Origin: Cellulomonas sp. KH9
Lineage (GTDB): Bacteria > Actinomycetota > Actinomycetes > Actinomycetales > Cellulomonadaceae
Direction of reading: 5' to 3'
Length of the DNA stretch: 64,000 nucleotides
Assembly: GCF_900114185.1 (NCBI RefSeq)
Contig: NZ_FOSE01000004.1
Coordinates: 1-64,000, forward strand
Part shown: piece after piece, positions 1-64,000 of the stretch
Layout of the letters: the number at the start of each line of letters is the position of its first letter
Numbering within the stretch: position 1 is the first letter of the stretch
Notes under the pieces: model-generated
Seen by the model: only the letters and a program-made list of their open reading frames with translations
Database searches by the model: none
What the model was told of the DNA's origin: nothing
Position numbers and translations under genes: made by a program

Positions 1-92
1 CCCAGCTAGACCACTGGGTAGATAGGCCGGATGTGGAAGGCAGGACTAACGACTGCCGCAGCTGACCGGTACTAATAAGCCGACAACTTGAC
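1..92 (+). rRNA. rrl: 23S ribosomal RNA, 3' end (partial)
   Basis: The first bases match the conserved 3' terminus of bacterial 23S rRNA, including the segments GGCAGGACTAACGACTG and CTGACCGGTACTAATAAGCC that precede the closing helix. The gene enters from the left edge of the window, so only about the last 90 bases are present. The exact 3' end is estimated from the usual distance after GGTACTAATA. It belongs to the same rRNA operon as the 5S gene that follows. Confidence 0.93.
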
Positions 93-170
93 TAACTTCA
101 TTCATTGCTACGCGTCCACTGTGCGGTTCCCGAGAAACCAACGGTTCATTCCCGTTGACATCTCGACAGA

Positions 171-289
171 GTTACGGCGGTCATAGCGAAGGGGAAACGC
201 CCGGTCCCATTCCGAACCCGGAAGCTAAGCCCTTCAGCGCCGATGGTACTGCACCCGCCAGGGTGTGGGAGAGTAGGACGCCGCCGGAC
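171..289 (+). rRNA. rrf: 5S ribosomal RNA
   Basis: The segment carries the universal 5S landmarks: CATAGCG near the 5' end, CCCGGTCCCATTCCGAACCC in the middle (loops B/C), GAAGCTAAGCCC, GGTGTGGGAGAGTAGGACG, and ends GGCGG / CCGCC that pair as helix I. The length, about 119 bases, is normal. It lies about 80 bases after the 23S end and is followed at once by a strong terminator. End positions are accurate to a few bases. Confidence 0.95.
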
Positions 290-300
290 AATCATTCAAC

Positions 301-333
301 GAAAGGCCCACCCCTGACCGGGGTGGGCCTTTC
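301..333 (+). terminator. rRNA operon terminator
   Basis: Perfect 14-base inverted repeat GAAAGGCCCACCCC / GGGGTGGGCCTTTC with a 5-base loop TGACC, starting about 12 bases after the 5S gene. The right arm ends in CCTTTC, giving a short T-run within the stem base. Position and strength fit the intrinsic terminator of the rRNA operon. Confidence 0.9.
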
Positions 334-647
334 GTCGTTCCCGGATCCTGCGGCAACCGGCGGCCCGGCAGTCGACGTCGGCGGCGCGCAGGCGCGGTGC
401 CAGCGCCCCTTGCGCTCCACCGGGGATGGTGGCCCGACGCAGGTCCGAGGCTCCCGCCCGGCGGTCACCACCGGGCTCACGCGGGCCCTCCAGACGCGCC
501 CAGCCGCTGGCCGACCCCGTGACGAAGGGCCGGCGCGCACGGGAACCCGCAATCCGCGGAGACGGCCGTGCCTCCGCCGACAGGTCTCGGCGGGGGCACA
601 GGAGCGTCCGTGCGGACATCCCGGCGCGTTCGGGGCCGGGGACCAGC
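334..647. other. 314-base gap without a recognised gene
   Basis: Between the rRNA terminator and the end of glgB, the sequence is uniformly GC-rich. The open frames crossing it have arginine/proline-rich, low-complexity translations typical of noncoding or antisense GC-rich DNA. No tRNA cloverleaf, repeat array or promoter-like AT-rich island was seen. Confidence 0.6.
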
Positions 648-2852
648 TCAGGCGGTCGTCGGCGTCCCGTCCTCGTCGAGGACGAAGATCACGGCGCCGA
701 GCGGAGGCACCCGGATCGAGGCCGACCACGCGCGTCCGTAGTGCTCGACCGGCTCGGCAGCGATCGCGCCCAGGTTGCCGACACCGGACCCGCCGTAGAT
801 CTGGGCGTCCGAGTTGAACGCCTCCCGCCACGTGCCTCCCGCGGGCAGCGGGACGCGCCACCCCTCGTGGGGAACGCCCGCGAAGTTGACGACCACGACC
901 ACCGGGGGAGCGTCCACGCCGTACCGGGCGTAGGCCAGCAGGTTGAGGTCGGCCTCGTCGGACGCCAGCCACGCGAAGCCGTCCGGGGTGTGGTCGAGCT
1001 GCCAGAGTGCGGGCGTCCGGCGGTAGACCTCGTTGAGGTCACGCAGGCTCCGCTGCACCCCACGGTGCGCGTCGTCGTCGAGGCTGTACCAGTCGAGGGA
1101 GCGGGACTCCGCCCACTCACCCTGCTGCGCGAACTCCTGGCCCATGAACAGCAGCTGCTTGCCCGGATGCGTCCACTGGTACGTGAGGAGGGCGCGGACG
1201 CCCGCGAGCTTCTGCCAGTGGTCGCCCGGCATGCGCCCGTAGAGCGAGCCCTTGCCGTGCACCACCTCGTCGTGGCTGATGGGCAGCACGAAGTGCTCGG
1301 AGTAGGCGTACACCATCGAGAACGTGATCTCGTGGTGGTGGTAACGGCGGTTGATCGGCTCCTCACGCAGGTAGCGCAAGGTGTCGTTCATCCAGCCCAT
1401 GTTCCACTTCAGGCCGAAGCCCAGGCCCTGTGCGGACGTCGGCGCCGTGACGCCCGGCCACGCCGTCGACTCCTCGGCGATCATCATGATGCCGGGGGTG
1501 CGGCGGTACGCCGTCGCGTTGGTCTCCTGCAGGAACGAGATCGCCTCGAGATTCTCCCGGCCGCCGTACGCGTTGGGACGCCACTGGCCCGGCTGCCGCG
1601 AGTAGTCGAGGTAGAGCATCGACGCGACGGCGTCGACACGCAGGCCGTCGACGTGGAACTCCTCGAGCCAGTACGTCGCGTTCGCGACGAGGAAGTTGCG
1701 CACCTCGGGGCGTCCGAAGTTGAAGACGTACGTGCCCCAGTCCGGGTGCTCACCGAGCAGCGGGTCCGGGTGCTCGTACAGCGCCGTGCCGTCGAAGTGG
1801 GCGAGCGACCACTCGTCCTTCGGGAAGTGCGCGGGCACCCAGTCGACGATGACGCCGATGCCGGCGCGGTGCAGGCAGTCCACGAGGTACCGGAAGTCGT
1901 CGGGGTGCCCGAACCGCGCGGTGGGGGCGTAGTACGACGACACCTGGTAGCCCCACGAGCCGCCGAACGGGTGCTCCGCGACCGGCAGCATCTCGACGTG
2001 GGTGAAGCCCATCTCCAGCACGTACTCCGTGAGCTGGTGCGCCAGGTCCCGGTACGACAGGCCCTGGCGCCACGACCCGAGGTGGACCTCGTAGACGCTC
2101 ATCGGACCCGCGTGCGGGTCGCGCTGCGCCCGGGCGGTCATCCACGAGTCGTCGGACCACGAGTACGAGGTCTCGACGACGACGGAGGCGGTGGCGGGCG
2201 GCACCTCGGTGCCCTTCGCCATCGGGTCCGCCTTCTGGCGCCACGACCCGTCCGCCCCGAGGATCTCGAACTTGTACCGGGCGCCGGCGTCGACGCCCGG
2301 CGCGTACAGCTCCCAGATGCCGCTGTCACCGAGCGAGCGCATGGCGTGGGTGGCGCCCTGCCAGTGGTTGAAGTCGCCGACGACACGCACCGCACGCGCG
2401 TTCGGCGCCCAGACGGCGAACGACGTGCCGCGGACCGGGCCGAGCTCGCCGTCGTAGGTGCGGACGTTGGCGCCCAGGACCTGCCAGAGCTGCTCGTGGC
2501 GGCCCTCGCGCACCAGGTAGCGGTCGAGCTCCTGCACCGTCGGGAGGAACCGGTACGGGTCGTCGACCACGGCCGTCCAGTCCGCGTAGGTGACCTCGAG
2601 GCGGTAGTCGGGCACGGTCGTGCCGGGCAGCAGGGCGTACCAGACGCCGTCCAGCTCGTGCTGCGCCTCGACGCGGGCGTCCGCCGTGACGACCACGACG
2701 CGGTCCGCGAGGGGGCGCAGCGTGCGGACCGTGACGGTGCCGTCGCCGACGTGCGGACCCAGGACCGCGTGGGGGTCGTAGAAGGAGCCCGCTGCCACGG
2801 CGCGCAGGGTGTCGTGGTCGACGGGCACGGGGGACGTCGCAGCCGCAGTCAT
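648..2852 (-). CDS. glgB: 1,4-alpha-glucan branching enzyme GlgB (GH13)
   Basis: GlgB transfers short alpha-1,4 chains to alpha-1,6 positions of glycogen in the cytoplasm. The 734-residue protein has the family layout: N-terminal beta-sandwich/CBM48 modules (about 1-230, with [19 protein letters not shown]) and a GH13 barrel. Conserved regions are [21 protein letters not shown] with nucleophile Asp407, MMIAEEST with acid/base Glu460, and [14 protein letters not shown]. The ATG at 2852 is chosen over the TTG twelve bases upstream because GGGTAGGGAC then acts as ribosome binding site and the protein begins MTAAATSP. It lies 54 bases after the LacI-like gene and could be read through from the mannosidase promoter. 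It supplies the branching step for the glgE operon encoded 8-12 kb away. Confidence 0.96.
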
Positions 2853-2906
2853 GTCCCTACCCAACCACCCCGGAGGCGTCGCCGCAGGTGGTGAGGGGTC
2901 GCGTCG

Positions 2907-3845
2907 TCACCCGAGCGTCGGACCGTCGCTCCCCGCACGCACGCGCCGTGCCGTGCTGCCGCGCGCGACGAGGCGCGGCAGGGGAGCGGTCGACGTGGTC
3001 GGCCGCCCCGACGCCAGGAGGTCGAGCACGGCGTCCCCGACCTGGACGCCCATGGCGTGCACGTCGAGGCTCATCGCGGACAGCGGCGGGTGCGACAACC
3101 GGCACAGCGGCGAGTCGTCCCAGGCGAGCAGGGAGACGTCGGACGGCACCCCGAGCCCCAGCTCGTTCGCGACGCCCAGCCCGGCGACCGCCATCACGTC
3201 GTTGTCGTACACGACGGCCGACGGCGGGTCGTTGCGGCCCAGGAGAGCACGGGTCGCCCGGGTGCCGGACTCCTGGCCGTAGTCGGCCTCGACGACCGCG
3301 CCCCGTGCCCCGCGCCGGGCGCACTCGTCGAGGAACGCCTCCGTGCGCGAGCGCGTGTGTGCCAGAGCCGCCGGCCCGGACACCCGCCCGACCGTCCGGT
3401 GCCCCAGGCCGACCAGGTAGGCGACCGCGTCGCGCATGGCCTGGGCGTTGTCGATCCACACGTGGGCGACCCCGGGCAGCGACCGTTCCGGGCCCCCGAC
3501 GACCACGGTCGGGATCCCGAGCTCGCCGAGCACCGCCAGGCGTGGGTCGTCGACGACGAGGTCGACCAGCACCACCGCGTCGACCAGGTCGCCCTGGCCC
3601 CAGCGGCGGTAGGCGGCGATCTCCGCGTGGTGGTCGGGGACGACGTGGAGCAGCAGCGAGCGGTCGTCCGACGAGAGCGTCTCCTCGATGCCGCCGATCA
3701 GCTCCATGAAGAACGGCTCGAACCCCAGCATCCGCGCGGGACGCGCGAGCACCAACCCGATCGCGTCTGCGCCCACGGCGGTCAGCGTACCGGCCGGCCC
3801 TGTCCCGGGGCGGTCCGTGACACTCCGGGCGCGTGGTGCGGTCAC
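2907..3845 (-). CDS. LacI-type ligand-binding protein lacking the HTH domain
   Basis: The 312-residue protein matches the C-terminal sugar-sensing domain of LacI/GalR repressors (Peripla_BP_3): ADAIGLVLARPAR near residue 25, DAVVLVDLVVDD, HVWIDNAQAMRDAVAYLVGLGHRTVGRVSG, PPSAVVYDNDVMAVAGL and DVSLLAWDDSPLCRLSHPPLSAM. The usual 60-residue N-terminal helix-turn-helix with its hinge is absent; the first 25 residues are basic and proline-rich with no helix-turn-helix pattern. The GTG start overlaps the stop of the upstream beta-mannosidase (GTGA), so translation is probably coupled, and no HTH-coding segment is visible in other frames upstream. It may be a sugar sensor acting through a partner, or a decayed repressor. 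Assignment to the fold is firm; the role is unknown. Confidence 0.82.
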   Translation of the reverse strand: MTAPRARSVTDRPGTGPAGTLTAVGADAIGLVLARPARMLGFEPFFMELIGGIEETLSSDDRSLLLHVVPDHHAEIAAYRRWGQGDLVDAVVLVDLVVDDPRLAVLGELGIPTVVVGGPERSLPGVAHVWIDNAQAMRDAVAYLVGLGHRTVGRVSGPAALAHTRSRTEAFLDECARRGARGAVVEADYGQESGTRATRALLGRNDPPSAVVYDNDVMAVAGLGVANELGLGVPSDVSLLAWDDSPLCRLSHPPLSAMSLDVHAMGVQVGDAVLDLLASGRPTTSTAPLPRLVARGSTARRVRAGSDGPTLG

Positions 3846-6388
3846 GCCCCCGGTGCGCGGGTCGCCACCACGACGTCGTTCGCGCTGCGCAGCACCGGTG
3901 CGGCGACGAGCGCGGCGGGGTCCAGGGTGGCGGCCGTGCGGACGCGGAACGTCGCGCGGGCGCCGGCCGGCAACGTCACCAGCGCCTCGTCGACGCTCGC
4001 GGCGGGGTCCAGGCGGTCGACCAGCAGCGTGAGGTCACGCACGAGCGAGCGCGCCGTCACCTCGACCGCGTACCCGTCCTGCACGGGGTGCACGCGCGCG
4101 TCGAACGGTGCCGGGTCGAGGGCGAGGTCGACGTCCTCGACCCAGGTGTGCACGGCGCGACGGCGGTCGAGCGACACGACCAGGACCTCGGCCGACGGAT
4201 CGTCCGGCGTCCGCAGGTCGGCCGCGACGGGGAAGGTGCCCACGGACCACGCGCCGACGGTCAGCGGCACCTCCGCGCGGGCCAGCACGTCGCCGCCGAG
4301 GGTCTGACGCTCCAGCACGGCCGTCGCCTTCCACAGGACCGGGGTGTCGTTGACGACGACGAGGGACTCGCGGCCGTCGCGCGGCTGCACGGTCACCAGG
4401 CGTTCGGCGAACGCCGCACGCAGCGCCCACCACAAGGGCTTGGGGCGTCCGTCACCGTCGACCGCCGCCCACGACGTCACGGGCCAGCAGTCGTTGAGCT
4501 GCCACACGACGGACCCGGCGGTGACGGGCCACCAGGAACGGTGGTGCTCGATCGCGAACCGCACCGCCCGTGCCTGGTTGAGCTGACCGGCCCACAGCCA
4601 GTCGTCCAGGTCGGACGGGACACCCAGGTGCGGTGCCATGCCACGGTCGAGCTTGCCGTTGCCGTCCTCGGCCTTCTGGTGCAGCAGGAAGGTGGGGTGC
4701 TCCTTGCCGGCCACCGAGCCGTCCTCGGCGCGGACGGCGCGCTGCAGCGTCGCCCACGTCGGCGGGCCCTGGAACCCGAACTCCGAGCAGAACCGGGGGA
4801 CCTCGTCGCGGTACACCGTGTAGTCGACCCGGTTCCAGACGTCCCACTGGTGGTGGGAGCCGTGGTCCGGGTCGTTGGGGTGCACGTCGCGGATGTCGTA
4901 GCCGGGGGAGGTGGGGCTGTTCGCGACGTACGGTCGGGTCGGGTCGAGCTCGGCCACCACGGCCGGCAGCACGTCCGTCGTGTACGCGTACCCCCAGGTG
5001 CGTCCGTCGAGCTCGGGCTCCCAGCCCCAGTCGCGGAACCCCCACAGGTTCTCGTTGCCGCCGTTCCACAGCACCAGCGACGGGTGCGGCGTCAGGCGGG
5101 CGACGTGCTCACGGGCCTCGGCCTCGACCTCCTCGCGCAGCGGCGACTCCTCGGGGTACGCGGCGCACGCGAGCAGGAAGTCCTGCCAGACCAGCAGCCC
5201 GCGCTCGTCGCACAGCTCGTAGAAGTCCTCGGACTCGTAGATCCCGCCGCCCCAGACGCGCAGCAGGTTGAGGTGGGCACCCAGCGCCTGGTCGAGCCGT
5301 CCGGCGAGCCGGTCGCGCGTGATGCGCGTCAGCAGGTGGTCGTCGGGGATCCAGTTGGCGCCGCGGACGAACACCGCGCGCCCGTTGACCCGCAGGGTGA
5401 ACCCCGCCCCGTGGTCGTCGGGGAGGGTGTCGAGCTCGACGGTGCGGAACCCGATGCGGCGGGACCACGCGCCGAGGAGCGGGCCGGTGCCCCGGGGGCC
5501 CGCGGGGGCCGCGGGGTCGCCGGCCCTCAGCTCGACGCGCAGGTCGTGCAGCGGCTGGGCGCCGTGGCCGACGGGCCACCACAGCGGGGCGTGCGGCACC
5601 TCGAGGCGCACGGTGCCGGTGGTGGCGCCGGTACGGACCTCGGCGACGCCCTCGGCGCCGGCCACGTGCGCCGTCACGACCAGCGGCACCTCGCCGCCCG
5701 CGAGCCCCGACCGCTCGACGTCGACCACGACCTCGACGACGCCCGTGCCGTCGGGCTCCACGGTGACCAGCGGGCGTACGCCGGCCAGCCGCGCGACGCG
5801 CCACCGCTGGACGCGTACGGGGCGCCACAGGCCGGCCGTCTGCAGGTCGGGTCCCCAGTCCCAGCCGAAGGAGCAGGCCATCTTGCGGACCATGTTGAAC
5901 GGCTGCGCGTACGCCATGGGCCGGGGTCCCAGCCGCGCGGCCTCCGCCTCGGCGTACGTGAGCGCGGCCGTCAGGTCCACCCGCAGCACCTGCGGCCCCG
6001 GGCGCAGGTGGTCGCGCAGGTCGACCCGGTAGGTGCGGTGCTGGTTGGCCGTGCGCGCCAGGACGGCGTCGCCCAGGCGCACGGTGGCGACGGTGTCGAC
6101 GCCCTCGAGGACCAGGTCGACCCGCTCGTCGGCGGCGGCCGGCGCGACGTCGAGCGGCCGGGCGTACGACCAGTCCACCCGCTTCATCCAGGCGACCTCG
6201 AGCTCGTTGCGGTCGACGTACGGGTCGGGGACGAGGCCGGCTGCGAGGAGGTCGGTGTGCGTCGTGCCGGGCACGCGGGCGGGGACCCCGGACCCGAGCC
6301 GGGCGGCGAGCGTGGCCGGCAGCCCGGAGGGCAGCGTGGCGGGGTCGGCCGTGAGGGTCCAGCCCTCGGCGAGGACGTCGTCGGTCAT
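3842..6388 (-). CDS. beta-mannosidase (GH2)
   Basis: This 848-residue GH2 enzyme removes beta-mannose from the non-reducing end of manno-oligosaccharides. Visible features: N-terminal jelly-roll (DVLAEGWTLTADPATLPSGL), DRNELEVAWMKRVDWSYARPL, FSFGWDWGPDL-type segment, VNGRAVFVRGANWIPDD, acid/base Glu446 in WNGGNENLWGF and nucleophile Glu536 in FCSEFGFQG. Family length is about 820-860. No signal peptide is present, so the enzyme is probably cytoplasmic. The ATG at 6388 is preceded by GGGAG 8 bases upstream; the open frame continues far upstream but with nonsense composition. It is divergent from an alpha-galactosidase, consistent with galactomannan oligosaccharide use. Beta-glucuronidase or beta-galactosidase are less likely given the WDWGP-type mannosidase signature. 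Confidence 0.93.
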   Translation of the reverse strand: MTDDVLAEGWTLTADPATLPSGLPATLAARLGSGVPARVPGTTHTDLLAAGLVPDPYVDRNELEVAWMKRVDWSYARPLDVAPAAADERVDLVLEGVDTVATVRLGDAVLARTANQHRTYRVDLRDHLRPGPQVLRVDLTAALTYAEAEAARLGPRPMAYAQPFNMVRKMACSFGWDWGPDLQTAGLWRPVRVQRWRVARLAGVRPLVTVEPDGTGVVEVVVDVERSGLAGGEVPLVVTAHVAGAEGVAEVRTGATTGTVRLEVPHAPLWWPVGHGAQPLHDLRVELRAGDPAAPAGPRGTGPLLGAWSRRIGFRTVELDTLPDDHGAGFTLRVNGRAVFVRGANWIPDDHLLTRITRDRLAGRLDQALGAHLNLLRVWGGGIYESEDFYELCDERGLLVWQDFLLACAAYPEESPLREEVEAEAREHVARLTPHPSLVLWNGGNENLWGFRDWGWEPELDGRTWGYAYTTDVLPAVVAELDPTRPYVANSPTSPGYDIRDVHPNDPDHGSHHQWDVWNRVDYTVYRDEVPRFCSEFGFQGPPTWATLQRAVRAEDGSVAGKEHPTFLLHQKAEDGNGKLDRGMAPHLGVPSDLDDWLWAGQLNQARAVRFAIEHHRSWWPVTAGSVVWQLNDCWPVTSWAAVDGDGRPKPLWWALRAAFAERLVTVQPRDGRESLVVVNDTPVLWKATAVLERQTLGGDVLARAEVPLTVGAWSVGTFPVAADLRTPDDPSAEVLVVSLDRRRAVHTWVEDVDLALDPAPFDARVHPVQDGYAVEVTARSLVRDLTLLVDRLDPAASVDEALVTLPAGARATFRVRTAATLDPAALVAAPVLRSANDVVVATRAPGA

Positions 6389-6467
6389 GTGCGGGCTCCC
6401 GGTCCGGCGCTCCGGTGGCCGCGCGTCGGCGCGCGGCAGGTCGACGTCGACCGGGGAGCCGGACCCA

Positions 6468-6496
6468 TTGTTAGGCAACTGAAATAAGTAAGTCAA
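6468..6496 (-). promoter_or_regulatory. sigma-70-type promoter of the beta-mannosidase operon
   Basis: Read on the minus strand, TTGACT (6496-6491), a 17-base spacer and TAACAA followed by T (6473-6468) form a near-consensus housekeeping promoter, giving a leader of about 75 bases before the mannosidase ATG. The region 6466-6505 is a conspicuous AT-rich island in otherwise GC-rich DNA and also lies 30-65 bases upstream of the alpha-galactosidase start, so it probably serves as a divergent control region for the nearby ROK or LacI-type regulators. Confidence 0.75.
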
Positions 6497-6533
6497 CGAC
6501 ATAGGGTGGGCGCGATCACAACGGAGGTGAGCG

Positions 6534-8738
6534 GTGCCACAGCGTCCCGACGACGAGACGACCCCGACGACGAACCACCCGGGGGGCGGGCAGCCACCCG
6601 GACGACCCGACGAGCTGCTGCACCTGCGCGCCGCGGGCGTCAGCCTCGTGCTCGACCTCGCCGGCCTGCCGCGCGTGCTGCACTGGGGCGCCGATCTCGG
6701 CCCCCTCGACGCCGACGCGCTCGCGGACCTGCGGCTCGCCGGGCGCCCGGCACTCATGGGCTTCCCCGTGGACGGCGGCGTGGTGCCCGGCGTCCTGCCG
6801 CTGCAGGCGGACGGCTGGCTCGGCACCCCGGGCCTGACCGGCTCGCGCGCCGGCCGCGCCTGGTCACCGGACTTCCACGTCGGGATCCCGCAGCTGACCC
6901 GCTCGGGCGACGGCGGTGCCGTGCTCGTGGTGCCCGCCACCGACCCGGCCACCGCGCTGGAGCTCGAGCTCGTGCTCGAGCTCACACCGCAAGGTCTCGT
7001 CCGCCAGCGCGCCACGCTGACCAACACGGGGGACGACGTCTACGAGCTCGGCGGGCTGCTGCTCACCCTGCCGGTGCCGGTCCGCGCGACCACGCTGCTC
7101 GACTTCGGCGGGCACTGGGCGCGCGAGCGGTCACCGATCCGCACGGAGTTCACGCACGGCACCCGGCTGCGCGAGAACCGCCGCGGACGCACCGGGTTCG
7201 ACACCCCGTACGTCCTCGTCGCCGGGACCGAGGACCTGGCGCACCGCCGCGGCGAGGCGTGGGGCTGGCACGTCGCCTGGTCCGGGAACCACCGCAGCCT
7301 CGCGGAGCGCACGCACTACCACCCCGGTCTGCTGGGCGGCGGCGAGCTGCTGGCACCCGGCGAGGTCCGGCTGCAGCCCGGCCAGTCCTCCACGAGCCCG
7401 TGGGTCTACGGCGCGTACGGCGAGCAGGGGCTGGACTCCCTCGCCTCGCGGTTCCACACCTGGCTCCGCGCCCGCCCGCAGCACCCCCGCAGCCCGCGCC
7501 CGGTCACGCTCAACACGTGGGAGGCCGTCTACTTCCAGCACGACCTCGGTCGGCTCGTCGAGCTGGCGGACGCGGCGGCAGCCGTCGGGGCGGAGCGCTT
7601 CGTCCTGGACGACGGGTGGTTCGGCTCGCGCCGCGACGACCACCGGGGACTCGGCGACTGGTACGTGTCCGACGAGGTGTGGCCCGACGGGCTGCACCCG
7701 CTCATCGAGCACGTGACCGGGCTGGGGATGCAGTTCGGGCTCTGGGTCGAGCCGGAGATGGTCAACCCCGACTCCGACCTCGCGCGCGCCCACCCCGACT
7801 GGATGCTGCGCCTGCCCGACCGTCTGCCCGGCGCCGCGCGGTGGCAGCAGGTGCTCGACCTCGCGCGCCCCGAGGTGTTCGACCACATCCTCGGGCGGCT
7901 CGACGCGCTGCTGAGCGAGCACGACATCGCGTACCTCAAGTGGGACCACAACCGCGACCTCGTCGACGCCGGCCACGGACCCGACGGCGTGCCCGGCGTG
8001 CACGGGCAGACGCTGGCCGTCTACCGGCTCCTCGACGCGCTGCGCGCGCGCCACCCGCGCGTCGAGATCGAGTCGTGCTCCTCCGGCGGTGCCCGGGTCG
8101 ACCTGGAGATCCTCCAGCGCACCGACCGGGTCTGGGGGTCCGACTGCATCGACGCGCTCGAGCGCCGCGCCATCCAGCCGTGGACCAACCTGCTCATCCC
8201 GCTGGAGCTCATCGGTGCGCACATCGGCTCCGGGACGGCCCACAGCACGGGCCGCAGCGCGACGCTCGGCTTCCGGGCCGGCACCGCGCTGTTCGGCCAC
8301 CTGGGCATCGAGTGGGACCTGCGGGAGGCCGACGACGCGCAGCGCGCGGAGCTGGCGGCCTGGGTCGCGCTGTACAAGGACGTGCGCGGCCTGCTGCACA
8401 CCGGGGTCAGCGTGCACGCCGACCTGCCGGACCCGGCGTTCGAGGTGCACGGGGTGGTCGCCCAGGACGGTTCCGACGCCCTGTTCGCCGTCGCCGCGGT
8501 GGCGTCGTCCGCGCAGATGCCGGCGAACGCCGTGCCGCTGCCCGGCCTCGACCCCGACGCGACGTACCACGTGCGGCCCCAGGCGCCGGGCGACGCCATC
8601 ACCCACGGCTGGAAGGCCCCGTGGTGGACGCCGCAGGGCGTCCGCGCGACGGGCCGGGTCCTCGAGCAGGTCGGGGTGCGGGCCCCTCACCTCTCGCCGG
8701 AGCGCCTCGTCCTGGTGCGCGCCACCCGCGTGGACTGA
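6534..8738 (+). CDS. alpha-galactosidase (GH36)
   Basis: The 734-residue cytoplasmic protein hydrolyses terminal alpha-galactose from raffinose-type sugars or galactomannan fragments. GH36 signatures: FVLDDGWFGSRRDD, LWVEPEMVNPDSDL, YLKWDHNRDL with nucleophile Asp471, IESCSSGGARVDLEIL and VWGSDCIDALER with acid/base Asp537. Length matches the bacterial GH36 average of about 720-740. The GTG start at 6534 is set by GGAGG six bases upstream. It is divergent from the beta-mannosidase and followed, after a terminator-like hairpin, by a ROK repressor. The pair suggests removal of galactose branches and mannose backbone units from galactomannan. Confidence 0.95.
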   Translation: MPQRPDDETTPTTNHPGGGQPPGRPDELLHLRAAGVSLVLDLAGLPRVLHWGADLGPLDADALADLRLAGRPALMGFPVDGGVVPGVLPLQADGWLGTPGLTGSRAGRAWSPDFHVGIPQLTRSGDGGAVLVVPATDPATALELELVLELTPQGLVRQRATLTNTGDDVYELGGLLLTLPVPVRATTLLDFGGHWARERSPIRTEFTHGTRLRENRRGRTGFDTPYVLVAGTEDLAHRRGEAWGWHVAWSGNHRSLAERTHYHPGLLGGGELLAPGEVRLQPGQSSTSPWVYGAYGEQGLDSLASRFHTWLRARPQHPRSPRPVTLNTWEAVYFQHDLGRLVELADAAAAVGAERFVLDDGWFGSRRDDHRGLGDWYVSDEVWPDGLHPLIEHVTGLGMQFGLWVEPEMVNPDSDLARAHPDWMLRLPDRLPGAARWQQVLDLARPEVFDHILGRLDALLSEHDIAYLKWDHNRDLVDAGHGPDGVPGVHGQTLAVYRLLDALRARHPRVEIESCSSGGARVDLEILQRTDRVWGSDCIDALERRAIQPWTNLLIPLELIGAHIGSGTAHSTGRSATLGFRAGTALFGHLGIEWDLREADDAQRAELAAWVALYKDVRGLLHTGVSVHADLPDPAFEVHGVVAQDGSDALFAVAAVASSAQMPANAVPLPGLDPDATYHVRPQAPGDAITHGWKAPWWTPQGVRATGRVLEQVGVRAPHLSPERLVLVRATRVD

Positions 8739-8749
8739 CCGGGCCGGGT

Positions 8750-8779
8750 GCACCGGCGCGCGGGGTCGCGCGCCGGTGC
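8750..8779 (+). terminator. terminator-like hairpin after the alpha-galactosidase
   Basis: Perfect 12-base inverted repeat GCACCGGCGCGC / GCGCGCCGGTGC with loop GGGGTC, beginning 12 bases after the stop codon. There is no T-run, as is common for terminators in high-GC actinobacteria. Confidence 0.65.
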
Positions 8780-8899
8780 CCCGCCAGCGGCGTGGGCTCA
8801 CCCGGACGCCGCGGCCCCGCCGTCGCTCGCAGGCGCCGAGGGGTGGCTAGGCTCGGTCAGGTCGCAGTCCGGCGGCCGCACGGCGACGGGAGCAGGAGT

Positions 8900-10141
8900 G
8901 TGAACGCAGGCACGCCCGGCCCCCGCACCGGCAGTCGCAGCGCGATCCTCGACGTCATCCGCGCGGCCGGCACCATCAGCCGCGTCGAGCTGACGCGCGC
9001 CACCGGCCTGACGGCCGCGACGGTCTCGACCGTCGTCCGGCGCCTCCTCGACGAGGGTCTGGTGGTCGAGGCCGGCCGCGCCGAGTCCACCGGCGGCAAG
9101 CCCCGGATGCTGCTGCAGCTCGACCCCGACGCGGGCTACGCCGTCGGCGTCCACCTGGACCACGCCGGCATCACGTACGTGATCGCGAACCTCGGCGGCC
9201 AGGTCGTGGCGCGGTGGCGGCGCCCGGGTGCCGGGTCCGACGACCCGCGGGACGTGGTCGGGCGCATCGCGGCCGAGGTCGCGGCCACCACCGCGCGCGT
9301 CGGCGTGGACGGGGACCGGCTGCTCGGCGTCGGCGTCGTGTCGCCCGGTCCGCTGTCGACCACCACCGGCATGACGCTGGCGCCGCCCGTCATGCAGCAC
9401 TGGGCCGACTTCCCGCTGGCCCACGCGATCGAGGACGCGGTCGGGCTGCCCGTCCTGCTCGACAACGACGCGACGGCCGCCGCGCTGGGGGAGTACTGGT
9501 CCGGCGGTGTGCCCACCGGGGCGGTGTGCGCCGCGCTGTACATGGGCACGGGCATCGGGGCGGGGATCATCGTCGACGGGACGGTGTACCGCGGCCGGTC
9601 GTCGAACACGGGCGAGATCGGGCACGTGTGCGTCGACGTCGACGGGCCGCCGTGCTGGTGCGGCTCGCGCGGGTGCATCGAGGTGCTCGCCGGGCCTGCC
9701 GCCGTGGTGGCGCGGGCCACCGAGGCCGGCATCGCGCTGCCGGGTCGCAGCGTGCCCGAGGACTTCGCGGCCCTGGCCCGGGCGGCGGCACGCGGCGAGG
9801 AGGAGCCCGCGCGGCTGCTGCGGGAGTCGGCCCGGTACCTGGCCGCTGCCGCGCAGGTGCTCGCCAACGTGCTCGACCTCGACCTGCTGGTCCTCACGGG
9901 GGCGTCGTTCGCCCAGGCCGGTTCGCTCTACCTGCCGGTCGTCCAGCAGCGCCTCGCCGACGGGTTCTTCGCCCGTGCCACGCACCCGGTGCGCGTCACG
10001 ATCTCCTCGCAGGCGTCCGAGGCCGCCGCCCTGGGCGGTGCCGCGCTGGTGCTGCAGGCGGAGCTGGCTCCCCGGCAGGCGGGGCTGCGGATGGTCGTCG
10101 ACACGATGACCGAGCTGCCCGCGGGCTCCGGCGTCGCCTGA
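8900..10141 (+). CDS. ROK-family transcriptional repressor
   Basis: The 413-residue protein has an N-terminal winged helix-turn-helix (about residues 10-70: AILDVIRAAGTISRVELTRATGLTAATVSTVVRRLLDEGLV) followed by a ROK sugar-kinase-like domain. The latter shows GVGVVSPGPL, LLDNDATAAALGEYW, YMGTGIGAGIIVDG and the ROK zinc signature CWCGSRGCIE. Such XylR/NagC/Mlc-like proteins sense sugars or sugar phosphates and repress catabolic genes. The GTG start has GGGAG seven bases upstream, and a -10-like TAGGCT lies at 8848-8853. Its likely target is the AT-rich mannosidase/alpha-galactosidase control region. It is convergent with the maltokinase gene, ending only 11 bases away. Confidence 0.93.
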   Translation: MNAGTPGPRTGSRSAILDVIRAAGTISRVELTRATGLTAATVSTVVRRLLDEGLVVEAGRAESTGGKPRMLLQLDPDAGYAVGVHLDHAGITYVIANLGGQVVARWRRPGAGSDDPRDVVGRIAAEVAATTARVGVDGDRLLGVGVVSPGPLSTTTGMTLAPPVMQHWADFPLAHAIEDAVGLPVLLDNDATAAALGEYWSGGVPTGAVCAALYMGTGIGAGIIVDGTVYRGRSSNTGEIGHVCVDVDGPPCWCGSRGCIEVLAGPAAVVARATEAGIALPGRSVPEDFAALARAAARGEEEPARLLRESARYLAAAAQVLANVLDLDLLVLTGASFAQAGSLYLPVVQQRLADGFFARATHPVRVTISSQASEAAALGGAALVLQAELAPRQAGLRMVVDTMTELPAGSGVA

Positions 10142-10152
10142 CGCCGTCGCCG

Positions 10153-11445
10153 TCAGCCGAGCAGGCGGTCCAGCCCGGCCTCGGGGATCGGCGCCCAGGT
10201 GGGGCGGTTGCGCGCCTCGTACACGGCCTCGTAGAGCGTCTTGTCGAGCTCGAGCGCGCGCAGCAGCAGCGTGCTGGTCGGGTCGTCCGTCACGCCGTAG
10301 CCCGCGAGCAGGGCCGCCCGGGCGTCCGCGGTCCACGCGGCCGCGGGTGCGCCGCTCAGGCCCCCGACCGCCGCGGCGTAGTCGAACGACCGCAGCAGGC
10401 CTGCGACGTCCCGCAGCGCGAGGTCCGGCAGGACGCGGGCGGCCAACGGCGCCAGCGGCTCACCCTCGAAGTCGATGACGAACCAGCGGCCCGCCGAGCG
10501 CAGCACCTGCCCCAGGTGCAGGTCGCCGTGCACACGCTGCCGCGCCGGCGTCGCGGGCAGGGCGGCCACCTCCGCGGCCACGGCCGCGACCGCCGGCTCC
10601 CGGTCGGCGAGCGACGGCACGGCATCGACGGCCCACGCGAACCGCTCGCGCAGGGACCGCGCCAGCGCCTCCCCGCCGGCGGGGTCGGGATCCGCCCCGA
10701 ACGCCCGCACCAGCGCCGCGTGCATCCCCGCGACGGTCGTGCCCAGCTCCGTCGCCGGACCGCCGAACGCTCGCCCCTCGGACGCCCACGCGCACGCCAG
10801 CTCGAACCCGTCCTGCGCACCCGGCACGAACGCGCTCAGGACACCCAGGTAGCCGACCACGGGGTCGCCGTCCGGACCGGGCCACCGCGCCTGCGACCAC
10901 GCCAGAGGGGCCGGGACACCGTCCCACCCCGCCTCCACCAGCCGCCGCGGCACGTCGATGTCCGGGTTCTCGCCCGCGGCGACCGCGCGCAGCACCTTGA
11001 GCATCCCCACCGGGGTGCCGTCCGGCGCGGGCAGCACGACCGAGGTGTTCGACTGCTCGCCGGTCACCACCCGCGCGCCCGTCACGTCGACCTCGGCCCC
11101 CGGCCCGTCCGCCCCCGCGAGCCAGGCCCGCAGGAACCGGGCGTCCCCCGTCGCGTCCAGCACCGTCCGGCCGCCGACCTCCCCGACGACCGAGGCGCGG
11201 TCGGTCCCGACGGGCGCCGCCCCGGGCAGCAGCACCAGCGGGACCTGCAGCAGCACGTCCCGGCCGGCCGCGTCGACCCGCACGAGCAGGACCCGCACGT
11301 CGTCGGCCAGATGCACCGCACCCACCGGAGACAGCCGCGCGGCGGACCCCTTCGCGGGGTACCAGCGGCGGTGCGGCAGCCACGCGTGCAGCAGCCCCAC
11401 CAGCTCGTGGTCGACGTCGTCGGGGGCACGTGCGTCGAGGATCAC
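10153..11445 (-). CDS. mak: maltokinase (Mak/Pep2)
   Basis: Maltokinase makes maltose-1-phosphate from maltose and ATP, the substrate of GlgE. The 430-residue protein has an N-terminal cap ([12 protein letters not shown]) and a kinase fold of the aminoglycoside-phosphotransferase type: [15 protein letters not shown] with the ATP-binding lysine, [11 protein letters not shown] with the catalytic aspartate, and FVIDFEGEP for metal binding. The GTG start overlaps the treS stop by four bases (GTGA), so both are translated together; in many actinobacteria the two are fused. It is the last gene of the glgE-treS-mak operon. Confidence 0.94.
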
Positions 11446-13340
11446 GGCGCCGTCAGCTCCAGCCAGTAGAACTCGCGCGACCCGAGAGTGAACGTGAGGG
11501 TCCCGTCGTCGCGCACGTCGGGGAAGTGCGACCCGCCGAACACGTCGCGGGCGGACCAGCCGGTGTGCTCGGGGAGCGTCACCGTCGCCGCGCGGGCCGT
11601 CGCCGCCAGGTTGGCCACCACGAGGATCGTCTCGTCCTCCGTGCGGCGCAGGAACGTCAGCACCGCCTCGTTGTCGCAGGACACGACGTCGAACGTGCCG
11701 AGACCCAGCGCACGGTGCTGCCGGCGGACCGCCAGCATGCCGTGCACCCAGTGCAGCAGGGACGTCGGCTGCGCCAGCTGCGACTCCACGTTGACGTTGC
11801 CGTAGTGGTAGACGAGCGACTGCACCAGCGGCAGGTAGAGCTTGCCGGGGTCCGCGGTGGAGAACCCGGCGTTGCGGTCCGGCGTCCACTGCATCGGCGT
11901 GCGCACCGCGTCACGGTCCGCGAGCCAGATGTTGTCACCCATGCCGATCTCGTCGCCGTAGTACAGGCACGGGCTGCCCGGCAGCGACAGCAGCAGCGCG
12001 TGCGCCAGCTCGATCTCCTTGCGGGAGTTGTCGAGCAGCGGCGCGAGCCGGCGGCGGATGCCGATGTTGGCGCGCATCCGCGAGTCCGGTGCGTACCAGC
12101 CGTACATCGACGCGCGCTCCTCGGTGGAGACCATCTCGAGCGTCAGCTCGTCGTGGTTGCGCAGGAACGTGCTCCACTGCCCGCTCGCCGGGATCGGCGG
12201 GGTGTCCGCGAGGATGTCGACGATCTGGGTGGCCCGCTGGTCGCGCAGCGCGTAGTAGATGCGCGGCATGACGGGGAAGTGGAAGCACATGTGGCACTCC
12301 GGCTCCTCGTCGGTGCCGAAGTAGTGCACCACGTCCTCGGGCCACTGGTTCGCCTCGGCCAGCATGATGCGGCCCGGGAACTCCTCGTCGATCATCCGGC
12401 GGACCTTGCGCAGGAACTCGTGCGTCTCCGGCAGGTTCTCGCAGTTGGTGCCCTCGGCCTCGAAGAGGTACGGCACGGCGTCCAGGCGGAAGCCGTCCAC
12501 CCCGAGGTGCAGCCAGAACCGCGCGACGTCCATCATCGCGTCGACCACGCGCGGGTTCTCGAAGTTCAGGTCCGGCTGGTGGCTGAAGAACCGGTGCCAG
12601 AAGTACTGGCGCCGCACGGGGTCGAACGTCCAGTTCGACGTCTCGGTGTCCACGAAGATGATGCGGGCGTCGTGGTAGCGGGTGTTGTCGTCGCTCCACA
12701 CGTAGAAGTCCCCGTACGGGCCGTCCGGGTCGGAGCGGGAGGCCTGGAACCACGGGTGCTGGTCGCTGGTGTGGTTCATCACCAGGTCGACGACGATCCG
12801 CATGCCGCGCCGGTGGCACTCGATGACGAGCATGCGGAAGTCGTCGAGCGTCCCGTACTGCGGGGCCACCGCGGTGTAGTCCGACACGTCGTACCCGCCG
12901 TCGCGCATGGGCGAGGGGTAGAACGGCGGCAGCCACAGGCAGTCGACGCCCAGCCACTGCAGGTAGTCGAGACGCTGGATGAGGCCGGGCAGGTCACCGC
13001 TGCCGTTGCCCGAGGAGTCCGCGAACGTGCGCAGCATGACCTCGTAGAACACGGCGGTGCGGTACCACTCGGGGTCGGTGTCGCGCCCGCCGGACGGCAG
13101 CGGCGTCGGCACGTCGGGCTGCCGGCGACCGGGCAGCCCGGACAGGGCGATCGCCGCGGTCGTCGGGGGCGGCTCGCGGTGGACCGGGACCGCGTCGGGG
13201 GACGGCACGGAGCCCGGGGGCGGGGTGCCCACCGGCGGCTCCGTCGACCGCGTCGGGGTGCCGAGCACCGGGGTCCGGGGCGCGCGCGGATCGCCCGACG
13301 CGGAGGCGGCACCCTCCGGGGGCGGGAGCACGGGCCTCAT
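11442..13340 (-). CDS. treS: trehalose synthase TreS (maltose glucosylmutase, GH13)
   Basis: TreS interconverts trehalose and maltose. The GH13 barrel begins with [18 protein letters not shown], then [38 protein letters not shown] with nucleophile Asp287, [11 protein letters not shown] with acid/base Glu329, and [12 protein letters not shown], followed by the C-terminal beta domain. At 632 residues it carries an extra 75-90 residue N-terminal segment rich in Pro, Thr and Gly (starting [13 protein letters not shown]) that is probably disordered. The ATG overlaps the glgE stop (ATGA). If the extension is not translated, a later start is possible, but the coupling favours 13340. Confidence 0.94.
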
Positions 13341-15469
13341 CGTGCCTCGTGCGGGTGCTCGAGGTGGACCACGTGCGCGACGCTCACCATCGGGTCGAGC
13401 CGGACGTAGACCTGGTCGGACCAGGCGTACGTCTCGCCGGACAGCGCGTCGTGCGCGGCCACCGGCCGGTCCGCGGGGAGGCCGAAGGCGCTCAGGTCCA
13501 GGTACGCCACGCCCTCGCGGGCGTTGTGCGGGTCGATGTTCACGACCACGACCACGGTGTCCGGCCGGCCCGTGGGCGAGTGGGCGGCGTCGAGGTGGCG
13601 CGAGAAGCACACGAGCGCGTCGTCGGTCGTCGGGTGCACCCGCACGTTGCGCAGCTGCTGCAGCGCCGGGTGCGCGCGCCGGATCTCGTTGAGCCGCCCC
13701 AGGAGCAGGGCGATCCCGAGGTCGTCGGCACGGGCCCAGTCCCGCGGCCGGAACTCGTACTTCTCGTTGTCGATCTGCTCCTCCACCCCGGGCCGGGGCA
13801 CGTTCTCGACCAGCTCGTAGCCGGAGTACACGCCCCAGGTGGGCGACCCCGTCGCCGCCAGCACGGCGCGCACGGCGAAGCCGGGGACCCCGCCGTGCTG
13901 CAGGTACGGCGGCAGGATGTCGTGCGTCGTCGGCCAGAAGCTCGGGCGCAGCCAGGCGGCCTCCTCGCCGCCGACCCGGGCGAGGTACTCCTCGAGCTCC
14001 GCCTTGGTGTTGCGCCAGGTGAAGTACGTGTACGACTGGTGGAAGCCGATCTTGGCCAGCGTCAGCATCATCGCCGGGCGGGTGAACGCCTCGGACAGGA
14101 AGATCACCTCGGGGTGCGAGGCCCGGACGTCCGCCAGCAGCCGCTGCCAGAACGACAGGGGCTTGGTGTGCGGGTTGTCGACGCGGAACGCCGTCACCCC
14201 GTGGTCGATCCACACCTGCACGACCCGGCGGACCTCGGCGTAGATCCCCTCGGGGTCGTTGTCGAAGTTCAGGGGGTAGATGTCCTGGTACTTCTTCGGC
14301 GGGTTCTCCGCGTAGGCGATCGTGCCGTCGGCCCGCGTGGTGAACCACTCCGGGTGCTCCGTGACCCACGGGTGGTCCGGCGAGGCCTGCAGCGCGAGGT
14401 CGAGCGCGACCTCCAGCCCCAGCGAGCGGGCCCGCGCGACGAAGGCGGTGAAGTCGTCGAACGTCCCGAGCGTCGGCTCGATGGCGTCGTGCCCGCCGTC
14501 CGGGGAGCCGATGGCGTAGGGCGAGCCCGGGTCGCCGGGCAGCGCGGCCAGGGCGTTGTTCCGGCCCTTGCGGTACGTGGTGCCGATGGGGTGGATCGGG
14601 GTCAGGTACACGACGTCGAAGCCCATCGCGGCGATGCGCGGCAGCTGGTTGGCGGCCGTGCGCAGCGTCCCGGACGTCCACCGCTGGGTGGTCTCGTCGT
14701 ACGTCGCGCCGTGGGACCGCGGGAACATCTCGTACCACGAGCCGGTGAGCGCCAGGCGGCGGTGCACGACCAGGGGGTAGGCCCGCGACCGCGTGACCAG
14801 GTCGCGCAGCGGCGCGCGGTCGAGCACCTCACGGACCTCGGGCGCCAGCGCCGCGGCGAGCCGCGCGAGCGGGGGACGGGACGTGTCGCGCAGCCCGGCG
14901 ACCGCGTCGAGGAGGACGCGGGCGTCGCGCGGGCGCATCGCGTCCTCGCCGGTGCGGCCGGCGGCGCGCAGCAGCACGAGCTCGCCCTCGGTGAGCATGA
15001 GCTCGACGTCGATGCCCGCCTCGACCTTGATCGCGGCGTCGTGCGCCCACGTGCCGTACGGGTCGGACCAGCCCTCGACGCGGAAGGACCACTCGCCCTC
15101 GACGTCCGGGACCAGGCGGGCCTCGTACCGGTCGAGGCCGGGCGCGATGTCGACCATGCGCGCCGAGGAGTGGACCGAGCCGTCGGGCCGCAGCAGCACC
15201 GCCGTCGCACCGAGCGCGTCGTGGCCCTCACGGATCACGGTCGCCCGCACGGGCACCGCCTCGCCCACCACCGCCTTCGCGGGGAAGCGTCCCTCCTCGG
15301 CGACGGGGTAGACGTCGAGCACCGGGATGCGACCCACGGGCACCACGGGCACGGGGGCGTCCGTGGCCGGGGTCACGGTGGGCTGCGGCGGCAGCACGGG
15401 GGCGACGGCACGTGCGGGGCCGGGGGATGTGGCCGGTGACGTGCGACGAGAACGGCGGGGAGTCGTCAC
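13337..15469 (-). CDS. glgE: alpha-1,4-glucan:maltose-1-phosphate maltosyltransferase GlgE
   Basis: GlgE elongates alpha-1,4-glucan using maltose-1-phosphate. The 710-residue protein has the GH13_3 arrangement: N-terminal beta-sandwich ([47 protein letters not shown]), then [64 protein letters not shown] with nucleophile Asp431 and [12 protein letters not shown] with general acid Glu460. Length matches the Streptomyces and Mycobacterium enzymes. The GTG at 15469 is supported by a -10 box seven bases upstream, implying a leaderless mRNA; the first 45 residues are a low-complexity basic/proline region. It leads the operon glgE-treS-mak and is divergent from the phosphorylase-like gene. Confidence 0.95.
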
Positions 15470-15476
15470 GGTCCCG

Positions 15477-15482
15477 AACCTA
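15477..15482 (-). promoter_or_regulatory. -10 box of a leaderless glgE transcript
   Basis: TAGGTT on the minus strand followed by seven bases and the GTG start of glgE. The spacing puts the transcription start at the first codon. No convincing -35 hexamer or ribosome binding site is present. Confidence 0.55.
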
Positions 15483-15623
15483 TCCGTCCTGCAGGGGTGG
15501 CGGCATCCGGTGGGCGGCGCGTCGCGTGCCCGCCGCGCCGCGGGACGCCGTCGGCGGTCCGGCAGCCGGACGCTCGTCCGGGTCGGACGTCCAGGACGGG
15601 CTGTGCGATCCGTCCGTTCTGCG

Positions 15624-15629
15624 TAGTCT
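15624..15629 (+). promoter_or_regulatory. -10 box of a leaderless transcript for the phosphorylase-like gene
   Basis: TAGTCT followed by six bases and the GTG start at 15636; no Shine-Dalgarno sequence lies between them. With the glgE box it defines a divergent promoter pair inside a 166-base interval. Confidence 0.55.
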
Positions 15630-15635
15630 GCGCGC

Positions 15636-18221
15636 GTGAGAGCCATCCGCCGGTTCACCGTCCGCACCCTCCTGCCTGCACCGTTGGCCGAGCTCGAGGA
15701 GCTCGCGCACGACCTGCGGTGGTCCTGGCACCCGCCGACGCGTGCCGTCCTCGCCGACGTCGACCCGGTGGCCTGGTCCCGCGTGGGCGGGGACCCCGCC
15801 GCCCTGCTCGACGCGCTCGACCCCGAGCGGGTCGCCGCCGCCGCCGCGGACCCCGCGCTGGTGGCGCGCGTCCGGGCCGCGGCGGCGGACCTGCGGGCGT
15901 ACCGCACGGGACCGCGGTGGTACCAGCGCCAGGGCGGGGCCGCGCTGCCCGCCGCCGTCGCGTGGTTCCCGCCCGGCCCCGACGACGCCCCCCGGGCCGC
16001 CGCCGCCGCCCCCGGGCCCCACGGCCTGGAGGCCCTCGCGGACGACCACGTGCGCGCGGCGTCCGACCTGGGCGTCCCGCTGGTCGCCGTCGGGCTCGTC
16101 GACGACCAGCGGCGCCCGACGGCCCACGGCACCCGGGACCTCGGTCCCGGCGCGCCCCCGTCGCCCACGGAGGACGGCGGCGCCGCGCCGCTGCTGCGGG
16201 AGCCCGACGGGACCCCGGTCGTCGTGCAGGTGGCAACACCCGGGAGCGCGCTGCGCGCCCGCGTCCGCGTCGCCCGTGCCGGTCGCGTCCCGCTGCTGCT
16301 CCTCGACCCCGTGGAGCCGGGGACCCCGACGGCCGGGGGACGGGCCACGGCGGGACCCGCCGCCGAGCGGTCCGCCGCCGTGCGTCGGCTCGAGCGGGCC
16401 CTGCTGCGGGGGGTCGGCGGGCTGCAGGCGGTGCGTGCCCACGCGCGTCTCACCGGTGCGCCGCAGCCCGAGGTGGTGCACGCCGGCGGCGCGCACGCCG
16501 GGTTCGTCGGGCTGGAGCGGGTGCGTGAGCTCGTCGCCGCCGGCGCGACGTACGACGCCGCGCTCGAGCTGGTCCGGGCGACGTCCGTCCTCGCCGTGCA
16601 GGTGCCCGGCCCGGCGACGGTGCTCGACGGCGCGCTGGTGGCCGAGCACCTCGCGGCGCTCGACCCCGCCGGCGACCTGCCCACGACCGACGTCCTGGCG
16701 CTGGGCGCGCGGGCCGGGGGCGAGGCCGACGCGCCCGTCGACACCGCCGTCCTCGCGCTGCGCCTGGCCGACCGGGCGAGCGGCGACTCCCGCCGTCACG
16801 GCCGCACGTGCCGCGAGGCGTACGCCGACCTGTGGCCCGGCTTCGACCCCCAGGAGGTCCCGATCGGCTCGGTCACCGCCGGCGTGCACGCGCCCACGTG
16901 GGTCGCGCCCGAGGTCACGGACCTGGGCGCGCGCCGGATGAGCGCGCGCGACCTGGCCACCGGCGCGGGGTGGGACGTCGGCGGGCCCGTCGACGACGCC
17001 GACCTCTGGGAGCTGCGTCGTCGGCTGCGTGCGCGACTCGACGACCTGCTCCCGGGCGGGGCGGACGGGCCGCGCCCGTCGGCGCCGGGTACCGTCCCCG
17101 CCGAGCCGCTGACCGTGGGCGTGGTGCACCGGCCGTCGTCGGGCGGCGCACCCCTGGACCTGCTCCTCGACGACCCGGACCGCCTGGCCGCGCTGCTGCT
17201 CGACGCGGCCCGTCCCGTGCGCCTGGTCGTCGCCGCCGGGCCGGGCGGCGTCCCCGCCGCGCTCGGTGCGCTCGCGGACCGGCCGGACCTCGACGGCCGG
17301 CTCGTCGTCCTCACCGACGCCTCGTCCGACCTGCTGCGAGCGCTCCACGCCGGCTGCGACGTGTGGCTCGACACGCCCGTGGACCCGTCGGGTGCGAGCA
17401 CCGCGTCGGGGATGCGCGCGGCGCTCAACGGCGTCCTCACCCTCGCCGTGCGCGACGGCTGGTGGGACGAGTGGTACGACGGCGAGGACGGCTGGGCGCT
17501 GCCGCGGCCCGCGCCCGAGGACGGCGACGAGGGCACGGCGCAGCGCGCCGCGGTCCTGCACGACGTCCTCGCGGAGCAGGTGGTGACCTGCTTCCACGAG
17601 CGGGACGGCGACGGGCTGCCGCGCCGCTGGCTGGCGGCGGTCCGCCGCACGCTCGTCACCCTCGCGCCCAAGGTGCAGGCGACGCGCATGGTCGCGGACC
17701 ACGTCGCGCACCTCTACGCGCCGGCCGCCGCGGCGGGCGCCGCCCTGGCGGCCGACGACCTCGCCGGCGCCGTCGCGCTCGCGGGCTGGCGGTCGCGGGT
17801 GCGGTCCGCGTGGCCGGGGGTCGCCGTCGCCGACGTCGAGGTCACGGGCGCCGGCACGCCACCGCGGGTCGGTGACGTGCTGCACGTCCGGGCGTCGGTC
17901 ACGCTCGGCGGCCTGCTGCCCGACGACGTCGCGGTCCAGGTGGTGCACGGCCCCGTGGGCCCGGACGACGAGATCACGGACCTGCACGTCGCGGCCCTCG
18001 TGCAGGCGGCCCCCGCCGCCGACGCGCCGGACGCCGTCGACGCGCCGGACGCCGACGCGGGCACCGGCGGCGTCGGCCGGACCGAGGGCGGCCGGTACGC
18101 GTACGTCGGGGAGGTCGGGCTGACGCGCGCCGGACCGTTCGGGTGGACCGTGCGGGTGGTGCCCCGGCACGACGCGCTCACCTCGGTGGCCGCGACGGGG
18201 CTGGTGGCGACCGCGGGCTGA
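15636..18221 (+). CDS. glycogen-phosphorylase-like protein (GT35) with a lost active site
   Basis: The 861-residue protein is collinear with actinobacterial alpha-glucan phosphorylase: the N-terminal DUF3417-type module (RRFTVRTLLPAPLAELEELAHDLRWSW), ASDLGVPLVAVGL, LWPGFDPQEVPIGSVTAGVHAPTW, GCDVWLDTPVDPSG, MRAALNGVLTLAVRDGWWDEWYDG and the C-terminal beta domain are all recognisable. Key catalytic elements are altered. The PLP-binding lysine of the SGMKAALNG motif is Arg594 (CGC at 17415-17417). The GGLGILAGDH loop is GPHGLEALADDH (127-138). NEGHAGF is AGGAHAGF (283-290). The GFARRVPTYKR phosphate-binding segment is GVVHRPSSGGA (495-505), and NGVH is AGVH. It cannot plausibly bind PLP as a Schiff base, so it is probably a pseudoenzyme. 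It is divergent from glgE. Normal length and lack of stops argue against a recent pseudogene. Confidence 0.85.
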   Translation: MRAIRRFTVRTLLPAPLAELEELAHDLRWSWHPPTRAVLADVDPVAWSRVGGDPAALLDALDPERVAAAAADPALVARVRAAAADLRAYRTGPRWYQRQGGAALPAAVAWFPPGPDDAPRAAAAAPGPHGLEALADDHVRAASDLGVPLVAVGLVDDQRRPTAHGTRDLGPGAPPSPTEDGGAAPLLREPDGTPVVVQVATPGSALRARVRVARAGRVPLLLLDPVEPGTPTAGGRATAGPAAERSAAVRRLERALLRGVGGLQAVRAHARLTGAPQPEVVHAGGAHAGFVGLERVRELVAAGATYDAALELVRATSVLAVQVPGPATVLDGALVAEHLAALDPAGDLPTTDVLALGARAGGEADAPVDTAVLALRLADRASGDSRRHGRTCREAYADLWPGFDPQEVPIGSVTAGVHAPTWVAPEVTDLGARRMSARDLATGAGWDVGGPVDDADLWELRRRLRARLDDLLPGGADGPRPSAPGTVPAEPLTVGVVHRPSSGGAPLDLLLDDPDRLAALLLDAARPVRLVVAAGPGGVPAALGALADRPDLDGRLVVLTDASSDLLRALHAGCDVWLDTPVDPSGASTASGMRAALNGVLTLAVRDGWWDEWYDGEDGWALPRPAPEDGDEGTAQRAAVLHDVLAEQVVTCFHERDGDGLPRRWLAAVRRTLVTLAPKVQATRMVADHVAHLYAPAAAAGAALAADDLAGAVALAGWRSRVRSAWPGVAVADVEVTGAGTPPRVGDVLHVRASVTLGGLLPDDVAVQVVHGPVGPDDEITDLHVAALVQAAPAADAPDAVDAPDADAGTGGVGRTEGGRYAYVGEVGLTRAGPFGWTVRVVPRHDALTSVAATGLVATAG

Positions 18222-18249
18222 CGGGCGCGGGTCGGCGGGGCGGTCGTGC

Positions 18250-19902
18250 TCAGGCGGCCGCGAGGGCGCGCCCCGTGGTGCGGCCGGTGAACAGGCAGCC
18301 GCCGAGGAACGTCCCCTCCAGGGCACGGTGGCCGTGGACGCCACCGCCGCCGAAGCCCGCGGCCTCACCCACCGCCCACAGCCCCGGCAACACCTCCCCG
18401 TCGGGGCGCAGCACGCGGCCCTCGAGGTCCGTGGCGAGCCCGCCGAGGGTCTTGCGGGTCAGGACCGACAGCCGCACGGCGTACAGCGGGCCGTGCGCCG
18501 GGTCCAGCAGGCGGTGCGGCGGCGCGACCCGCACGGCCCGGTCGACGACGTACCGCCGGGCGGTCGCGGTCGCGACGACCTGCAGGTCCTTGCCCAGGCC
18601 CGTCGCCACCTGGGCGTCGCGCGCCGCGATGGTGCCGGCGAGCGCGTCCGGGTCGATGCGGTCGGTACCCGTCAGCGCGTTCATGCCCGCCGCGAGGCCC
18701 GCCGGGGTGGTCGCCGTGACGAACTCCGGCGACCGTCGCGCGAACGCCTCGACCGGGCCGACCGCCCCCGCGCGCACGCGCTGCAGCAGGAGCCGGACGT
18801 CACGCCCGGTGAGGTCCGGGTTCTGCTCGGACCCGGACAGTGCGAGCTCCTTGCCGAGGATCGTGCGGTCGAGCACGAACCACGAGTGGTCGTGCCCGTG
18901 CGACGTGAGGTGGGTCAGCGTCCCCAGGGAGTCGAACCCGGGGAACAGCGGGGGCGGCAGCCGTCGGCCGTCGGCGTCCAGCCACAGCGAGCTGGGTCCC
19001 GGCAGGATCCGGATGCCGTGCGCCGTCCACACCGGGGAGTGGTTGGCGACGCCCTCCGGGTAGTGCCACATGCGCCCGGCGTGGGCCACGTGCGCGCCGG
19101 CGGCGCGGGCCGCCGCGATCCCGGAGCCGTCCACGTGGTCGGGCACGCCGGAGAGCAGGCGCCCCGGAAGGGGGCCCGCCGTGGCGGGCCACGTGGCGCG
19201 CACCAGGTCGTGGGCGGCGCCGATGCCCCCGGTCGCCACGACGACCGCAGGGGCGGCGACCTCGAACGGCCGCAGCACGTCGCGCGACGACGGCGCGCCG
19301 CGGGCCACCCGGTCGGGCACCAGGACGTCCCCGCGGACCCCGGTCACGCGGCCGTCCGTCGTGGTCAGCGCGGTGACCCGGTGCCGGAACCGCACCTCGA
19401 CGAGCCCGTCGCGGTGCCCGTCCAGCAGGGTCCGGACGAACGGCTCGAGGACCGCGGGACCGGTCCCCCAGGTGACGTGGAACCGCGGCACGGAGTTGCC
19501 GTGGCCGTCGGCCAGGTACCCGCCGCGCTCGGCCCACTGCACCAGCGGGAACCAGCGCACGCCCTGGCCGTGCAGCCACGACCGCATCCTCCCGGCGGCG
19601 AACTCGACGAACGCCTCCGCCCAGGCCCGCCCCCAGCGGTCGGACCCGTCGTCGGCGAACGCCGCGGAGCCGAGCCAGTCCGCGAGCGCCAGCTCGGGGC
19701 TGTCGCGCACGCCCAGACGCCGCTGCTCGGGGGAGTCGACCAGGAACAGCCCGCCGAACGACCACCACGCCTGCCCGCCGAGGGACGCCGGCGGCTCCGC
19801 GTCCAGCAGGAGCACGCGCCGCCCGGCACGCAGCAGCTCGGCGGTGGTGACCAGGCCTGCGAGCCCGGCACCGACGACCACGACGTCGTGGGGGTGCGTC
19901 AT
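18250..19902 (-). CDS. FAD-dependent dehydrogenase (fumarate reductase/ketosteroid dehydrogenase fold)
   Basis: The 550-residue flavoprotein begins with a dinucleotide-binding motif, VVVVGAGLAGLVTTAELLRAG, then LLLDAEPPASLGGQAWWSFGG, a middle capping domain (PRFHVTWGTGPAVLEPF; VVVATGGIGAAHDLV) and a C-terminal FAD contact GLWAVGEAAGFGGGGVHGHRALEG. This layout matches the FAD-binding-2 family of actinobacterial putative dehydrogenases, whose substrates are mostly unknown. The ATG at 19902 is supported by TAGCGT six bases upstream (leaderless pattern). It sits between the phosphorylase-like gene (convergent) and glgX (same strand, 32 bases downstream of glgX). No link to glucan metabolism is evident. 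Confidence 0.86.
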   Translation of the reverse strand: MTHPHDVVVVGAGLAGLVTTAELLRAGRRVLLLDAEPPASLGGQAWWSFGGLFLVDSPEQRRLGVRDSPELALADWLGSAAFADDGSDRWGRAWAEAFVEFAAGRMRSWLHGQGVRWFPLVQWAERGGYLADGHGNSVPRFHVTWGTGPAVLEPFVRTLLDGHRDGLVEVRFRHRVTALTTTDGRVTGVRGDVLVPDRVARGAPSSRDVLRPFEVAAPAVVVATGGIGAAHDLVRATWPATAGPLPGRLLSGVPDHVDGSGIAAARAAGAHVAHAGRMWHYPEGVANHSPVWTAHGIRILPGPSSLWLDADGRRLPPPLFPGFDSLGTLTHLTSHGHDHSWFVLDRTILGKELALSGSEQNPDLTGRDVRLLLQRVRAGAVGPVEAFARRSPEFVTATTPAGLAAGMNALTGTDRIDPDALAGTIAARDAQVATGLGKDLQVVATATARRYVVDRAVRVAPPHRLLDPAHGPLYAVRLSVLTRKTLGGLATDLEGRVLRPDGEVLPGLWAVGEAAGFGGGGVHGHRALEGTFLGGCLFTGRTTGRALAAA

Positions 19903-19908
19903 GCGGGC

Positions 19909-19914
19909 ACGCTA
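19909..19914 (-). promoter_or_regulatory. -10 box, leaderless start of the FAD dehydrogenase
   Basis: TAGCGT on the minus strand, six bases before the ATG at 19902, with no Shine-Dalgarno sequence between. Confidence 0.5.
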
Positions 19915-19933
19915 CCGCTGCCGGGGGTCGGCG

Positions 19934-22141
19934 TCAGGGGCGGACGTACACCCGCATGCTCAGCGGCTCGACCGTCGTCACGGTGCCCCCCGGTTGGTGC
20001 AGGCCGCCGGAGATCGCCGCGGTCGACACCTCGGACGGGTGCTCCCACACGGAGTCCCACGCGAGCCGCCACGGCCGGTCGTCACCCGCGACGAGCTGCA
20101 CCTCCACGGCGTCGAGCGCCCCGTTCACGACGAGCAGCACCTGGTCGTCGTGGGGCTCCGGCGCGACCCGGGCCATCTGGAAGGTGCGGACGCCCGCGTC
20201 GTGCCACCGGGCGTGGTCGAACTCGACGCCGTCGGCGCCGTACCAGGCCAGGTCCGGCGGCCCGCCGGGGACCCACGGGCGCCCGGAGTAGAACGTCCGG
20301 GTGCGCAGGGCCGGGTGGTTGTGCCGCAGGGCCACGAGGTGCCGGGTCGTCGCGAGCAGCGACGTCCGCCACGGCGCCAGGTCCCAGTCGACCCAGGAGA
20401 CCTCGTTGTCCTGGCAGTACGCGTTGTTGTTGCCCCGCTGGGTGCGGCCCATCTCGTCGCCGGCGGTGATCATGGGCGTGCCCGCGGACAGCACGAGCGT
20501 GGCGAACAGGTTGCGCAGCGACCGGCGGCGCAGCGGGGCGATGTCGGCCGCGGGGGAGTCGCGCTGCACGGGGCCCTCGACGCCGTGGTTCCACGACCGG
20601 TTGTCGTCCGAGCCGTCGCGGTTCTGCTCCCCGTTGGCGGAGTTGTGCTTGTGCTCGTAGGCGACGAGGTCCGCCAGGGTGAAGCCGTCGTGCGCCGTCA
20701 CGTAGTTCACCGACGCGCGGGGGCCGCGGGCGAGGCCGGGCGACCCCCCGCCGAACAGGTCGACCGACCCCGACAGGCGCGTGGCGAGCTCGCGCACCCG
20801 GTGCCCGGGCAGCCCGTGCGCGGCGCGGCCGGGGTCGGCGAGCCAGAACGAGCGCACCGCGTTGCGGAACCGGTCGTTCCACTCCGCGAAGGGCGGCGGG
20901 AACTGCCCGGTCCGCCAGCCGCCGGGGCCGACGTCCCAGGGCTCCGCGACGAGCTTGAGCCCGGCGAGCCGCGGGTCCGTCGCGGCCGCCACGTACGTCG
21001 CGTGGTCGGCGCGGAAGCCGTCGGTGCTCCGGCCGAGCGTGACGGCGAGGTCGAACCGGAACCCGTCGACGCCGACGACGTCCGCCCAGTACCGCAGCGA
21101 GTCCAGGGTCTGGTGGACCACGCCCGTGCGGCGGAAGTCCAGGGAGTTGCCGGTCCCCGTCACGTCGGCCGGCGTGGCCGGCACCGCGCCGCCGTGCGCG
21201 TAGTAGTAGGCGTTGTCGAGGCCGCGCCAGGAGAGGTGCTGCCCGTCCGTGCCGCCCTCGCAGGTGTGGTTGTAGACGACGTCGAGCAGCACCTCGAGCC
21301 CGGCCTCGTGCAGCGCGTGGACCGTCGCGCGCAGCTCCGCGAGCACGGCCGCCGGGCCTGCGGCGCGGGCCGCCGCGGTGGCGTACGCCGCGTGCGGGGC
21401 GAAGAACCCGAGCGTCGAGTAGCCCCAGTAGTTGGTCAGGCCCTTGGCCACCAGGTGCGGCTCGGACGTGAACGCGTGGATCGGCAGCAGCTCGAGGGCG
21501 GTGACGCCCAGCCCGAGGAGGTGGTCGATGACGGCGGGGTGCGCGAGGCCCGCGTACGTGCCGCGCAGCTCCTCCGGCAGCGCGGGGTGCAGCCGGGTCA
21601 GGCCCTTGGTGTGCGCCTCGTAGACGACCGTGCGCGACCACGGCGTCCAGGGCCGGTTGGCCGCCGGGTCGGGCCCGGGCAGCGCGCGCGTGTCGACGAC
21701 CACGCCGTGCGGCACGTGCCCGGCCGAGTCGCGGGGGTCGGGCGGACCGTACGGGTTGCCCGTCAGGTCGCTCGCCACGACGTGCCCGTACGTCTCCGGG
21801 CCGTGGCCCAGGTCGCCCACGAGGCCCCGGGCGTACGGGTCGACCAGCAGCTTGGCGGGGTTGTACCGCAGCCCGTAGGCGGGCTCCCACGGGCCGTGCG
21901 CGCGCAGGCCGTAGCGCTGCCCGGGCCGGACGCCCGGCACCGACGCCGCCCAGTGGCCCAGCCGCGGGCCCGACAGCGGCACGCGGCGCTCCGTCGGGGC
22001 GTCCAGCGGGCCGTCGAGCAGGCACAGCTCGACCGCGGTGGCGTGGGGAGCGAGGACGGCCACGTCGACGCCCGTGTCGGTGACGTGGACGCCGAGGCGG
22101 TACGGCCCGTGCGCTCGGCCGGTCGTCGTGGGGTCGGTCAC
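19934..22141 (-). CDS. glgX: glycogen debranching enzyme GlgX (isoamylase type, GH13)
   Basis: GlgX hydrolyses alpha-1,6 branches of glycogen limit dextrins. The 735-residue protein has an N-terminal CBM48-like domain (YRLGVHVTDTGVDVAVLAPHATAVELCL), then VYEAHTKGLTRLHPALPEELRGTY, LELLPIHAF, LLDVVYNHTCEGG, GVDGFRFDLAVTLGR with the nucleophile aspartate, KLVAEPWDVGPGGW with the acid/base glutamate, VNYVTAHDGFTLADLV, and GDEMGRTQRGNNNAYCQDNE. The GTG at 22141 (MTDPTTTGR...) is preferred over the GTG six bases upstream because a -10-like box lies exactly six bases before it. It is divergent from etfB and upstream of the flavoprotein gene. Confidence 0.95.
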   Translation of the reverse strand: MTDPTTTGRAHGPYRLGVHVTDTGVDVAVLAPHATAVELCLLDGPLDAPTERRVPLSGPRLGHWAASVPGVRPGQRYGLRAHGPWEPAYGLRYNPAKLLVDPYARGLVGDLGHGPETYGHVVASDLTGNPYGPPDPRDSAGHVPHGVVVDTRALPGPDPAANRPWTPWSRTVVYEAHTKGLTRLHPALPEELRGTYAGLAHPAVIDHLLGLGVTALELLPIHAFTSEPHLVAKGLTNYWGYSTLGFFAPHAAYATAAARAAGPAAVLAELRATVHALHEAGLEVLLDVVYNHTCEGGTDGQHLSWRGLDNAYYYAHGGAVPATPADVTGTGNSLDFRRTGVVHQTLDSLRYWADVVGVDGFRFDLAVTLGRSTDGFRADHATYVAAATDPRLAGLKLVAEPWDVGPGGWRTGQFPPPFAEWNDRFRNAVRSFWLADPGRAAHGLPGHRVRELATRLSGSVDLFGGGSPGLARGPRASVNYVTAHDGFTLADLVAYEHKHNSANGEQNRDGSDDNRSWNHGVEGPVQRDSPAADIAPLRRRSLRNLFATLVLSAGTPMITAGDEMGRTQRGNNNAYCQDNEVSWVDWDLAPWRTSLLATTRHLVALRHNHPALRTRTFYSGRPWVPGGPPDLAWYGADGVEFDHARWHDAGVRTFQMARVAPEPHDDQVLLVVNGALDAVEVQLVAGDDRPWRLAWDSVWEHPSEVSTAAISGGLHQPGGTVTTVEPLSMRVYVRP

Positions 22142-22147
22142 CCCCAC

Positions 22148-22153
22148 ATCGTG
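22148..22153 (-). promoter_or_regulatory. probable -10 box of leaderless glgX
   Basis: CACGAT on the minus strand, then GTGGGG and the GTG start of glgX. The arrangement GATGTGGGGGTGA is shared with the phosphotransferase start at 25089. CACGAT is a weak -10 (A at position 2 and T at position 6 only). Confidence 0.4.
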
Positions 22154-22229
22154 CCAGCAGCGCGATCCGGTCCGTGTCGGGCGCGTTTCCAGCAGGCGAC
22201 ACGGACCGGGCCCCGGGGTCGGCGGGAGG

Positions 22230-22235
22230 TAACGT
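22230..22235 (+). promoter_or_regulatory. -10 box of etfBA
   Basis: TAACGT, seven bases before the GTG start of etfB, predicts a leaderless transcript. A GGGAGG at 22224-22229 is 13 bases before the start, too far to serve as a normal ribosome binding site. Confidence 0.5.
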
Positions 22236-22242
22236 TCGGGGG

Positions 22243-23037
22243 GTGAGGATCGTCGTCTGCGTGAAGTTCGTCCCCGACATCCAGTCCGACCGGCAGCTCG
22301 GTCCCGACGGGCGCGTCGTGCGCGACGGCGGTGACGGCACCCTCAACGAGCTCGACGAGAACGCCGTCGAGGCCGCGCTCACGCTGGCCGAGGAGCACGA
22401 CGGCGAGGTCGTCGTGGTCACCGTCGGCCCGGACGACGCCGTCGACGCGGTCCGCAAGGGCCTGCAGATGGGCGCCGACGAGGCGGTGCACGTGCTGGAC
22501 GACGACGTGGCCGGCTCGGACGCGATCGGGACCGCGACGGTCCTGGCCGCCGCGGTGCGCCACCTGGCCGCGGACTCCCCGGTCGACCTGGTCGTCACCG
22601 GCATGGCGGGGCTCGACGGCCTGACGTCGCTGCTCCCGGCCGCGCTGGCCGAGCAGCTGGACCTGCCCGCGCTGCCCCTGGCGTCGGCGCTGACCGTGGA
22701 CCCGCAGGCGCGGACCGTGACGGTCACGCGCCGCCTCGACCACGCCACCGAGACGCTGCAGGCGCCGCTGCCGGCCCTGGTGTCGGTCACCGACGGCATC
22801 AACGAGCCGCGCTACCCGAACTTCAAGGGGATCATGGCGGCCCGCAAGAAGCCCGTCACCACCCTCACCCTCGCCGACCTGGGCGTCGACCCCGCCACCG
22901 TCGGCACCGCGGGCGCCCGCACGCAGGTGCTCGAGGCGGCGCCCCGCCCGCCGCGGGAGGACCGTGTGCTCGTCACCGACACCGGCGACGCCGGCACCCG
23001 GCTGGCCGCCTGGCTCGTCGAGCGCAAGCTCGTCTGA
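22243..23037 (+). CDS. etfB: electron transfer flavoprotein beta subunit
   Basis: EtfB binds AMP and, with EtfA, carries electrons from acyl-CoA and related dehydrogenases to the quinone pool. The 264-residue sequence shows VRIVVCVKFVPDIQSD, GGDGTLNELDENAVEAALTL, GMAGLDGLTSLLPAALAEQL and the ETF-beta signature region VSVTDGINEPRYPNFKGIMAARKKPV. The GTG at 22243 is chosen because the conserved protein begins RIVVCVK there. etfA follows after 48 bases. Confidence 0.95.
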   Translation: MRIVVCVKFVPDIQSDRQLGPDGRVVRDGGDGTLNELDENAVEAALTLAEEHDGEVVVVTVGPDDAVDAVRKGLQMGADEAVHVLDDDVAGSDAIGTATVLAAAVRHLAADSPVDLVVTGMAGLDGLTSLLPAALAEQLDLPALPLASALTVDPQARTVTVTRRLDHATETLQAPLPALVSVTDGINEPRYPNFKGIMAARKKPVTTLTLADLGVDPATVGTAGARTQVLEAAPRPPREDRVLVTDTGDAGTRLAAWLVERKLV

Positions 23038-23085
23038 CGCCGGCCCGCCCCACCCCCGTCACCCCGTACCACCCGGAGGACCGCC

Positions 23086-24066
23086 GTGACCGCCACCCCC
23101 GTGCTCGTCCTGCTCGACCACGCCGCCGACGGCACGCTGCGCCCGCCGGTGCGCGAGCTGCTGACCCTCGCGCGGGAGCTCGCCGGTGACGGCGGTGTGC
23201 AGGGCGTGTGGGCGGGTGCCGAGGACGTCGCCGGGGCGCTGCCCGTGCTCGCCGCGCAGGGCGTGAGCACGGTGCACCGTCTGGTGACCGACGCCGACGT
23301 CCACCTCTCGGCGGTGCTGGCCGACGGCCTGGAGGCCGCGCTCGCGACGTCGGACGCCGCGGTGCTGCTGCTCGTCTCCTCCTTCGAGAACAAGGAGGCG
23401 GCGGCGCGGGTGGCCGTGCGCACCGGCGCGGGCGTCGTCACGGACGCCGACGGCGTCACGCTCGAGGACGGGCGCGTCGTCGCGCACAAGACCGTGCTGG
23501 CCGGCACGTGGACCACGCGGTGCGCCGTGACCACGCCCCGCGCGGTGGTCACCGTCAAGGCCAACTCGGTGACCGCGCAGGACGCAGCGGTCCCGGCCAC
23601 GCCGGCCGTCGTCGACCTGCCGGTCGACGTGCGCCCGGGGTCGACCCGCGTGCACCTCGTCGAGCGCACCGAGCACGCCGACTCCGGTCGCCCGGACCTG
23701 GGCTCCGCGCACGTCGTGGTGGTCGGGGGACGCGGCACCGAAGGTGACTTCTCGGTGGTCGAGGAGCTGGCCGACGTGCTCGGGGGTGCCGTGGGCGCCA
23801 CCCGCGTCGCCACCGACGAGGGCTGGATCGCGCACGACGCGCAGATCGGCCAGACGGGGGTGACCGTGTCGCCGCGCCTCTACATCGGCGCCGGCGTCTC
23901 CGGGGCCGTCCACCACCGCGGCGGCATGCAGGCGTCCGGGACGATCGTCGCGGTGAACAACGACCCCGACGCGCCGATCTTCGAGATCGCCGACTTCGGC
24001 GTCGTCGGCGACCTGTTCACGGTGCTGCCGCAGGCGGCGGCGGAGCTGCGGCGCCTGCAGGGCTGA
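23086..24066 (+). CDS. etfA: electron transfer flavoprotein alpha subunit
   Basis: The 326-residue EtfA partner has an N-terminal alpha/beta domain (VLVLLDHAADGTLRPPVRELLTLARELA) and the C-terminal FAD-binding signature: AHDAQIGQTGVTVSPRLYIG, then GVSGAVHHRGGMQASGTIVAVN and DPDAPIFEIADFGVVGDLF. The GTG start has GGAGGA six bases upstream. Co-transcription with etfB is expected. Confidence 0.96.
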   Translation: MTATPVLVLLDHAADGTLRPPVRELLTLARELAGDGGVQGVWAGAEDVAGALPVLAAQGVSTVHRLVTDADVHLSAVLADGLEAALATSDAAVLLLVSSFENKEAAARVAVRTGAGVVTDADGVTLEDGRVVAHKTVLAGTWTTRCAVTTPRAVVTVKANSVTAQDAAVPATPAVVDLPVDVRPGSTRVHLVERTEHADSGRPDLGSAHVVVVGGRGTEGDFSVVEELADVLGGAVGATRVATDEGWIAHDAQIGQTGVTVSPRLYIGAGVSGAVHHRGGMQASGTIVAVNNDPDAPIFEIADFGVVGDLFTVLPQAAAELRRLQG

Positions 24067-24093
24067 GCGCGCCGGCGGGTCGCGCCGGGCGGG

Positions 24094-25089
24094 TCAGCTG
24101 AGGTCGCGCAGCCAGCGCAGCGTGGCGCCCGCCTGCGCGGCCTGGAAGGCCCGCAGGTTGGGGATGCCCGTCGGTGACGGCAGCGCGGACGACCACGCGA
24201 AGTACCCCGCCAGGCCGGCGAGGGCCGCCCGCAGGTCGTCGGCCCCGACGCCCTGAGCGGCCTGGCTGCTCGCGAACAGCGCGGCGGGGTCGTCCCCGGC
24301 GCCCCCCTGCAGCATGACGCTCGGCAGCATGAACGCGAGGTCGATCCACGGCGCCCCGACGCACGCGTGCGGCCAGTCGATGAGCCACACGCGGTCGTGG
24401 CCGTCCTCGACCATGAGGTTGTCGGCCCGCAGGTCCCCGTGCACCAGGGAGTCGCCGGCGCACACCCGCAGGGCGTCCTGCTCCCACGCGACCAGCTCGT
24501 CGAGGTGGTCCAGCGCCCAGCGGCCCGGCTCCTCGAGCAGCTCGGCGACGTGCTCGCGCTGCTGCGGCGTGCCGCGCAGCATCGAGCGCCACCCCGTGAA
24601 GTCCTCGGCCAGCAGGTCGTCCGCGCGGGGCAGGTCGTGGCCGGGCGCCGGGGTGCAGCGCGCCAGGTCGTCGAGCGTCCGGAGCACCAGCGCGAGGTCG
24701 TCCGAGCGCCACGGCAGCTCGGGGGACCGCCCGTGCACCGCGTCGAAGCCGAGCAGGACCCAGTGGCCGTCGTCGTCCCACCAGCGCAGCGCGGGCGCGG
24801 GCACCTCGGGGGGCAGCGCGCGGGCGGCGCGGATCTCGGCCCGCGCGAGGTCGGGCGAGTGCGGGTTCTGCTCCGCGGAGACGGCCTTGACGAAGACGGC
24901 GCGACCGTCGGTGAGCTCGAGGACGGCGCAGAACCCGGGGGAGAACCCGCTCGTGGCGGACATCTCGGCGGTCACGCGGGCGCCGGCCAGCGTCTCGATG
25001 CGCTCGCGCACCGCACGGGGCAGGTCGCGCCAGTCCAGCCGCTGGCCGCCGAAGGCGAGCGGCAGCGCCATGACGTCGTCGGCACTCAC
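24094..25089 (-). CDS. phosphotransferase of the APH/choline-kinase fold
   Basis: The 331-residue protein has the kinase-fold core: [10 protein letters not shown] (nucleotide-binding lysine), [15 protein letters not shown] (catalytic loop HGDxxxxN) and [22 protein letters not shown] (metal-binding aspartate). Family members phosphorylate small molecules such as aminoglycosides, choline or homoserine; the substrate here cannot be read from sequence, and it is not close to known antibiotic-resistance enzymes by motif. The GTG at 25089 ([15 protein letters not shown]) is preceded by a leaderless-type AAAGAT box. It is convergent with etfA and divergent from the cysteine desulfurase. Confidence 0.87.
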
Positions 25090-25095
25090 CCCCAC

Positions 25096-25101
25096 ATCTT
25101 T
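25096..25101 (-). promoter_or_regulatory. probable -10 box of the phosphotransferase gene
   Basis: AAAGAT on the minus strand, then GTGGGG and GTG. Spacing of six bases matches the leaderless pattern of this window, and the 13 bases GATGTGGGGGTGA are identical to the glgX start. Confidence 0.4.
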
Positions 25102-25222
25102 GCAGCATCCCGGACCGGTCCAGGGCGTGGCGGCCGTGCTCGTGCGGGCGAACGTGGCCGGGGACGGGCCGCGGCCGGACGAACCGGGCGGACCGCCCGG
25201 CCGGGGCGGCCCCCGGCGTTCG

Positions 25223-25228
25223 TAGACT
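25223..25228 (+). promoter_or_regulatory. -10 box of the cysteine desulfurase/mnmA operon
   Basis: TAGACT, six bases before the GTG at 25235. The same hexamer precedes gatC. Confidence 0.6.
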
Positions 25229-25234
25229 GTCGGG

Positions 25235-26440
25235 GTGAGTGCACCCCGCACCCGCGCGGTCTACCTCGACCACGCGGCGACCACCTCGATGCGCCCCGCG
25301 GCGCTCGCCGCCCTGACGGCCGGGCTCGCGCGCACCGGCAACCCCTCCTCGCTGCACACGGCGGGACGCGCGGCCCGCCGGACCGTCGAGGAGGCCCGCG
25401 AGCAGATCGCGGCGGCCCTGGGCGCGCGGCCGAGCGAGGTGGTGTGGACCGCGGGCGGCACCGAGGCCGACAACCTCGCGGTCAAGGGGCTGTTCTGGGC
25501 GCGGCGCACGCAGGACCCGTCGCGCCGGCGCGTCGTGGTGTCCGCTGTCGAGCACCACGCGGTCCTGGACCCCGCCTTCTGGCTGGCCGAGCACGCCGGT
25601 GCGGAGCTCGCGCTGCTGCCCGTGGACGGCGAGGGGCGCGTCGAGCTCGACGCGCTGCGTGCCGAGCTCGAGGAGCACGGGGACGCCGTGGCGCTGGTCT
25701 CGGTCATGTGGGCCAACAACGAGGTCGGCACGCTGCAGCCGCTGGAGGAGGTCGTCGGCCTCGCGCACCGGTACGGCGTGCCCGTGCACGCGGACGCGGT
25801 GCAGGCCGTCGGGCAGGTCCCCGTCGACCTGCGCGCGTCCGGCGTCGACGCGCTGACCGTCAGCGGGCACAAGGTCGGCGGGCCGGGTGCCACCGGCGCC
25901 CTGCTGGCGCGCCGCGGGCTCGACCTGACCCCCGTGCTGCACGGCGGCGGGCAGGAGCGCGGCGTGCGGTCCGGCACGCTCGACCCCGCGCTGCTGGCGG
26001 CGTTCGCGGCCGCGGTGGACGAGGCGGTGGTGACGCGCGAGGAGCACGCCGCGCGCGTGGGGACGCTGCGCGACGACCTGGTGCGGCGCGTGCTGCAGGC
26101 GGTCCCCGGCGCGACGCTGCGCGGCCCGGCCGACGCCACCCACCGCCTGCCGGGCAACGCCCACCTGACGTTCGCGGGCTGCGAAGGGGACTCCCTGCTG
26201 TACCTGCTCGACGCCGCAGGGGTCGAGGCGTCCACGGGCTCGGCGTGCCAGGCAGGCGTGCCGCGGCCGTCGCACGTGCTGCTCGCCATGGGCGTGGGCG
26301 AGGACGACGCGCGCGGTGCGCTGCGGTTCTCGTTCGGTGCCACCTCGACGGCGGACGACGTCGACGCCGTGGTCGACGTGCTGCCCGGCGCGGTCGAGCG
26401 CGCGCGGGCAGCGGGTCTGTCGATGGCGGTGGGGGCCTGA
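25235..26440 (+). CDS. cysteine desulfurase (NifS/IscS type)
   Basis: This PLP enzyme takes sulfur from cysteine as a persulfide; next to mnmA it most likely supplies sulfur for tRNA 2-thiouridine. Signatures in the 401-residue protein: [59 protein letters not shown] lysine Lys213 in [12 protein letters not shown], and persulfide cysteine Cys338 in STGSACQAG. The GTG start is set by the TAGACT box. It overlaps mnmA by one base (TGATG), so the two are translationally coupled. Confidence 0.95.
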
Positions 26441-27560
26441 TGCGCGTGCTGGCGGCCATGTCCGGCGGCGTGGACTCCGCGGTCGCGGCGGCCCGGGCCG
26501 TCGACGCGGGCCACGACGTGGTGGGCGTGCACATGGCGCTGTCCCGCACGCCCGCCCAGGAGCGCACCGGGTCGCGCGGCTGCTGCTCGATCGAGGACGC
26601 GTCGGACGCGCGCCGCGCCGCCGACGTGCTCGGCATCCCGTACTACGTGTGGGACATGTCCGAGCGCTTCGAGGCGACGGTCGTGGCGGACTTCCTGTCC
26701 GAGTACGCGGCGGGACGCACCCCCAACCCGTGCGTGCGGTGCAACGAGCACGTGAAGTTCGCGGCGCTGCTGGACAAGGCGGTCGCGCTCGGCTTCGACG
26801 CCGTGTGCACCGGCCACTACGCGCGGGTCGTCGAGGGCGTCGACGGCGCCCGCGAGCTGCACCGCGCCGCCGACGCCGCCAAGGACCAGTCCTACGTGCT
26901 GGCCGTCATGGGGCCCGAGCGGCTGGCGCGGGCGCTGTTCCCGCTGGGCGACGTCGCCTCCAAGGCCGAGGTGCGGGCGGAGGCCGTCGCGCGGGGTCTG
27001 TCGGTCGCCGCCAAGCCCGACTCGTACGACATCTGCTTCGTCGCCGACGGTGACACCCAGGGGTTCCTGCGCCGCGCGCTCGGGGAGCAGCCCGGCGACA
27101 TCGTCGACGAGGACGGTGCGGTGGTGGGCACGCACGACGGCGCGTACGCGTACACGGTCGGGCAGCGGCGCGGGCTGTCGCTGGGCCGCCCCGCACCCGA
27201 CGGCCGGCCGCGGTACGTGCTCGCGGTCGAGCCGGTCCGGCGCCGTGTCGTCGTCGGGCCCGCGGAGCACCTCGACGTCGCGCACGTCCGCGGCGACGCC
27301 GCGGTCTGGTTCGGTACCGTCCCGCCGGCCGGGGCGTCGTGCACCGTCCAGGTGCGCGCGCACGGCGCCGACGTCCCGGCGCGGGTGCTCGCCGCCGACG
27401 CGGGGTCCGTGACCGTCGACGTCGCGGACGGGGGAGTCCGCGGGGTCGCCCCGGGGCAGTCCCTCGTGCTGTACGACGGCACCCGGGTGCTCGGGCAGGC
27501 CACCGTGGCCGCGACGCGCACCGCCGCGGACCTGGCCGGTGCGGCATCGGACGGCCCCGC

Positions 27561-27564
<4 letters not shown>
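26440..27564 (+). CDS. mnmA: tRNA-specific 2-thiouridylase MnmA
   Basis: MnmA thiolates uridine 34 of Lys, Glu and Gln tRNAs. The 374-residue protein has the ATP-pyrophosphatase P-loop [24 protein letters not shown], the catalytic cysteine Cys101 in [31 protein letters not shown], and persulfide-forming Cys198 in [10 protein letters not shown], followed by the C-terminal beta domains. The ATG overlaps the desulfurase stop; its own stop overlaps the next gene (GTGA). Length matches E. coli MnmA. Confidence 0.96.
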
Positions 27565-32828
<5,264 letters not shown>

Positions 32829-33004
32829 GTCCCGCGGCCCGGCACGGGCGGCCCGGGCAGCTCGCGCACGTCGACCGGGCGTCGGGAGCAGGGGCGCCGG
32901 CGGAGGGCGCCGGAGCGCGCGCCGGGAGCGGCACGCACGGGCGCGACCCGGGCCGGGGCGGGCGCGCGGCGCACTCCCGCGGGCCGACCCGACCCGGTTC
33001 GCCG

Positions 33005-33010
33005 CATACT
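33005..33010 (+). promoter_or_regulatory. -10 box for the 140-residue conserved protein
   Basis: CATACT, six bases before the ATG at 33017, again a leaderless arrangement. The preceding gap (32829-33004) is GC-rich with short direct repeats of GCGCCGG and no visible gene. Confidence 0.5.
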
Positions 33011-33016
33011 GGGCAC

Positions 33017-33439
33017 ATGCTCTCGACCGACAACGCCGTGGCCCTCGAGGCCGCCGGACTGCAGTGGCACCCCCGCGCCGGCGACCGGTTCCTGATCCGC
33101 AGCGCGGACATGGGCGGCGAGGTCTTCACCATCTCGGAGATGGTCGTCGAGGCGCACGAGTACGAGACCGGCACCGTGCTGGGCTTCAACGGCACGACGG
33201 AGTGGGCACTGGACTCCCTGCGGCAGGAGGACGCGCTCTGGCTGCCGCGCGAGGACCAGCTGCGCGAGCTGCTCGGGGGCACCTTCCGCAGCCTCGCGCG
33301 CTCGACCGACGGTCGTTACCAGGTGCTCGTCGAGCTCGCGGGCCAGCCCGAGCGCGTCTTCACCGCCGACGACGCCGCCGACGCCTACGCGGAGGCGCTG
33401 CTCGCGCTCGTGAGCGCGGCGACCGCCCCCGCGGTCTGA
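33017..33439 (+). CDS. conserved actinobacterial protein of unknown function
   Basis: The 140-residue soluble protein (AVALEAAGLQWHPRAGDRF; VFTISEMVVEAHE; LGFNGTTEWALDSLRQEDALWLPREDQLRELL) belongs to a small family common near gatCAB in actinobacteria. Databases sometimes label it pilus assembly protein CpaE, but it has no receiver or ATPase domain of CpaE and is far too short, so that name is not adopted. It has no signal peptide or membrane segment. Composition and codon use match its neighbours. Confidence 0.75.
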   Translation: MLSTDNAVALEAAGLQWHPRAGDRFLIRSADMGGEVFTISEMVVEAHEYETGTVLGFNGTTEWALDSLRQEDALWLPREDQLRELLGGTFRSLARSTDGRYQVLVELAGQPERVFTADDAADAYAEALLALVSAATAPAV

Positions 33440-33642
33440 CGCGCCCTCGTCCGGCCCTCGACGCCCTCGGGTGCCGGCGCCGTTGGAGACCGGCCGGCGG
33501 GGCTCGCGCCCTCTGACGGGGGCCCGCCACCGCGACCTGCGCGGGGGACCGCGGTCGCCGCACGGAGCGGTCGCGGGACCTGCACGACCGCGACGACGCC
33601 GGGACCGGCCCCGACCGCAGCCACCGGCGGCGTCGCGCCCCG

Positions 33643-33648
33643 TAGACT
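33643..33648 (+). promoter_or_regulatory. -10 box of gatCAB
   Basis: TAGACT, eight bases before the gatC ATG, identical to the box before the cysteine desulfurase. The upstream gap from 33440 shows no other feature. Confidence 0.55.
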
Positions 33649-33656
33649 CAACGACC

Positions 33657-33953
33657 ATGTCCACCCTCTCCCGCGACGAGGTCGCGCGCGTCGCCGCGCT
33701 GGCCCGGATCGACCTGACACCGGCGGAGCTCGACCGGCTGGCGGGCGAGCTCGACGTCATCGTCGAGTCCGTCGCCCGCGTGTCCGAGGTCGCCACCCCG
33801 GACGTCCCCGCGACCAGCCACCCGCTGCCGCTGACCAACGTGTTCCGTGCCGACGAGCCGGTCGCCCCGCTCGACCGCGACGAGGTGCTGGCGCAGGCCC
33901 CCGCGGCCCGCGACGGCAAGTTCCTCGTCCCGCAGATCCTCGGGGAGGAGTGA
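33657..33953 (+). CDS. gatC: Asp-tRNA(Asn)/Glu-tRNA(Gln) amidotransferase subunit C
   Basis: GatC stabilises GatA and bridges it to GatB. The 98-residue protein shows the family pattern [22 protein letters not shown] near the N terminus and FRADEP and [14 protein letters not shown] at the C terminus. The ATG at 33657 is used because the conserved protein starts there, just after the TAGACT box. gatA starts one base after the stop codon. Confidence 0.95.
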
Positions 33954-33954
33954 C

Positions 33955-35472
33955 GTGACCGACCTGACCCGGATGACCGCGGCGGAGCTGGCCGACCGGC
34001 TGACCGCACGTGACGTGACGAGCGTCGAGGCGACGCAGGCGCACCTCGACCGCATCGCGGTGGTGGAGCCCGCCGTCCACGCGTACCTGCACGTCGCGGC
34101 CGACGAGGCGCTGGCCACCGCGGCCGACGTCGACGCCCGGCGGGCGGCGGGCGAGGACCTGCACGCGCTCGCCGGCGTGCCGATCGCCGTCAAGGACGTC
34201 GTCGTCACGCGCGGCCTGCCCACCACGGCCGGCTCGCGCATCCTCGAGGGCTGGGTGCCCCCGTACGACGCGACCCTCGTCGAGCGCATCAAGGCTGCCG
34301 GCCTGCCGATCCTCGGCAAGACCAACATGGACGAGTTCGCCATGGGCTCCTCGACGGAGCACTCGGGCTACGGCAACACGCACAACCCGTGGGACCTCGA
34401 GCGGATCCCCGGCGGCTCCGGCGGCGGGTCGGCCGCGGCCGTCGCCGCCTACGAGGCGCCGCTCGCGATCGGCACCGACACCGGCGGCTCGATCCGCCAG
34501 CCGGCGGCCGTCACCGGCACGGTCGGCGTCAAGCCGACGTACGGCAGCGTGTCGCGCTACGGCCTGATCGCCCTGGCGTCGAGCCTGGACCAGGCGGGCC
34601 CGTGCACGCGCACGGTGCTCGACTCGGCGCTCCTGCACGAGCTGATCGGCGGGCACGACCCGCGCGACTCGACGTCGCTGACCGACCCGGCGACGGGCTA
34701 CGTCGCCGCGGCCCGCGAGGGTGCGTCGGGCGACCTGACCGGGGTGAAGGTCGGCGTGATCCGTGAGCTGCAGGGCGAGGGCTACCAGCCCGGCGTCCTC
34801 GCGCGGTTCGAGGAGTCGCTGACCGCGCTGCGCGGTGCGGGCGCCGAGGTCGTCGAGGTCTCCTGCCCGTCGTTCGCGTACGCCCTGGCCGCGTACTACC
34901 TGATCCTGCCGGCGGAGGCGTCGAGCAACCTGGCGAAGTTCGACGGCATGCGCTTCGGTCTGCGCGTCGAGCCGAGCGAGGGCCCGGTCACCGCCGAGCG
35001 CGTCATGGCCGCCACGCGCGGGCAGGGCTTCGGCGACGAGGTCAAGCGCCGTGTCATCCTCGGCACCTACGCCCTGAGCGCGGGCTACTACGACGCGTAC
35101 TACGGCTCGGCGCAGAAGGTCCGCACGCTCATCCAGCGCGACTTCGACGCGGCGTTCGGCGCGGCCGACGTGCTGGTCTCTCCCACGGCGCCGACGACCG
35201 CCTTCAAGCTGGGCGAGAAGCTGGACGACCCGCTGGCGATGTACCTCAACGACGTCGCGACGATCCCCGCGAACCTCGCCGGGATCCCCGGGATGTCCCT
35301 GCCGAACGGGCTGTCGGACGACGGCCTGCCCGTCGGCTTCCAGATCCTCGCGCCGGCGCGGGCCGACGCGCGCCTGTACCGCGTGGGAGCGGCGCTCGAG
35401 GCGCTGCTCGAGACGAGCTGGGAGGGCCCGCTGCTGGGCCGCGCCCCCGAGCTGGCCGGAGGGGCAGCCTGA
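33955..35472 (+). CDS. gatA: Asp-tRNA(Asn)/Glu-tRNA(Gln) amidotransferase subunit A
   Basis: GatA releases ammonia from glutamine for transamidation of misacylated tRNAs. The 505-residue amidase-signature protein keeps the Ser-cisSer-Lys triad: Lys80 ([10 protein letters not shown]), Ser155 in [14 protein letters not shown] and Ser179 in [11 protein letters not shown]. Length is normal. The GTG start has GGGGAGGAG five bases upstream, overlapping the end of gatC. Its stop overlaps the gatB start (TGATG). Confidence 0.97.
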
Positions 35473-36983
35473 TGAGCACGACGACCGACGTCGACCTGGT
35501 CGACTACGACGACGCGGTGGCCCGGTTCGACCCGGTCATCGGCATCGAGGTGCACGTCGAGCTGGGCACGCGGACCAAGATGTTCGACGGCGCCGAGCAG
35601 TCGTTCGGCGAGGAGCCGAACACGCAGATCACGCCGACGAGCCTGGGCCTGCCGGGCGCGCTGCCCGTCGTCAACGGCACCGCGGTCGAGTACGCGATCC
35701 GCATCGGCCTGGCGCTGAACTGCTCGATCGCGCAGTCCTGCCGGTTCGCGCGGAAGAACTACTTCTACCCGGACGTGCCGAAGAACTTCCAGACGTCGCA
35801 GTACGACGAGCCGATCGCCTCCGAGGGCTTCGTCGACGTCGAGCTGGAGGACGGCACGACGTTCCGCGTCGAGATCGAGCGCGCGCACATGGAGGAGGAC
35901 GCCGGCAAGAACACGCACGTCGGCGGCGCCACCGGGCGCATCCACGGCGCGGAGTACTCGCTGGTCGACTACAACCGCGCCGGCGTGCCGCTGGTCGAGA
36001 TCGTCACCAAGCCGATCACGGGTGCCGGCGAGCGGGCACCCGAGGTCGCGCGTGCGTACGTGCAGACCCTGCGCGACATGTTCCGCGCGCTCGGCGTGTC
36101 CGAGGCCCGCATGGAGCGCGGCAACGTGCGCGCCGACGTGAACGTCTCGCTGCGCCCCACGCCGGCCGACGCCCTGGGGACCCGCACCGAGACCAAGAAC
36201 GTCAACTCGTTCCGGTCGGTCGAGCGGGCCGTGCGCTACGAGATCAGCCGCCAGGCGGCGATCCTCGACGCGGGCGGCACGATCGTGCAGGAGACCCGGC
36301 ACTGGCACGAGGACACCGGCATCACCACCGCCGGGCGCGTGAAGTCGGACGCCGAGGACTACCGCTACTTCCCCGAGCCGGACCTCGTGCCGATCGTCCC
36401 GGATCGCGCCTGGATCGAGGAGATCCGTGCGGCCCTGCCCGAGCTGCCCGCCGCGCGGCGTCGTCGCCTGCAGGGCGAGTGGGGCTACGCGGACGCGGAG
36501 ATGCGTGACGTCGTCAACGCCGGTGCGATCGAGCTCATCGAGGCCACGGTCGCGGCGGGCGCGAGCCCGGCCGCCGCCCGCAAGTGGTGGATGGGCGAGC
36601 TGGCCCGCACGGCCAAGCAGCAGGAGGTCGAGCTCGCGGACCTGCCGATCACGCCCGCCCAGATCGGCGCGCTCCAGCAGCTCGTCGATGCCGGGCGCAT
36701 CAACGACAAGCTGGCGCGTCAGGTGCTCGAGGGCGTCCTGGCGGGTGAGGGCGACCCCGAGCAGGTCGTCGTCGCCCGTGGGCTCGAGGTCGTGTCGGAC
36801 GACGGCCCGCTGCTCGAGGCGATCGACGCCGCCCTGGCCGCCCAGCCGGACATCGCGGAGAAGATCCGTGGCGGCAACCTCGGGCCGGTCGGCGCCATCA
36901 TCGGCGCGGTCATGAAGGCGACGCGCGGGCAGGCGGACGCCGGTCGCGTGCGTGAGCTCGTGCTGGAGCGCGTCTCCGCCTGA
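35472..36983 (+). CDS. gatB: Asp-tRNA(Asn)/Glu-tRNA(Gln) amidotransferase subunit B
   Basis: GatB phosphorylates the acyl-tRNA and receives ammonia. In this 503-residue protein the catalytic cradle shows [75 protein letters not shown] and ADVNVSLRP; the C-terminal helical and YqeY-like tail domain follows ([11 protein letters not shown] onward, [23 protein letters not shown]). The ATG overlaps the gatA stop by one base. Presence of GatCAB implies that the organism makes Gln-tRNA and/or Asn-tRNA indirectly. Confidence 0.97.
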
Positions 36984-36992
36984 CGCAGGAGC

Positions 36993-37012
36993 CGACGCAC
37001 CGGCGTGCGTCG
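36993..37012 (+). terminator. hairpin after gatB
   Basis: Perfect 8-base arms CGACGCAC / GTGCGTCG with loop CGGC, starting nine bases after the gatB stop. No T-run. A likely end of the gatCAB transcript. Confidence 0.55.
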
Positions 37013-37119
37013 TGTCGTGACGTCCCGGTCCTCCCGGTTCCGTACGATGCGACGCACGCCGGAGGGCAGTCGGTGGGGGTGCCCGGACGGGTGCCCGCCG
37101 GAGCGCGACGGAGGTAGCG

Positions 37120-37668
37120 ATGCAGAAACCCACCCTGCAGGGCGAGATGATCGTGCTGCGTCCGATCCGCACGGACGACGCCGACGCGATGTGGGACATG
37201 CTCGACGACGCGGAGGGCAAGCGGCTCACGGGCACCGCGCGCGCGTTCACGCGCGAGGAGGTCGACGCCTGGTGCGCGAGCCGCGAGGCCGCCGAGGGCC
37301 GGTACGACTTCGCCGTGACCGCGCTCGGCGACGACGAGTACCGCGGGGAGATCGTCCTGACGGAGGTCGACCCGGACGTGCGGTGCGCGTCGCTGCGGCT
37401 GTCCATGCGCCCGGCCTACCGGGGACGCGGCTACGGGACCGAGGCCATCGAGCTCGTCCTGGGGTTCGCGTTCGACGGGCTCGACCTGCACCGGGTGGAG
37501 CTCGAGGCGCTGAGCATCAACACCCGCGCGGTGTCCCTGTACGAGAACATCGGGTTCCGGCGCGAGGGCCGGCGGCGCGACGCGTACCGCGACGGGGCCG
37601 GGTGGTGCGACGCCGTCGTCATGTCGATGCTCGAGGACGAGTACCGCGCCGGTCGGGTGACCTCCTGA
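37120..37668 (+). CDS. GNAT acetyltransferase, RimJ/RimL-like
   Basis: The 182-residue protein has the acetyltransferase_3 pattern: GEMIVLRPIRTDDADAMWDML, then ASLRLSMRPAYRGRGYGTEAIELVLGFAF with the acetyl-CoA loop, and HRVELEALSINTRAVSLYENIGFRREGRRRDAYRDG. Such enzymes acetylate ribosomal protein N termini or small amines; the substrate is not evident. GGAGG about eight bases before the ATG is a good ribosome binding site. The dehydrogenase gene starts two bases after its stop. Confidence 0.88.
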   Translation: MQKPTLQGEMIVLRPIRTDDADAMWDMLDDAEGKRLTGTARAFTREEVDAWCASREAAEGRYDFAVTALGDDEYRGEIVLTEVDPDVRCASLRLSMRPAYRGRGYGTEAIELVLGFAFDGLDLHRVELEALSINTRAVSLYENIGFRREGRRRDAYRDGAGWCDAVVMSMLEDEYRAGRVTS

Positions 37669-37670
37669 CC

Positions 37671-38612
37671 GTGCTGACCGTCACCGTCCCCGACGACGAC
37701 CTGCTGCACCGCCTCGCCGACCTGGCGGCGTCCCACCGGGACGACCTGCGCCTGGTCCGGTGGGACCTGTCCGGACCGCTCGACCCCGGCACCGCCGCGG
37801 CGGTCGACCTCGTCGTGGTCCCGCACTACTTCGTGCGGCCCGGCGGCTTCGACGTGCTGCGGGACCTGCCGCGGCTGCGGTACGTGCAGCTGCCCAGCGC
37901 CGGCTACGAGCACGCGCTGCGGCACCTGCCCCCGGGCGTCGTGCTGTGCAACGGCCGGGGCGTGCACGACGCCGGGACGGCCGAGCTGGCCGTGGGGCTC
38001 ACCCTCGCCGTCCAGCGGGGCCTGCCGCGTGCGGTGCGGGCGATGGACGAGGGCCGGTGGGACAACCCGTTCGGCCCGTCGCTGGCGGACCGCCGCGTGC
38101 TCGTCGTCGGGCAGGGGTCGGTGGGCCGGGCGGTCGTCGCGCGGTTCCGGCCCTTCGAGGTGGACCTGGTCCGCGTCGCGACCACGCCCCGGGACGACGC
38201 AGACGGCCACGTGCACGGCGTCGACGAGCTGCCCGACCTGCTGCCCGACGCCGACGTCGTCGTGCTCGTCATCCCGTTGTCGCGCACGTCGTACCACCTG
38301 CTCGACGCCGCCGCGCTGGCGCGCATGAAGGACGGCGCCCTGCTGGTCAACGTCGCGCGCGGCAAGGTCGTCGACACCGACGCGCTGCTGGCCGAGCTGC
38401 ACGCGGGTCGGCTGCGGGCCGCGCTCGACGTCACCGACCCCGAGCCGCTGCCCGCGGACCACCCGCTGTGGCGGGCCCCGAACGTCCTGGTCACCGCGCA
38501 CCAGGGTGGCAACACCGACGCGACCTTCCCGCGGGTCGCGCAGCTCGTGCGGCGGCAGGTCACCGCGCTGCTGGCGGGGGAGCCGGCGGTCAACGAGGTC
38601 GCGCGGACCTGA
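37671..38612 (+). CDS. D-isomer-specific 2-hydroxyacid dehydrogenase
   Basis: The 313-residue NAD(P)-dependent reductase has a catalytic/lid region (YVQLPSAGYEHAL; GRGVHDAGTAELAVGL), the Rossmann motif VLVVGQGSVGRAVVARF, VVVLVIPLSRTSYHLLD, LLVNVARGKVVDTDALL with the catalytic arginine, ALDVTDPEPLPADHPLW with the catalytic glutamate and TAHQGG in the catalytic histidine position. The substrate (glyoxylate, hydroxypyruvate or other) is not decided. The GTG at 37671 lies two bases after the acetyltransferase stop, so the two probably form an operon. Confidence 0.9.
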   Translation: MLTVTVPDDDLLHRLADLAASHRDDLRLVRWDLSGPLDPGTAAAVDLVVVPHYFVRPGGFDVLRDLPRLRYVQLPSAGYEHALRHLPPGVVLCNGRGVHDAGTAELAVGLTLAVQRGLPRAVRAMDEGRWDNPFGPSLADRRVLVVGQGSVGRAVVARFRPFEVDLVRVATTPRDDADGHVHGVDELPDLLPDADVVVLVIPLSRTSYHLLDAAALARMKDGALLVNVARGKVVDTDALLAELHAGRLRAALDVTDPEPLPADHPLWRAPNVLVTAHQGGNTDATFPRVAQLVRRQVTALLAGEPAVNEVART

Positions 38613-38620
38613 CGCCCGGG

Positions 38621-38637
38621 CCGCCCCACCGGGGCGG
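38621..38637. terminator. terminator-like hairpin after the dehydrogenase
   Basis: CCGCCCC / GGGGCGG with a 3-base loop ACC, nine bases after the dehydrogenase stop. A second hairpin, GCCCCGG / CCGGGGC with loop TCTCAG (38668-38687), spans the end of the convergent photolyase gene. Together they separate the convergent transcripts. Confidence 0.5.
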
Positions 38638-38676
38638 AGCCCTGGTTCGCCGCGCCCGGCGTGCTGCGCCCCGGTC

Positions 38677-40059
38677 TCAGCCGGGGCGGCGGGCGTGGTC
38701 CGCCAGCGCGACCTCCCGCTCGTGCGCGTGGTCGACCATCCGGTCGGGGTACCCCGGCGGCGGGCCGCCGGGCAGCCGCCACGGCTCGTGCACGGCCCCG
38801 CCGGGCACGTCGCGCAGCTCGGGGACCCAGCGGCGCACGTACGTGCCGTCCGGGTCGAACCGTCGGCCCTGCGTCACGGGGTTGAAGATCCGGAAGTACG
38901 GCGCCGCGTCCCGCCCGGTGCCCGCGACCCACTGCCAGTTGAGCTGGTTCTGCGGCACGTCACCGTCCACCAGCCAGGCCATGAAGTGGTCGGCGCCGCG
39001 CTGCCAGGGGACGTGCAGGTCCTTGACCAGGAAGGACGCGACGACCATGCGGACCCGGTTGTGCATCCAGCCCTCCGCGTGCAGCTGGCGCATGCCCGCG
39101 TCGACGAGGGGGTAGCCGGTCCGGCCCTCGGCCCACGCGGCGAGGGCGTCGTCCGCGGCCGTCCCGGTCGCCCACGCGTCGTCGGGCACGGCAGGGCGCA
39201 GGGAGCGTCGGGTCGCGTCGGGGGAGTGCCACAGGACGTCGGCGTGGAACTCGCGCCACGCGAGCTCCGAGCGGTACGTCACCACCGACTCCGCCGTCCG
39301 CCCGGTCGCGCCCGCGCCGGCGGCGGCCAGGTCGGCGAGCATCGTCCGCGGGTGGATCTCGCCGTGCTTGAGGTGCACCGACATGCGCGAGGTCACGTCG
39401 AGGTCCGGGCGGTCCCGGTCCACGTCGTACCCGTCGAGGTCGTCGCGCAGGAAGGCGCGCCAGCGGGCGTGCGCGGCGTGCTCCCCGGCGTCCGGCAGCC
39501 GCACGTCGGTCGGCGGGGCGTCGGGGACGCCGTCGGAGGGGAGGGCCCCCCACGGGACGGAGCGCGGACGGGGTGCCGGTGCGTGCCAGCCGTGGTCCAG
39601 CCACGCGCGGCGGAACGGCGTGAAGACCTGGTAGGCCCCGCCCTGCCCCGTGCGCAGCCGGCCCGGGGCGACGGCGTACGGGGACCCGGTGCGGACCAGC
39701 GCCGCACCTCCTGCCGTGAGAGCGGCGGCCACCGCGTCGTCGCGCCGCCGCCCGTAGGGCTCTGTCGCGGCGCTGACGTGCACGGACGTCGCACCGACCT
39801 CGCGGGCCACCGCGGGCACCACGCTGTCCGCCCGCCCGTGGCGCACCACGAGCCGCCCCCCGGTCGCCTCGTCCAGCGCACGCAGCGACGCCGCCAGGTA
39901 GGCCAGGCGCGGGGCGCCGGCCGCGTGCCGGAGCACCGGGTCGACGACGTACAGCGCGACGACCTCGTCGTCGTCGGCGCGGGCCTGCGCGACCGCCGCG
40001 AGCAGGGCCGGGTGGTCGCCCAGGCGCAGGTCACGGCGGAACCAGCAGATCGTCGGCAC
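38677..40059 (-). CDS. phr: deoxyribodipyrimidine photolyase
   Basis: This 460-residue photolyase/cryptochrome protein repairs UV pyrimidine dimers using blue light. N-terminal antenna domain: ICWFRRDLRLGDHPALLAAV and VHVSAATEPYGRRRDD. FAD domain: MSVHLKHGEIHPRTML, YRSELAWREFHADVLWHSPD, GRTGYPLVDAGMRQLHAEGWMHNRVRMVVASFLVKDLHVPWQRGAD (quoted in parts: VDAGMRQL, MHNRVRMVVASFL) and DGDVPQNQLNWQWVAGTGRDAAPYFRIFNP (VPQNQLNWQW, YFRIFNP). These fit a class I CPD photolyase. The GTG at 40059 is supported by TACCTT five bases upstream. It is divergent from the peptide transporter. Confidence 0.95.
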   Translation of the reverse strand: MPTICWFRRDLRLGDHPALLAAVAQARADDDEVVALYVVDPVLRHAAGAPRLAYLAASLRALDEATGGRLVVRHGRADSVVPAVAREVGATSVHVSAATEPYGRRRDDAVAAALTAGGAALVRTGSPYAVAPGRLRTGQGGAYQVFTPFRRAWLDHGWHAPAPRPRSVPWGALPSDGVPDAPPTDVRLPDAGEHAAHARWRAFLRDDLDGYDVDRDRPDLDVTSRMSVHLKHGEIHPRTMLADLAAAGAGATGRTAESVVTYRSELAWREFHADVLWHSPDATRRSLRPAVPDDAWATGTAADDALAAWAEGRTGYPLVDAGMRQLHAEGWMHNRVRMVVASFLVKDLHVPWQRGADHFMAWLVDGDVPQNQLNWQWVAGTGRDAAPYFRIFNPVTQGRRFDPDGTYVRRWVPELRDVPGGAVHEPWRLPGGPPPGYPDRMVDHAHEREVALADHARRPG

Positions 40060-40064
40060 CCGCC

Positions 40065-40070
40065 AAGGTA
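40065..40070 (-). promoter_or_regulatory. -10 box of leaderless phr
   Basis: TACCTT on the minus strand, five bases before the GTG start of the photolyase. Confidence 0.5.
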
Positions 40071-40146
40071 ACCCGGGCACGCCCCGGCGGCGCGGGCTGC
40101 CGGTCCCCGAGGTGCACGTGCCCGCGTGCGAGGCGACCATGGCTGG

Positions 40147-41694
40147 ATGAGCGAAGCCGCGGACGTCCCGGCCGTCGACGTCGAGGTCACGGGGCGCGCA
40201 CGCCGGGAGCGGACCTTCTTCGGCCATCCCTTCGGCCTGTTCACGCTCTTCACCACCGAGCTGTGGGAGCGGTTCAGCTACTACGGCATGCGCGCGATCC
40301 TCTTCTACTTCCTCACCGACACGTTCGCGAACGAGGGGCTCGGGCTCGACGACGCGACGGGTGCCGCCCTCGTGGCGGTGTACGGGTCGGCGGTCTACCT
40401 GGTCACGGTGGTCGGCGGCTGGGTGGCCGACCGGGTCGTCGGCGCGCGGCGCTCGGTGCTGTGGGGTGGCATCGTCATCGCCGCCGGGCACGTCAGCCTC
40501 GCCGTCCCCGCGCACTGGACCGCGTACCTGGGCATCGTCCTGGTCGCGCTCGGGACGGGTCTGCTCAAGCCCAACGTCTCCAGCATGGTGGGCGAGCTGT
40601 ACCGGCGGGACGACCCGCGTCGGGACGCCGGCTTCTCGATCTTCTACATGGGCATCAACATCGGGTCGTTCACCGCACCGTTCGTCGTGCAGATCGCCCG
40701 CGAGATCGGCGGGTACCACGCCGGGTTCTCGGTGGCCGCCGTCGGGATGGGGCTCGCGCTGGTCGCCTTCGTCCTGGGCCGGCGCGCGCTGCACGGGGCC
40801 GGGGAGGTGGTGCCCAACCCGCTGACACCCGAGGACCGGCCGCGCGTCGTGCGGATGGGGCTGCTCGTGGTCCTGGCGCTGGTCGCCGCCACCGCGCTCG
40901 CGTGGCTGGTCGTGCGGGCCGGCGGCCGCGACGTCGGTGCGCTGACCATCATCATCGACGCGCTGTCGTACCTGGCGTTCGCCGCCCCGGTCGTCATGTT
41001 CCTCGTGATGTTCCGCTCGCCGAAGGTCAATGCCGCCGAGCGCTCGCGGCTCGGCGCGTACATCCCGCTGTTCGTCGCCGCGATGCTCTTCTGGATGATC
41101 TTCGAGCAGGCGTCGAACACCCTGTCGCAGTACGCGCGGGACCACACGGACCTCTCCATCGGCAGCGTGACGATCTCCCCGGTGCTGTACCAGTCGGTGA
41201 ACCCGGCCTCGATCATCGTGCTGGCACCGGTGTTCGCGTGGCTGTGGGTGAGGCTCGACGGGCGGCCCTCCACGGCCGTGAAGTTCGCGATCGGGCTGAC
41301 GCTGGCCGCGCTGAGCTTCATCTTCCTGGCCGGCGCGTCGGCCGTGGCGGGCGACGGCAAGTCGCCGTGGTGGGTGCTCGTCGTCGTCTACGTCGTCCAG
41401 ACCCTCGGGGAGCTGTGCCTGTCACCGGTGGGTCTGGCAGCGACCACGCTGCTGGCGCCCCGCGCGTTCCGCGGGCAGGCCATGGCGCTGTGGTTCCTCG
41501 CCCCCGCGGCGGGGCAGGCGATCACGGCGCAGCTCATCACCGCGACAGAGGGCGTGAGCCGCACGGCGTTCTTCGGCGGGATCGGGGTCGTCGCCCTGGG
41601 GGTCGCCGGGGCGATGTTCGCGCTGTCGCCGTGGGTGACGCGCCGGATCCGGGAGGGCGCCGAGAGCGACGAGGACGTCGCCGCGCGGGCGTGA
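40147..41694 (+). CDS. POT-family proton-coupled oligopeptide transporter
   Basis: The 515-residue integral membrane protein imports di- and tripeptides with protons. It has the POT signature ELWERFSYYGMRAIL in the first transmembrane helix (ExxERFxYYG), GTGLLKPNVSSMVGELY in the second family motif region, FYMGINIGSF and FWMIFEQASNTLSQYA, with 12-14 hydrophobic segments and a short acidic C-terminal tail. The ATG at 40147 (MSEAADV) is preferred to the start 21 bases upstream because GACCAT lies six bases before it, matching the leaderless pattern. Confidence 0.94.
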   Translation: MSEAADVPAVDVEVTGRARRERTFFGHPFGLFTLFTTELWERFSYYGMRAILFYFLTDTFANEGLGLDDATGAALVAVYGSAVYLVTVVGGWVADRVVGARRSVLWGGIVIAAGHVSLAVPAHWTAYLGIVLVALGTGLLKPNVSSMVGELYRRDDPRRDAGFSIFYMGINIGSFTAPFVVQIAREIGGYHAGFSVAAVGMGLALVAFVLGRRALHGAGEVVPNPLTPEDRPRVVRMGLLVVLALVAATALAWLVVRAGGRDVGALTIIIDALSYLAFAAPVVMFLVMFRSPKVNAAERSRLGAYIPLFVAAMLFWMIFEQASNTLSQYARDHTDLSIGSVTISPVLYQSVNPASIIVLAPVFAWLWVRLDGRPSTAVKFAIGLTLAALSFIFLAGASAVAGDGKSPWWVLVVVYVVQTLGELCLSPVGLAATTLLAPRAFRGQAMALWFLAPAAGQAITAQLITATEGVSRTAFFGGIGVVALGVAGAMFALSPWVTRRIREGAESDEDVAARA

Positions 41695-41739
41695 CCGCCG
41701 GCGCCGTGCGGTAGCGCGGGCCGCCGCGACGACCGTCGT

Positions 41740-42771
41740 TCAGGCCCGGCGCGGCGGGGCCGCGGTGGAGGCGCGGGGCACCAGCGACGTCGGCAGACGC
41801 CGGTGCGTCGCGACGTCCGTGCCGGCGATGAGGTCCACGAGCAGGTGCAGCGCGGCGGCACCCATCGCCTGCAGGGGCTGCTCGACCGTGGTCAGGGGCG
41901 GGACGCTCAGCGCGGACTCGGGGACGTTGTCGAAGCCGATCACCGACAGCTCGGAGGGCACCCCGATCCCCAGCGAGCGGGCGACGTCGAGCACGGCGAG
42001 CGCGGACAGGTCGTTGGCGGCGAACACCGCGGTCGGGGGGTCCTCGCGGTCGAGCAGGGCCCGGGCGGGCTCCTGGGCCGTCCCGCGGCGGTAGTCGCCC
42101 ATGCCGACCAGCGACTCGTCGACCGGGACGTCGGCCTCGGCCATGGCGCGGCGGAAGCCCTGCTCGCGCAGCCGGGCGGAGTCCAGGTCGGGACGTCCGC
42201 CGAGGAAGGCGATGCGCCGGTGCCCGAGCTCCAGCAGGTGGCGGGTGGCGAGCACGGCGCCGGCGAGGTTGTCCGAGTCGACCGTCGGCATGCCCGTCGG
42301 CCCGGTGTGCGGGTCGACCGCGACGACGGGGACGCCCGGACGGGCCTCGACGACCGTCGGGGTCACGATGATCGCGCCGTCGATGAGGGTGCCGGACAGG
42401 CGGGACAGGTACCGCCGTTCCCAGCCGACCTCGGCCGAGCCCCCGCCGCCGCCGGAGTACGCCAGCAGCTCGTACCCGGTGGCCGCCACGGCGCTGCCGG
42501 CGCCCTTGAGGAGCTCGGCGGAGAAGGGCTCGAACTCGGCGACGAGGATGCCGAGCACGTTCGTCCGGTACGACCGCAACGACCGTGCTCCGAGGCTCGC
42601 CTCGTAGCCGAGATCGGCGATCACCTCCTGCACACGCTCAAGTGTGCGCTGGGAAACGCCGTATCGACCGTTGACCACCTTGGAAACGGTGGCGACGGAG
42701 ACCCCGGCTGTCCGGGCGACATCGGCCATCTTGACGCGGGGGAACGGATCCACGTCGAGATCATAGGACAT
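41740..42771 (-). CDS. LacI-family repressor of the adjacent ABC/GH3 operon
   Basis: The 343-residue repressor has a complete N-terminal HTH and hinge (residues about 13-65: VKMADVARTAGVSVATVSKVVNG, then RYGVSQRTLERVQEVIADLGY) and a ligand-binding domain (NVLGILVAEFEPFSAELLKG, DGAIIVTPTVVEARPGVPVVAVD, SDNLAGAVLATRHLLELGHRRIAFLGG, TAVFAANDLSALAVLDVARSLG, VIGFDNVPES). The ATG at 42771 lies two bases from a perfect 20-bp palindrome that is probably its operator, so it likely represses itself and the divergent import operon. The inducer would be the imported oligosaccharide. The open frame extends 39 codons further upstream, but that part overlaps the operator. Confidence 0.94.
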   Translation of the reverse strand: MSYDLDVDPFPRVKMADVARTAGVSVATVSKVVNGRYGVSQRTLERVQEVIADLGYEASLGARSLRSYRTNVLGILVAEFEPFSAELLKGAGSAVAATGYELLAYSGGGGGSAEVGWERRYLSRLSGTLIDGAIIVTPTVVEARPGVPVVAVDPHTGPTGMPTVDSDNLAGAVLATRHLLELGHRRIAFLGGRPDLDSARLREQGFRRAMAEADVPVDESLVGMGDYRRGTAQEPARALLDREDPPTAVFAANDLSALAVLDVARSLGIGVPSELSVIGFDNVPESALSVPPLTTVEQPLQAMGAAALHLLVDLIAGTDVATHRRLPTSLVPRASTAAPPRRA

Positions 42772-42773
42772 CG

Positions 42774-42793
42774 TGTCGATAACGTTATCGACA
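42774..42793. promoter_or_regulatory. LacI-type operator, perfect 20-bp palindrome
   Basis: TGTCGATAACGTTATCGACA is a perfect palindrome with a central CG flanked by AA and TT, the architecture expected for LacI-family operators. It lies between the repressor start and the divergent promoter element, downstream of the repressor promoter. Confidence 0.85.
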
Positions 42794-42795
42794 AC

Positions 42796-42826
42796 GATTG
42801 ACACCACTCCTGGACCGCTGTCAATC
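42796..42826. promoter_or_regulatory. symmetric divergent promoter element
   Basis: GATTGACA (42796-42803) and TGTCAATC (42819-42826) form a perfect 8-base inverted repeat with a 15-base spacer. On either strand TTGACA is a consensus -35 and, 17 bases later, TCAATC falls in the -10 place, so each arm could serve as -35 in one direction and -10 in the other. TCAATC is a poor -10, so a second regulator site is an alternative. Confidence 0.6.
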
Positions 42827-42869
42827 TTGGCGCCGTCCGACCTCTCAGCGACGACGAGGAGATTCAAAG

Positions 42870-44168
42870 ATGAAGAGGACTGCGGCACTGCGCGCGGTCG
42901 CGCTGGGCGCAGCGGTAGCGATGATCGCGACCGCGTGCGCCTCCGGCAGCGGCGGTAACGAGGAGGCCGAGGGCGACGGCGACAACGTCACCCTCACGTG
43001 GTGGCACAACTCGAACACGGGCGTCGGCAAGGACTACTACGACCAGATGGCCGACCAGTTCGAGACGGACCACCCCGGTGTCACCGTCGAGGTCAGCGCC
43101 ATGGCGCACGAGGACATGCTCACCAAGCTGGACGCCGCCTTCCAGTCCGGCGACCAGCCCGACGTGTTCATGGAGCGCGGCGGCGGCGAGCTGAAGGCGC
43201 ACGTCGAGGCCGGCCTCGTCAAGGACATCACCGACTCGGCCGCCGACACGATCTCGGCCATCGGCGGCTCCGTCGCCGGCTGGCAGGTCGAGGGCAAGAC
43301 GTACGCCCTGCCGTTCTCGCTGGGCGTCGTGGGCTTCTGGTACAACAAGGCGATCTTCGCCGACGCCGGCATCACGGCGGCGCCGACGACGATGGACGAG
43401 CTGTACGCCGCCATCGACACCCTCAAGGCCGCCGGCATCGAGCCGATCTCGGTCGGTGCGGGCGACAAGTGGCCCGCCGCGCACTACTGGTACTACTTCG
43501 CGCTGCGGCAGTGCTCGCAGGAGGTCCTGGCGGACGCGACGCAGACGCTCGACTTCTCGGACGACTGCTGGGTCCGTGCGGGTGAGGACCTCGAGGCGCT
43601 CGTCGCCAAGGAGCCGTTCAACACGGGCTTCCTGGCCACGGTCGCGCAGACCGGCCCGGCCTCGGCCTCCGGCCTCCTCGCGACCGGCAAGGTCGCCATG
43701 GAGCTGGCCGGCCACTGGGAGCCCGGCGTCATGCAGGGCCTGACCGACGACGGTCTGGGCCTGGGCGAGAACACGGGCTGGTTCGCGTTCCCGGCGGTCC
43801 AGGGTGGCGACGGTGACCCCACCGCGCAGCTCGGCGGCGGCGACGCGTGGGCGTGCTCCAACGACGCCCCCGACGTCTGCGTCGACTTCCTCGAGTTCAT
43901 GCTCTCGAACGAGGTCCAGAAGGGCTTCGCCGAGTACGACATGGGTCTGCCCACGCTCCCGTCGGCCACGGCCTTCGTCTCGGCGCCCGAGCTGGCTCAG
44001 CTGCTCGCTGTCCGCAACGAGGCGCCGTACATCCAGCTGTACTTCGACACGGCGTTCGGTGAGAGCGTCGGTGGCGCCATGAACGACGCCATCGCCAACG
44101 TGTTCGGCAGCGTGGGTTCGGCCCAGGACATCGTCGACGCGACCCAGGCCGCGGCCGAGAACGCCTGA
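42870..44168 (+). CDS. CUT1 ABC transporter sugar-binding lipoprotein
   Basis: The 432-residue solute-binding protein is exported and lipid-anchored: basic N terminus MKRTAALRA, hydrophobic stretch and lipobox IATAC with Cys23. The mature part shows LTWWHNSNTGVGKDYYDQMADQF, QPDVFMERGGGELKAHVEAGL, VEGKTYALPFSLGVVGFWYNKAIFADAG and GKVAMELAGHWEPGVMQGL, the SBP_bac_1/8 pattern for oligosaccharide binders. AGGAG eight bases before the ATG is a good ribosome binding site. With the permeases and GH3 enzyme it resembles Streptomyces xylobiose (bxl) and cellobiose (ceb) systems; the true ligand is undecided. No ATPase gene is present in this operon, suggesting a shared MsiK-type ATPase elsewhere. Confidence 0.94.
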   Translation: MKRTAALRAVALGAAVAMIATACASGSGGNEEAEGDGDNVTLTWWHNSNTGVGKDYYDQMADQFETDHPGVTVEVSAMAHEDMLTKLDAAFQSGDQPDVFMERGGGELKAHVEAGLVKDITDSAADTISAIGGSVAGWQVEGKTYALPFSLGVVGFWYNKAIFADAGITAAPTTMDELYAAIDTLKAAGIEPISVGAGDKWPAAHYWYYFALRQCSQEVLADATQTLDFSDDCWVRAGEDLEALVAKEPFNTGFLATVAQTGPASASGLLATGKVAMELAGHWEPGVMQGLTDDGLGLGENTGWFAFPAVQGGDGDPTAQLGGGDAWACSNDAPDVCVDFLEFMLSNEVQKGFAEYDMGLPTLPSATAFVSAPELAQLLAVRNEAPYIQLYFDTAFGESVGGAMNDAIANVFGSVGSAQDIVDATQAAAENA

Positions 44169-44173
44169 CGGAC

Positions 44174-45214
44174 GTGGCAGGAGACCTGATCCCCCGTGGG
44201 GGACGCGCAACCAGGACTGCTGCCGCCACCGCTGTGAATCCGGGAGCCACCGACCAGGCCACGGCCTGGTCGGTGGCCTCCGGGCCGCGGGGGCGCGGAG
44301 CGTCGTCGAACGCATGGCGGAAGCGCCTCGAGATCACGTTCTTCGTGGCTCCGGCCCTCGTGCTTTTCGCTCTCTTCGTGATCGTGCCTGTGCTGCAGGC
44401 CGGTCATTACTCGGTGTACAAGTGGAACGGCCTCGGGCCGCTCGACAACTTCGTCGGTCTGCAGAACTACGTGCAGGCGCTCGGGGACCAGATCTTCCAG
44501 CGGTCCGTCCGCAACAACCTGACGATCGCGTTCCTGTCGATCGCCATCCAGCTGCCCATCGGCATCATGGTCGCGCTCCTGCTCAACCGGAGGTTCCGCG
44601 GCCAGACGGCGATGCGCGTCATCGTCTTCGTGCCCTACGTGCTGGCCGAGGTCGTCGCCGGTGTGGTGTGGGCGCTCATCCTGCAGCCGAACGGGCCGCT
44701 CGACGCCCTGCTCGACTCGGTGGGTCTCGGGGCGATCGGCCAGGTCTGGCTCGGTGACCCGAAGGTCGCGCTGTGGACGGTGATGGGCGTGCTGACGTGG
44801 AAGTACTCGGGTCTGGCGATCGTCCTGCTGCTCGCCGGCCTCCAGGGCGTCCCGGAGGAGCTGCACGAGGCCGCGCAGATCGACGGCGCGTCGTGGTGGC
44901 AGGTGCAGCGCAAGATCACGATCCCGCTGCTCGGCCCCACGATCCGCACGTGGATCTTCCTGTCGATGATCGGCTCGCTGCAGCTCTTCGACATGGTGTG
45001 GATCCTCACCAAGGGCGGCCCGGTCAACGCGACCGTCACGATGGCGACCTACCTGATCAACCAGGGCACGGACCGCCAGCAGTACGGCTACGCCTCGGCG
45101 GTGGCCATCCTGCTCTTCGCCATCTCGTTCATCCTGGCGATCCTCTACCAGACGTTCTTCCTGAACCGCGACGCCGGCGAGGACAAGCCGCGTCGGAAGA
45201 AGGTGGCCCGATGA
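44174..45214 (+). CDS. CUT1 ABC transporter permease, MalF type
   Basis: The 346-residue permease has six predicted membrane helices (first at FFVAPALVLFALFVIVPVL) and the EAA coupling loop EELHEAAQIDGASWWQVQRKITIPLL (key residues EAA...DGA...W). The start is uncertain: GTG 44174 gives a 50-residue polar extension, whereas in-frame GTGs at 44234 and 44273 give shorter N termini. A strong hairpin (44246-44277) lies inside the extended frame, favouring a start at 44273 or initiation by coupling. The stop overlaps the next permease start (ATGA). Confidence 0.9.
   Translation: MAGDLIPRGGRATRTAAATAVNPGATDQATAWSVASGPRGRGASSNAWRKRLEITFFVAPALVLFALFVIVPVLQAGHYSVYKWNGLGPLDNFVGLQNYVQALGDQIFQRSVRNNLTIAFLSIAIQLPIGIMVALLLNRRFRGQTAMRVIVFVPYVLAEVVAGVVWALILQPNGPLDALLDSVGLGAIGQVWLGDPKVALWTVMGVLTWKYSGLAIVLLLAGLQGVPEELHEAAQIDGASWWQVQRKITIPLLGPTIRTWIFLSMIGSLQLFDMVWILTKGGPVNATVTMATYLINQGTDRQQYGYASAVAILLFAISFILAILYQTFFLNRDAGEDKPRRKKVAR
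44246..44277 (+). promoter_or_regulatory. 15-bp hairpin between binding-protein and permease genes
   Basis: GCCACCGACCAGGCC / GGCCTGGTCGGTGGC, perfect 15-base arms with a 2-base loop AC, 78 bases after the binding-protein stop. Such structures after the first gene of import operons can cause partial termination or protect the upstream mRNA, giving excess binding protein. It lies inside the longest possible permease frame. Confidence 0.7.
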
Positions 45215-46095
45215 CCTCCACCCTCGCCCCGCCCACGCGGGCGTCCCGCTCGGCCCGCGCCCGGACCGGGTCCCGGGTCGCGCACCGCACGAGCCCGTGG
45301 GTCTACGTCGCCTCGGTCGCCATCGCGGCCGTGGTGCTCGCGCCCGTGCTGTACGCGGTCATCGGCGGCTTCCGCTCCAACGGGCAGCTCGCGGCCGACC
45401 CGACCGGTCTGCCGAACCCCTGGGTGTTCGCCAACTACGTCGGTGTCCTCACGTCGGGCAGCTTCTGGACGTACGCGCTGAACTCGGTGATCATCGCCGT
45501 CATCACGACGGTGCTCGTGGTGGTCGCCGGCGTCATGGCCGCGTACCCGCTGGCGCGGTACCGGTTCAAGGGCCGGCAGGCGCTGTTCAACGTGTTCGTG
45601 CTCGGTCTGCTGTTCCCGTTGACGGTGGCGATCATCCCGCTGTTCCTCATGGTGCGTGACCTGAACCTGACCAACACGTACTGGGGTGTGGCGCTGCCGC
45701 AGGCGGCGTTCGCGCTGCCGATGACGATCGTCATCCTGCGGCCGTTCCTCATGTCGCTGCCCAACGAGCTCGAGGAGGCGGCGATGCTCGACGGCGCGTC
45801 GCGCATCGGGTTCTTCTGGCGGATCCTGGTGCCGCTGTCCGGCCCGGGCATGGTGACGGTCGGCGTGCTGGCCTTCGTCGGGTCGTGGAACGGCTACCTG
45901 CTCCCGCTGCTGTTCCTCAACCGGCCCGAGCTCAAGACGCTGCCGCTCGGTGTGGCGGACTTCTCGACGCAGTACTCGGCCGACACCGCGGGTGTCCTGG
46001 CGTTCACGTCGCTCGCCATCATCCCGGCGCTGGTGTTCTTCCTGTCGATGCAGAAGCGCATCGTCAGCGGTCTGCAGGGGGCCGTGAAGGGCTGA
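45211..46095 (+). CDS. CUT1 ABC transporter permease, MalG type
   Basis: The 294-residue inner-membrane permease has a basic N terminus, six hydrophobic helices (first at YVASVAIAAVVLAPVLYAVIGG) and the EAA loop NELEEAAMLDGASRIGFFWRILVPLS (EAA...DGA). It pairs with the preceding permease. The ATG overlaps the previous stop by four bases (ATGA). Confidence 0.94.
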   Translation: MTSTLAPPTRASRSARARTGSRVAHRTSPWVYVASVAIAAVVLAPVLYAVIGGFRSNGQLAADPTGLPNPWVFANYVGVLTSGSFWTYALNSVIIAVITTVLVVVAGVMAAYPLARYRFKGRQALFNVFVLGLLFPLTVAIIPLFLMVRDLNLTNTYWGVALPQAAFALPMTIVILRPFLMSLPNELEEAAMLDGASRIGFFWRILVPLSGPGMVTVGVLAFVGSWNGYLLPLLFLNRPELKTLPLGVADFSTQYSADTAGVLAFTSLAIIPALVFFLSMQKRIVSGLQGAVKG

Positions 46096-46123
46096 GCCCC
46101 TTCCCCTGACTTCCCACCCTGGT

Positions 46124-46168
46124 CGCTCGGGGCCCGGTCCGCACCGCGTGCGCGCCGGGCCCCGAGCG
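46124..46168 (+). promoter_or_regulatory. 14-bp hairpin between the MalG-type permease and GH3 genes
   Basis: CGCTCGGGGCCCGG / CCGGGCCCCGAGCG, perfect 14-base arms with a 17-base loop, 29 bases after the permease stop and 49 bases before the GH3 start. A possible partial terminator or mRNA-processing element within the operon. Confidence 0.6.
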
Positions 46169-46216
46169 CCCCGTGCCCGCATCGTGGCGGTCGCGCACTC
46201 CCGAGGAGACGGTCCA

Positions 46217-48496
46217 GTGACGGAGCTCGAGTTGTCCGCAGGCCCGCGCGTGTCGGACCGGGTGCGTGACCTGCTGTCCCGCATGACGCTGGACGAGAAG
46301 CTCGCCCAGATCGTCGGCTTCTGGGAGAAGAGCGAGGGCGAGGCCGTGGCCCCGCTCCAGGGTGAGTTCGAGGAGGCGCGCGGCCTCGACGACGTCACCC
46401 GGGACGGGCTGGGCCACCTGACCCGCGTCTACGGCACCCGCCCGGTCGACGCGGCCGAGCGCGCACGCTGGCTGTGGGACAAGCAGCGCTGGTTCGTCAC
46501 CGGCACCCGCCTGGGCATCCCCGCACTCGTGCACGAGGAGTGCCTCACCGGCCTGTCGGCCTGGGGCGCGGCCACCTTCCCGACGCCCCTGGCCTGGGGT
46601 GCGTCGTTCGACCCGGACCTCGTGACCCGCATGGGCGAGCTCATCGGCGGCTCGATGCGGACCCTGGGTATCCACCAGGGCCTTGCGCCGGTCCTCGACG
46701 TGATCCGCGACCCGCGCTGGGGGCGGGTCGACGAGTGCATCGCCGAGGACCCCTACCTGGTCGGCACGCTGGGCACGTCGTACGTGCGGGGCCTGCAGTC
46801 GACGGGGGTGCACGCCACCCTCAAGCACTTCGTCGGGTACTCCGCGTCGCGGGCGGGGCGCAACTTCGCGCCCGTGCACGCCGGCGCCCGCGAGGTCGCG
46901 GACGTGCTGCTGGTGCCGTTCGAGATGGCGGTGCGTGACGGCGGCGTGCGCTCGGTCATGTCGTCGTACAACGAGATCGACGGCGTCCCGGTCGCGGCCG
47001 ACCCCACCCTGCTCACGGGGCTGCTGCGCGACCGCTGGGGCTTCGACGGGACCGTCGTGGCCGACTACTTCGGCGTGGCGTTCCTGCAGCTGCTGCACCA
47101 CACCGCCCGTGACCTGGGCGACGCGGCCGTGCAGGCGCTCACCGCCGGCGTGGACATCGAGCTGCCCACGGGCGACGCGTACCTCGGCCCGCTGGCCGCG
47201 GCCGTCCGGGCCGGCACGGTGGACGAGGCGCTCGTCGACCGGGCCGTGCTGCGCGCCCTCGCGCAGAAGGAGGAGCTCGGCCTGCTCGACGAGACCTTCG
47301 AGGACGAGCCCCCCACGGACGTGGACCTCGACTCACCCGCGCACCGCGAGGTCGCCGCGCTGCTGGCCGAGCGCTCGCTCGTGCTGCTCGGCAACGACGG
47401 CACGCTGCCGCTCGCGCCCGACGCGCGCGTGGCGGTCATCGGGCCCAACGCCGACCGCGTCGCGGCGCTGTTCGGCTGCTACTCGTTCCTCAACCACGTC
47501 CTCGCGCACCACCCCGGGACACCGGTCGGCATCGAGACGCCGACGGTGCTCGAGGCGCTGCGGCGCGAGCACGGTGGGGAGGTCACGTTCACGCAGGGCT
47601 GTGCCGTGGACGACGACGACCGCTCGGGCATCGACGCGGCCGCCGCCGCCGCGAGCGCCGCCGACGTGGCGGTGCTGGTCGTGGGCGACCACGCGGCCCT
47701 GTTCGGCCGCGGCACGGTGGGGGAGGGCTGCGACCGCGACGACCTCGAGCTGCCCGGCGTGCAGCGGGCGCTCGTCGAGGCCGTCCTGGCCACGGGGACG
47801 CCGGTGGTCCTCGTCCTGCTCACCGGTCGGCCGTACGCGGTGGACTGGGCGCTGGCGCGCTGCGCCGCGGTGGTCCAGGCGTTCTTCCCCGGTGAGGAGG
47901 GCGGCCCGGCGGTCGCCGGCGTCCTGACCGGGCGCGTCAACCCGTCGGGCCGGCTGCCGGTCAGCATGCCGCGCTCGGCGGGCGCCCAGCCCTACAGCTA
48001 CCTGCACCCGGCGCTGGGGGGCGACGGCGACGTCACCAACCTCAGCACCGTGCCGGCGCTGCCGTTCGGCCACGGGCTGTCGTACACGTCGTTCACGCGC
48101 ACGAACCTGCGGGTGGCCGGCGGCGCGTCCACGAGCAGCGGCCTGACGGTCACCGTCACGGTCACCAACACCGGTGGGCGGGCCGGCGCCGACGTCGTGC
48201 AGGTGTACGGCCGGGACGTGGTCGCCAGCGTGACCCGGCCGGTCGCACAGCTGCTCGGCTACCACCGCATCGAGCTGGCCGCCGGGCAGAGCGCGGAGGT
48301 CGAGCTCGCGGTGCCCGCCGCCCGGCTCGCGTTCACCGACCGCTCGGGCCGGCGCGTCGTGGAGCCCGGCGAGCTGCAGGTGTGGGTCGGTCCGTCCTGC
48401 GCGGAGCGGGAGGTCGGGACGACCGTCGAGCTGACGGGCGGGACCTACGCGGTGACGCCCGACGACCCGCGCTGGAGCGGCGTCACCGTCCTGTGA
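46217..48496 (+). CDS. GH3 beta-glucosidase/beta-xylosidase
   Basis: The 759-residue enzyme hydrolyses beta-linked oligosaccharides, presumably those brought in by the adjacent importer; no signal peptide is present. Features: [80 protein letters not shown], nucleophile Asp283 in [13 protein letters not shown], the second domain ([20 protein letters not shown]) and a C-terminal fibronectin-III-like domain ([19 protein letters not shown]). The ADYF context is more like bxlA-type beta-xylosidases than classical SDW beta-glucosidases, but specificity is not certain. The GTG start has GAGGAG eight bases upstream. Confidence 0.93.
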
Positions 48497-48528
48497 CGCG
48501 CAGGTCGGCACCCCGCCGGACCTGCGCG
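48497..48528 (+). terminator. terminator of the ABC/GH3 operon
   Basis: CGCGCAGGTC / GACCTGCGCG, perfect 10-base arms with a 12-base loop, directly after the GH3 stop codon. Confidence 0.65.
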
Positions 48529-48576
48529 GACGGATCACCCAGCGGACGCGCGGCACGTGTGCGCGTCCGGCCGACG

Positions 48577-48613
48577 TACCGTGGTGTCACGGCCACCGTG
48601 GGGTGGCCGTGAC
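48577..48613 (+). promoter_or_regulatory. ilvD promoter -10 and 28-bp leader palindrome
   Basis: TACCGT (48577-48582) is a likely -10. It is followed at once by GTCACGGCCACC (48586-48597), loop GTGG, and GGTGGCCGTGAC (48602-48613): a perfect 12-base inverted repeat covering the expected transcription start. It could be a repressor operator or a 5' mRNA stem-loop; the ribosome binding site AAGGAG follows eight bases later. Confidence 0.6.
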
Positions 48614-48635
48614 CCCGCCGAAGGAGACCCTCGCG

Positions 48636-50498
48636 ATGAGCCGTCCGCTGCGCTCTCGTACCTCGACCCACGGTCGCAACATGGCCGGTGCACGCGCCCT
48701 GTGGCGTGCGACGGGCATGGGCTCGGAGGACTTCGGCAAGCCGATCATCGCGATCGCGAACTCGTACACGCAGTTCGTCCCCGGGCACGTGCACCTCAAG
48801 GACATGGGCGACCTCGTCGCCTCGGCCGTCCGCGAGGCCGGCGGTGTGTCCAAGGAGTTCAACACGATCGCGGTCGACGACGGCATCGCGATGGGCCACG
48901 GCGGCATGCTCTACTCGCTGCCCAGCCGCGACCTCATCGCCGACTCGGTCGAGTACATGGTCAACGCGCACTGCGCCGACGCCCTGGTCTGCATCTCCAA
49001 CTGCGACAAGATCACCCCCGGCATGCTCAACGCCGCGCTGCGGCTGAACATCCCCGTGGTGTTCGTGTCCGGCGGGCCGATGGAGGCCGGCAAGGCGGTC
49101 GTCGCGGACGGCGTCGCGCGCACGCCGCTGAACCTGGTCAACGCGATCAACTACTCGGCGGACGACAACGTCTCGGACGCCGCGCTGGCCAGCGTGGAGG
49201 AGAACGCGTGCCCCACGTGCGGCTCGTGCTCCGGCATGTTCACGGCCAACTCGATGAACTGCCTCACCGAGGCCCTCGGCCTGTCGCTGCCGGGCAACGG
49301 CTCGACGCTGGCCACCCACACCGCGCGCCGCGAGCTGTTCCTCGAGGCGGGCCGCACGATCGTCGACCTCGCCCGTCGGTACTACGACGAGGAGGACGAC
49401 ACCGCGGCCCCGCGCTCGATCGCGACCAAGGCGGCGTTCACCAACGCGATGACGCTCGACGTCGCCATGGGCGGCTCGACCAACACGGTGCTGCACATCC
49501 TCGCCGCGGCGCAGGAGGCCGAGGTCGAGTTCACGCTGGACGAGATCGACGCGATCAGCCGGCGCGTCCCGTGCTTGTCGAAGGTCGCGCCCAACCACCC
49601 CGACTTCCACATGGAGGACGTCCACCGTGCGGGCGGCATCCCCGCGCTGCTGGGTGAGCTGGACCGCGGCGGGCTGCTGGACCACGACGTCACGAGCGTC
49701 CACACGCCCACGCTGCGCGCGTGGCTGGACGACTGGGACGTGCGCGGCGGCAAGGCCACCCAGCGGGCGAAGGACCTGTTCCTCGCGGCCCCGGGCGGTG
49801 TGCGCACCACGCAGGCCTTCTCGACGTCGAACGTGTGGGAGTCCCTCGACACGGACGCGGCGAACGGGTGCATCCGCGACGTCGCGCACGCCTACACGGT
49901 CGAGGGCGGGCTCGCGGTGCTCCGCGGCAACCTCGCCGAGGACGGCGCGATCCTCAAGACCGCGGGAATCGACCCTGACGTCTTCCACTTCGTGGGCAAG
50001 GCGCTCGTGTGCGAGTCGCAGGACGAGGCCGTCGACAAGATCCTGCGCAAGGAGGTCCAGCCGGGGCACGTCGTCGTCGTCCGCTACGAGGGCCCCGCGG
50101 GCGGTCCCGGCATGCAGGAGATGCTCTACCCGACGTCCTTCATCAAGGGCCGCGGCCTGGGCAAGGTCTGCGCGCTCATCACCGACGGCCGGTTCTCCGG
50201 CGGGTCGTCCGGCATCTCGGTGGGCCACATCAGCCCCGAGGCGGCCGCCGGCGGCACGATCGGGCTGATCGAGGACGGCGACGAGATCGAGATCGACGTC
50301 GAGACCCGGCTCATCCGCGTCAACGTCCCCGACGAGGTGCTCGCCGAGCGCCGCGCCAAGATGGAGGCGCGCGAGAACCCGTGGCAGCCGCTCGACCGTG
50401 ACCGGTACGTGTCGCCGGCGCTGCAGGCGTACGCGGCGATGGCGACGAGCGCGGACCGCGGTGCCGTGCGGGACGTCAGCCGGCTGCGGCGGCGCTGA
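48636..50498 (+). CDS. ilvD: dihydroxy-acid dehydratase, E. coli IlvD type
   Basis: IlvD converts dihydroxy-acids to 2-oxo acids in valine/isoleucine synthesis with an Fe-S cluster. The 620-residue protein follows E. coli IlvD closely: [56 protein letters not shown] (metal-binding Asp), Cys123 in [10 protein letters not shown] and Cys192/195/198 in [15 protein letters not shown]. It lacks the early cysteine (NxxxPC) seen in the second copy. The ATG at 48636 has AAGGAG nine bases upstream; the upstream GTG/ATG alternatives do not match the family start. Confidence 0.96.
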
Positions 50499-50519
50499 GG
50501 CCGGGCGCGGGCCGACGTC

Positions 50520-51059
50520 TCAGCACTCCTCCGCGGAGCGCTCGGTCAGCACCCAGTGCCCGTCGCCGGGCTGCAGCACGATGCTCCCGCAGCTGCTGCC
50601 CTCGGTGTAGACCACGTGCAGCCGTGCGCTGTCGGCGGTCTGCTCGAGCAGCTCGACCTGCGTCTCCGACGACTGCCCGACCGCGGCGTACAGGCCGGCC
50701 GTCATCTCGATGAGCGTCGCGCAGTCCGTGATGCCCGGGAACCCCCGCGCCGTGATCTCGTCGACCATCCGCTGGGCGAGCTCGGGCGTCATGTAGGCGC
50801 ACGCGGTGGCGACGTCGGGCGCGCGGCTCGCGGCGAGCCACGTGCGGAACGAGTCCTCGGGTCCCTCGTCGCCGGCCGGTGCCTGCGGCGCGGCCGCCGG
50901 CGGTGCCGCGGTGGCGGACGCCGTCGGCTCGGAGCCGGTGGTGGGTGCGGCGGTCGGCGGGGCGTCGGTCCCGTCCGTGCTGCACCCGGCCAGCAGGGCC
51001 GCGACCAGCAGCGGCACGGCGACCCGGCGGGTGCGGCGGCGGGGGAGGAGGTGCGTCAT
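50520..51059 (-). CDS. hypothetical lipoprotein
   Basis: No family is recognised. The 179-residue protein has a twin-arginine-rich N terminus, a hydrophobic stretch and lipobox [10 protein letters not shown], then a 35-residue Ala/Pro/Thr linker and a C-terminal domain ([55 protein letters not shown]) resembling small actinobacterial extracellular domains with cysteines. It lies between the two dihydroxy-acid dehydratase genes on the opposite strand, convergent with the first and divergent from the second. Confidence 0.75.
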
Positions 51060-51151
51060 CACGCGAGCATCCTGCCACCGGCCCCGCGGGCCGGTCCGCA
51101 CCGCCCGAGAGGGCGTGGCGTGCTGCGGGGGCGGGCGCGGGGCCGCGGAAC

Positions 51152-51157
51152 TATCGT
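51152..51157 (+). promoter_or_regulatory. -10 box of the second ilvD
   Basis: TATCGT, six bases before the ATG at 51164, with no Shine-Dalgarno sequence between: leaderless pattern. Confidence 0.6.
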
Positions 51158-51163
51158 CGCCGC

Positions 51164-52882
51164 ATGACGAGCACGCACGCGGAGCGGGGCCCCGGCAGCG
51201 ATCTCAAGCCACGGTCGTGGCAGGTCACCGACGGGCTGGAGGCGACCGCCGCGCGCGGCATGCTGCGCGCCGTCGGCATGGGCGACGAGGACTGGGTCAA
51301 GCCGCAGATCGGCGTCGCGAGCTCGTGGAACGAGATCACGCCGTGCAACCTGTCCCTCGACCGGCTGGCGAAGGCCGTCAAGAGCGGGGTGCACGCCGCG
51401 GGCGGGTACCCGCTGGAGTTCGGGACCATCTCGGTGTCCGACGGCATCTCGATGGGCCACGAGGGCATGCACTACTCCCTGGTGAGCCGCGACATCATCG
51501 CCGACAGCGTCGAGACGGTGATGATGGCCGAACGCCTCGACGGGTCGGTGCTGCTGGCGGGGTGCGACAAGTCGCTGCCAGGCATGCTCATGGCCGCGGC
51601 GCGCCTGGACCTGGCGAGCGTCTTCCTCTACGCCGGCTCGATCATGCCGGGCTGGGTGAGGCTGTCGGACGGCACCGAGAAGGACGTGACGATCATCGAC
51701 GCGTTCGAGGCCGTCGGCGCGTGCGCCCGGGGGCTCATGAGCCGGGAGGACGTCGACCGCATCGAGCGGGCCATCTGCCCGGGCGAGGGCGCCTGCGGCG
51801 GGATGTACACGGCCAACACGATGGCGTCGGTGGCCGAGGCGATCGGGATGTCGGTGCCCGGGTCCGCCGCGCCGCCGTCGGCCGACCGGCGCCGCGACCA
51901 GTTCGCGCACCGCTCGGGCGAGGCGGTCGTGGAGCTCCTGCGCCGCGGGATCACGGCCCGCGACATCATGACGAAGGAGGCGTTCGAGAACGCCATCGCC
52001 GTGGTCATGGCGTTCGGTGGCTCGACCAACGCGGTGCTCCACCTGCTGGCGATCGCGCACGAGGCCGAGGTCGACCTCACGCTCGACGACTTCAGCCGCG
52101 TCGCCGCGAAGGTCCCGCACCTCGGTGACCTCAAGCCCTTCGGCCGGTACGTCATGAACGACGTGGACCGCGTGGGTGGGGTGCCGGTGATCATGAAGGC
52201 CCTGCTCGACGCGGGCCTGCTGCACGGCGACTGCCTCACCGTCACGGGGCGCACGGTGGCGGAGAACCTCGCCGACATCGCGCCGCCGGACCCGGACGGG
52301 AAGATCCTGCGGGCGCTCGACGACCCGATCCACCGCACCGGGGGCATCACGATCCTCTCCGGCTCGCTCGCCCCGGAGGGGGCCGTCGTGAAGTCCGCCG
52401 GCTTCGACTCGGACGTGTTCGAGGGCACGGCGCGCGTGTTTGAGCGTGAGCGCGCGGCGCTCGACGCGCTCGAGGACGGCACGATCCAGGCGGGGGACGT
52501 CGTCGTCATCCGCTACGAGGGGCCGAAGGGCGGGCCGGGGATGCGCGAGATGCTCGCGATCACCGGCGCCATCAAGGGCGCGGGGCTGGGCAAGGACGTG
52601 CTGCTGGTGACCGACGGGCGGTTCTCCGGCGGGACGACCGGGCTGTGCGTCGGGCACATCGCGCCCGAGGCGGTCGACGCCGGCCCGATCGCGTTCGTGC
52701 GCGACGGCGACCGGGTCCGTCTCGACGTCGCGCACGCGACGCTCGACCTGCTGGTCGACGACGCCGAGCTGGCGGCCCGTCGGGAGGGCTGGCGGCCCCT
52801 GGCGCCGCGGTACACCCGCGGCGTGCTGGGCAAGTACCAGAAGCTGGTGCAGTCCGCGTCGAGGGGCGCCGTGCTGGGCTGA
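51164..52882 (+). CDS. ilvD: dihydroxy-acid dehydratase, plant/mycobacterial type
   Basis: The 572-residue enzyme is a paralogue of the gene at 48636 but of the shorter subfamily (mycobacterial and plant DHAD length). It carries three cluster cysteines: Cys61 in [11 protein letters not shown], Cys134 in [10 protein letters not shown] and Cys211 in [14 protein letters not shown], matching the [2Fe-2S] type. Other motifs: [51 protein letters not shown] and [18 protein letters not shown]. It could be the isoleucine/valine enzyme, with the other copy serving a sugar-acid or condition-specific role, or the reverse. Sugar-acid dehydratases (Edd-type) are a distinct alternative but fit less well. 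Confidence 0.94.
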
Positions 52883-52900
52883 CCCGTCCGCGGACGCGGC

Positions 52901-52935
52901 GACGCCGGGCCCTGGGGGACAGGGGGCCCGGCGTC
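52901..52935. terminator. bidirectional terminator hairpin
   Basis: GACGCCGGGCCC / GGGCCCGGCGTC, perfect 12-base arms with an 11-base loop, between the convergent second ilvD and the membrane-protein gene. Confidence 0.7.
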
Positions 52936-52949
52936 GAGGGGGAGCCGTG

Positions 52950-53936
52950 TCAGACGGTGCCGACGGGCTCCGGGGTGCGGACCGGGGTGCCGGCGCCGGG
53001 GAGCGCCGCGCGGTGGCCGGGGATGGAGTCCACCACGCGCCGGTAGGCGGGCAGGTCGGTCCACAGCTCGTCCCGCAGCGGGTCGAGCCGGCGGGTCCGC
53101 ACGCGGTGCACCTGGTAGACGAACACCGCGACGTTGGCCACGAGCGACAGCACGGAGACCGTCATGAGGGCCGCCGGGCTGTGCGACGACTGGACCGCGA
53201 ACGGGGAGTCGGAGACGAAGGCCGGGACGGCCATCGTGAACATCATCCAGAACGCCAGGGTGTGGGCGCGGTGCTGCAGCCACGCGCCACGACGCAGCCA
53301 GAACGCCGGGATGGTGCAGGACAGCAGGAGCGCGAGGCCCGCGTAGAAGGCGTGGTCGCCGACGCAGTTGTAGACGTAGGCGAAGTTCCACAGGTCGTAC
53401 GCCACGATCCAGAACCACAGCATGTCGGGCCAGATCATGTCCCGCGTCGTGTCACGGCTCACGTAGATGCCGACCCAGCCGCAGATGGTGACGATGTTGA
53501 GGATGCCGGCGATGCCGTTCATCACGTTCCACGGGCCCGGGACCATCATGACGCCGTCGACGACGCCCTGCTCCATGCCCGCGACCTGGAAGTCGCGGAT
53601 GACGGCCTCGAGGATGTTGATCGACAGGATCACCGGCGGGAACAGCAGGACCCACCGGTTGGCCGCGAGGCGCGGCACGTAGCGGATGGCCATGAAGCCG
53701 AGGCACCCGGCCAGCGCCGAGTAGACCTTGACCCAGTGGAACCAGGTGCCGGTCGACGAGCCCGCCCCGGCGGTGTGGGGCCACACGAAGACCGTGAGCA
53801 GCAGGGGCACGACGACGAACAGTGCGATGCCCGCGGTCCTGCTGCGCCGCGAGATCTCGTTGAGGCCGATGAGCGCGGCCAGCACGACGACGAACATCAG
53901 TGCCGACAGGGGCGTGATGTTCTCGAACAGGAACAT
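52950..53936 (-). CDS. multi-pass membrane protein, DUF5692-like
   Basis: The 328-residue integral membrane protein has about eight hydrophobic helices (for example ALMFVVVLAALIGL, GIALFVVVPLLLTVFVW, VLLFPPVILSINILEAVI, NVMNGIAGILNIVTICGWVGIYV) and a conserved-looking central region DMLWFWIVAYDLWNFAYVYNCVGDHAFYAG (key residues W, N, C, H). It probably belongs to the uncharacterised family DUF5692; that label is from memory. GAGGAGA precedes the ATG. It lies 26 bases downstream of a TetR gene on the same strand, so it is likely that repressor's main target. Confidence 0.75.
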   Translation of the reverse strand: MFLFENITPLSALMFVVVLAALIGLNEISRRSRTAGIALFVVVPLLLTVFVWPHTAGAGSSTGTWFHWVKVYSALAGCLGFMAIRYVPRLAANRWVLLFPPVILSINILEAVIRDFQVAGMEQGVVDGVMMVPGPWNVMNGIAGILNIVTICGWVGIYVSRDTTRDMIWPDMLWFWIVAYDLWNFAYVYNCVGDHAFYAGLALLLSCTIPAFWLRRGAWLQHRAHTLAFWMMFTMAVPAFVSDSPFAVQSSHSPAALMTVSVLSLVANVAVFVYQVHRVRTRRLDPLRDELWTDLPAYRRVVDSIPGHRAALPGAGTPVRTPEPVGTV

Positions 53937-53962
53937 GTCTCTCCTCGGTCGAGGCCCTGTCG

Positions 53963-54562
53963 TCAGCCGGCGGCAGGGTCGGGGGTGGCCAGCCGCAGCG
54001 TCTGCCGCACGATCGTGGCGAGCACGTCGTCCGGTGTTCCCGGCTGGGAGCGGACCAGCGCCACGAGCCCGTGCACGAGGACGACGAACGTCTCGCGCAC
54101 GTGCGCGATCTCGATGGCGTGCCGGGCCGCGTAGGCGGGGATGGTGGTCTCCTCGAGGGTGTCGACCACCGCCTCGATCGCGCGGTCGAGGTACTGCTGG
54201 GACGTCGCGACGTCGTCGAACCGGGGCGCCGCGGGTGTGCCCTCGGGGCGCACGTGGCGCCGCACGAGGGCGATGGCTCCGAGGACGGCCCCGTCGATGT
54301 CGCCGGGGCGCCGGGCGGCGTCCCACCGGCGCACGTCGGCCGCGAAGTCGGCGATGGACGCGTCCACGACCTGCTCGACGAGCGTGTCCATGTCGCCGAC
54401 GTAGTGGTAGACGAGGCCGCGCGTGACGCCGACGCGGTCGGCGACCTGCTGGAAGGTCGTCGCGCGCACGCCCTGCTCGGCGAACAGGGCACGTGCGGCG
54501 CGCACGATCTCCTCGTGCCGGACCGCGGGCGGCTTGACGCTGCGGCGGTTGTCCTTCGTCAT
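53963..54562 (-). CDS. TetR-family repressor
   Basis: The 199-residue protein has an N-terminal TetR HTH (about 15-62: HEEIVRAARALFAEQGV, RATTFQQVADRVGVTRGLVYHYVGDMDTLVEQV) and a helical C-terminal ligand domain with no family signature. A 23-bp operator-like palindrome overlaps its promoter immediately upstream, so it is probably autoregulated and controls the membrane protein that follows, perhaps also the divergent alpha-glucosidase. The ATG at 54562 lies six bases after TAGTGT, a leaderless arrangement; GGAGG is only one base from the ATG. Confidence 0.92.
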   Translation of the reverse strand: MTKDNRRSVKPPAVRHEEIVRAARALFAEQGVRATTFQQVADRVGVTRGLVYHYVGDMDTLVEQVVDASIADFAADVRRWDAARRPGDIDGAVLGAIALVRRHVRPEGTPAAPRFDDVATSQQYLDRAIEAVVDTLEETTIPAYAARHAIEIAHVRETFVVLVHGLVALVRSQPGTPDDVLATIVRQTLRLATPDPAAG

Positions 54563-54568
54563 GCCTCC

Positions 54569-54593
54569 ACACTATTGACACTTCGTCAATAGT
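54569..54593. promoter_or_regulatory. TetR operator overlapping a leaderless promoter
   Basis: ACTATTGAC (54571-54579) and GTCAATAGT (54585-54593) are perfect 9-base arms around ACTTC. On the minus strand the -10 TAGTGT (54574-54569) is embedded in the left arm, six bases before the tetR start. Repressor binding would block this promoter directly. Confidence 0.75.
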
Positions 54594-54630
54594 CGATGGG
54601 TCGGAGGTCCCGGTGAGACGTGCGGGCTGC

Positions 54631-54647
54631 ACCGTGCACTGCACGGT
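54631..54647. promoter_or_regulatory. 17-bp palindrome upstream of the alpha-glucosidase
   Basis: ACCGTGCACTGCACGGT has perfect 8-base arms around one central base, 83 bases before the alpha-glucosidase start. A candidate operator; no cognate regulator is identified. Confidence 0.4.
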
Positions 54648-54730
54648 CCGCCGGACGGGCGTCACACGCGGCGGGGTCGCGCGATCCGTGCGACGGTCGG
54701 AGGGACCCCCAGCGAAGGAGAGCGGCACCC

Positions 54731-56470
54731 ATGACCTTCACCGTCGACGACGCCCCCTGGTGGACCGGCGCCGTGGTCTACCAGATCTACCCGCGGTCCT
54801 TCCAGGACTCGGACGGTGACGGCATCGGCGACCTGCGGGGCGTGCTGCAGCGCGTCGACCACCTGGCCGAGCTGGGCGTCGACGTCGTGTGGTTCTCGCC
54901 GGTCTACCGCAGCCCGCAGGACGACAACGGCTACGACATCAGCGACTACCAGGACGTCGACCCCCTGTTCGGCACGCTGGAGGACCTCGACGAGGTGGTC
55001 GCGGCCCTGCACGCCCGGGGCATCAAGGTCGTCATGGACCTGGTGGTCAACCACACGAGCGACGAGCACCCGTGGTTCGTGGAGTCGCGGTCGTCCACCG
55101 ACAACCCCAGGCGCGACTGGTACTGGTGGCGTCCGGCCCGTCCCGGCATGCAGCCGGGCACGCCCGGAGCCGAGCCGACCAACTGGGGCTCGTTCTTCTC
55201 CGGACCCACCTGGGAGTACGACGAGGCGACGGGCGAGTACTACCTCCACCTGTTCAGCCGCAAGCAGCCCGACCTCAACTGGGAGAACCCGCAGGTCCGC
55301 CAGGCGGTCTACGCGATGATGCGCTGGTGGCTGGACCGGGGGGTCGACGGCTTCCGCATGGACGTCATCAACCTCATCTCCAAGGTGGTGGACGAGGACG
55401 GCACCCTGGCCGACGGGCCGGCCACGACCGGGGCGCTCGGCGACGGGTCCGGCCAGTACATGCACGGTCCGCGTCTCCACGAGTACCTGCAGGAGATGCA
55501 CCACGAGGTCTTCGACGGACGTCGTGACGGCCTGCTGCTGGTGGGGGAGACGCCGGGGGCCACGGTGCACGACGGCGCCCTGTTCACCGACCCCGCGCGG
55601 CGCGAGCTCGACATGGTGTTCACGTTCGAGCACGTCGGGCTGGACCACGGGCCCGGCGGCAAGTTCGACCCCCGGCCGCTGGACCTGCGCGACCTCAAGG
55701 CCGTGCTGGGGCGTTGGCAGGCGGGGCTCGCCGACGTCGGCTGGAACGCCCTGTACTGGGACAACCACGACCAGCCGCGGATCGTGTCGCGGTTCGGCGA
55801 CGACGACGCGTACCGCCGCGAGTCGGCGACGATGCTGGCCACCGTGCTGCACCTGCACCGCGGCACGCCGTACGTCTACCAGGGCGAGGAGCTCGGGATG
55901 ACGAACGCGCACCTCACCTCGCTCGACGACTACCGGGACATCGAGGCGCTCCGGTACGTGCAGGAGGCCCGCGAGCTGGGCAGCGCGAGCGACGACCAGC
56001 TGCTGGCCGGGCTGGCGGCGATGAGCCGCGACAACGCGCGCACCCCGGTCCAGTGGGACGCGTCGCCGCAGGCCGGCTTCACGACCGGGGAGCCGTGGCT
56101 GCCCGTCAACCCGAACCACCGGCACGTCAACGCCGAGGCGGAGCGCGCCGACCCCTCGTCGGTCTTCCACCACTACCGCCGGCTGATCGCGCTGCGGCAC
56201 GAGGACGCGACGGTCCGGCTCGGCGACTTCACGATGCTGCTCCCGGACCACCCGCACGTGTACGCGTTCACGCGCGCGCTCGACGGGGACGCCCTGCTCG
56301 TCCTGGGGAACTTCACGGGCGAGGAGCAGACGGTGGACGTCGACGGGCTCTGGGACGGCGCCGAGGTGGTGCTGGGGAACGTCGCCGAGCCGGCCGTGCC
56401 CCGAGACGGCCGCGTGCGGCTGGCGCCGTGGGAGGGCGTCGTCCTGCGTCGCGCTGCTGCGTCCGGGTGA
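54731..56470 (+). CDS. alpha-glucosidase/oligo-1,6-glucosidase (GH13)
   Basis: The 579-residue cytoplasmic enzyme hydrolyses alpha-glucosides such as maltose, isomaltose or sucrose. Signatures: WWTGAVVYQIYPRSFQDSDGDGIGDLRG, DVVWFSPVYRSPQDDNGYDISDY, MDLVVNHTSDEHPWF, GVDGFRMDVINLISK with nucleophile Asp211, LLLVGETPG with acid/base Glu273 and YWDNHDQPRIVSRFG. The Val after the region II Asp position and GETPG context are like GH13_17/23/31 alpha-glucosidases; exact specificity is open. AAGGAGA lies about ten bases before the ATG. It is divergent from the TetR gene. Confidence 0.93.
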   Translation: MTFTVDDAPWWTGAVVYQIYPRSFQDSDGDGIGDLRGVLQRVDHLAELGVDVVWFSPVYRSPQDDNGYDISDYQDVDPLFGTLEDLDEVVAALHARGIKVVMDLVVNHTSDEHPWFVESRSSTDNPRRDWYWWRPARPGMQPGTPGAEPTNWGSFFSGPTWEYDEATGEYYLHLFSRKQPDLNWENPQVRQAVYAMMRWWLDRGVDGFRMDVINLISKVVDEDGTLADGPATTGALGDGSGQYMHGPRLHEYLQEMHHEVFDGRRDGLLLVGETPGATVHDGALFTDPARRELDMVFTFEHVGLDHGPGGKFDPRPLDLRDLKAVLGRWQAGLADVGWNALYWDNHDQPRIVSRFGDDDAYRRESATMLATVLHLHRGTPYVYQGEELGMTNAHLTSLDDYRDIEALRYVQEARELGSASDDQLLAGLAAMSRDNARTPVQWDASPQAGFTTGEPWLPVNPNHRHVNAEAERADPSSVFHHYRRLIALRHEDATVRLGDFTMLLPDHPHVYAFTRALDGDALLVLGNFTGEEQTVDVDGLWDGAEVVLGNVAEPAVPRDGRVRLAPWEGVVLRRAAASG

Positions 56471-56499
56471 CCGGTGCGGGCGCCCGGTAGCCGACCTGC

Positions 56500-56505
56500 T
56501 ACCGT
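56500..56505 (+). promoter_or_regulatory. -10 box of the first lipoprotein/OmpA cassette
   Basis: TACCGT, eight bases before the GTG at 56514. No Shine-Dalgarno sequence is visible. Confidence 0.45.
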
Positions 56506-56513
56506 CACGACCC

Positions 56514-57077
56514 GTGCGAAACGGGACGAAGAGCGCAGGTGGGCCCCGCGGGGTGCTGGTCGGGGCGGCGCTCGTCGCGGCCGTGGCCCTGGCGGGGTGC
56601 ACCGGGGACGACGCCCCGGCTCCGACGGCGGGCCCCACCGGGTCGACCGCGGGCCTGGTGTCGGTCGGTGACGGCGAGGCGGTCGTCGAGTTCACCGCAC
56701 CCGGCACGTACAGCTACGGGGGCGACGTCCGCGTCGCCGTGCAGCCCTTGACGGTGGAGGGACGCACGATGGAGCTGCGGGTCACCCTCACGCCCCTGGG
56801 CGGTGACGACGAGGCCGACGACGACAGGATCTCGGTCTTCGCCATGCTCGACGGCTCGCCCGTGCTCAGCGACATCGAGCGGCTCACCCAGTACAAGGTG
56901 ATCGGGATCCCGAACGACACGATGGAGACGGACCCCGTGGCCGCCCAGACCGTCGTCGACCAGCCGGTGCTCTACCAGGCGTGGTTCCCGGCCCCCGACG
57001 AGGACGTCGACGTGCTCGACCTCGTCCTGCACCCGTCGTGGCCGACGGTCACCGACCTCCCGGTGACGCGAGGATGA
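56514..57077 (+). CDS. lipoprotein of a duplicated lipoprotein/OmpA pair (copy 1)
   Basis: No named family is recognised. The 187-residue protein has a signal with lipobox VALAGC (Cys29), a short Pro/Thr linker and one beta-rich domain (about 52-187): EAVVEFTAPGTYSYGGDVRVAV, MELRVTLTPLGGDD, VFAMLDGSPVLSDIERLTQY, VLYQAWFPAPDEDVDVLDLVLHPSW, ending DLPVTRG. It is paralogous to the gene at 62515, and the same domain pattern appears at the C terminus of the OmpA-type partner encoded next. The partner gene overlaps its stop (ATGA). It probably acts on the outer face of the membrane. Confidence 0.83.
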   Translation: MRNGTKSAGGPRGVLVGAALVAAVALAGCTGDDAPAPTAGPTGSTAGLVSVGDGEAVVEFTAPGTYSYGGDVRVAVQPLTVEGRTMELRVTLTPLGGDDEADDDRISVFAMLDGSPVLSDIERLTQYKVIGIPNDTMETDPVAAQTVVDQPVLYQAWFPAPDEDVDVLDLVLHPSWPTVTDLPVTRG

Positions 57078-58168
57078 GCGTGCGCCGCGCGGGTCTCGTG
57101 GTGCCCGTCGTCGCGGTGCTGCTCACCGCCGCCACCCCGGCGTCGGCGCCGGTGCTCACCGTCGACGACTTCCCCGCCGTGACGCAGGACGCGCTCGAGC
57201 GGGCCGTCGTCCGGCTCTCGGACGAGAGCCTGGACAAGGCGGTCCTGGACTTCTCCGAGGACGCGCGGATCCGCCCCCTCGCCGGGACCGAGACGCAGGG
57301 CGAGCAGACCGTCGTCACGCTCGCCACCGACATCCTCTTCGCCGTCGACGACGCCACCGTCCCGCCGAGCGCGACCGACGAGATCGCCGCCCTGCTCGCG
57401 GACGTGCCGGACGGGGCGGCGCTCGCGGTCGAGGGTCACACCGACTCCGTCGCGTCCGACGCGCACAACCAGGACCTCTCGGACCGGCGGGCCACCGCGG
57501 TCGCCGACGTGGTGCGCACCGCGCGCCCGGACCTGGCCGTCACCGCGACGGGGTACGGCGAGACCCGGCTCAAGGTGGAGGAGAGCGGCGACGACGTCGC
57601 CGAGGACCGCGCGCAGAACCGCCGGGTCGAGCTGCGGTACGACGCCGTGGCAGCGGCCCCGAGCCCCACCGCGCTCGCCACGCCCACCCCGCTGGTCCCC
57701 GCGCCGTCACGCACCGGCACCACCCCCGCTGTCCGGGGGCCGGCCGCCGAGGCGACGGCCGTCGCGCAGACCCGGGTCCCCGCTCCGGGGTACCCGGGGC
57801 TCGACCTGGTCGTGGGCGTCGAGGACGTCCGCGTGCGGGGGGCCGTCACCGAGCTGTCGCTCCTCGTCGAGCTCGCGGGTCCGGGCGTCGCCGCGATCGA
57901 CAGGCCGGGGCTGTTCGGTGCGCTCGACCAGACGTCGTGGGACGTGACCCTCGTCGACCGCGCCGGGCTCCTCCAGTACCCCGCGCTGACCCTCGTGTGG
58001 GGCGTCATCGAGTGGGAGGGCGAGGGGGACGTCGTCAGCTCCGACATCTCCTCCGTCCACCGGTTCGTCGTCACCTTCCCGCGCCTGCTCGCGGAGGAGG
58101 GGACCGTGGACGTCGTCCTCGACCCCGCCCTGCCGGTGATCGCGGACGTCCCCGTCACACGCGAGTGA
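57074..58168 (+). CDS. secreted OmpA-domain protein of a duplicated pair (copy 1)
   Basis: The 364-residue protein has a Sec-type signal (VRRAGLVVPVVAVLLTAATPASA), an N-terminal segment, an OmpA/MotB peptidoglycan-binding domain at about 78-190 (VTLATDILFAVDDATVPPSATDEIAALLADVPD; LAVEGHTDSVASDAHNQDLSDRRATAVADVV; GYGETR; QNRRVELRY), a Pro/Thr linker (195-240) and a C-terminal domain (241-364: VVGVEDVRVRGAVTELSLLVEL ... VDVVLDPALPVIADVPVTRE) similar to the lipoprotein domain. It likely anchors to the cell wall beside its lipoprotein partner. Translation is coupled by ATGA overlap. Biological role unknown. Confidence 0.86.
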   Translation: MSVRRAGLVVPVVAVLLTAATPASAPVLTVDDFPAVTQDALERAVVRLSDESLDKAVLDFSEDARIRPLAGTETQGEQTVVTLATDILFAVDDATVPPSATDEIAALLADVPDGAALAVEGHTDSVASDAHNQDLSDRRATAVADVVRTARPDLAVTATGYGETRLKVEESGDDVAEDRAQNRRVELRYDAVAAAPSPTALATPTPLVPAPSRTGTTPAVRGPAAEATAVAQTRVPAPGYPGLDLVVGVEDVRVRGAVTELSLLVELAGPGVAAIDRPGLFGALDQTSWDVTLVDRAGLLQYPALTLVWGVIEWEGEGDVVSSDISSVHRFVVTFPRLLAEEGTVDVVLDPALPVIADVPVTRE

Positions 58169-58228
58169 GCGCGTCCGGCCCCCGGGACGCACCGGCGCGC
58201 ACCGGGCGATCTCGGGCAGAGTGACCCG

Positions 58229-58810
58229 ATGGCACAGGTGCACGAGCAGATCACCGACCGGATGCGCGCCTGGCTGCTGGCGCAGCACGTGTTCTTCGTC
58301 GCGACCGCGCCGAGCGGGCCCGACGGGCACGTCAACGTGTCGCCCAAGGGCGTCGGCGGCACGTTCGCGGTGCTCGACGACCGCACGGTCGCGTACCTCG
58401 ACCTCACCGCTTCGGGGTCGGAGACCATCGCGCACCTGCGCCAGAACGGCCGCATCACGCTGATGTTCTGCGCGTTCGACGGCCCGCCGGACATCGTGCG
58501 GCTGCACGGCCGCGGCCGGTTCGTCACGCTGTACGACGAGGGGTTCGACGACCTGCTCGCGCGGTTCGACGGCGGGCTGGACGAGTCGCGCGGGGTGCGC
58601 GCCGTCGTCGTGGTGGACGTCGACCGCGTCTCCGACTCGTGCGGGTACGGCGTGCCCCTCATGGACTACCGGGGCGAGCGCGACCTGCTGCCGCCGTACA
58701 TGGCCCGCAAGGGCGCCGACGGGCGCGCGGCGTACCGCCGGCTGAAGAACCGCACCAGCATCGACGGGCTGCCGGCGTTCGACATGGACCCGGAGCCGGA
58801 CCTGGCCTGA
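58229..58810 (+). CDS. pyridoxamine 5'-phosphate oxidase-family protein
   Basis: The 193-residue protein has the split-barrel flavin/F420-binding pattern: MRAWLLAQHVFFVATAPSGPDGHVNVSPKG, VAYLDLTASGSETIAHLRQNGRITLMFCAFDGPPDIVRLHGRG, and SDSCGYGVPLMDYRGERD. Members bind FMN or F420 and many reduce or protect small molecules; the substrate is unknown. The N-terminal NVSPKG motif is typical of the subfamily of general stress or pnpox-like proteins. The ATG follows CAGAGT by six bases, a weak leaderless pattern. Confidence 0.88.
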   Translation: MAQVHEQITDRMRAWLLAQHVFFVATAPSGPDGHVNVSPKGVGGTFAVLDDRTVAYLDLTASGSETIAHLRQNGRITLMFCAFDGPPDIVRLHGRGRFVTLYDEGFDDLLARFDGGLDESRGVRAVVVVDVDRVSDSCGYGVPLMDYRGERDLLPPYMARKGADGRAAYRRLKNRTSIDGLPAFDMDPEPDLA

Positions 58811-58837
58811 CCCTCGCCGACCCGCCCGCGCGCCGGG

Positions 58838-59860
58838 TCAGCGTGCCAACCGCTCGACGACGGCCCCGAAGACGCCGGGCAGGCGCCGCGCCGTCGGCAC
58901 GAGCGCCCCGCGCAGCGGCGACGACGCCCACGCGACCAGGCCCGACGTCAGCACCCGGTAGTCACGGGTCGCCGCCCACCAGGCGCGCTCGTACCCCGCG
59001 GGGTCGTCCAGCGTCGCGACGGCCGCGCGCGCCTGCGCGAACCCCACGCGCAGGCCCTCGCCGGTGAGGGCGTCGACGTAGCCCGACGCGTCGCCGACCA
59101 GCCGGACCGGTCCGGCCGTGCGGCGCGTGCTGCGCTGCCGCAGCGGGCCCGCCCCCCGGACGGGGCCGGCGGTCGCACCGTCGAGCCGCTCGGCGAGCTC
59201 GGGCAGCGCGGCGAGCGCCGCGGTCAGGTCCGCCCCGCGCGGCCCCAGCAGCGCCACCCCGACGAGGTCCGGCGCCACGGGCGTCACGTACGCCTCCGCC
59301 ACGGGCGACCAGTGCACCTCCACCAGGTCGGTCCACGGCGCGAGCCGGTAGTGCCGACGCAGCCCGTACCGGCGGCGGCCGGGGCGTGCCGTCGCCGGCG
59401 CCTCCAGGCCGAGGCGCCGCCGCACCGTCGAGTGCAGGCCGTCGCACGCGAGCAGGTACCGCGCCGAGACGCCGCCGGCGACGACGCCCCCGGGCACGGT
59501 GCGGACGTCCTCCACGCGCCGCGCGACCGTCACCGCACCCAGGTCGGCAGCGCGCTCGCGCAGGGCGTCGTGCAACGTCGTGCGACGCACGCCGCGCCCG
59601 GCCGTGCCGCGGAACCGGTGGTCGACGTGCCCGGCGGGGGAGCGGTAGCTGATGCCGGTGATCGGGTGCCCCGCGGGGTCGACGTCCCACTCCCGCAGCA
59701 GCGCCATCGCACCGGGCATGAGGCCCTCGCCGCACGCCTTGTCGACGGTCCCCGGGCGGGGCTCGACGACGACGACGTCGAGCCCGTGGCGCCGCGCCTC
59801 GATCGCCGCCGCCAGCCCCACCGGGCCGCCGCCGACGACGAGGACGTCGGTGTCGGCCAC
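58838..59860 (-). CDS. FAD-dependent oxidoreductase of the phenolic-lipid cluster
   Basis: The 340-residue flavoprotein has the FAD motif VLVVGGGPVGLAAAIEARRHGLDVVVVEPRPG, DKACGEGLMPGAMALL (geranylgeranyl-reductase-like CGEG), ACDGLHSTVRRRLGL (DG motif) and VRLVGDASGYVDALTGEGL (GD motif binding ribityl). It is the third gene of an apparent operon PKS-methyltransferase-oxidoreductase and in that position resembles SrsC, the flavin hydroxylase of Streptomyces griseus phenolic-lipid synthesis. Role in oxidising the resorcinol ring is an inference; a reductase acting on a prenyl chain is an alternative. The GTG start lies three bases after the methyltransferase stop. Confidence 0.86.
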   Translation of the reverse strand: MADTDVLVVGGGPVGLAAAIEARRHGLDVVVVEPRPGTVDKACGEGLMPGAMALLREWDVDPAGHPITGISYRSPAGHVDHRFRGTAGRGVRRTTLHDALRERAADLGAVTVARRVEDVRTVPGGVVAGGVSARYLLACDGLHSTVRRRLGLEAPATARPGRRRYGLRRHYRLAPWTDLVEVHWSPVAEAYVTPVAPDLVGVALLGPRGADLTAALAALPELAERLDGATAGPVRGAGPLRQRSTRRTAGPVRLVGDASGYVDALTGEGLRVGFAQARAAVATLDDPAGYERAWWAATRDYRVLTSGLVAWASSPLRGALVPTARRLPGVFGAVVERLAR

Positions 59861-59863
59861 GTG

Positions 59864-60388
59864 TCAGGCGGTCACGGTCGCCGCCTGCAGCGCGCGCTCC
59901 TCCGCCGGGATGCGGAAGCGCAGCAGGAGGACGGCGTTGAGCACCGTGAACACCAGGGCCGTGACCCATGCGGTGTGGACGAGCGGCAACGCGATGCCCT
60001 CGACGACGACCGCCACGTAGTTGGGGTGCCGGAACCAGCGGTACGGGCCGCGGTCCACCAGGGACAGGCCCGGGACCACGATGACGCGGGTGTTCCAGCG
60101 CGGCCCGAGCGTCGCGATGCACCACCAGCGCAGCGCCTGGCTGGCGACGACCAGCGCGAGGGCCGGCCAGCCGAGCCACGGCAGGAACGGCCGGTCGGCC
60201 ACGAGCACCTCGACCACGCACGCGACGAGCAGCGCCGTGTGCAGGGCGACCATCGCCGGGAAGTGTCCCAGCCCGCTCTCGACGCCGCCGCGCTCGATCG
60301 ACCACCGCGCGTTGCGCTGCGAGACCACGAGCTCGAGGAGACGTTCCACGGCCGTCAGGCCGACGACCACGAAGTAGAGGGTGAGCAC
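59864..60388 (-). CDS. ICMT-family membrane methyltransferase
   Basis: The 174-residue membrane protein has four to five hydrophobic helices and the isoprenylcysteine carboxyl methyltransferase core: LGPRWNTRVIVVPGLSLVDRGPYRWFRHPNYVAVVVEGIALPLV (key residues GPYRWFRHPNY, E). N-terminal ERLLELVVSQRNARW is also typical. In actinobacteria such genes follow type III PKS genes (SrsB-like) and O-methylate the lipid resorcinol. The GTG at 60388 lies four bases after the PKS stop; the longer frame overlaps the PKS. Confidence 0.88.
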   Translation of the reverse strand: MLTLYFVVVGLTAVERLLELVVSQRNARWSIERGGVESGLGHFPAMVALHTALLVACVVEVLVADRPFLPWLGWPALALVVASQALRWWCIATLGPRWNTRVIVVPGLSLVDRGPYRWFRHPNYVAVVVEGIALPLVHTAWVTALVFTVLNAVLLLRFRIPAEERALQAATVTA

Positions 60389-60392
60389 GTCG

Positions 60393-61472
60393 TCAGCCTT
60401 CCGTCGAGGACCATCGCAGGAGCACCGTCTCGGCACTCACACCGGGACCGAACGACACCAGCACACCCGCCGACCCGGGCGGGGCGCCGTCGCGCAGCGT
60501 GCGGTCGAGCACGTCCAGCACCGACGCGGACGACAGGTTGCCGACCGCGGCCAGGGACGCGCGGCTGGCGTCGAGCGCCTCGGGCGCCAGGCCCAGCGCG
60601 TCGCCCACCGCGTCGAGGATGCGCGGCCCGCCCGCGTGCACGACCCAGCGCGTCACGTCGTCGACCTTCAGGCCGTGGGCCGCGAGCAGGCCCTCCACGT
60701 CCGCGCCGACCTCCGTGCGGATGACGTCCGGCAGCGCGGACGACAGCACGATGCGGAATCCCGACGACCCGATCTGCCAGCCGAGCGCACCCTCCGTGCC
60801 GGCGTACAGGCGGCTGCGGGTCGCCACGACCTGCGGTCCGGCGGCCGTCGGGGCGGCGGGGTGCGCCTCGCCGACGACCACGGCGGCGGCTGCGCCGTCG
60901 CCGAACAGGCCGCTCGCGACGAGCGACGCGGGGCCGCGGTCGCCGTGCTGCAGCGTCAGGGAGCACAGCTCGAGGCACACGAGCAGCGCGGTGTCGTGCG
61001 GGTGGCCCGCGAGGTAGTCGTGGACGCGGGCGAGGCCCGCGGCGCCGCCGCCGCAGCCCCAGCCGAACGACGGCATCCGGCGGACGTCGGTCCGCATGCC
61101 GAGCCGCCGGACGAGCGACACGTCCACGGACGGCGCGCCGATACCCGTCACGGACGTGAACAGGATGAGGTCGACCTCGTGCGCGGCGACGCCCGCGCGG
61201 GCGAGCGCGTCGGCGGCCGCACGCTCGGCGAGGTCGGTGCCGACACGCAGGTACAGGTCGTTCGCGTGGCCGAAGTCGCGGATCCCGGCGTACTCCTCCG
61301 GGGCCAGCGCCAGGTGCCGCGTCGCGACGCCGCTCGCCGCGTGCACGCGCCGCAGCAGGCGGGCGGCGGCCGCGTCCGAGCCCGTGACCAGCGGGGCGAC
61401 GATCTCGCTGATCGTGCCCTGGTCGTGCGCCGGTCCCGGCAGAGCGGGGGCGACGGCCACGACACGCGACAT
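60393..61472 (-). CDS. type III polyketide synthase (alkylresorcinol/alkylpyrone type)
   Basis: The 359-residue chalcone-synthase-fold enzyme condenses an acyl starter with malonyl-CoA units. The catalytic triad is intact: Cys140 in PSFGWGCGGGAAGLARV, His279 in RWVVHAGGPRILDAV and Asn312 in GNLSSASVLDVL. Other markers: VDLILFTSVTGIGAPSVDVSL, LFGDGAAAAVVV and GVLVSFGPGVSAETVLLRW. With the downstream methyltransferase and flavin oxidoreductase it matches the srsABC gene order of phenolic lipid synthesis in Streptomyces griseus. The ATG at 61472 follows CACGAT by seven bases. It is divergent from the prenyltransferase. Confidence 0.93.
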   Translation of the reverse strand: MSRVVAVAPALPGPAHDQGTISEIVAPLVTGSDAAAARLLRRVHAASGVATRHLALAPEEYAGIRDFGHANDLYLRVGTDLAERAAADALARAGVAAHEVDLILFTSVTGIGAPSVDVSLVRRLGMRTDVRRMPSFGWGCGGGAAGLARVHDYLAGHPHDTALLVCLELCSLTLQHGDRGPASLVASGLFGDGAAAAVVVGEAHPAAPTAAGPQVVATRSRLYAGTEGALGWQIGSSGFRIVLSSALPDVIRTEVGADVEGLLAAHGLKVDDVTRWVVHAGGPRILDAVGDALGLAPEALDASRASLAAVGNLSSASVLDVLDRTLRDGAPPGSAGVLVSFGPGVSAETVLLRWSSTEG

Positions 61473-61516
61473 GTCCGGAATCGTGCCACGCCCTCCGGCC
61501 GACGGCGCGGGGAGGC

Positions 61517-61522
61517 TACCGT
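61517..61522 (+). promoter_or_regulatory. -10 box of the prenyltransferase gene
   Basis: TACCGT, six bases before the GTG at 61529; the PKS start lies 57 bases away in the other direction, so the two promoters share one short control region. Confidence 0.55.
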
Positions 61523-61528
61523 CGCCCC

Positions 61529-62419
61529 GTGCCCGACACCTCGACCGACCCCGGCCGTGCCGCGGGACGGCCGCGCGCCGGGCGCCGTCTCACCGCCCTG
61601 CTGCTCGCGTCCCACCTCGGCCCGACGGTCGTCGTCACGGCACTGTGCACGGCGCTCGCCGTCGCCGTGGGTGCGCCCGCCGGCACGGTGCTGCTGGTGC
61701 TCGGCACCGTCCTGGCGGGCCAGCTGTCGATCGGCTGGTCGAACGACTGGCTGGACGCCGCGCGGGACGTCGCCGTGGGCCGTGCGGACAAGCCGGTCGT
61801 GTCCGGTGGTGTGACCGCGAGCGGGCTGCGGACCGCCGCGTTCGTCGCCGTCGCGGCGAGCGTCGCGCTGTCCGTGCCGGCCGGCGCCGCGGCCGTCGTC
61901 GCGCACCTGGTGGTCGTCGCGATGGGCTGGGCCTACAACCTGGGGCTCAAGTCGACCGTCGCCTCGTGGCTGCCCTACGCGGTGGCCTTCGGTGCCCTGC
62001 CCGCGTTCGTCGTGCTCACGCTGCCCGGCGACGCACGGCCGGCGGGCTGGCTGGTGGCGGTCGGCGCGCTGCTGGGCATCGGTGCGCACCTGGCCAACGT
62101 CCTGCCGGACCTGGACGACGACGCCGCCACCGGGGTGAGCGGGCTGCCGCACCGGATGGGGCGCCGCGCGACCGCCGTCCTGGCACCGGCGACCCTCGCG
62201 GTGGCCGTCGGTGTGGCGGTCGTCGGTCCGCCCGGGCCACCCCGCGGCGCGACCGTCGTCGTGGGCGTGCTCGCGGTGGCGGTGGCGTGCGTGGCGGGCG
62301 TGGTCGCCGTGGTGCGGCCGCGCAGCCGCGCGCCGTTCCCGCTCGTCATGCTCGTCGCCGCGCTGTGCGTGGGCGCGCTCGTCACCACCGGGCTCGAGGG
62401 GGCGGTGGTCCACCCCTGA
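61529..62419 (+). CDS. UbiA-family prenyltransferase
   Basis: The 296-residue integral membrane protein has about nine hydrophobic helices and the first UbiA aspartate-rich motif NDxxDxxxD (Asn72, Asp73, Asp76, Asp80 in SIGWSNDWLDAARD, then GRADKPVVSG) and a second acidic motif, LPDLDDDAATG. UbiA enzymes transfer prenyl groups to aromatic acceptors or quinone precursors. Its divergent pairing with a type III PKS suggests prenylation of the polyketide-derived ring, but a housekeeping role (for example in quinone or wall-lipid synthesis) is possible. Confidence 0.88.
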   Translation: MPDTSTDPGRAAGRPRAGRRLTALLLASHLGPTVVVTALCTALAVAVGAPAGTVLLVLGTVLAGQLSIGWSNDWLDAARDVAVGRADKPVVSGGVTASGLRTAAFVAVAASVALSVPAGAAAVVAHLVVVAMGWAYNLGLKSTVASWLPYAVAFGALPAFVVLTLPGDARPAGWLVAVGALLGIGAHLANVLPDLDDDAATGVSGLPHRMGRRATAVLAPATLAVAVGVAVVGPPGPPRGATVVVGVLAVAVACVAGVVAVVRPRSRAPFPLVMLVAALCVGALVTTGLEGAVVHP

Positions 62420-62514
62420 TCGGGTGGCGCCGTCGCCCGGCCGGGTGACGGGTCCGTCGGCCGCGGGGGTCGGCGTGTAGCGTGACCGCCGCGATCCCGG
62501 CGAAAGGTGCGTGC

Positions 62515-63003
62515 GTGAGGCGGAGTGTCGTGCGGGGCGCGGGGCTGGGTGCCCTGCTGCTGCTCGCCGGGTGCACGGGCGGTACCCCCGCGGACGTGGG
62601 GGACCCCGTCGTGGAGTTCACGGCGCCCCAGGGTCGCCGGTACGACGGCGAGGTGCGTGTCGCCGTGCACCCGCTGCACGTCGAGGGCGACGCGATGGAG
62701 CTGCGGCTGACGCTGACGCCGCTCGGCGGCGACGAGGCGCTCGACCACCGGCCGATCCGCGTCGACCAGCTGCTCGACCGCACCCCGGTCCTGAGCGACG
62801 TCCGCACGCTCACGACGTACGACGTGCTCGGGGCGCCGTCCGAGCCGCGGCACACCGCGATCCTGGATGCGGAGACGGTCGTGGGCGAGCCGGTCGTCTA
62901 CCAGGCGTGGTTCGCCGCGCCCGGCGACCAGGTGCAGACCCTGGACCTCGTCGTCGACCCGTCCTGGGGGTCGGTCGCGCGCGTGCCGGTGGTGCGACGG
63001 TGA
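62515..63003 (+). CDS. lipoprotein of the duplicated pair (copy 2)
   Basis: The 162-residue protein is a paralogue of the lipoprotein at 56514: lipobox LLLLAGC, then DPVVEFTAPQGRRYDGEVRVAVHPLHVEGDAMELRLTLTPLGGDE (matching VVEFTAP, VRVAV, MELR.TLTPLGGD of copy 1), TPVLSDVRTLTTYDVLG, VVYQAWFAAPGDQVQTLDLVVDPSW and a closing VPVVRR. The GTG at 62515 is chosen because GAAAGG lies about seven bases upstream and the signal peptide then starts VRRSVVRG; an in-frame GTG 33 bases upstream is possible. The partner gene overlaps the stop (GTGA). Confidence 0.83.
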   Translation: MRRSVVRGAGLGALLLLAGCTGGTPADVGDPVVEFTAPQGRRYDGEVRVAVHPLHVEGDAMELRLTLTPLGGDEALDHRPIRVDQLLDRTPVLSDVRTLTTYDVLGAPSEPRHTAILDAETVVGEPVVYQAWFAAPGDQVQTLDLVVDPSWGSVARVPVVRR

Positions 63004-64000
63004 GGCGCCGGCACCTGGTCGCGGCCCCGCTGTGCCTGCTGCTGGTCGCGGCAGCGCCGACACCGCCGGGGCCCATGAGCCTCGGTGAGCTGCCCGCCGT
63101 CACGGCGAAGGTGCGCGAGAAGTCCGTGCGGGTCGGCGACCCGGAGAGGTTCCGCTTCTCCGCGGACGACTACAGCGGTCTCTCCCTGCGCGTCACCCCT
63201 CTGGCGACGCGGGACGAGGAGGACGGGGAGACGGTCGTGGCGCTCGCGGCCGACCTGCTGTTCGCCGGCGACGACGCGTCGCTCTCCGACGCCGCGCGGG
63301 CGGAGATCGGCCGCCTGGTGTCCGACGTCCCTGACGGCGCCGAGGTCGCCGTCGAGGGGCACACCGACTCCGTCGGCACGCCGGAGCGCAACCAGGCGCT
63401 GTCGGAGAGCCGTGCCGCGGCCGTCGCCGACGCCGTGCGCTCCGTGCGCCCCGACCTCGCCCTGACGGTCGTCGGGTACGGCGAGGCGCGCCCCGCGGTC
63501 GAGGAGCTCGGCGACGACGCCCCCGAGCAGCGCGCGACCAACCGGCGCGTCGAGCTGCGGTACCGGTCCGTCGCCGGTGCCACGCCGACGCCCACGCCCG
63601 AGCCGGTGCGCGCGCCGCCGCCGCGCCCGGCGACGTCGGCCCACGTCCTGCCGCTGCCGACGGACGCCGTCACGAGCGACGAGGTCCGCTTCCCGGCCGT
63701 CACGGTCGCAGGTGCCGAGGTCGTGGTCGGCGTCGAGGAGCTGGTCGTGCGCGGTGCCGTCACGCAGCTGTCGCTCATCGTCCGGCTCGAGGGCGCCGAA
63801 CGCCCCGCCGCGGACCTGCCCGACCTGCACGAGGCCCTCGACGAGGGCTCGGGGAGCGCCGCTGTCGCGTGGGACCCCGTCCTGGTCGACCGCGAGGGGC
63901 TGCTGCGGTACGGCGAGGTCCGCGTCCGGCGGCTCGCGGACGCGTGGGCGGGGGAGGGGCAGCAGGTGGGGACGCGGTTGTCCGCCCCGCGGCGGTTCAC
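63000..64000 (+). CDS. secreted OmpA-domain protein of the duplicated pair (copy 2, partial)
   Basis: The gene runs off the right edge. Translation from the GTG at 63000 gives a signal peptide (HLVAAPLCLLLVAAAPTPPG), an OmpA domain ([68 protein letters not shown]), a Pro/Thr linker and the start of the C-terminal domain (VVGVEELVVRGAVTQLSLIVRLEG ... LVDREGLLRYGEV). It is collinear with the protein at 57074. The start overlaps the lipoprotein stop (GTGA). 333 codons are visible without a stop. Confidence 0.86.
   Translation, partial: MRRRHLVAAPLCLLLVAAAPTPPGPMSLGELPAVTAKVREKSVRVGDPERFRFSADDYSGLSLRVTPLATRDEEDGETVVALAADLLFAGDDASLSDAARAEIGRLVSDVPDGAEVAVEGHTDSVGTPERNQALSESRAAAVADAVRSVRPDLALTVVGYGEARPAVEELGDDAPEQRATNRRVELRYRSVAGATPTPTPEPVRAPPPRPATSAHVLPLPTDAVTSDEVRFPAVTVAGAEVVVGVEELVVRGAVTQLSLIVRLEGAERPAADLPDLHEALDEGSGSAAVAWDPVLVDREGLLRYGEVRVRRLADAWAGEGQQVGTRLSAPRRF

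Follow-up and report, generated by a model that had tools for sequence, protein, structure and literature searches.

The analysed stretch of Cellulomonas sp. KH9, 64,000 nucleotides long and called the window here, carries the genes mak, treS, glgE and glgX, and between glgE and a gene for an FAD-binding dehydrogenase lies a homologue of glycogen phosphorylase (Table 1). The earlier note had described this gene as divergent from glgE, which is borne out by synteny. The frame is open over all 861 codons, and the protein starts with VRAIRRFTVRTLLP, as in its relatives. The TIGR02094 profile matches residues 130-696 with 305.8 bits (cut-off 191.7), and the gene combines a DUF3417 domain with the orthologous position adjoining glgE; by sequence, both findings place it in TIGR02094. 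The nearest solved structure by sequence is the phosphorylase 9l6i from Segatella copri (phmmer E 5e-69, residues 6-733). A second TIGR02094-type copy was searched for in the window genome (4.17 Mb in 11 contigs) and was absent.

Table 1. Features at the locus, in window coordinates.
Feature	Position	Strand	Remarks
mak, behind treS	10153-11457		Mak_N_cap
treS	11445..13268 (stretch searched, start approximate)	-	TIGR02456, 910.2 bits, over cut-off; syntenic
glgE, divergent neighbour	13337..15400	-	PF11896, PF21702; syntenic
Conserved upstream block	15601..15635	+	extended -10-like TGCGTAGTCT (15620-15629), which ends 6 nt before GTG
Pseudo-phosphorylase gene	15636..18221	+	861 aa, GTG start; positional orthologue of TIGR02094 glycogen phosphorylase
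N-terminal DUF3417 domain, conserved	15672..15968	+	residues 13-111; PF11897 E 1.3e-22
Eroded catalytic GT-B core	15969..17735	+	residues 112-700; lost conserved columns and raised tip omega
Former glycine loop	16020..16049	+	residues 129-138; HGLEALADDH, family GGLGILAGDH
Former NEGH motif	16485..16496	+	residues 284-287; GGAH
Former THTPVP motif	16596..16613	+	residues 321-326; VQVPGP (H322Q)
Former NGVH asparagine	16878..16880	+	N415A; TAGVH, family TNGVH
Former phosphate-site stretch	17121..17153	+	residues 496-506, family FARRVP..YKR; of the key residues R499 alone remains
Former EACGTSGMK PLP loop	17391..17417	+	residues 586-594; GASTASGMR
PLP lysine position	17415..17417	+	Arg594 (CGC); codon comparison with sister genes
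C-terminal part with beta-sandwich domain at its end, conserved	17736..18218	+	residues 701-861; model and fold look-up
FAD-binding dehydrogenase (PRK12834 type)	18250..19902	-	syntenic neighbour
glgX	19934..22147	-	TIGR02100, 772.9 bits; syntenic neighbour

The gene order galA-ROK-mak-treS-glgE/phosphorylase-FAD dehydrogenase-glgX-etfB-etfA (galA named by the Melibiase profile, treS by TIGR02456) is common to the window, to G100, the genome of a separate species described below, and to three genomes with an intact phosphorylase (G016, G074 and G101). The same order is present in G006 and G082, where the galA hit is absent; G009, a more distant genome, has the core from mak to glgX, minus the FAD dehydrogenase, and the Cellulomonas MAG L031 has the cluster from treS to etfA, with a glgE 86% identical to that of the window. 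Identity to G016, G074 and G101 is 78-94% for the neighbouring proteins and 53-54% for the phosphorylase. Trees of the full protein and of its terminal parts alone place the window and G100 proteins, with 100% support, in a group with eight near intact proteins. A long branch leads to the pair, measuring 0.96 in the first tree and 0.39 in the second. Synteny and both trees rule out horizontal gain or a paralogue.

Immediately upstream of the start codon, a 35-base block is conserved among relatives. Compared ungapped with the window, it is identical at 35 of 35 positions in G100 and at 34 of 35 in G074, followed by G016 (28), L031 (27), G006 (26), G009 (9) and G101, whose score of 7 arises because the same block sits one base further away. 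Directly upstream of the block only 15 of 25 bases are identical in G074; upstream in G100 a one-base gap spoils the ungapped count, the whole region being 92.5% identical. The block looks like a leaderless-type promoter and is treated here as a putative one.

Lost catalytic residues and the eroded core

The PLP lysine is replaced by arginine, as the earlier note had read it: codon 594 is CGC in the window gene and AAG in all four sister genes checked, and the family residue is present in 121 of 121 aligned homologues. Changes in the glycine loop, the NEGH motif, the NGVH asparagine and the FARRVPTYKR stretch, which that note had also listed, were recovered in an alignment of the window protein with 9l6i, on which six altered motifs were read (Table 1); the phosphate site, for example, has become VVHRPSSGAP. 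We take the altered motifs to be the active site of phosphorylase, by analogy with the rabbit enzyme. Seventeen key columns carry the family residue in every one of the 121 homologues; 14 of these are lost in the window protein, where G130, H287 and R499 remain, and 15 in the G100 protein, where two remain.

The PLP position is arginine in both proteins. Since K679 is the sole lysine of the window protein, no other lysine is able to bind PLP at the site, and an alternative lysine, which the earlier note had named as a way to overturn its reading, is ruled out. The composition has moved towards Ala, Gly and Pro, and only that lysine remains; prolonged relaxation under GC pressure would be expected to have this effect. 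By function, membership in GT35 would call for the PLP lysine and the active-site motifs, and as far as sequence can tell the window protein has neither. Its loss of catalysis is close to certain, and the loss of the PLP lysine together with five further active-site motifs in a glgE-linked phosphorylase is confirmed by the alignments.

The earlier note had further held that the changes were limited to the active site and that structural motifs were kept, which the analysis did not support: the losses extend beyond the active site. Of the conserved columns, 132 are lost in both species, 114 with an identical replacement. Loss specific to the active site is unsupported, with 23 of 48 motif columns lost versus 109 of 299 other conserved columns (p = 0.15). 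A contrast between the core (residues 112-700) and the termini (1-111 and 701-861) was put in its place: of the columns conserved in 95% or more of the 121 homologues, both species have lost 112 of 272 in the core versus 7 of 62 in the termini (p = 3.5e-6), the latter comprising 5 of 37 in residues 1-111 and 2 of 25 in residues 701-861. Among the near intact species themselves the core is mostly better conserved than the termini, whereas between the dead pair (the window and G100 proteins) and the near intact species it is worse conserved, in four of four core segments. Between the window and G100 proteins, conservation is lowest in segments 112-330 and 481-590 (0.85) and 0.90-0.94 in the rest. 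The contrast is clear: erosion is broad across the core, while DUF3417 and the C-terminal part have kept near-normal constraint.

The phosphorylase fold is predicted to be intact. The model of the window protein (pLDDT 79.8, pTM 0.84) has 9l6i as its best structural match (Z 30.2, rmsd 3.4 over 768 residues). Modelled alone, the C-terminal domain is a beta-sandwich (pLDDT 76), and its fold look-up is headed by a mannanase domain (Z 8.7), followed by 9l6i (8.6); the lower rows, CBM21 domains (Z 6.8-7.9) and GlgE domain N (Z 7.0-7.8), are too weak to name it. GlgE domain N was considered as a relative, at 16-20% identity, and is not claimed, the profile comparison giving probabilities of 2-4%.

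Distribution of the loss and selection after it

The glgE gene is present in all 81 genomes analysed from the genus, and a TIGR02094-type phosphorylase in 33 of them, the other 48 being without a match. Among these 33 carriers, 31 keep the key residues and two are dead, the window genome and G100. Thirty carriers were aligned (28 intact, two dead), and G082, G093 and G096 were read separately; the key residues are present there wherever readable, the gene of G082 being in pieces. The G100 orthologue, from a separate species, encodes 872 aa, is 88% identical to the window protein and scores 305.2 bits with TIGR02094; its motifs are nearly those of the window protein, differing at few positions (HSLEALASDH, GASTPSGMR). 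The earlier note had looked to related genera for the arginine, and had named the decay of a single strain among intact orthologues as a refutation of its reading. Intact orthologues are indeed the rule, and 31 of the 33 carriers keep the key residues, but G100 has the arginine as well, and purifying selection acts on both genes (see below). Because G100 shares the loss, single-strain decay is ruled out; the losses arose in the ancestor that the window species shares with G100.

A phosphorylase homologue was searched for and not found in two sister genomes, G029 and G007 (the latter in 280 contigs). In G029 the slot that separates glgE from the FAD dehydrogenase no longer contains a phosphorylase gene, so the gene can be lost; a 446-aa ORF in that slot had no match in NCBIfam or Pfam. 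An order-wide sample of 396 genomes, G100 not among them, yielded 186 with a TIGR02094 match over the cut-off. Their best E-values are at most 5e-218 except in the window genome (4e-91), G050 and G357, and the weak matches of the last two start at contig positions 3 and 7 and cover the model partially. The window genome thus gave the only weak match spanning the model, and independent dead cases elsewhere among the 396 genomes were not found.

Selection was estimated with a purpose-written codon likelihood model under F3x4 and F61 codon frequencies, with the window and G100 branches as tips. Omega was 0.162 on the tips versus 0.057 in the background (F3x4), and 0.157 versus 0.050 (F61), i.e., about three times the background of the intact orthologues. 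Setting omega = 1 on the tips cost 66.6 and 68.5 log units, respectively, and was rejected (2 delta lnL 133 for F3x4 and 137 for F61). By region, background and tip omega were 0.088 and 0.118 in the termini and 0.045 and 0.177 in the core, and omega = 1 on the tips was rejected for termini and core separately (2 delta lnL 49 and 87).

Neutral simulation pointed the same way. The pair shows 101 nonsynonymous codon differences, whereas neutral means were 389-464 over six settings and 240 runs, each continued until the synonymous differences matched (lowest run 254), which is a shortage of about fourfold. Neither gene has an internal stop; the simulated pairs had 1.6 to 4.2 stops on average, and 17 of the 240 runs had none, so a frame free of stops is by itself weak evidence. 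The two genes differ in length only in linkers, where the gaps of the nucleotide alignment are singly not all multiples of three but their sums per linker are (30, 3, 12 and 12 in one gene; 15, 6 and 3 in the other).

For the same two species, glgE shows 25 nonsynonymous and 53 synonymous differences and the phosphorylase 101 and 88, which indicates that the protein is less constrained than an enzyme, yet far from free. Pairwise omega between the window and G100 was 0.447 by NG86 and 0.161 by YN00; NG86 ignores the strong codon bias, and codon likelihood and simulation are therefore preferred. On the stem, the F61 branch stood at its upper bound and its omega was not used; with glgE as a clock (dN 0.2255, dS 0.89) stem omega was about 0.25, although selection there is poorly measured because the stem's own dS is saturated. 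The window gene shows neither the neutral evolution nor the broken frame of a pseudogene, and its protein corresponds to a pseudoenzyme, a homologue without catalytic residues that is maintained by selection. Its upkeep by purifying selection since the species split is well supported by the codon comparisons, in agreement with the earlier suggestion, from the intact frame, that selection has kept it.

An intact glgP, for which the earlier note had suggested a search, was found elsewhere in the window genome: a canonical GlgP (L111) with GTGNMKF, VKRLHEYKRQ and TNGVTPRRF present. Canonical GlgP occurs in both species with the dead protein, and the G100 copy scores 71.9 bits with TIGR02094, below the cut-off. 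GlgB is encoded in the window (687-2525) and a glgA_Coryne-type synthase in the same genome, both over their cut-offs. Across the genus, 47 genomes have only the canonical enzyme, 16 only the glgE-linked one, 17 both (including the two dead) and one, 61% complete, neither. These counts make catalytic redundancy with canonical GlgP before the loss plausible.

Possible roles and comparison with known systems

We consider it reasonably probable that the gene encodes a conserved pseudo-phosphorylase, freed by redundancy and retained because its terminal domains serve glycogen metabolism in a non-catalytic way. The glgE-linked phosphorylase of the ancestor shared with G100 lost the PLP lysine along with most residues of the substrate and phosphate sites, and its core eroded, the catalytic role presumably having been made redundant by an intact canonical GlgP. 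The frame, the promoter-like sequence, the predicted fold and both terminal parts stayed, with selection removing most amino-acid changes after the species split. Expression of the protein from the promoter facing glgE would continue, and a job that is independent of catalysis, possibly common to intact members, may reside in DUF3417 and the C-terminal beta-domain. This job would most likely be that of a glucan-binding scaffold or a regulator holding glycogen or GlgE/GlgX/GlgB; the glucan-binding idea is based on the weak CBM21 resemblance of the predicted domain (Z under 8), among many other beta-sandwiches of similar or higher Z. Against this reading speak the occurrence of the dead protein in two species only, the raised omega, the NG86 value for the pair, the composition drift, the poorly measured selection on the stem and the fact that the gene can be lost.

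More tentatively, glgE-linked phosphorylases at large might have a second, catalysis-independent function in DUF3417 and the C-terminal beta-domain, e.g., organising the GlgE glycogen particle. If catalysis was lost while this second function stayed selected, the lineage would expose that function.

It is unlikely that a new enzyme has arisen, with the GT-B fold recruited to a reaction independent of PLP and phosphate. The fold is predicted intact, its structural matches include starch and glycogen synthases, which operate without PLP, the replaced motif residues are near-identical between both species, and selection still acts on the core. However, the core underwent the greatest change along the stem and shows the higher omega at the tips, most of the family's active-site motif residues are gone, and no new invariant motif is discernible in the two sequences. 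We regard as very unlikely a decaying pseudogene with a frame open by chance, stops being rare in a GC-rich genome. The erosion of the whole core, the composition drift, the raised omega, the few stops of the neutral simulation and the many genus genomes without a match are in its favour, but it is disfavoured by the nonsynonymous shortage, by the rejection of omega = 1 for tips, core and termini, by a frame that survives several linker indels, by the fully identical promoter block in G100 and by the sharing of the gene between two species.

Just as improbable is a role as partner subunit or regulator of the genome's own canonical GlgP. Both species with the dead protein have that enzyme, and non-catalytic partners are known from plant starch metabolism; on the other side, canonical GlgP belongs to a distant branch, as the score of the G100 copy indicates, and we know of no mixed oligomers of the canonical and TIGR02094 branches. 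Least credible is an expressed but useless protein, selected solely against misfolding or toxicity, which would account for an omega between neutral and background but leaves unexplained the near-normal termini next to a core relaxed about fourfold, and the retention of the gene, given its loss in G029.

The case for a pseudo-phosphorylase with a non-catalytic role directs attention to the C-terminal domain and to DUF3417, itself a domain of unknown function, as the parts that carry a separable role, and makes the window gene a natural mutant for probing it. Because the states before and after the loss occupy the same gene slot in sister species, the non-catalytic part of the constraint is directly readable. 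Pseudoenzymes are a known kind, and no report of one made from glycogen phosphorylase appears among the literature matches listed or in the accessible part of a 2024 review (PMC11046441).

Compared with known systems, the window protein resembles the TIGR02094 GlgP encoded beside glgE and the Segatella copri enzyme 9l6i in its whole-length homology, DUF3417, C-terminal domain and predicted fold, and its gene shares with those of actinobacterial TIGR02094 GlgP the divergent placement from glgE. It differs from them in the loss of the PLP lysine, the glycine loop, NEGH, H322, N415, E586 and most of the phosphate site, and in its eroded core. The canonical GT35 GlgP (PF00343) of the same genome is a distant relative of the same fold class; unlike the window protein, it has intact catalytic motifs, and it is located elsewhere in the genome. 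CBM21 domains (PTG domain 7qfa and Rhizopus glucoamylase domain 2djm) are beta-sandwiches like the C-terminal domain, with Z of 7.3 and 6.8, but identity is 7 and 10%, and a Z under 8 may reflect a common arrangement only. AtBAM4, a plant beta-amylase pseudoenzyme described in PMC6394054 as inactive, with a role in glucan turnover and a mutant phenotype, belongs to another family than the window protein and is likewise an inactive member of a family of storage-glucan enzymes.

Phosphorylase types and loci across the genus

Glycogen phosphorylase occurs as two types in the genus, with a patchy split among the 81 genomes. The canonical type stands alone in 47 of them and the glgE-linked type in 16, 17 genomes encode both, and the only one with neither is incomplete. 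This distribution looks likely to reflect reciprocal loss of redundant enzymes.

No phosphorylase was found between glgE and the FAD dehydrogenase gene in one genome (G029), and the 446-aa ORF at this position had no match in Pfam or NCBIfam. The phosphorylase of another genome (G082) lies in pieces that retain the key residues wherever these are readable. The nearby etfB, a gene of the same cluster, is also split, which points to assembly errors more than to decay.

Features of the phosphorylase loci and their coordinates
Feature	Sequence	Position	Remark
glgE	window	13337-15400	
Conserved block GTCACGGTCCCGAACCTATCCG	window	about 15465-15486	intergenic region
Phosphorylase gene	window	15636-18221	
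C-terminal beta-sandwich	window	17799-18218	likened to N domain of GlgE
Phosphorylase pieces	L164 (G082)	6811-9370 and 2009-2826	
Phosphorylase slot	L163 (G029)	10435-12565	glgE to FAD dehydrogenase
446-aa ORF	L163 (G029)	11131-12471	occupies the slot

Composition and upstream region of the window gene

GC contents at codon positions 1 and 2 of the window phosphorylase gene are 0.87 and 0.59, compared with about 0.79 and 0.49 in five intact sisters, and its product has a single lysine (7-12 in six intact proteins). Such a composition points to drift toward GC-coded residues once constraint was relaxed. Upstream, the intergenic block is unchanged in four of six aligned sequences, with one change in the intact sister G101, and is probably part of the glgE promoter. 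Many glgE matches in the genus contain one TGA within the aligned stretch; this may be the genuine stop codon, with the alignment extending beyond it at the C terminus.

The C-terminal domain and GlgE

Profile comparison of the phosphorylase C-terminal domain with GlgE, the product of the divergently oriented adjacent gene, did not support a relationship; in structural comparison, the beta-sandwich resembled the GlgE N domain with Z scores of 7.0-7.8 at 16-20% identity.
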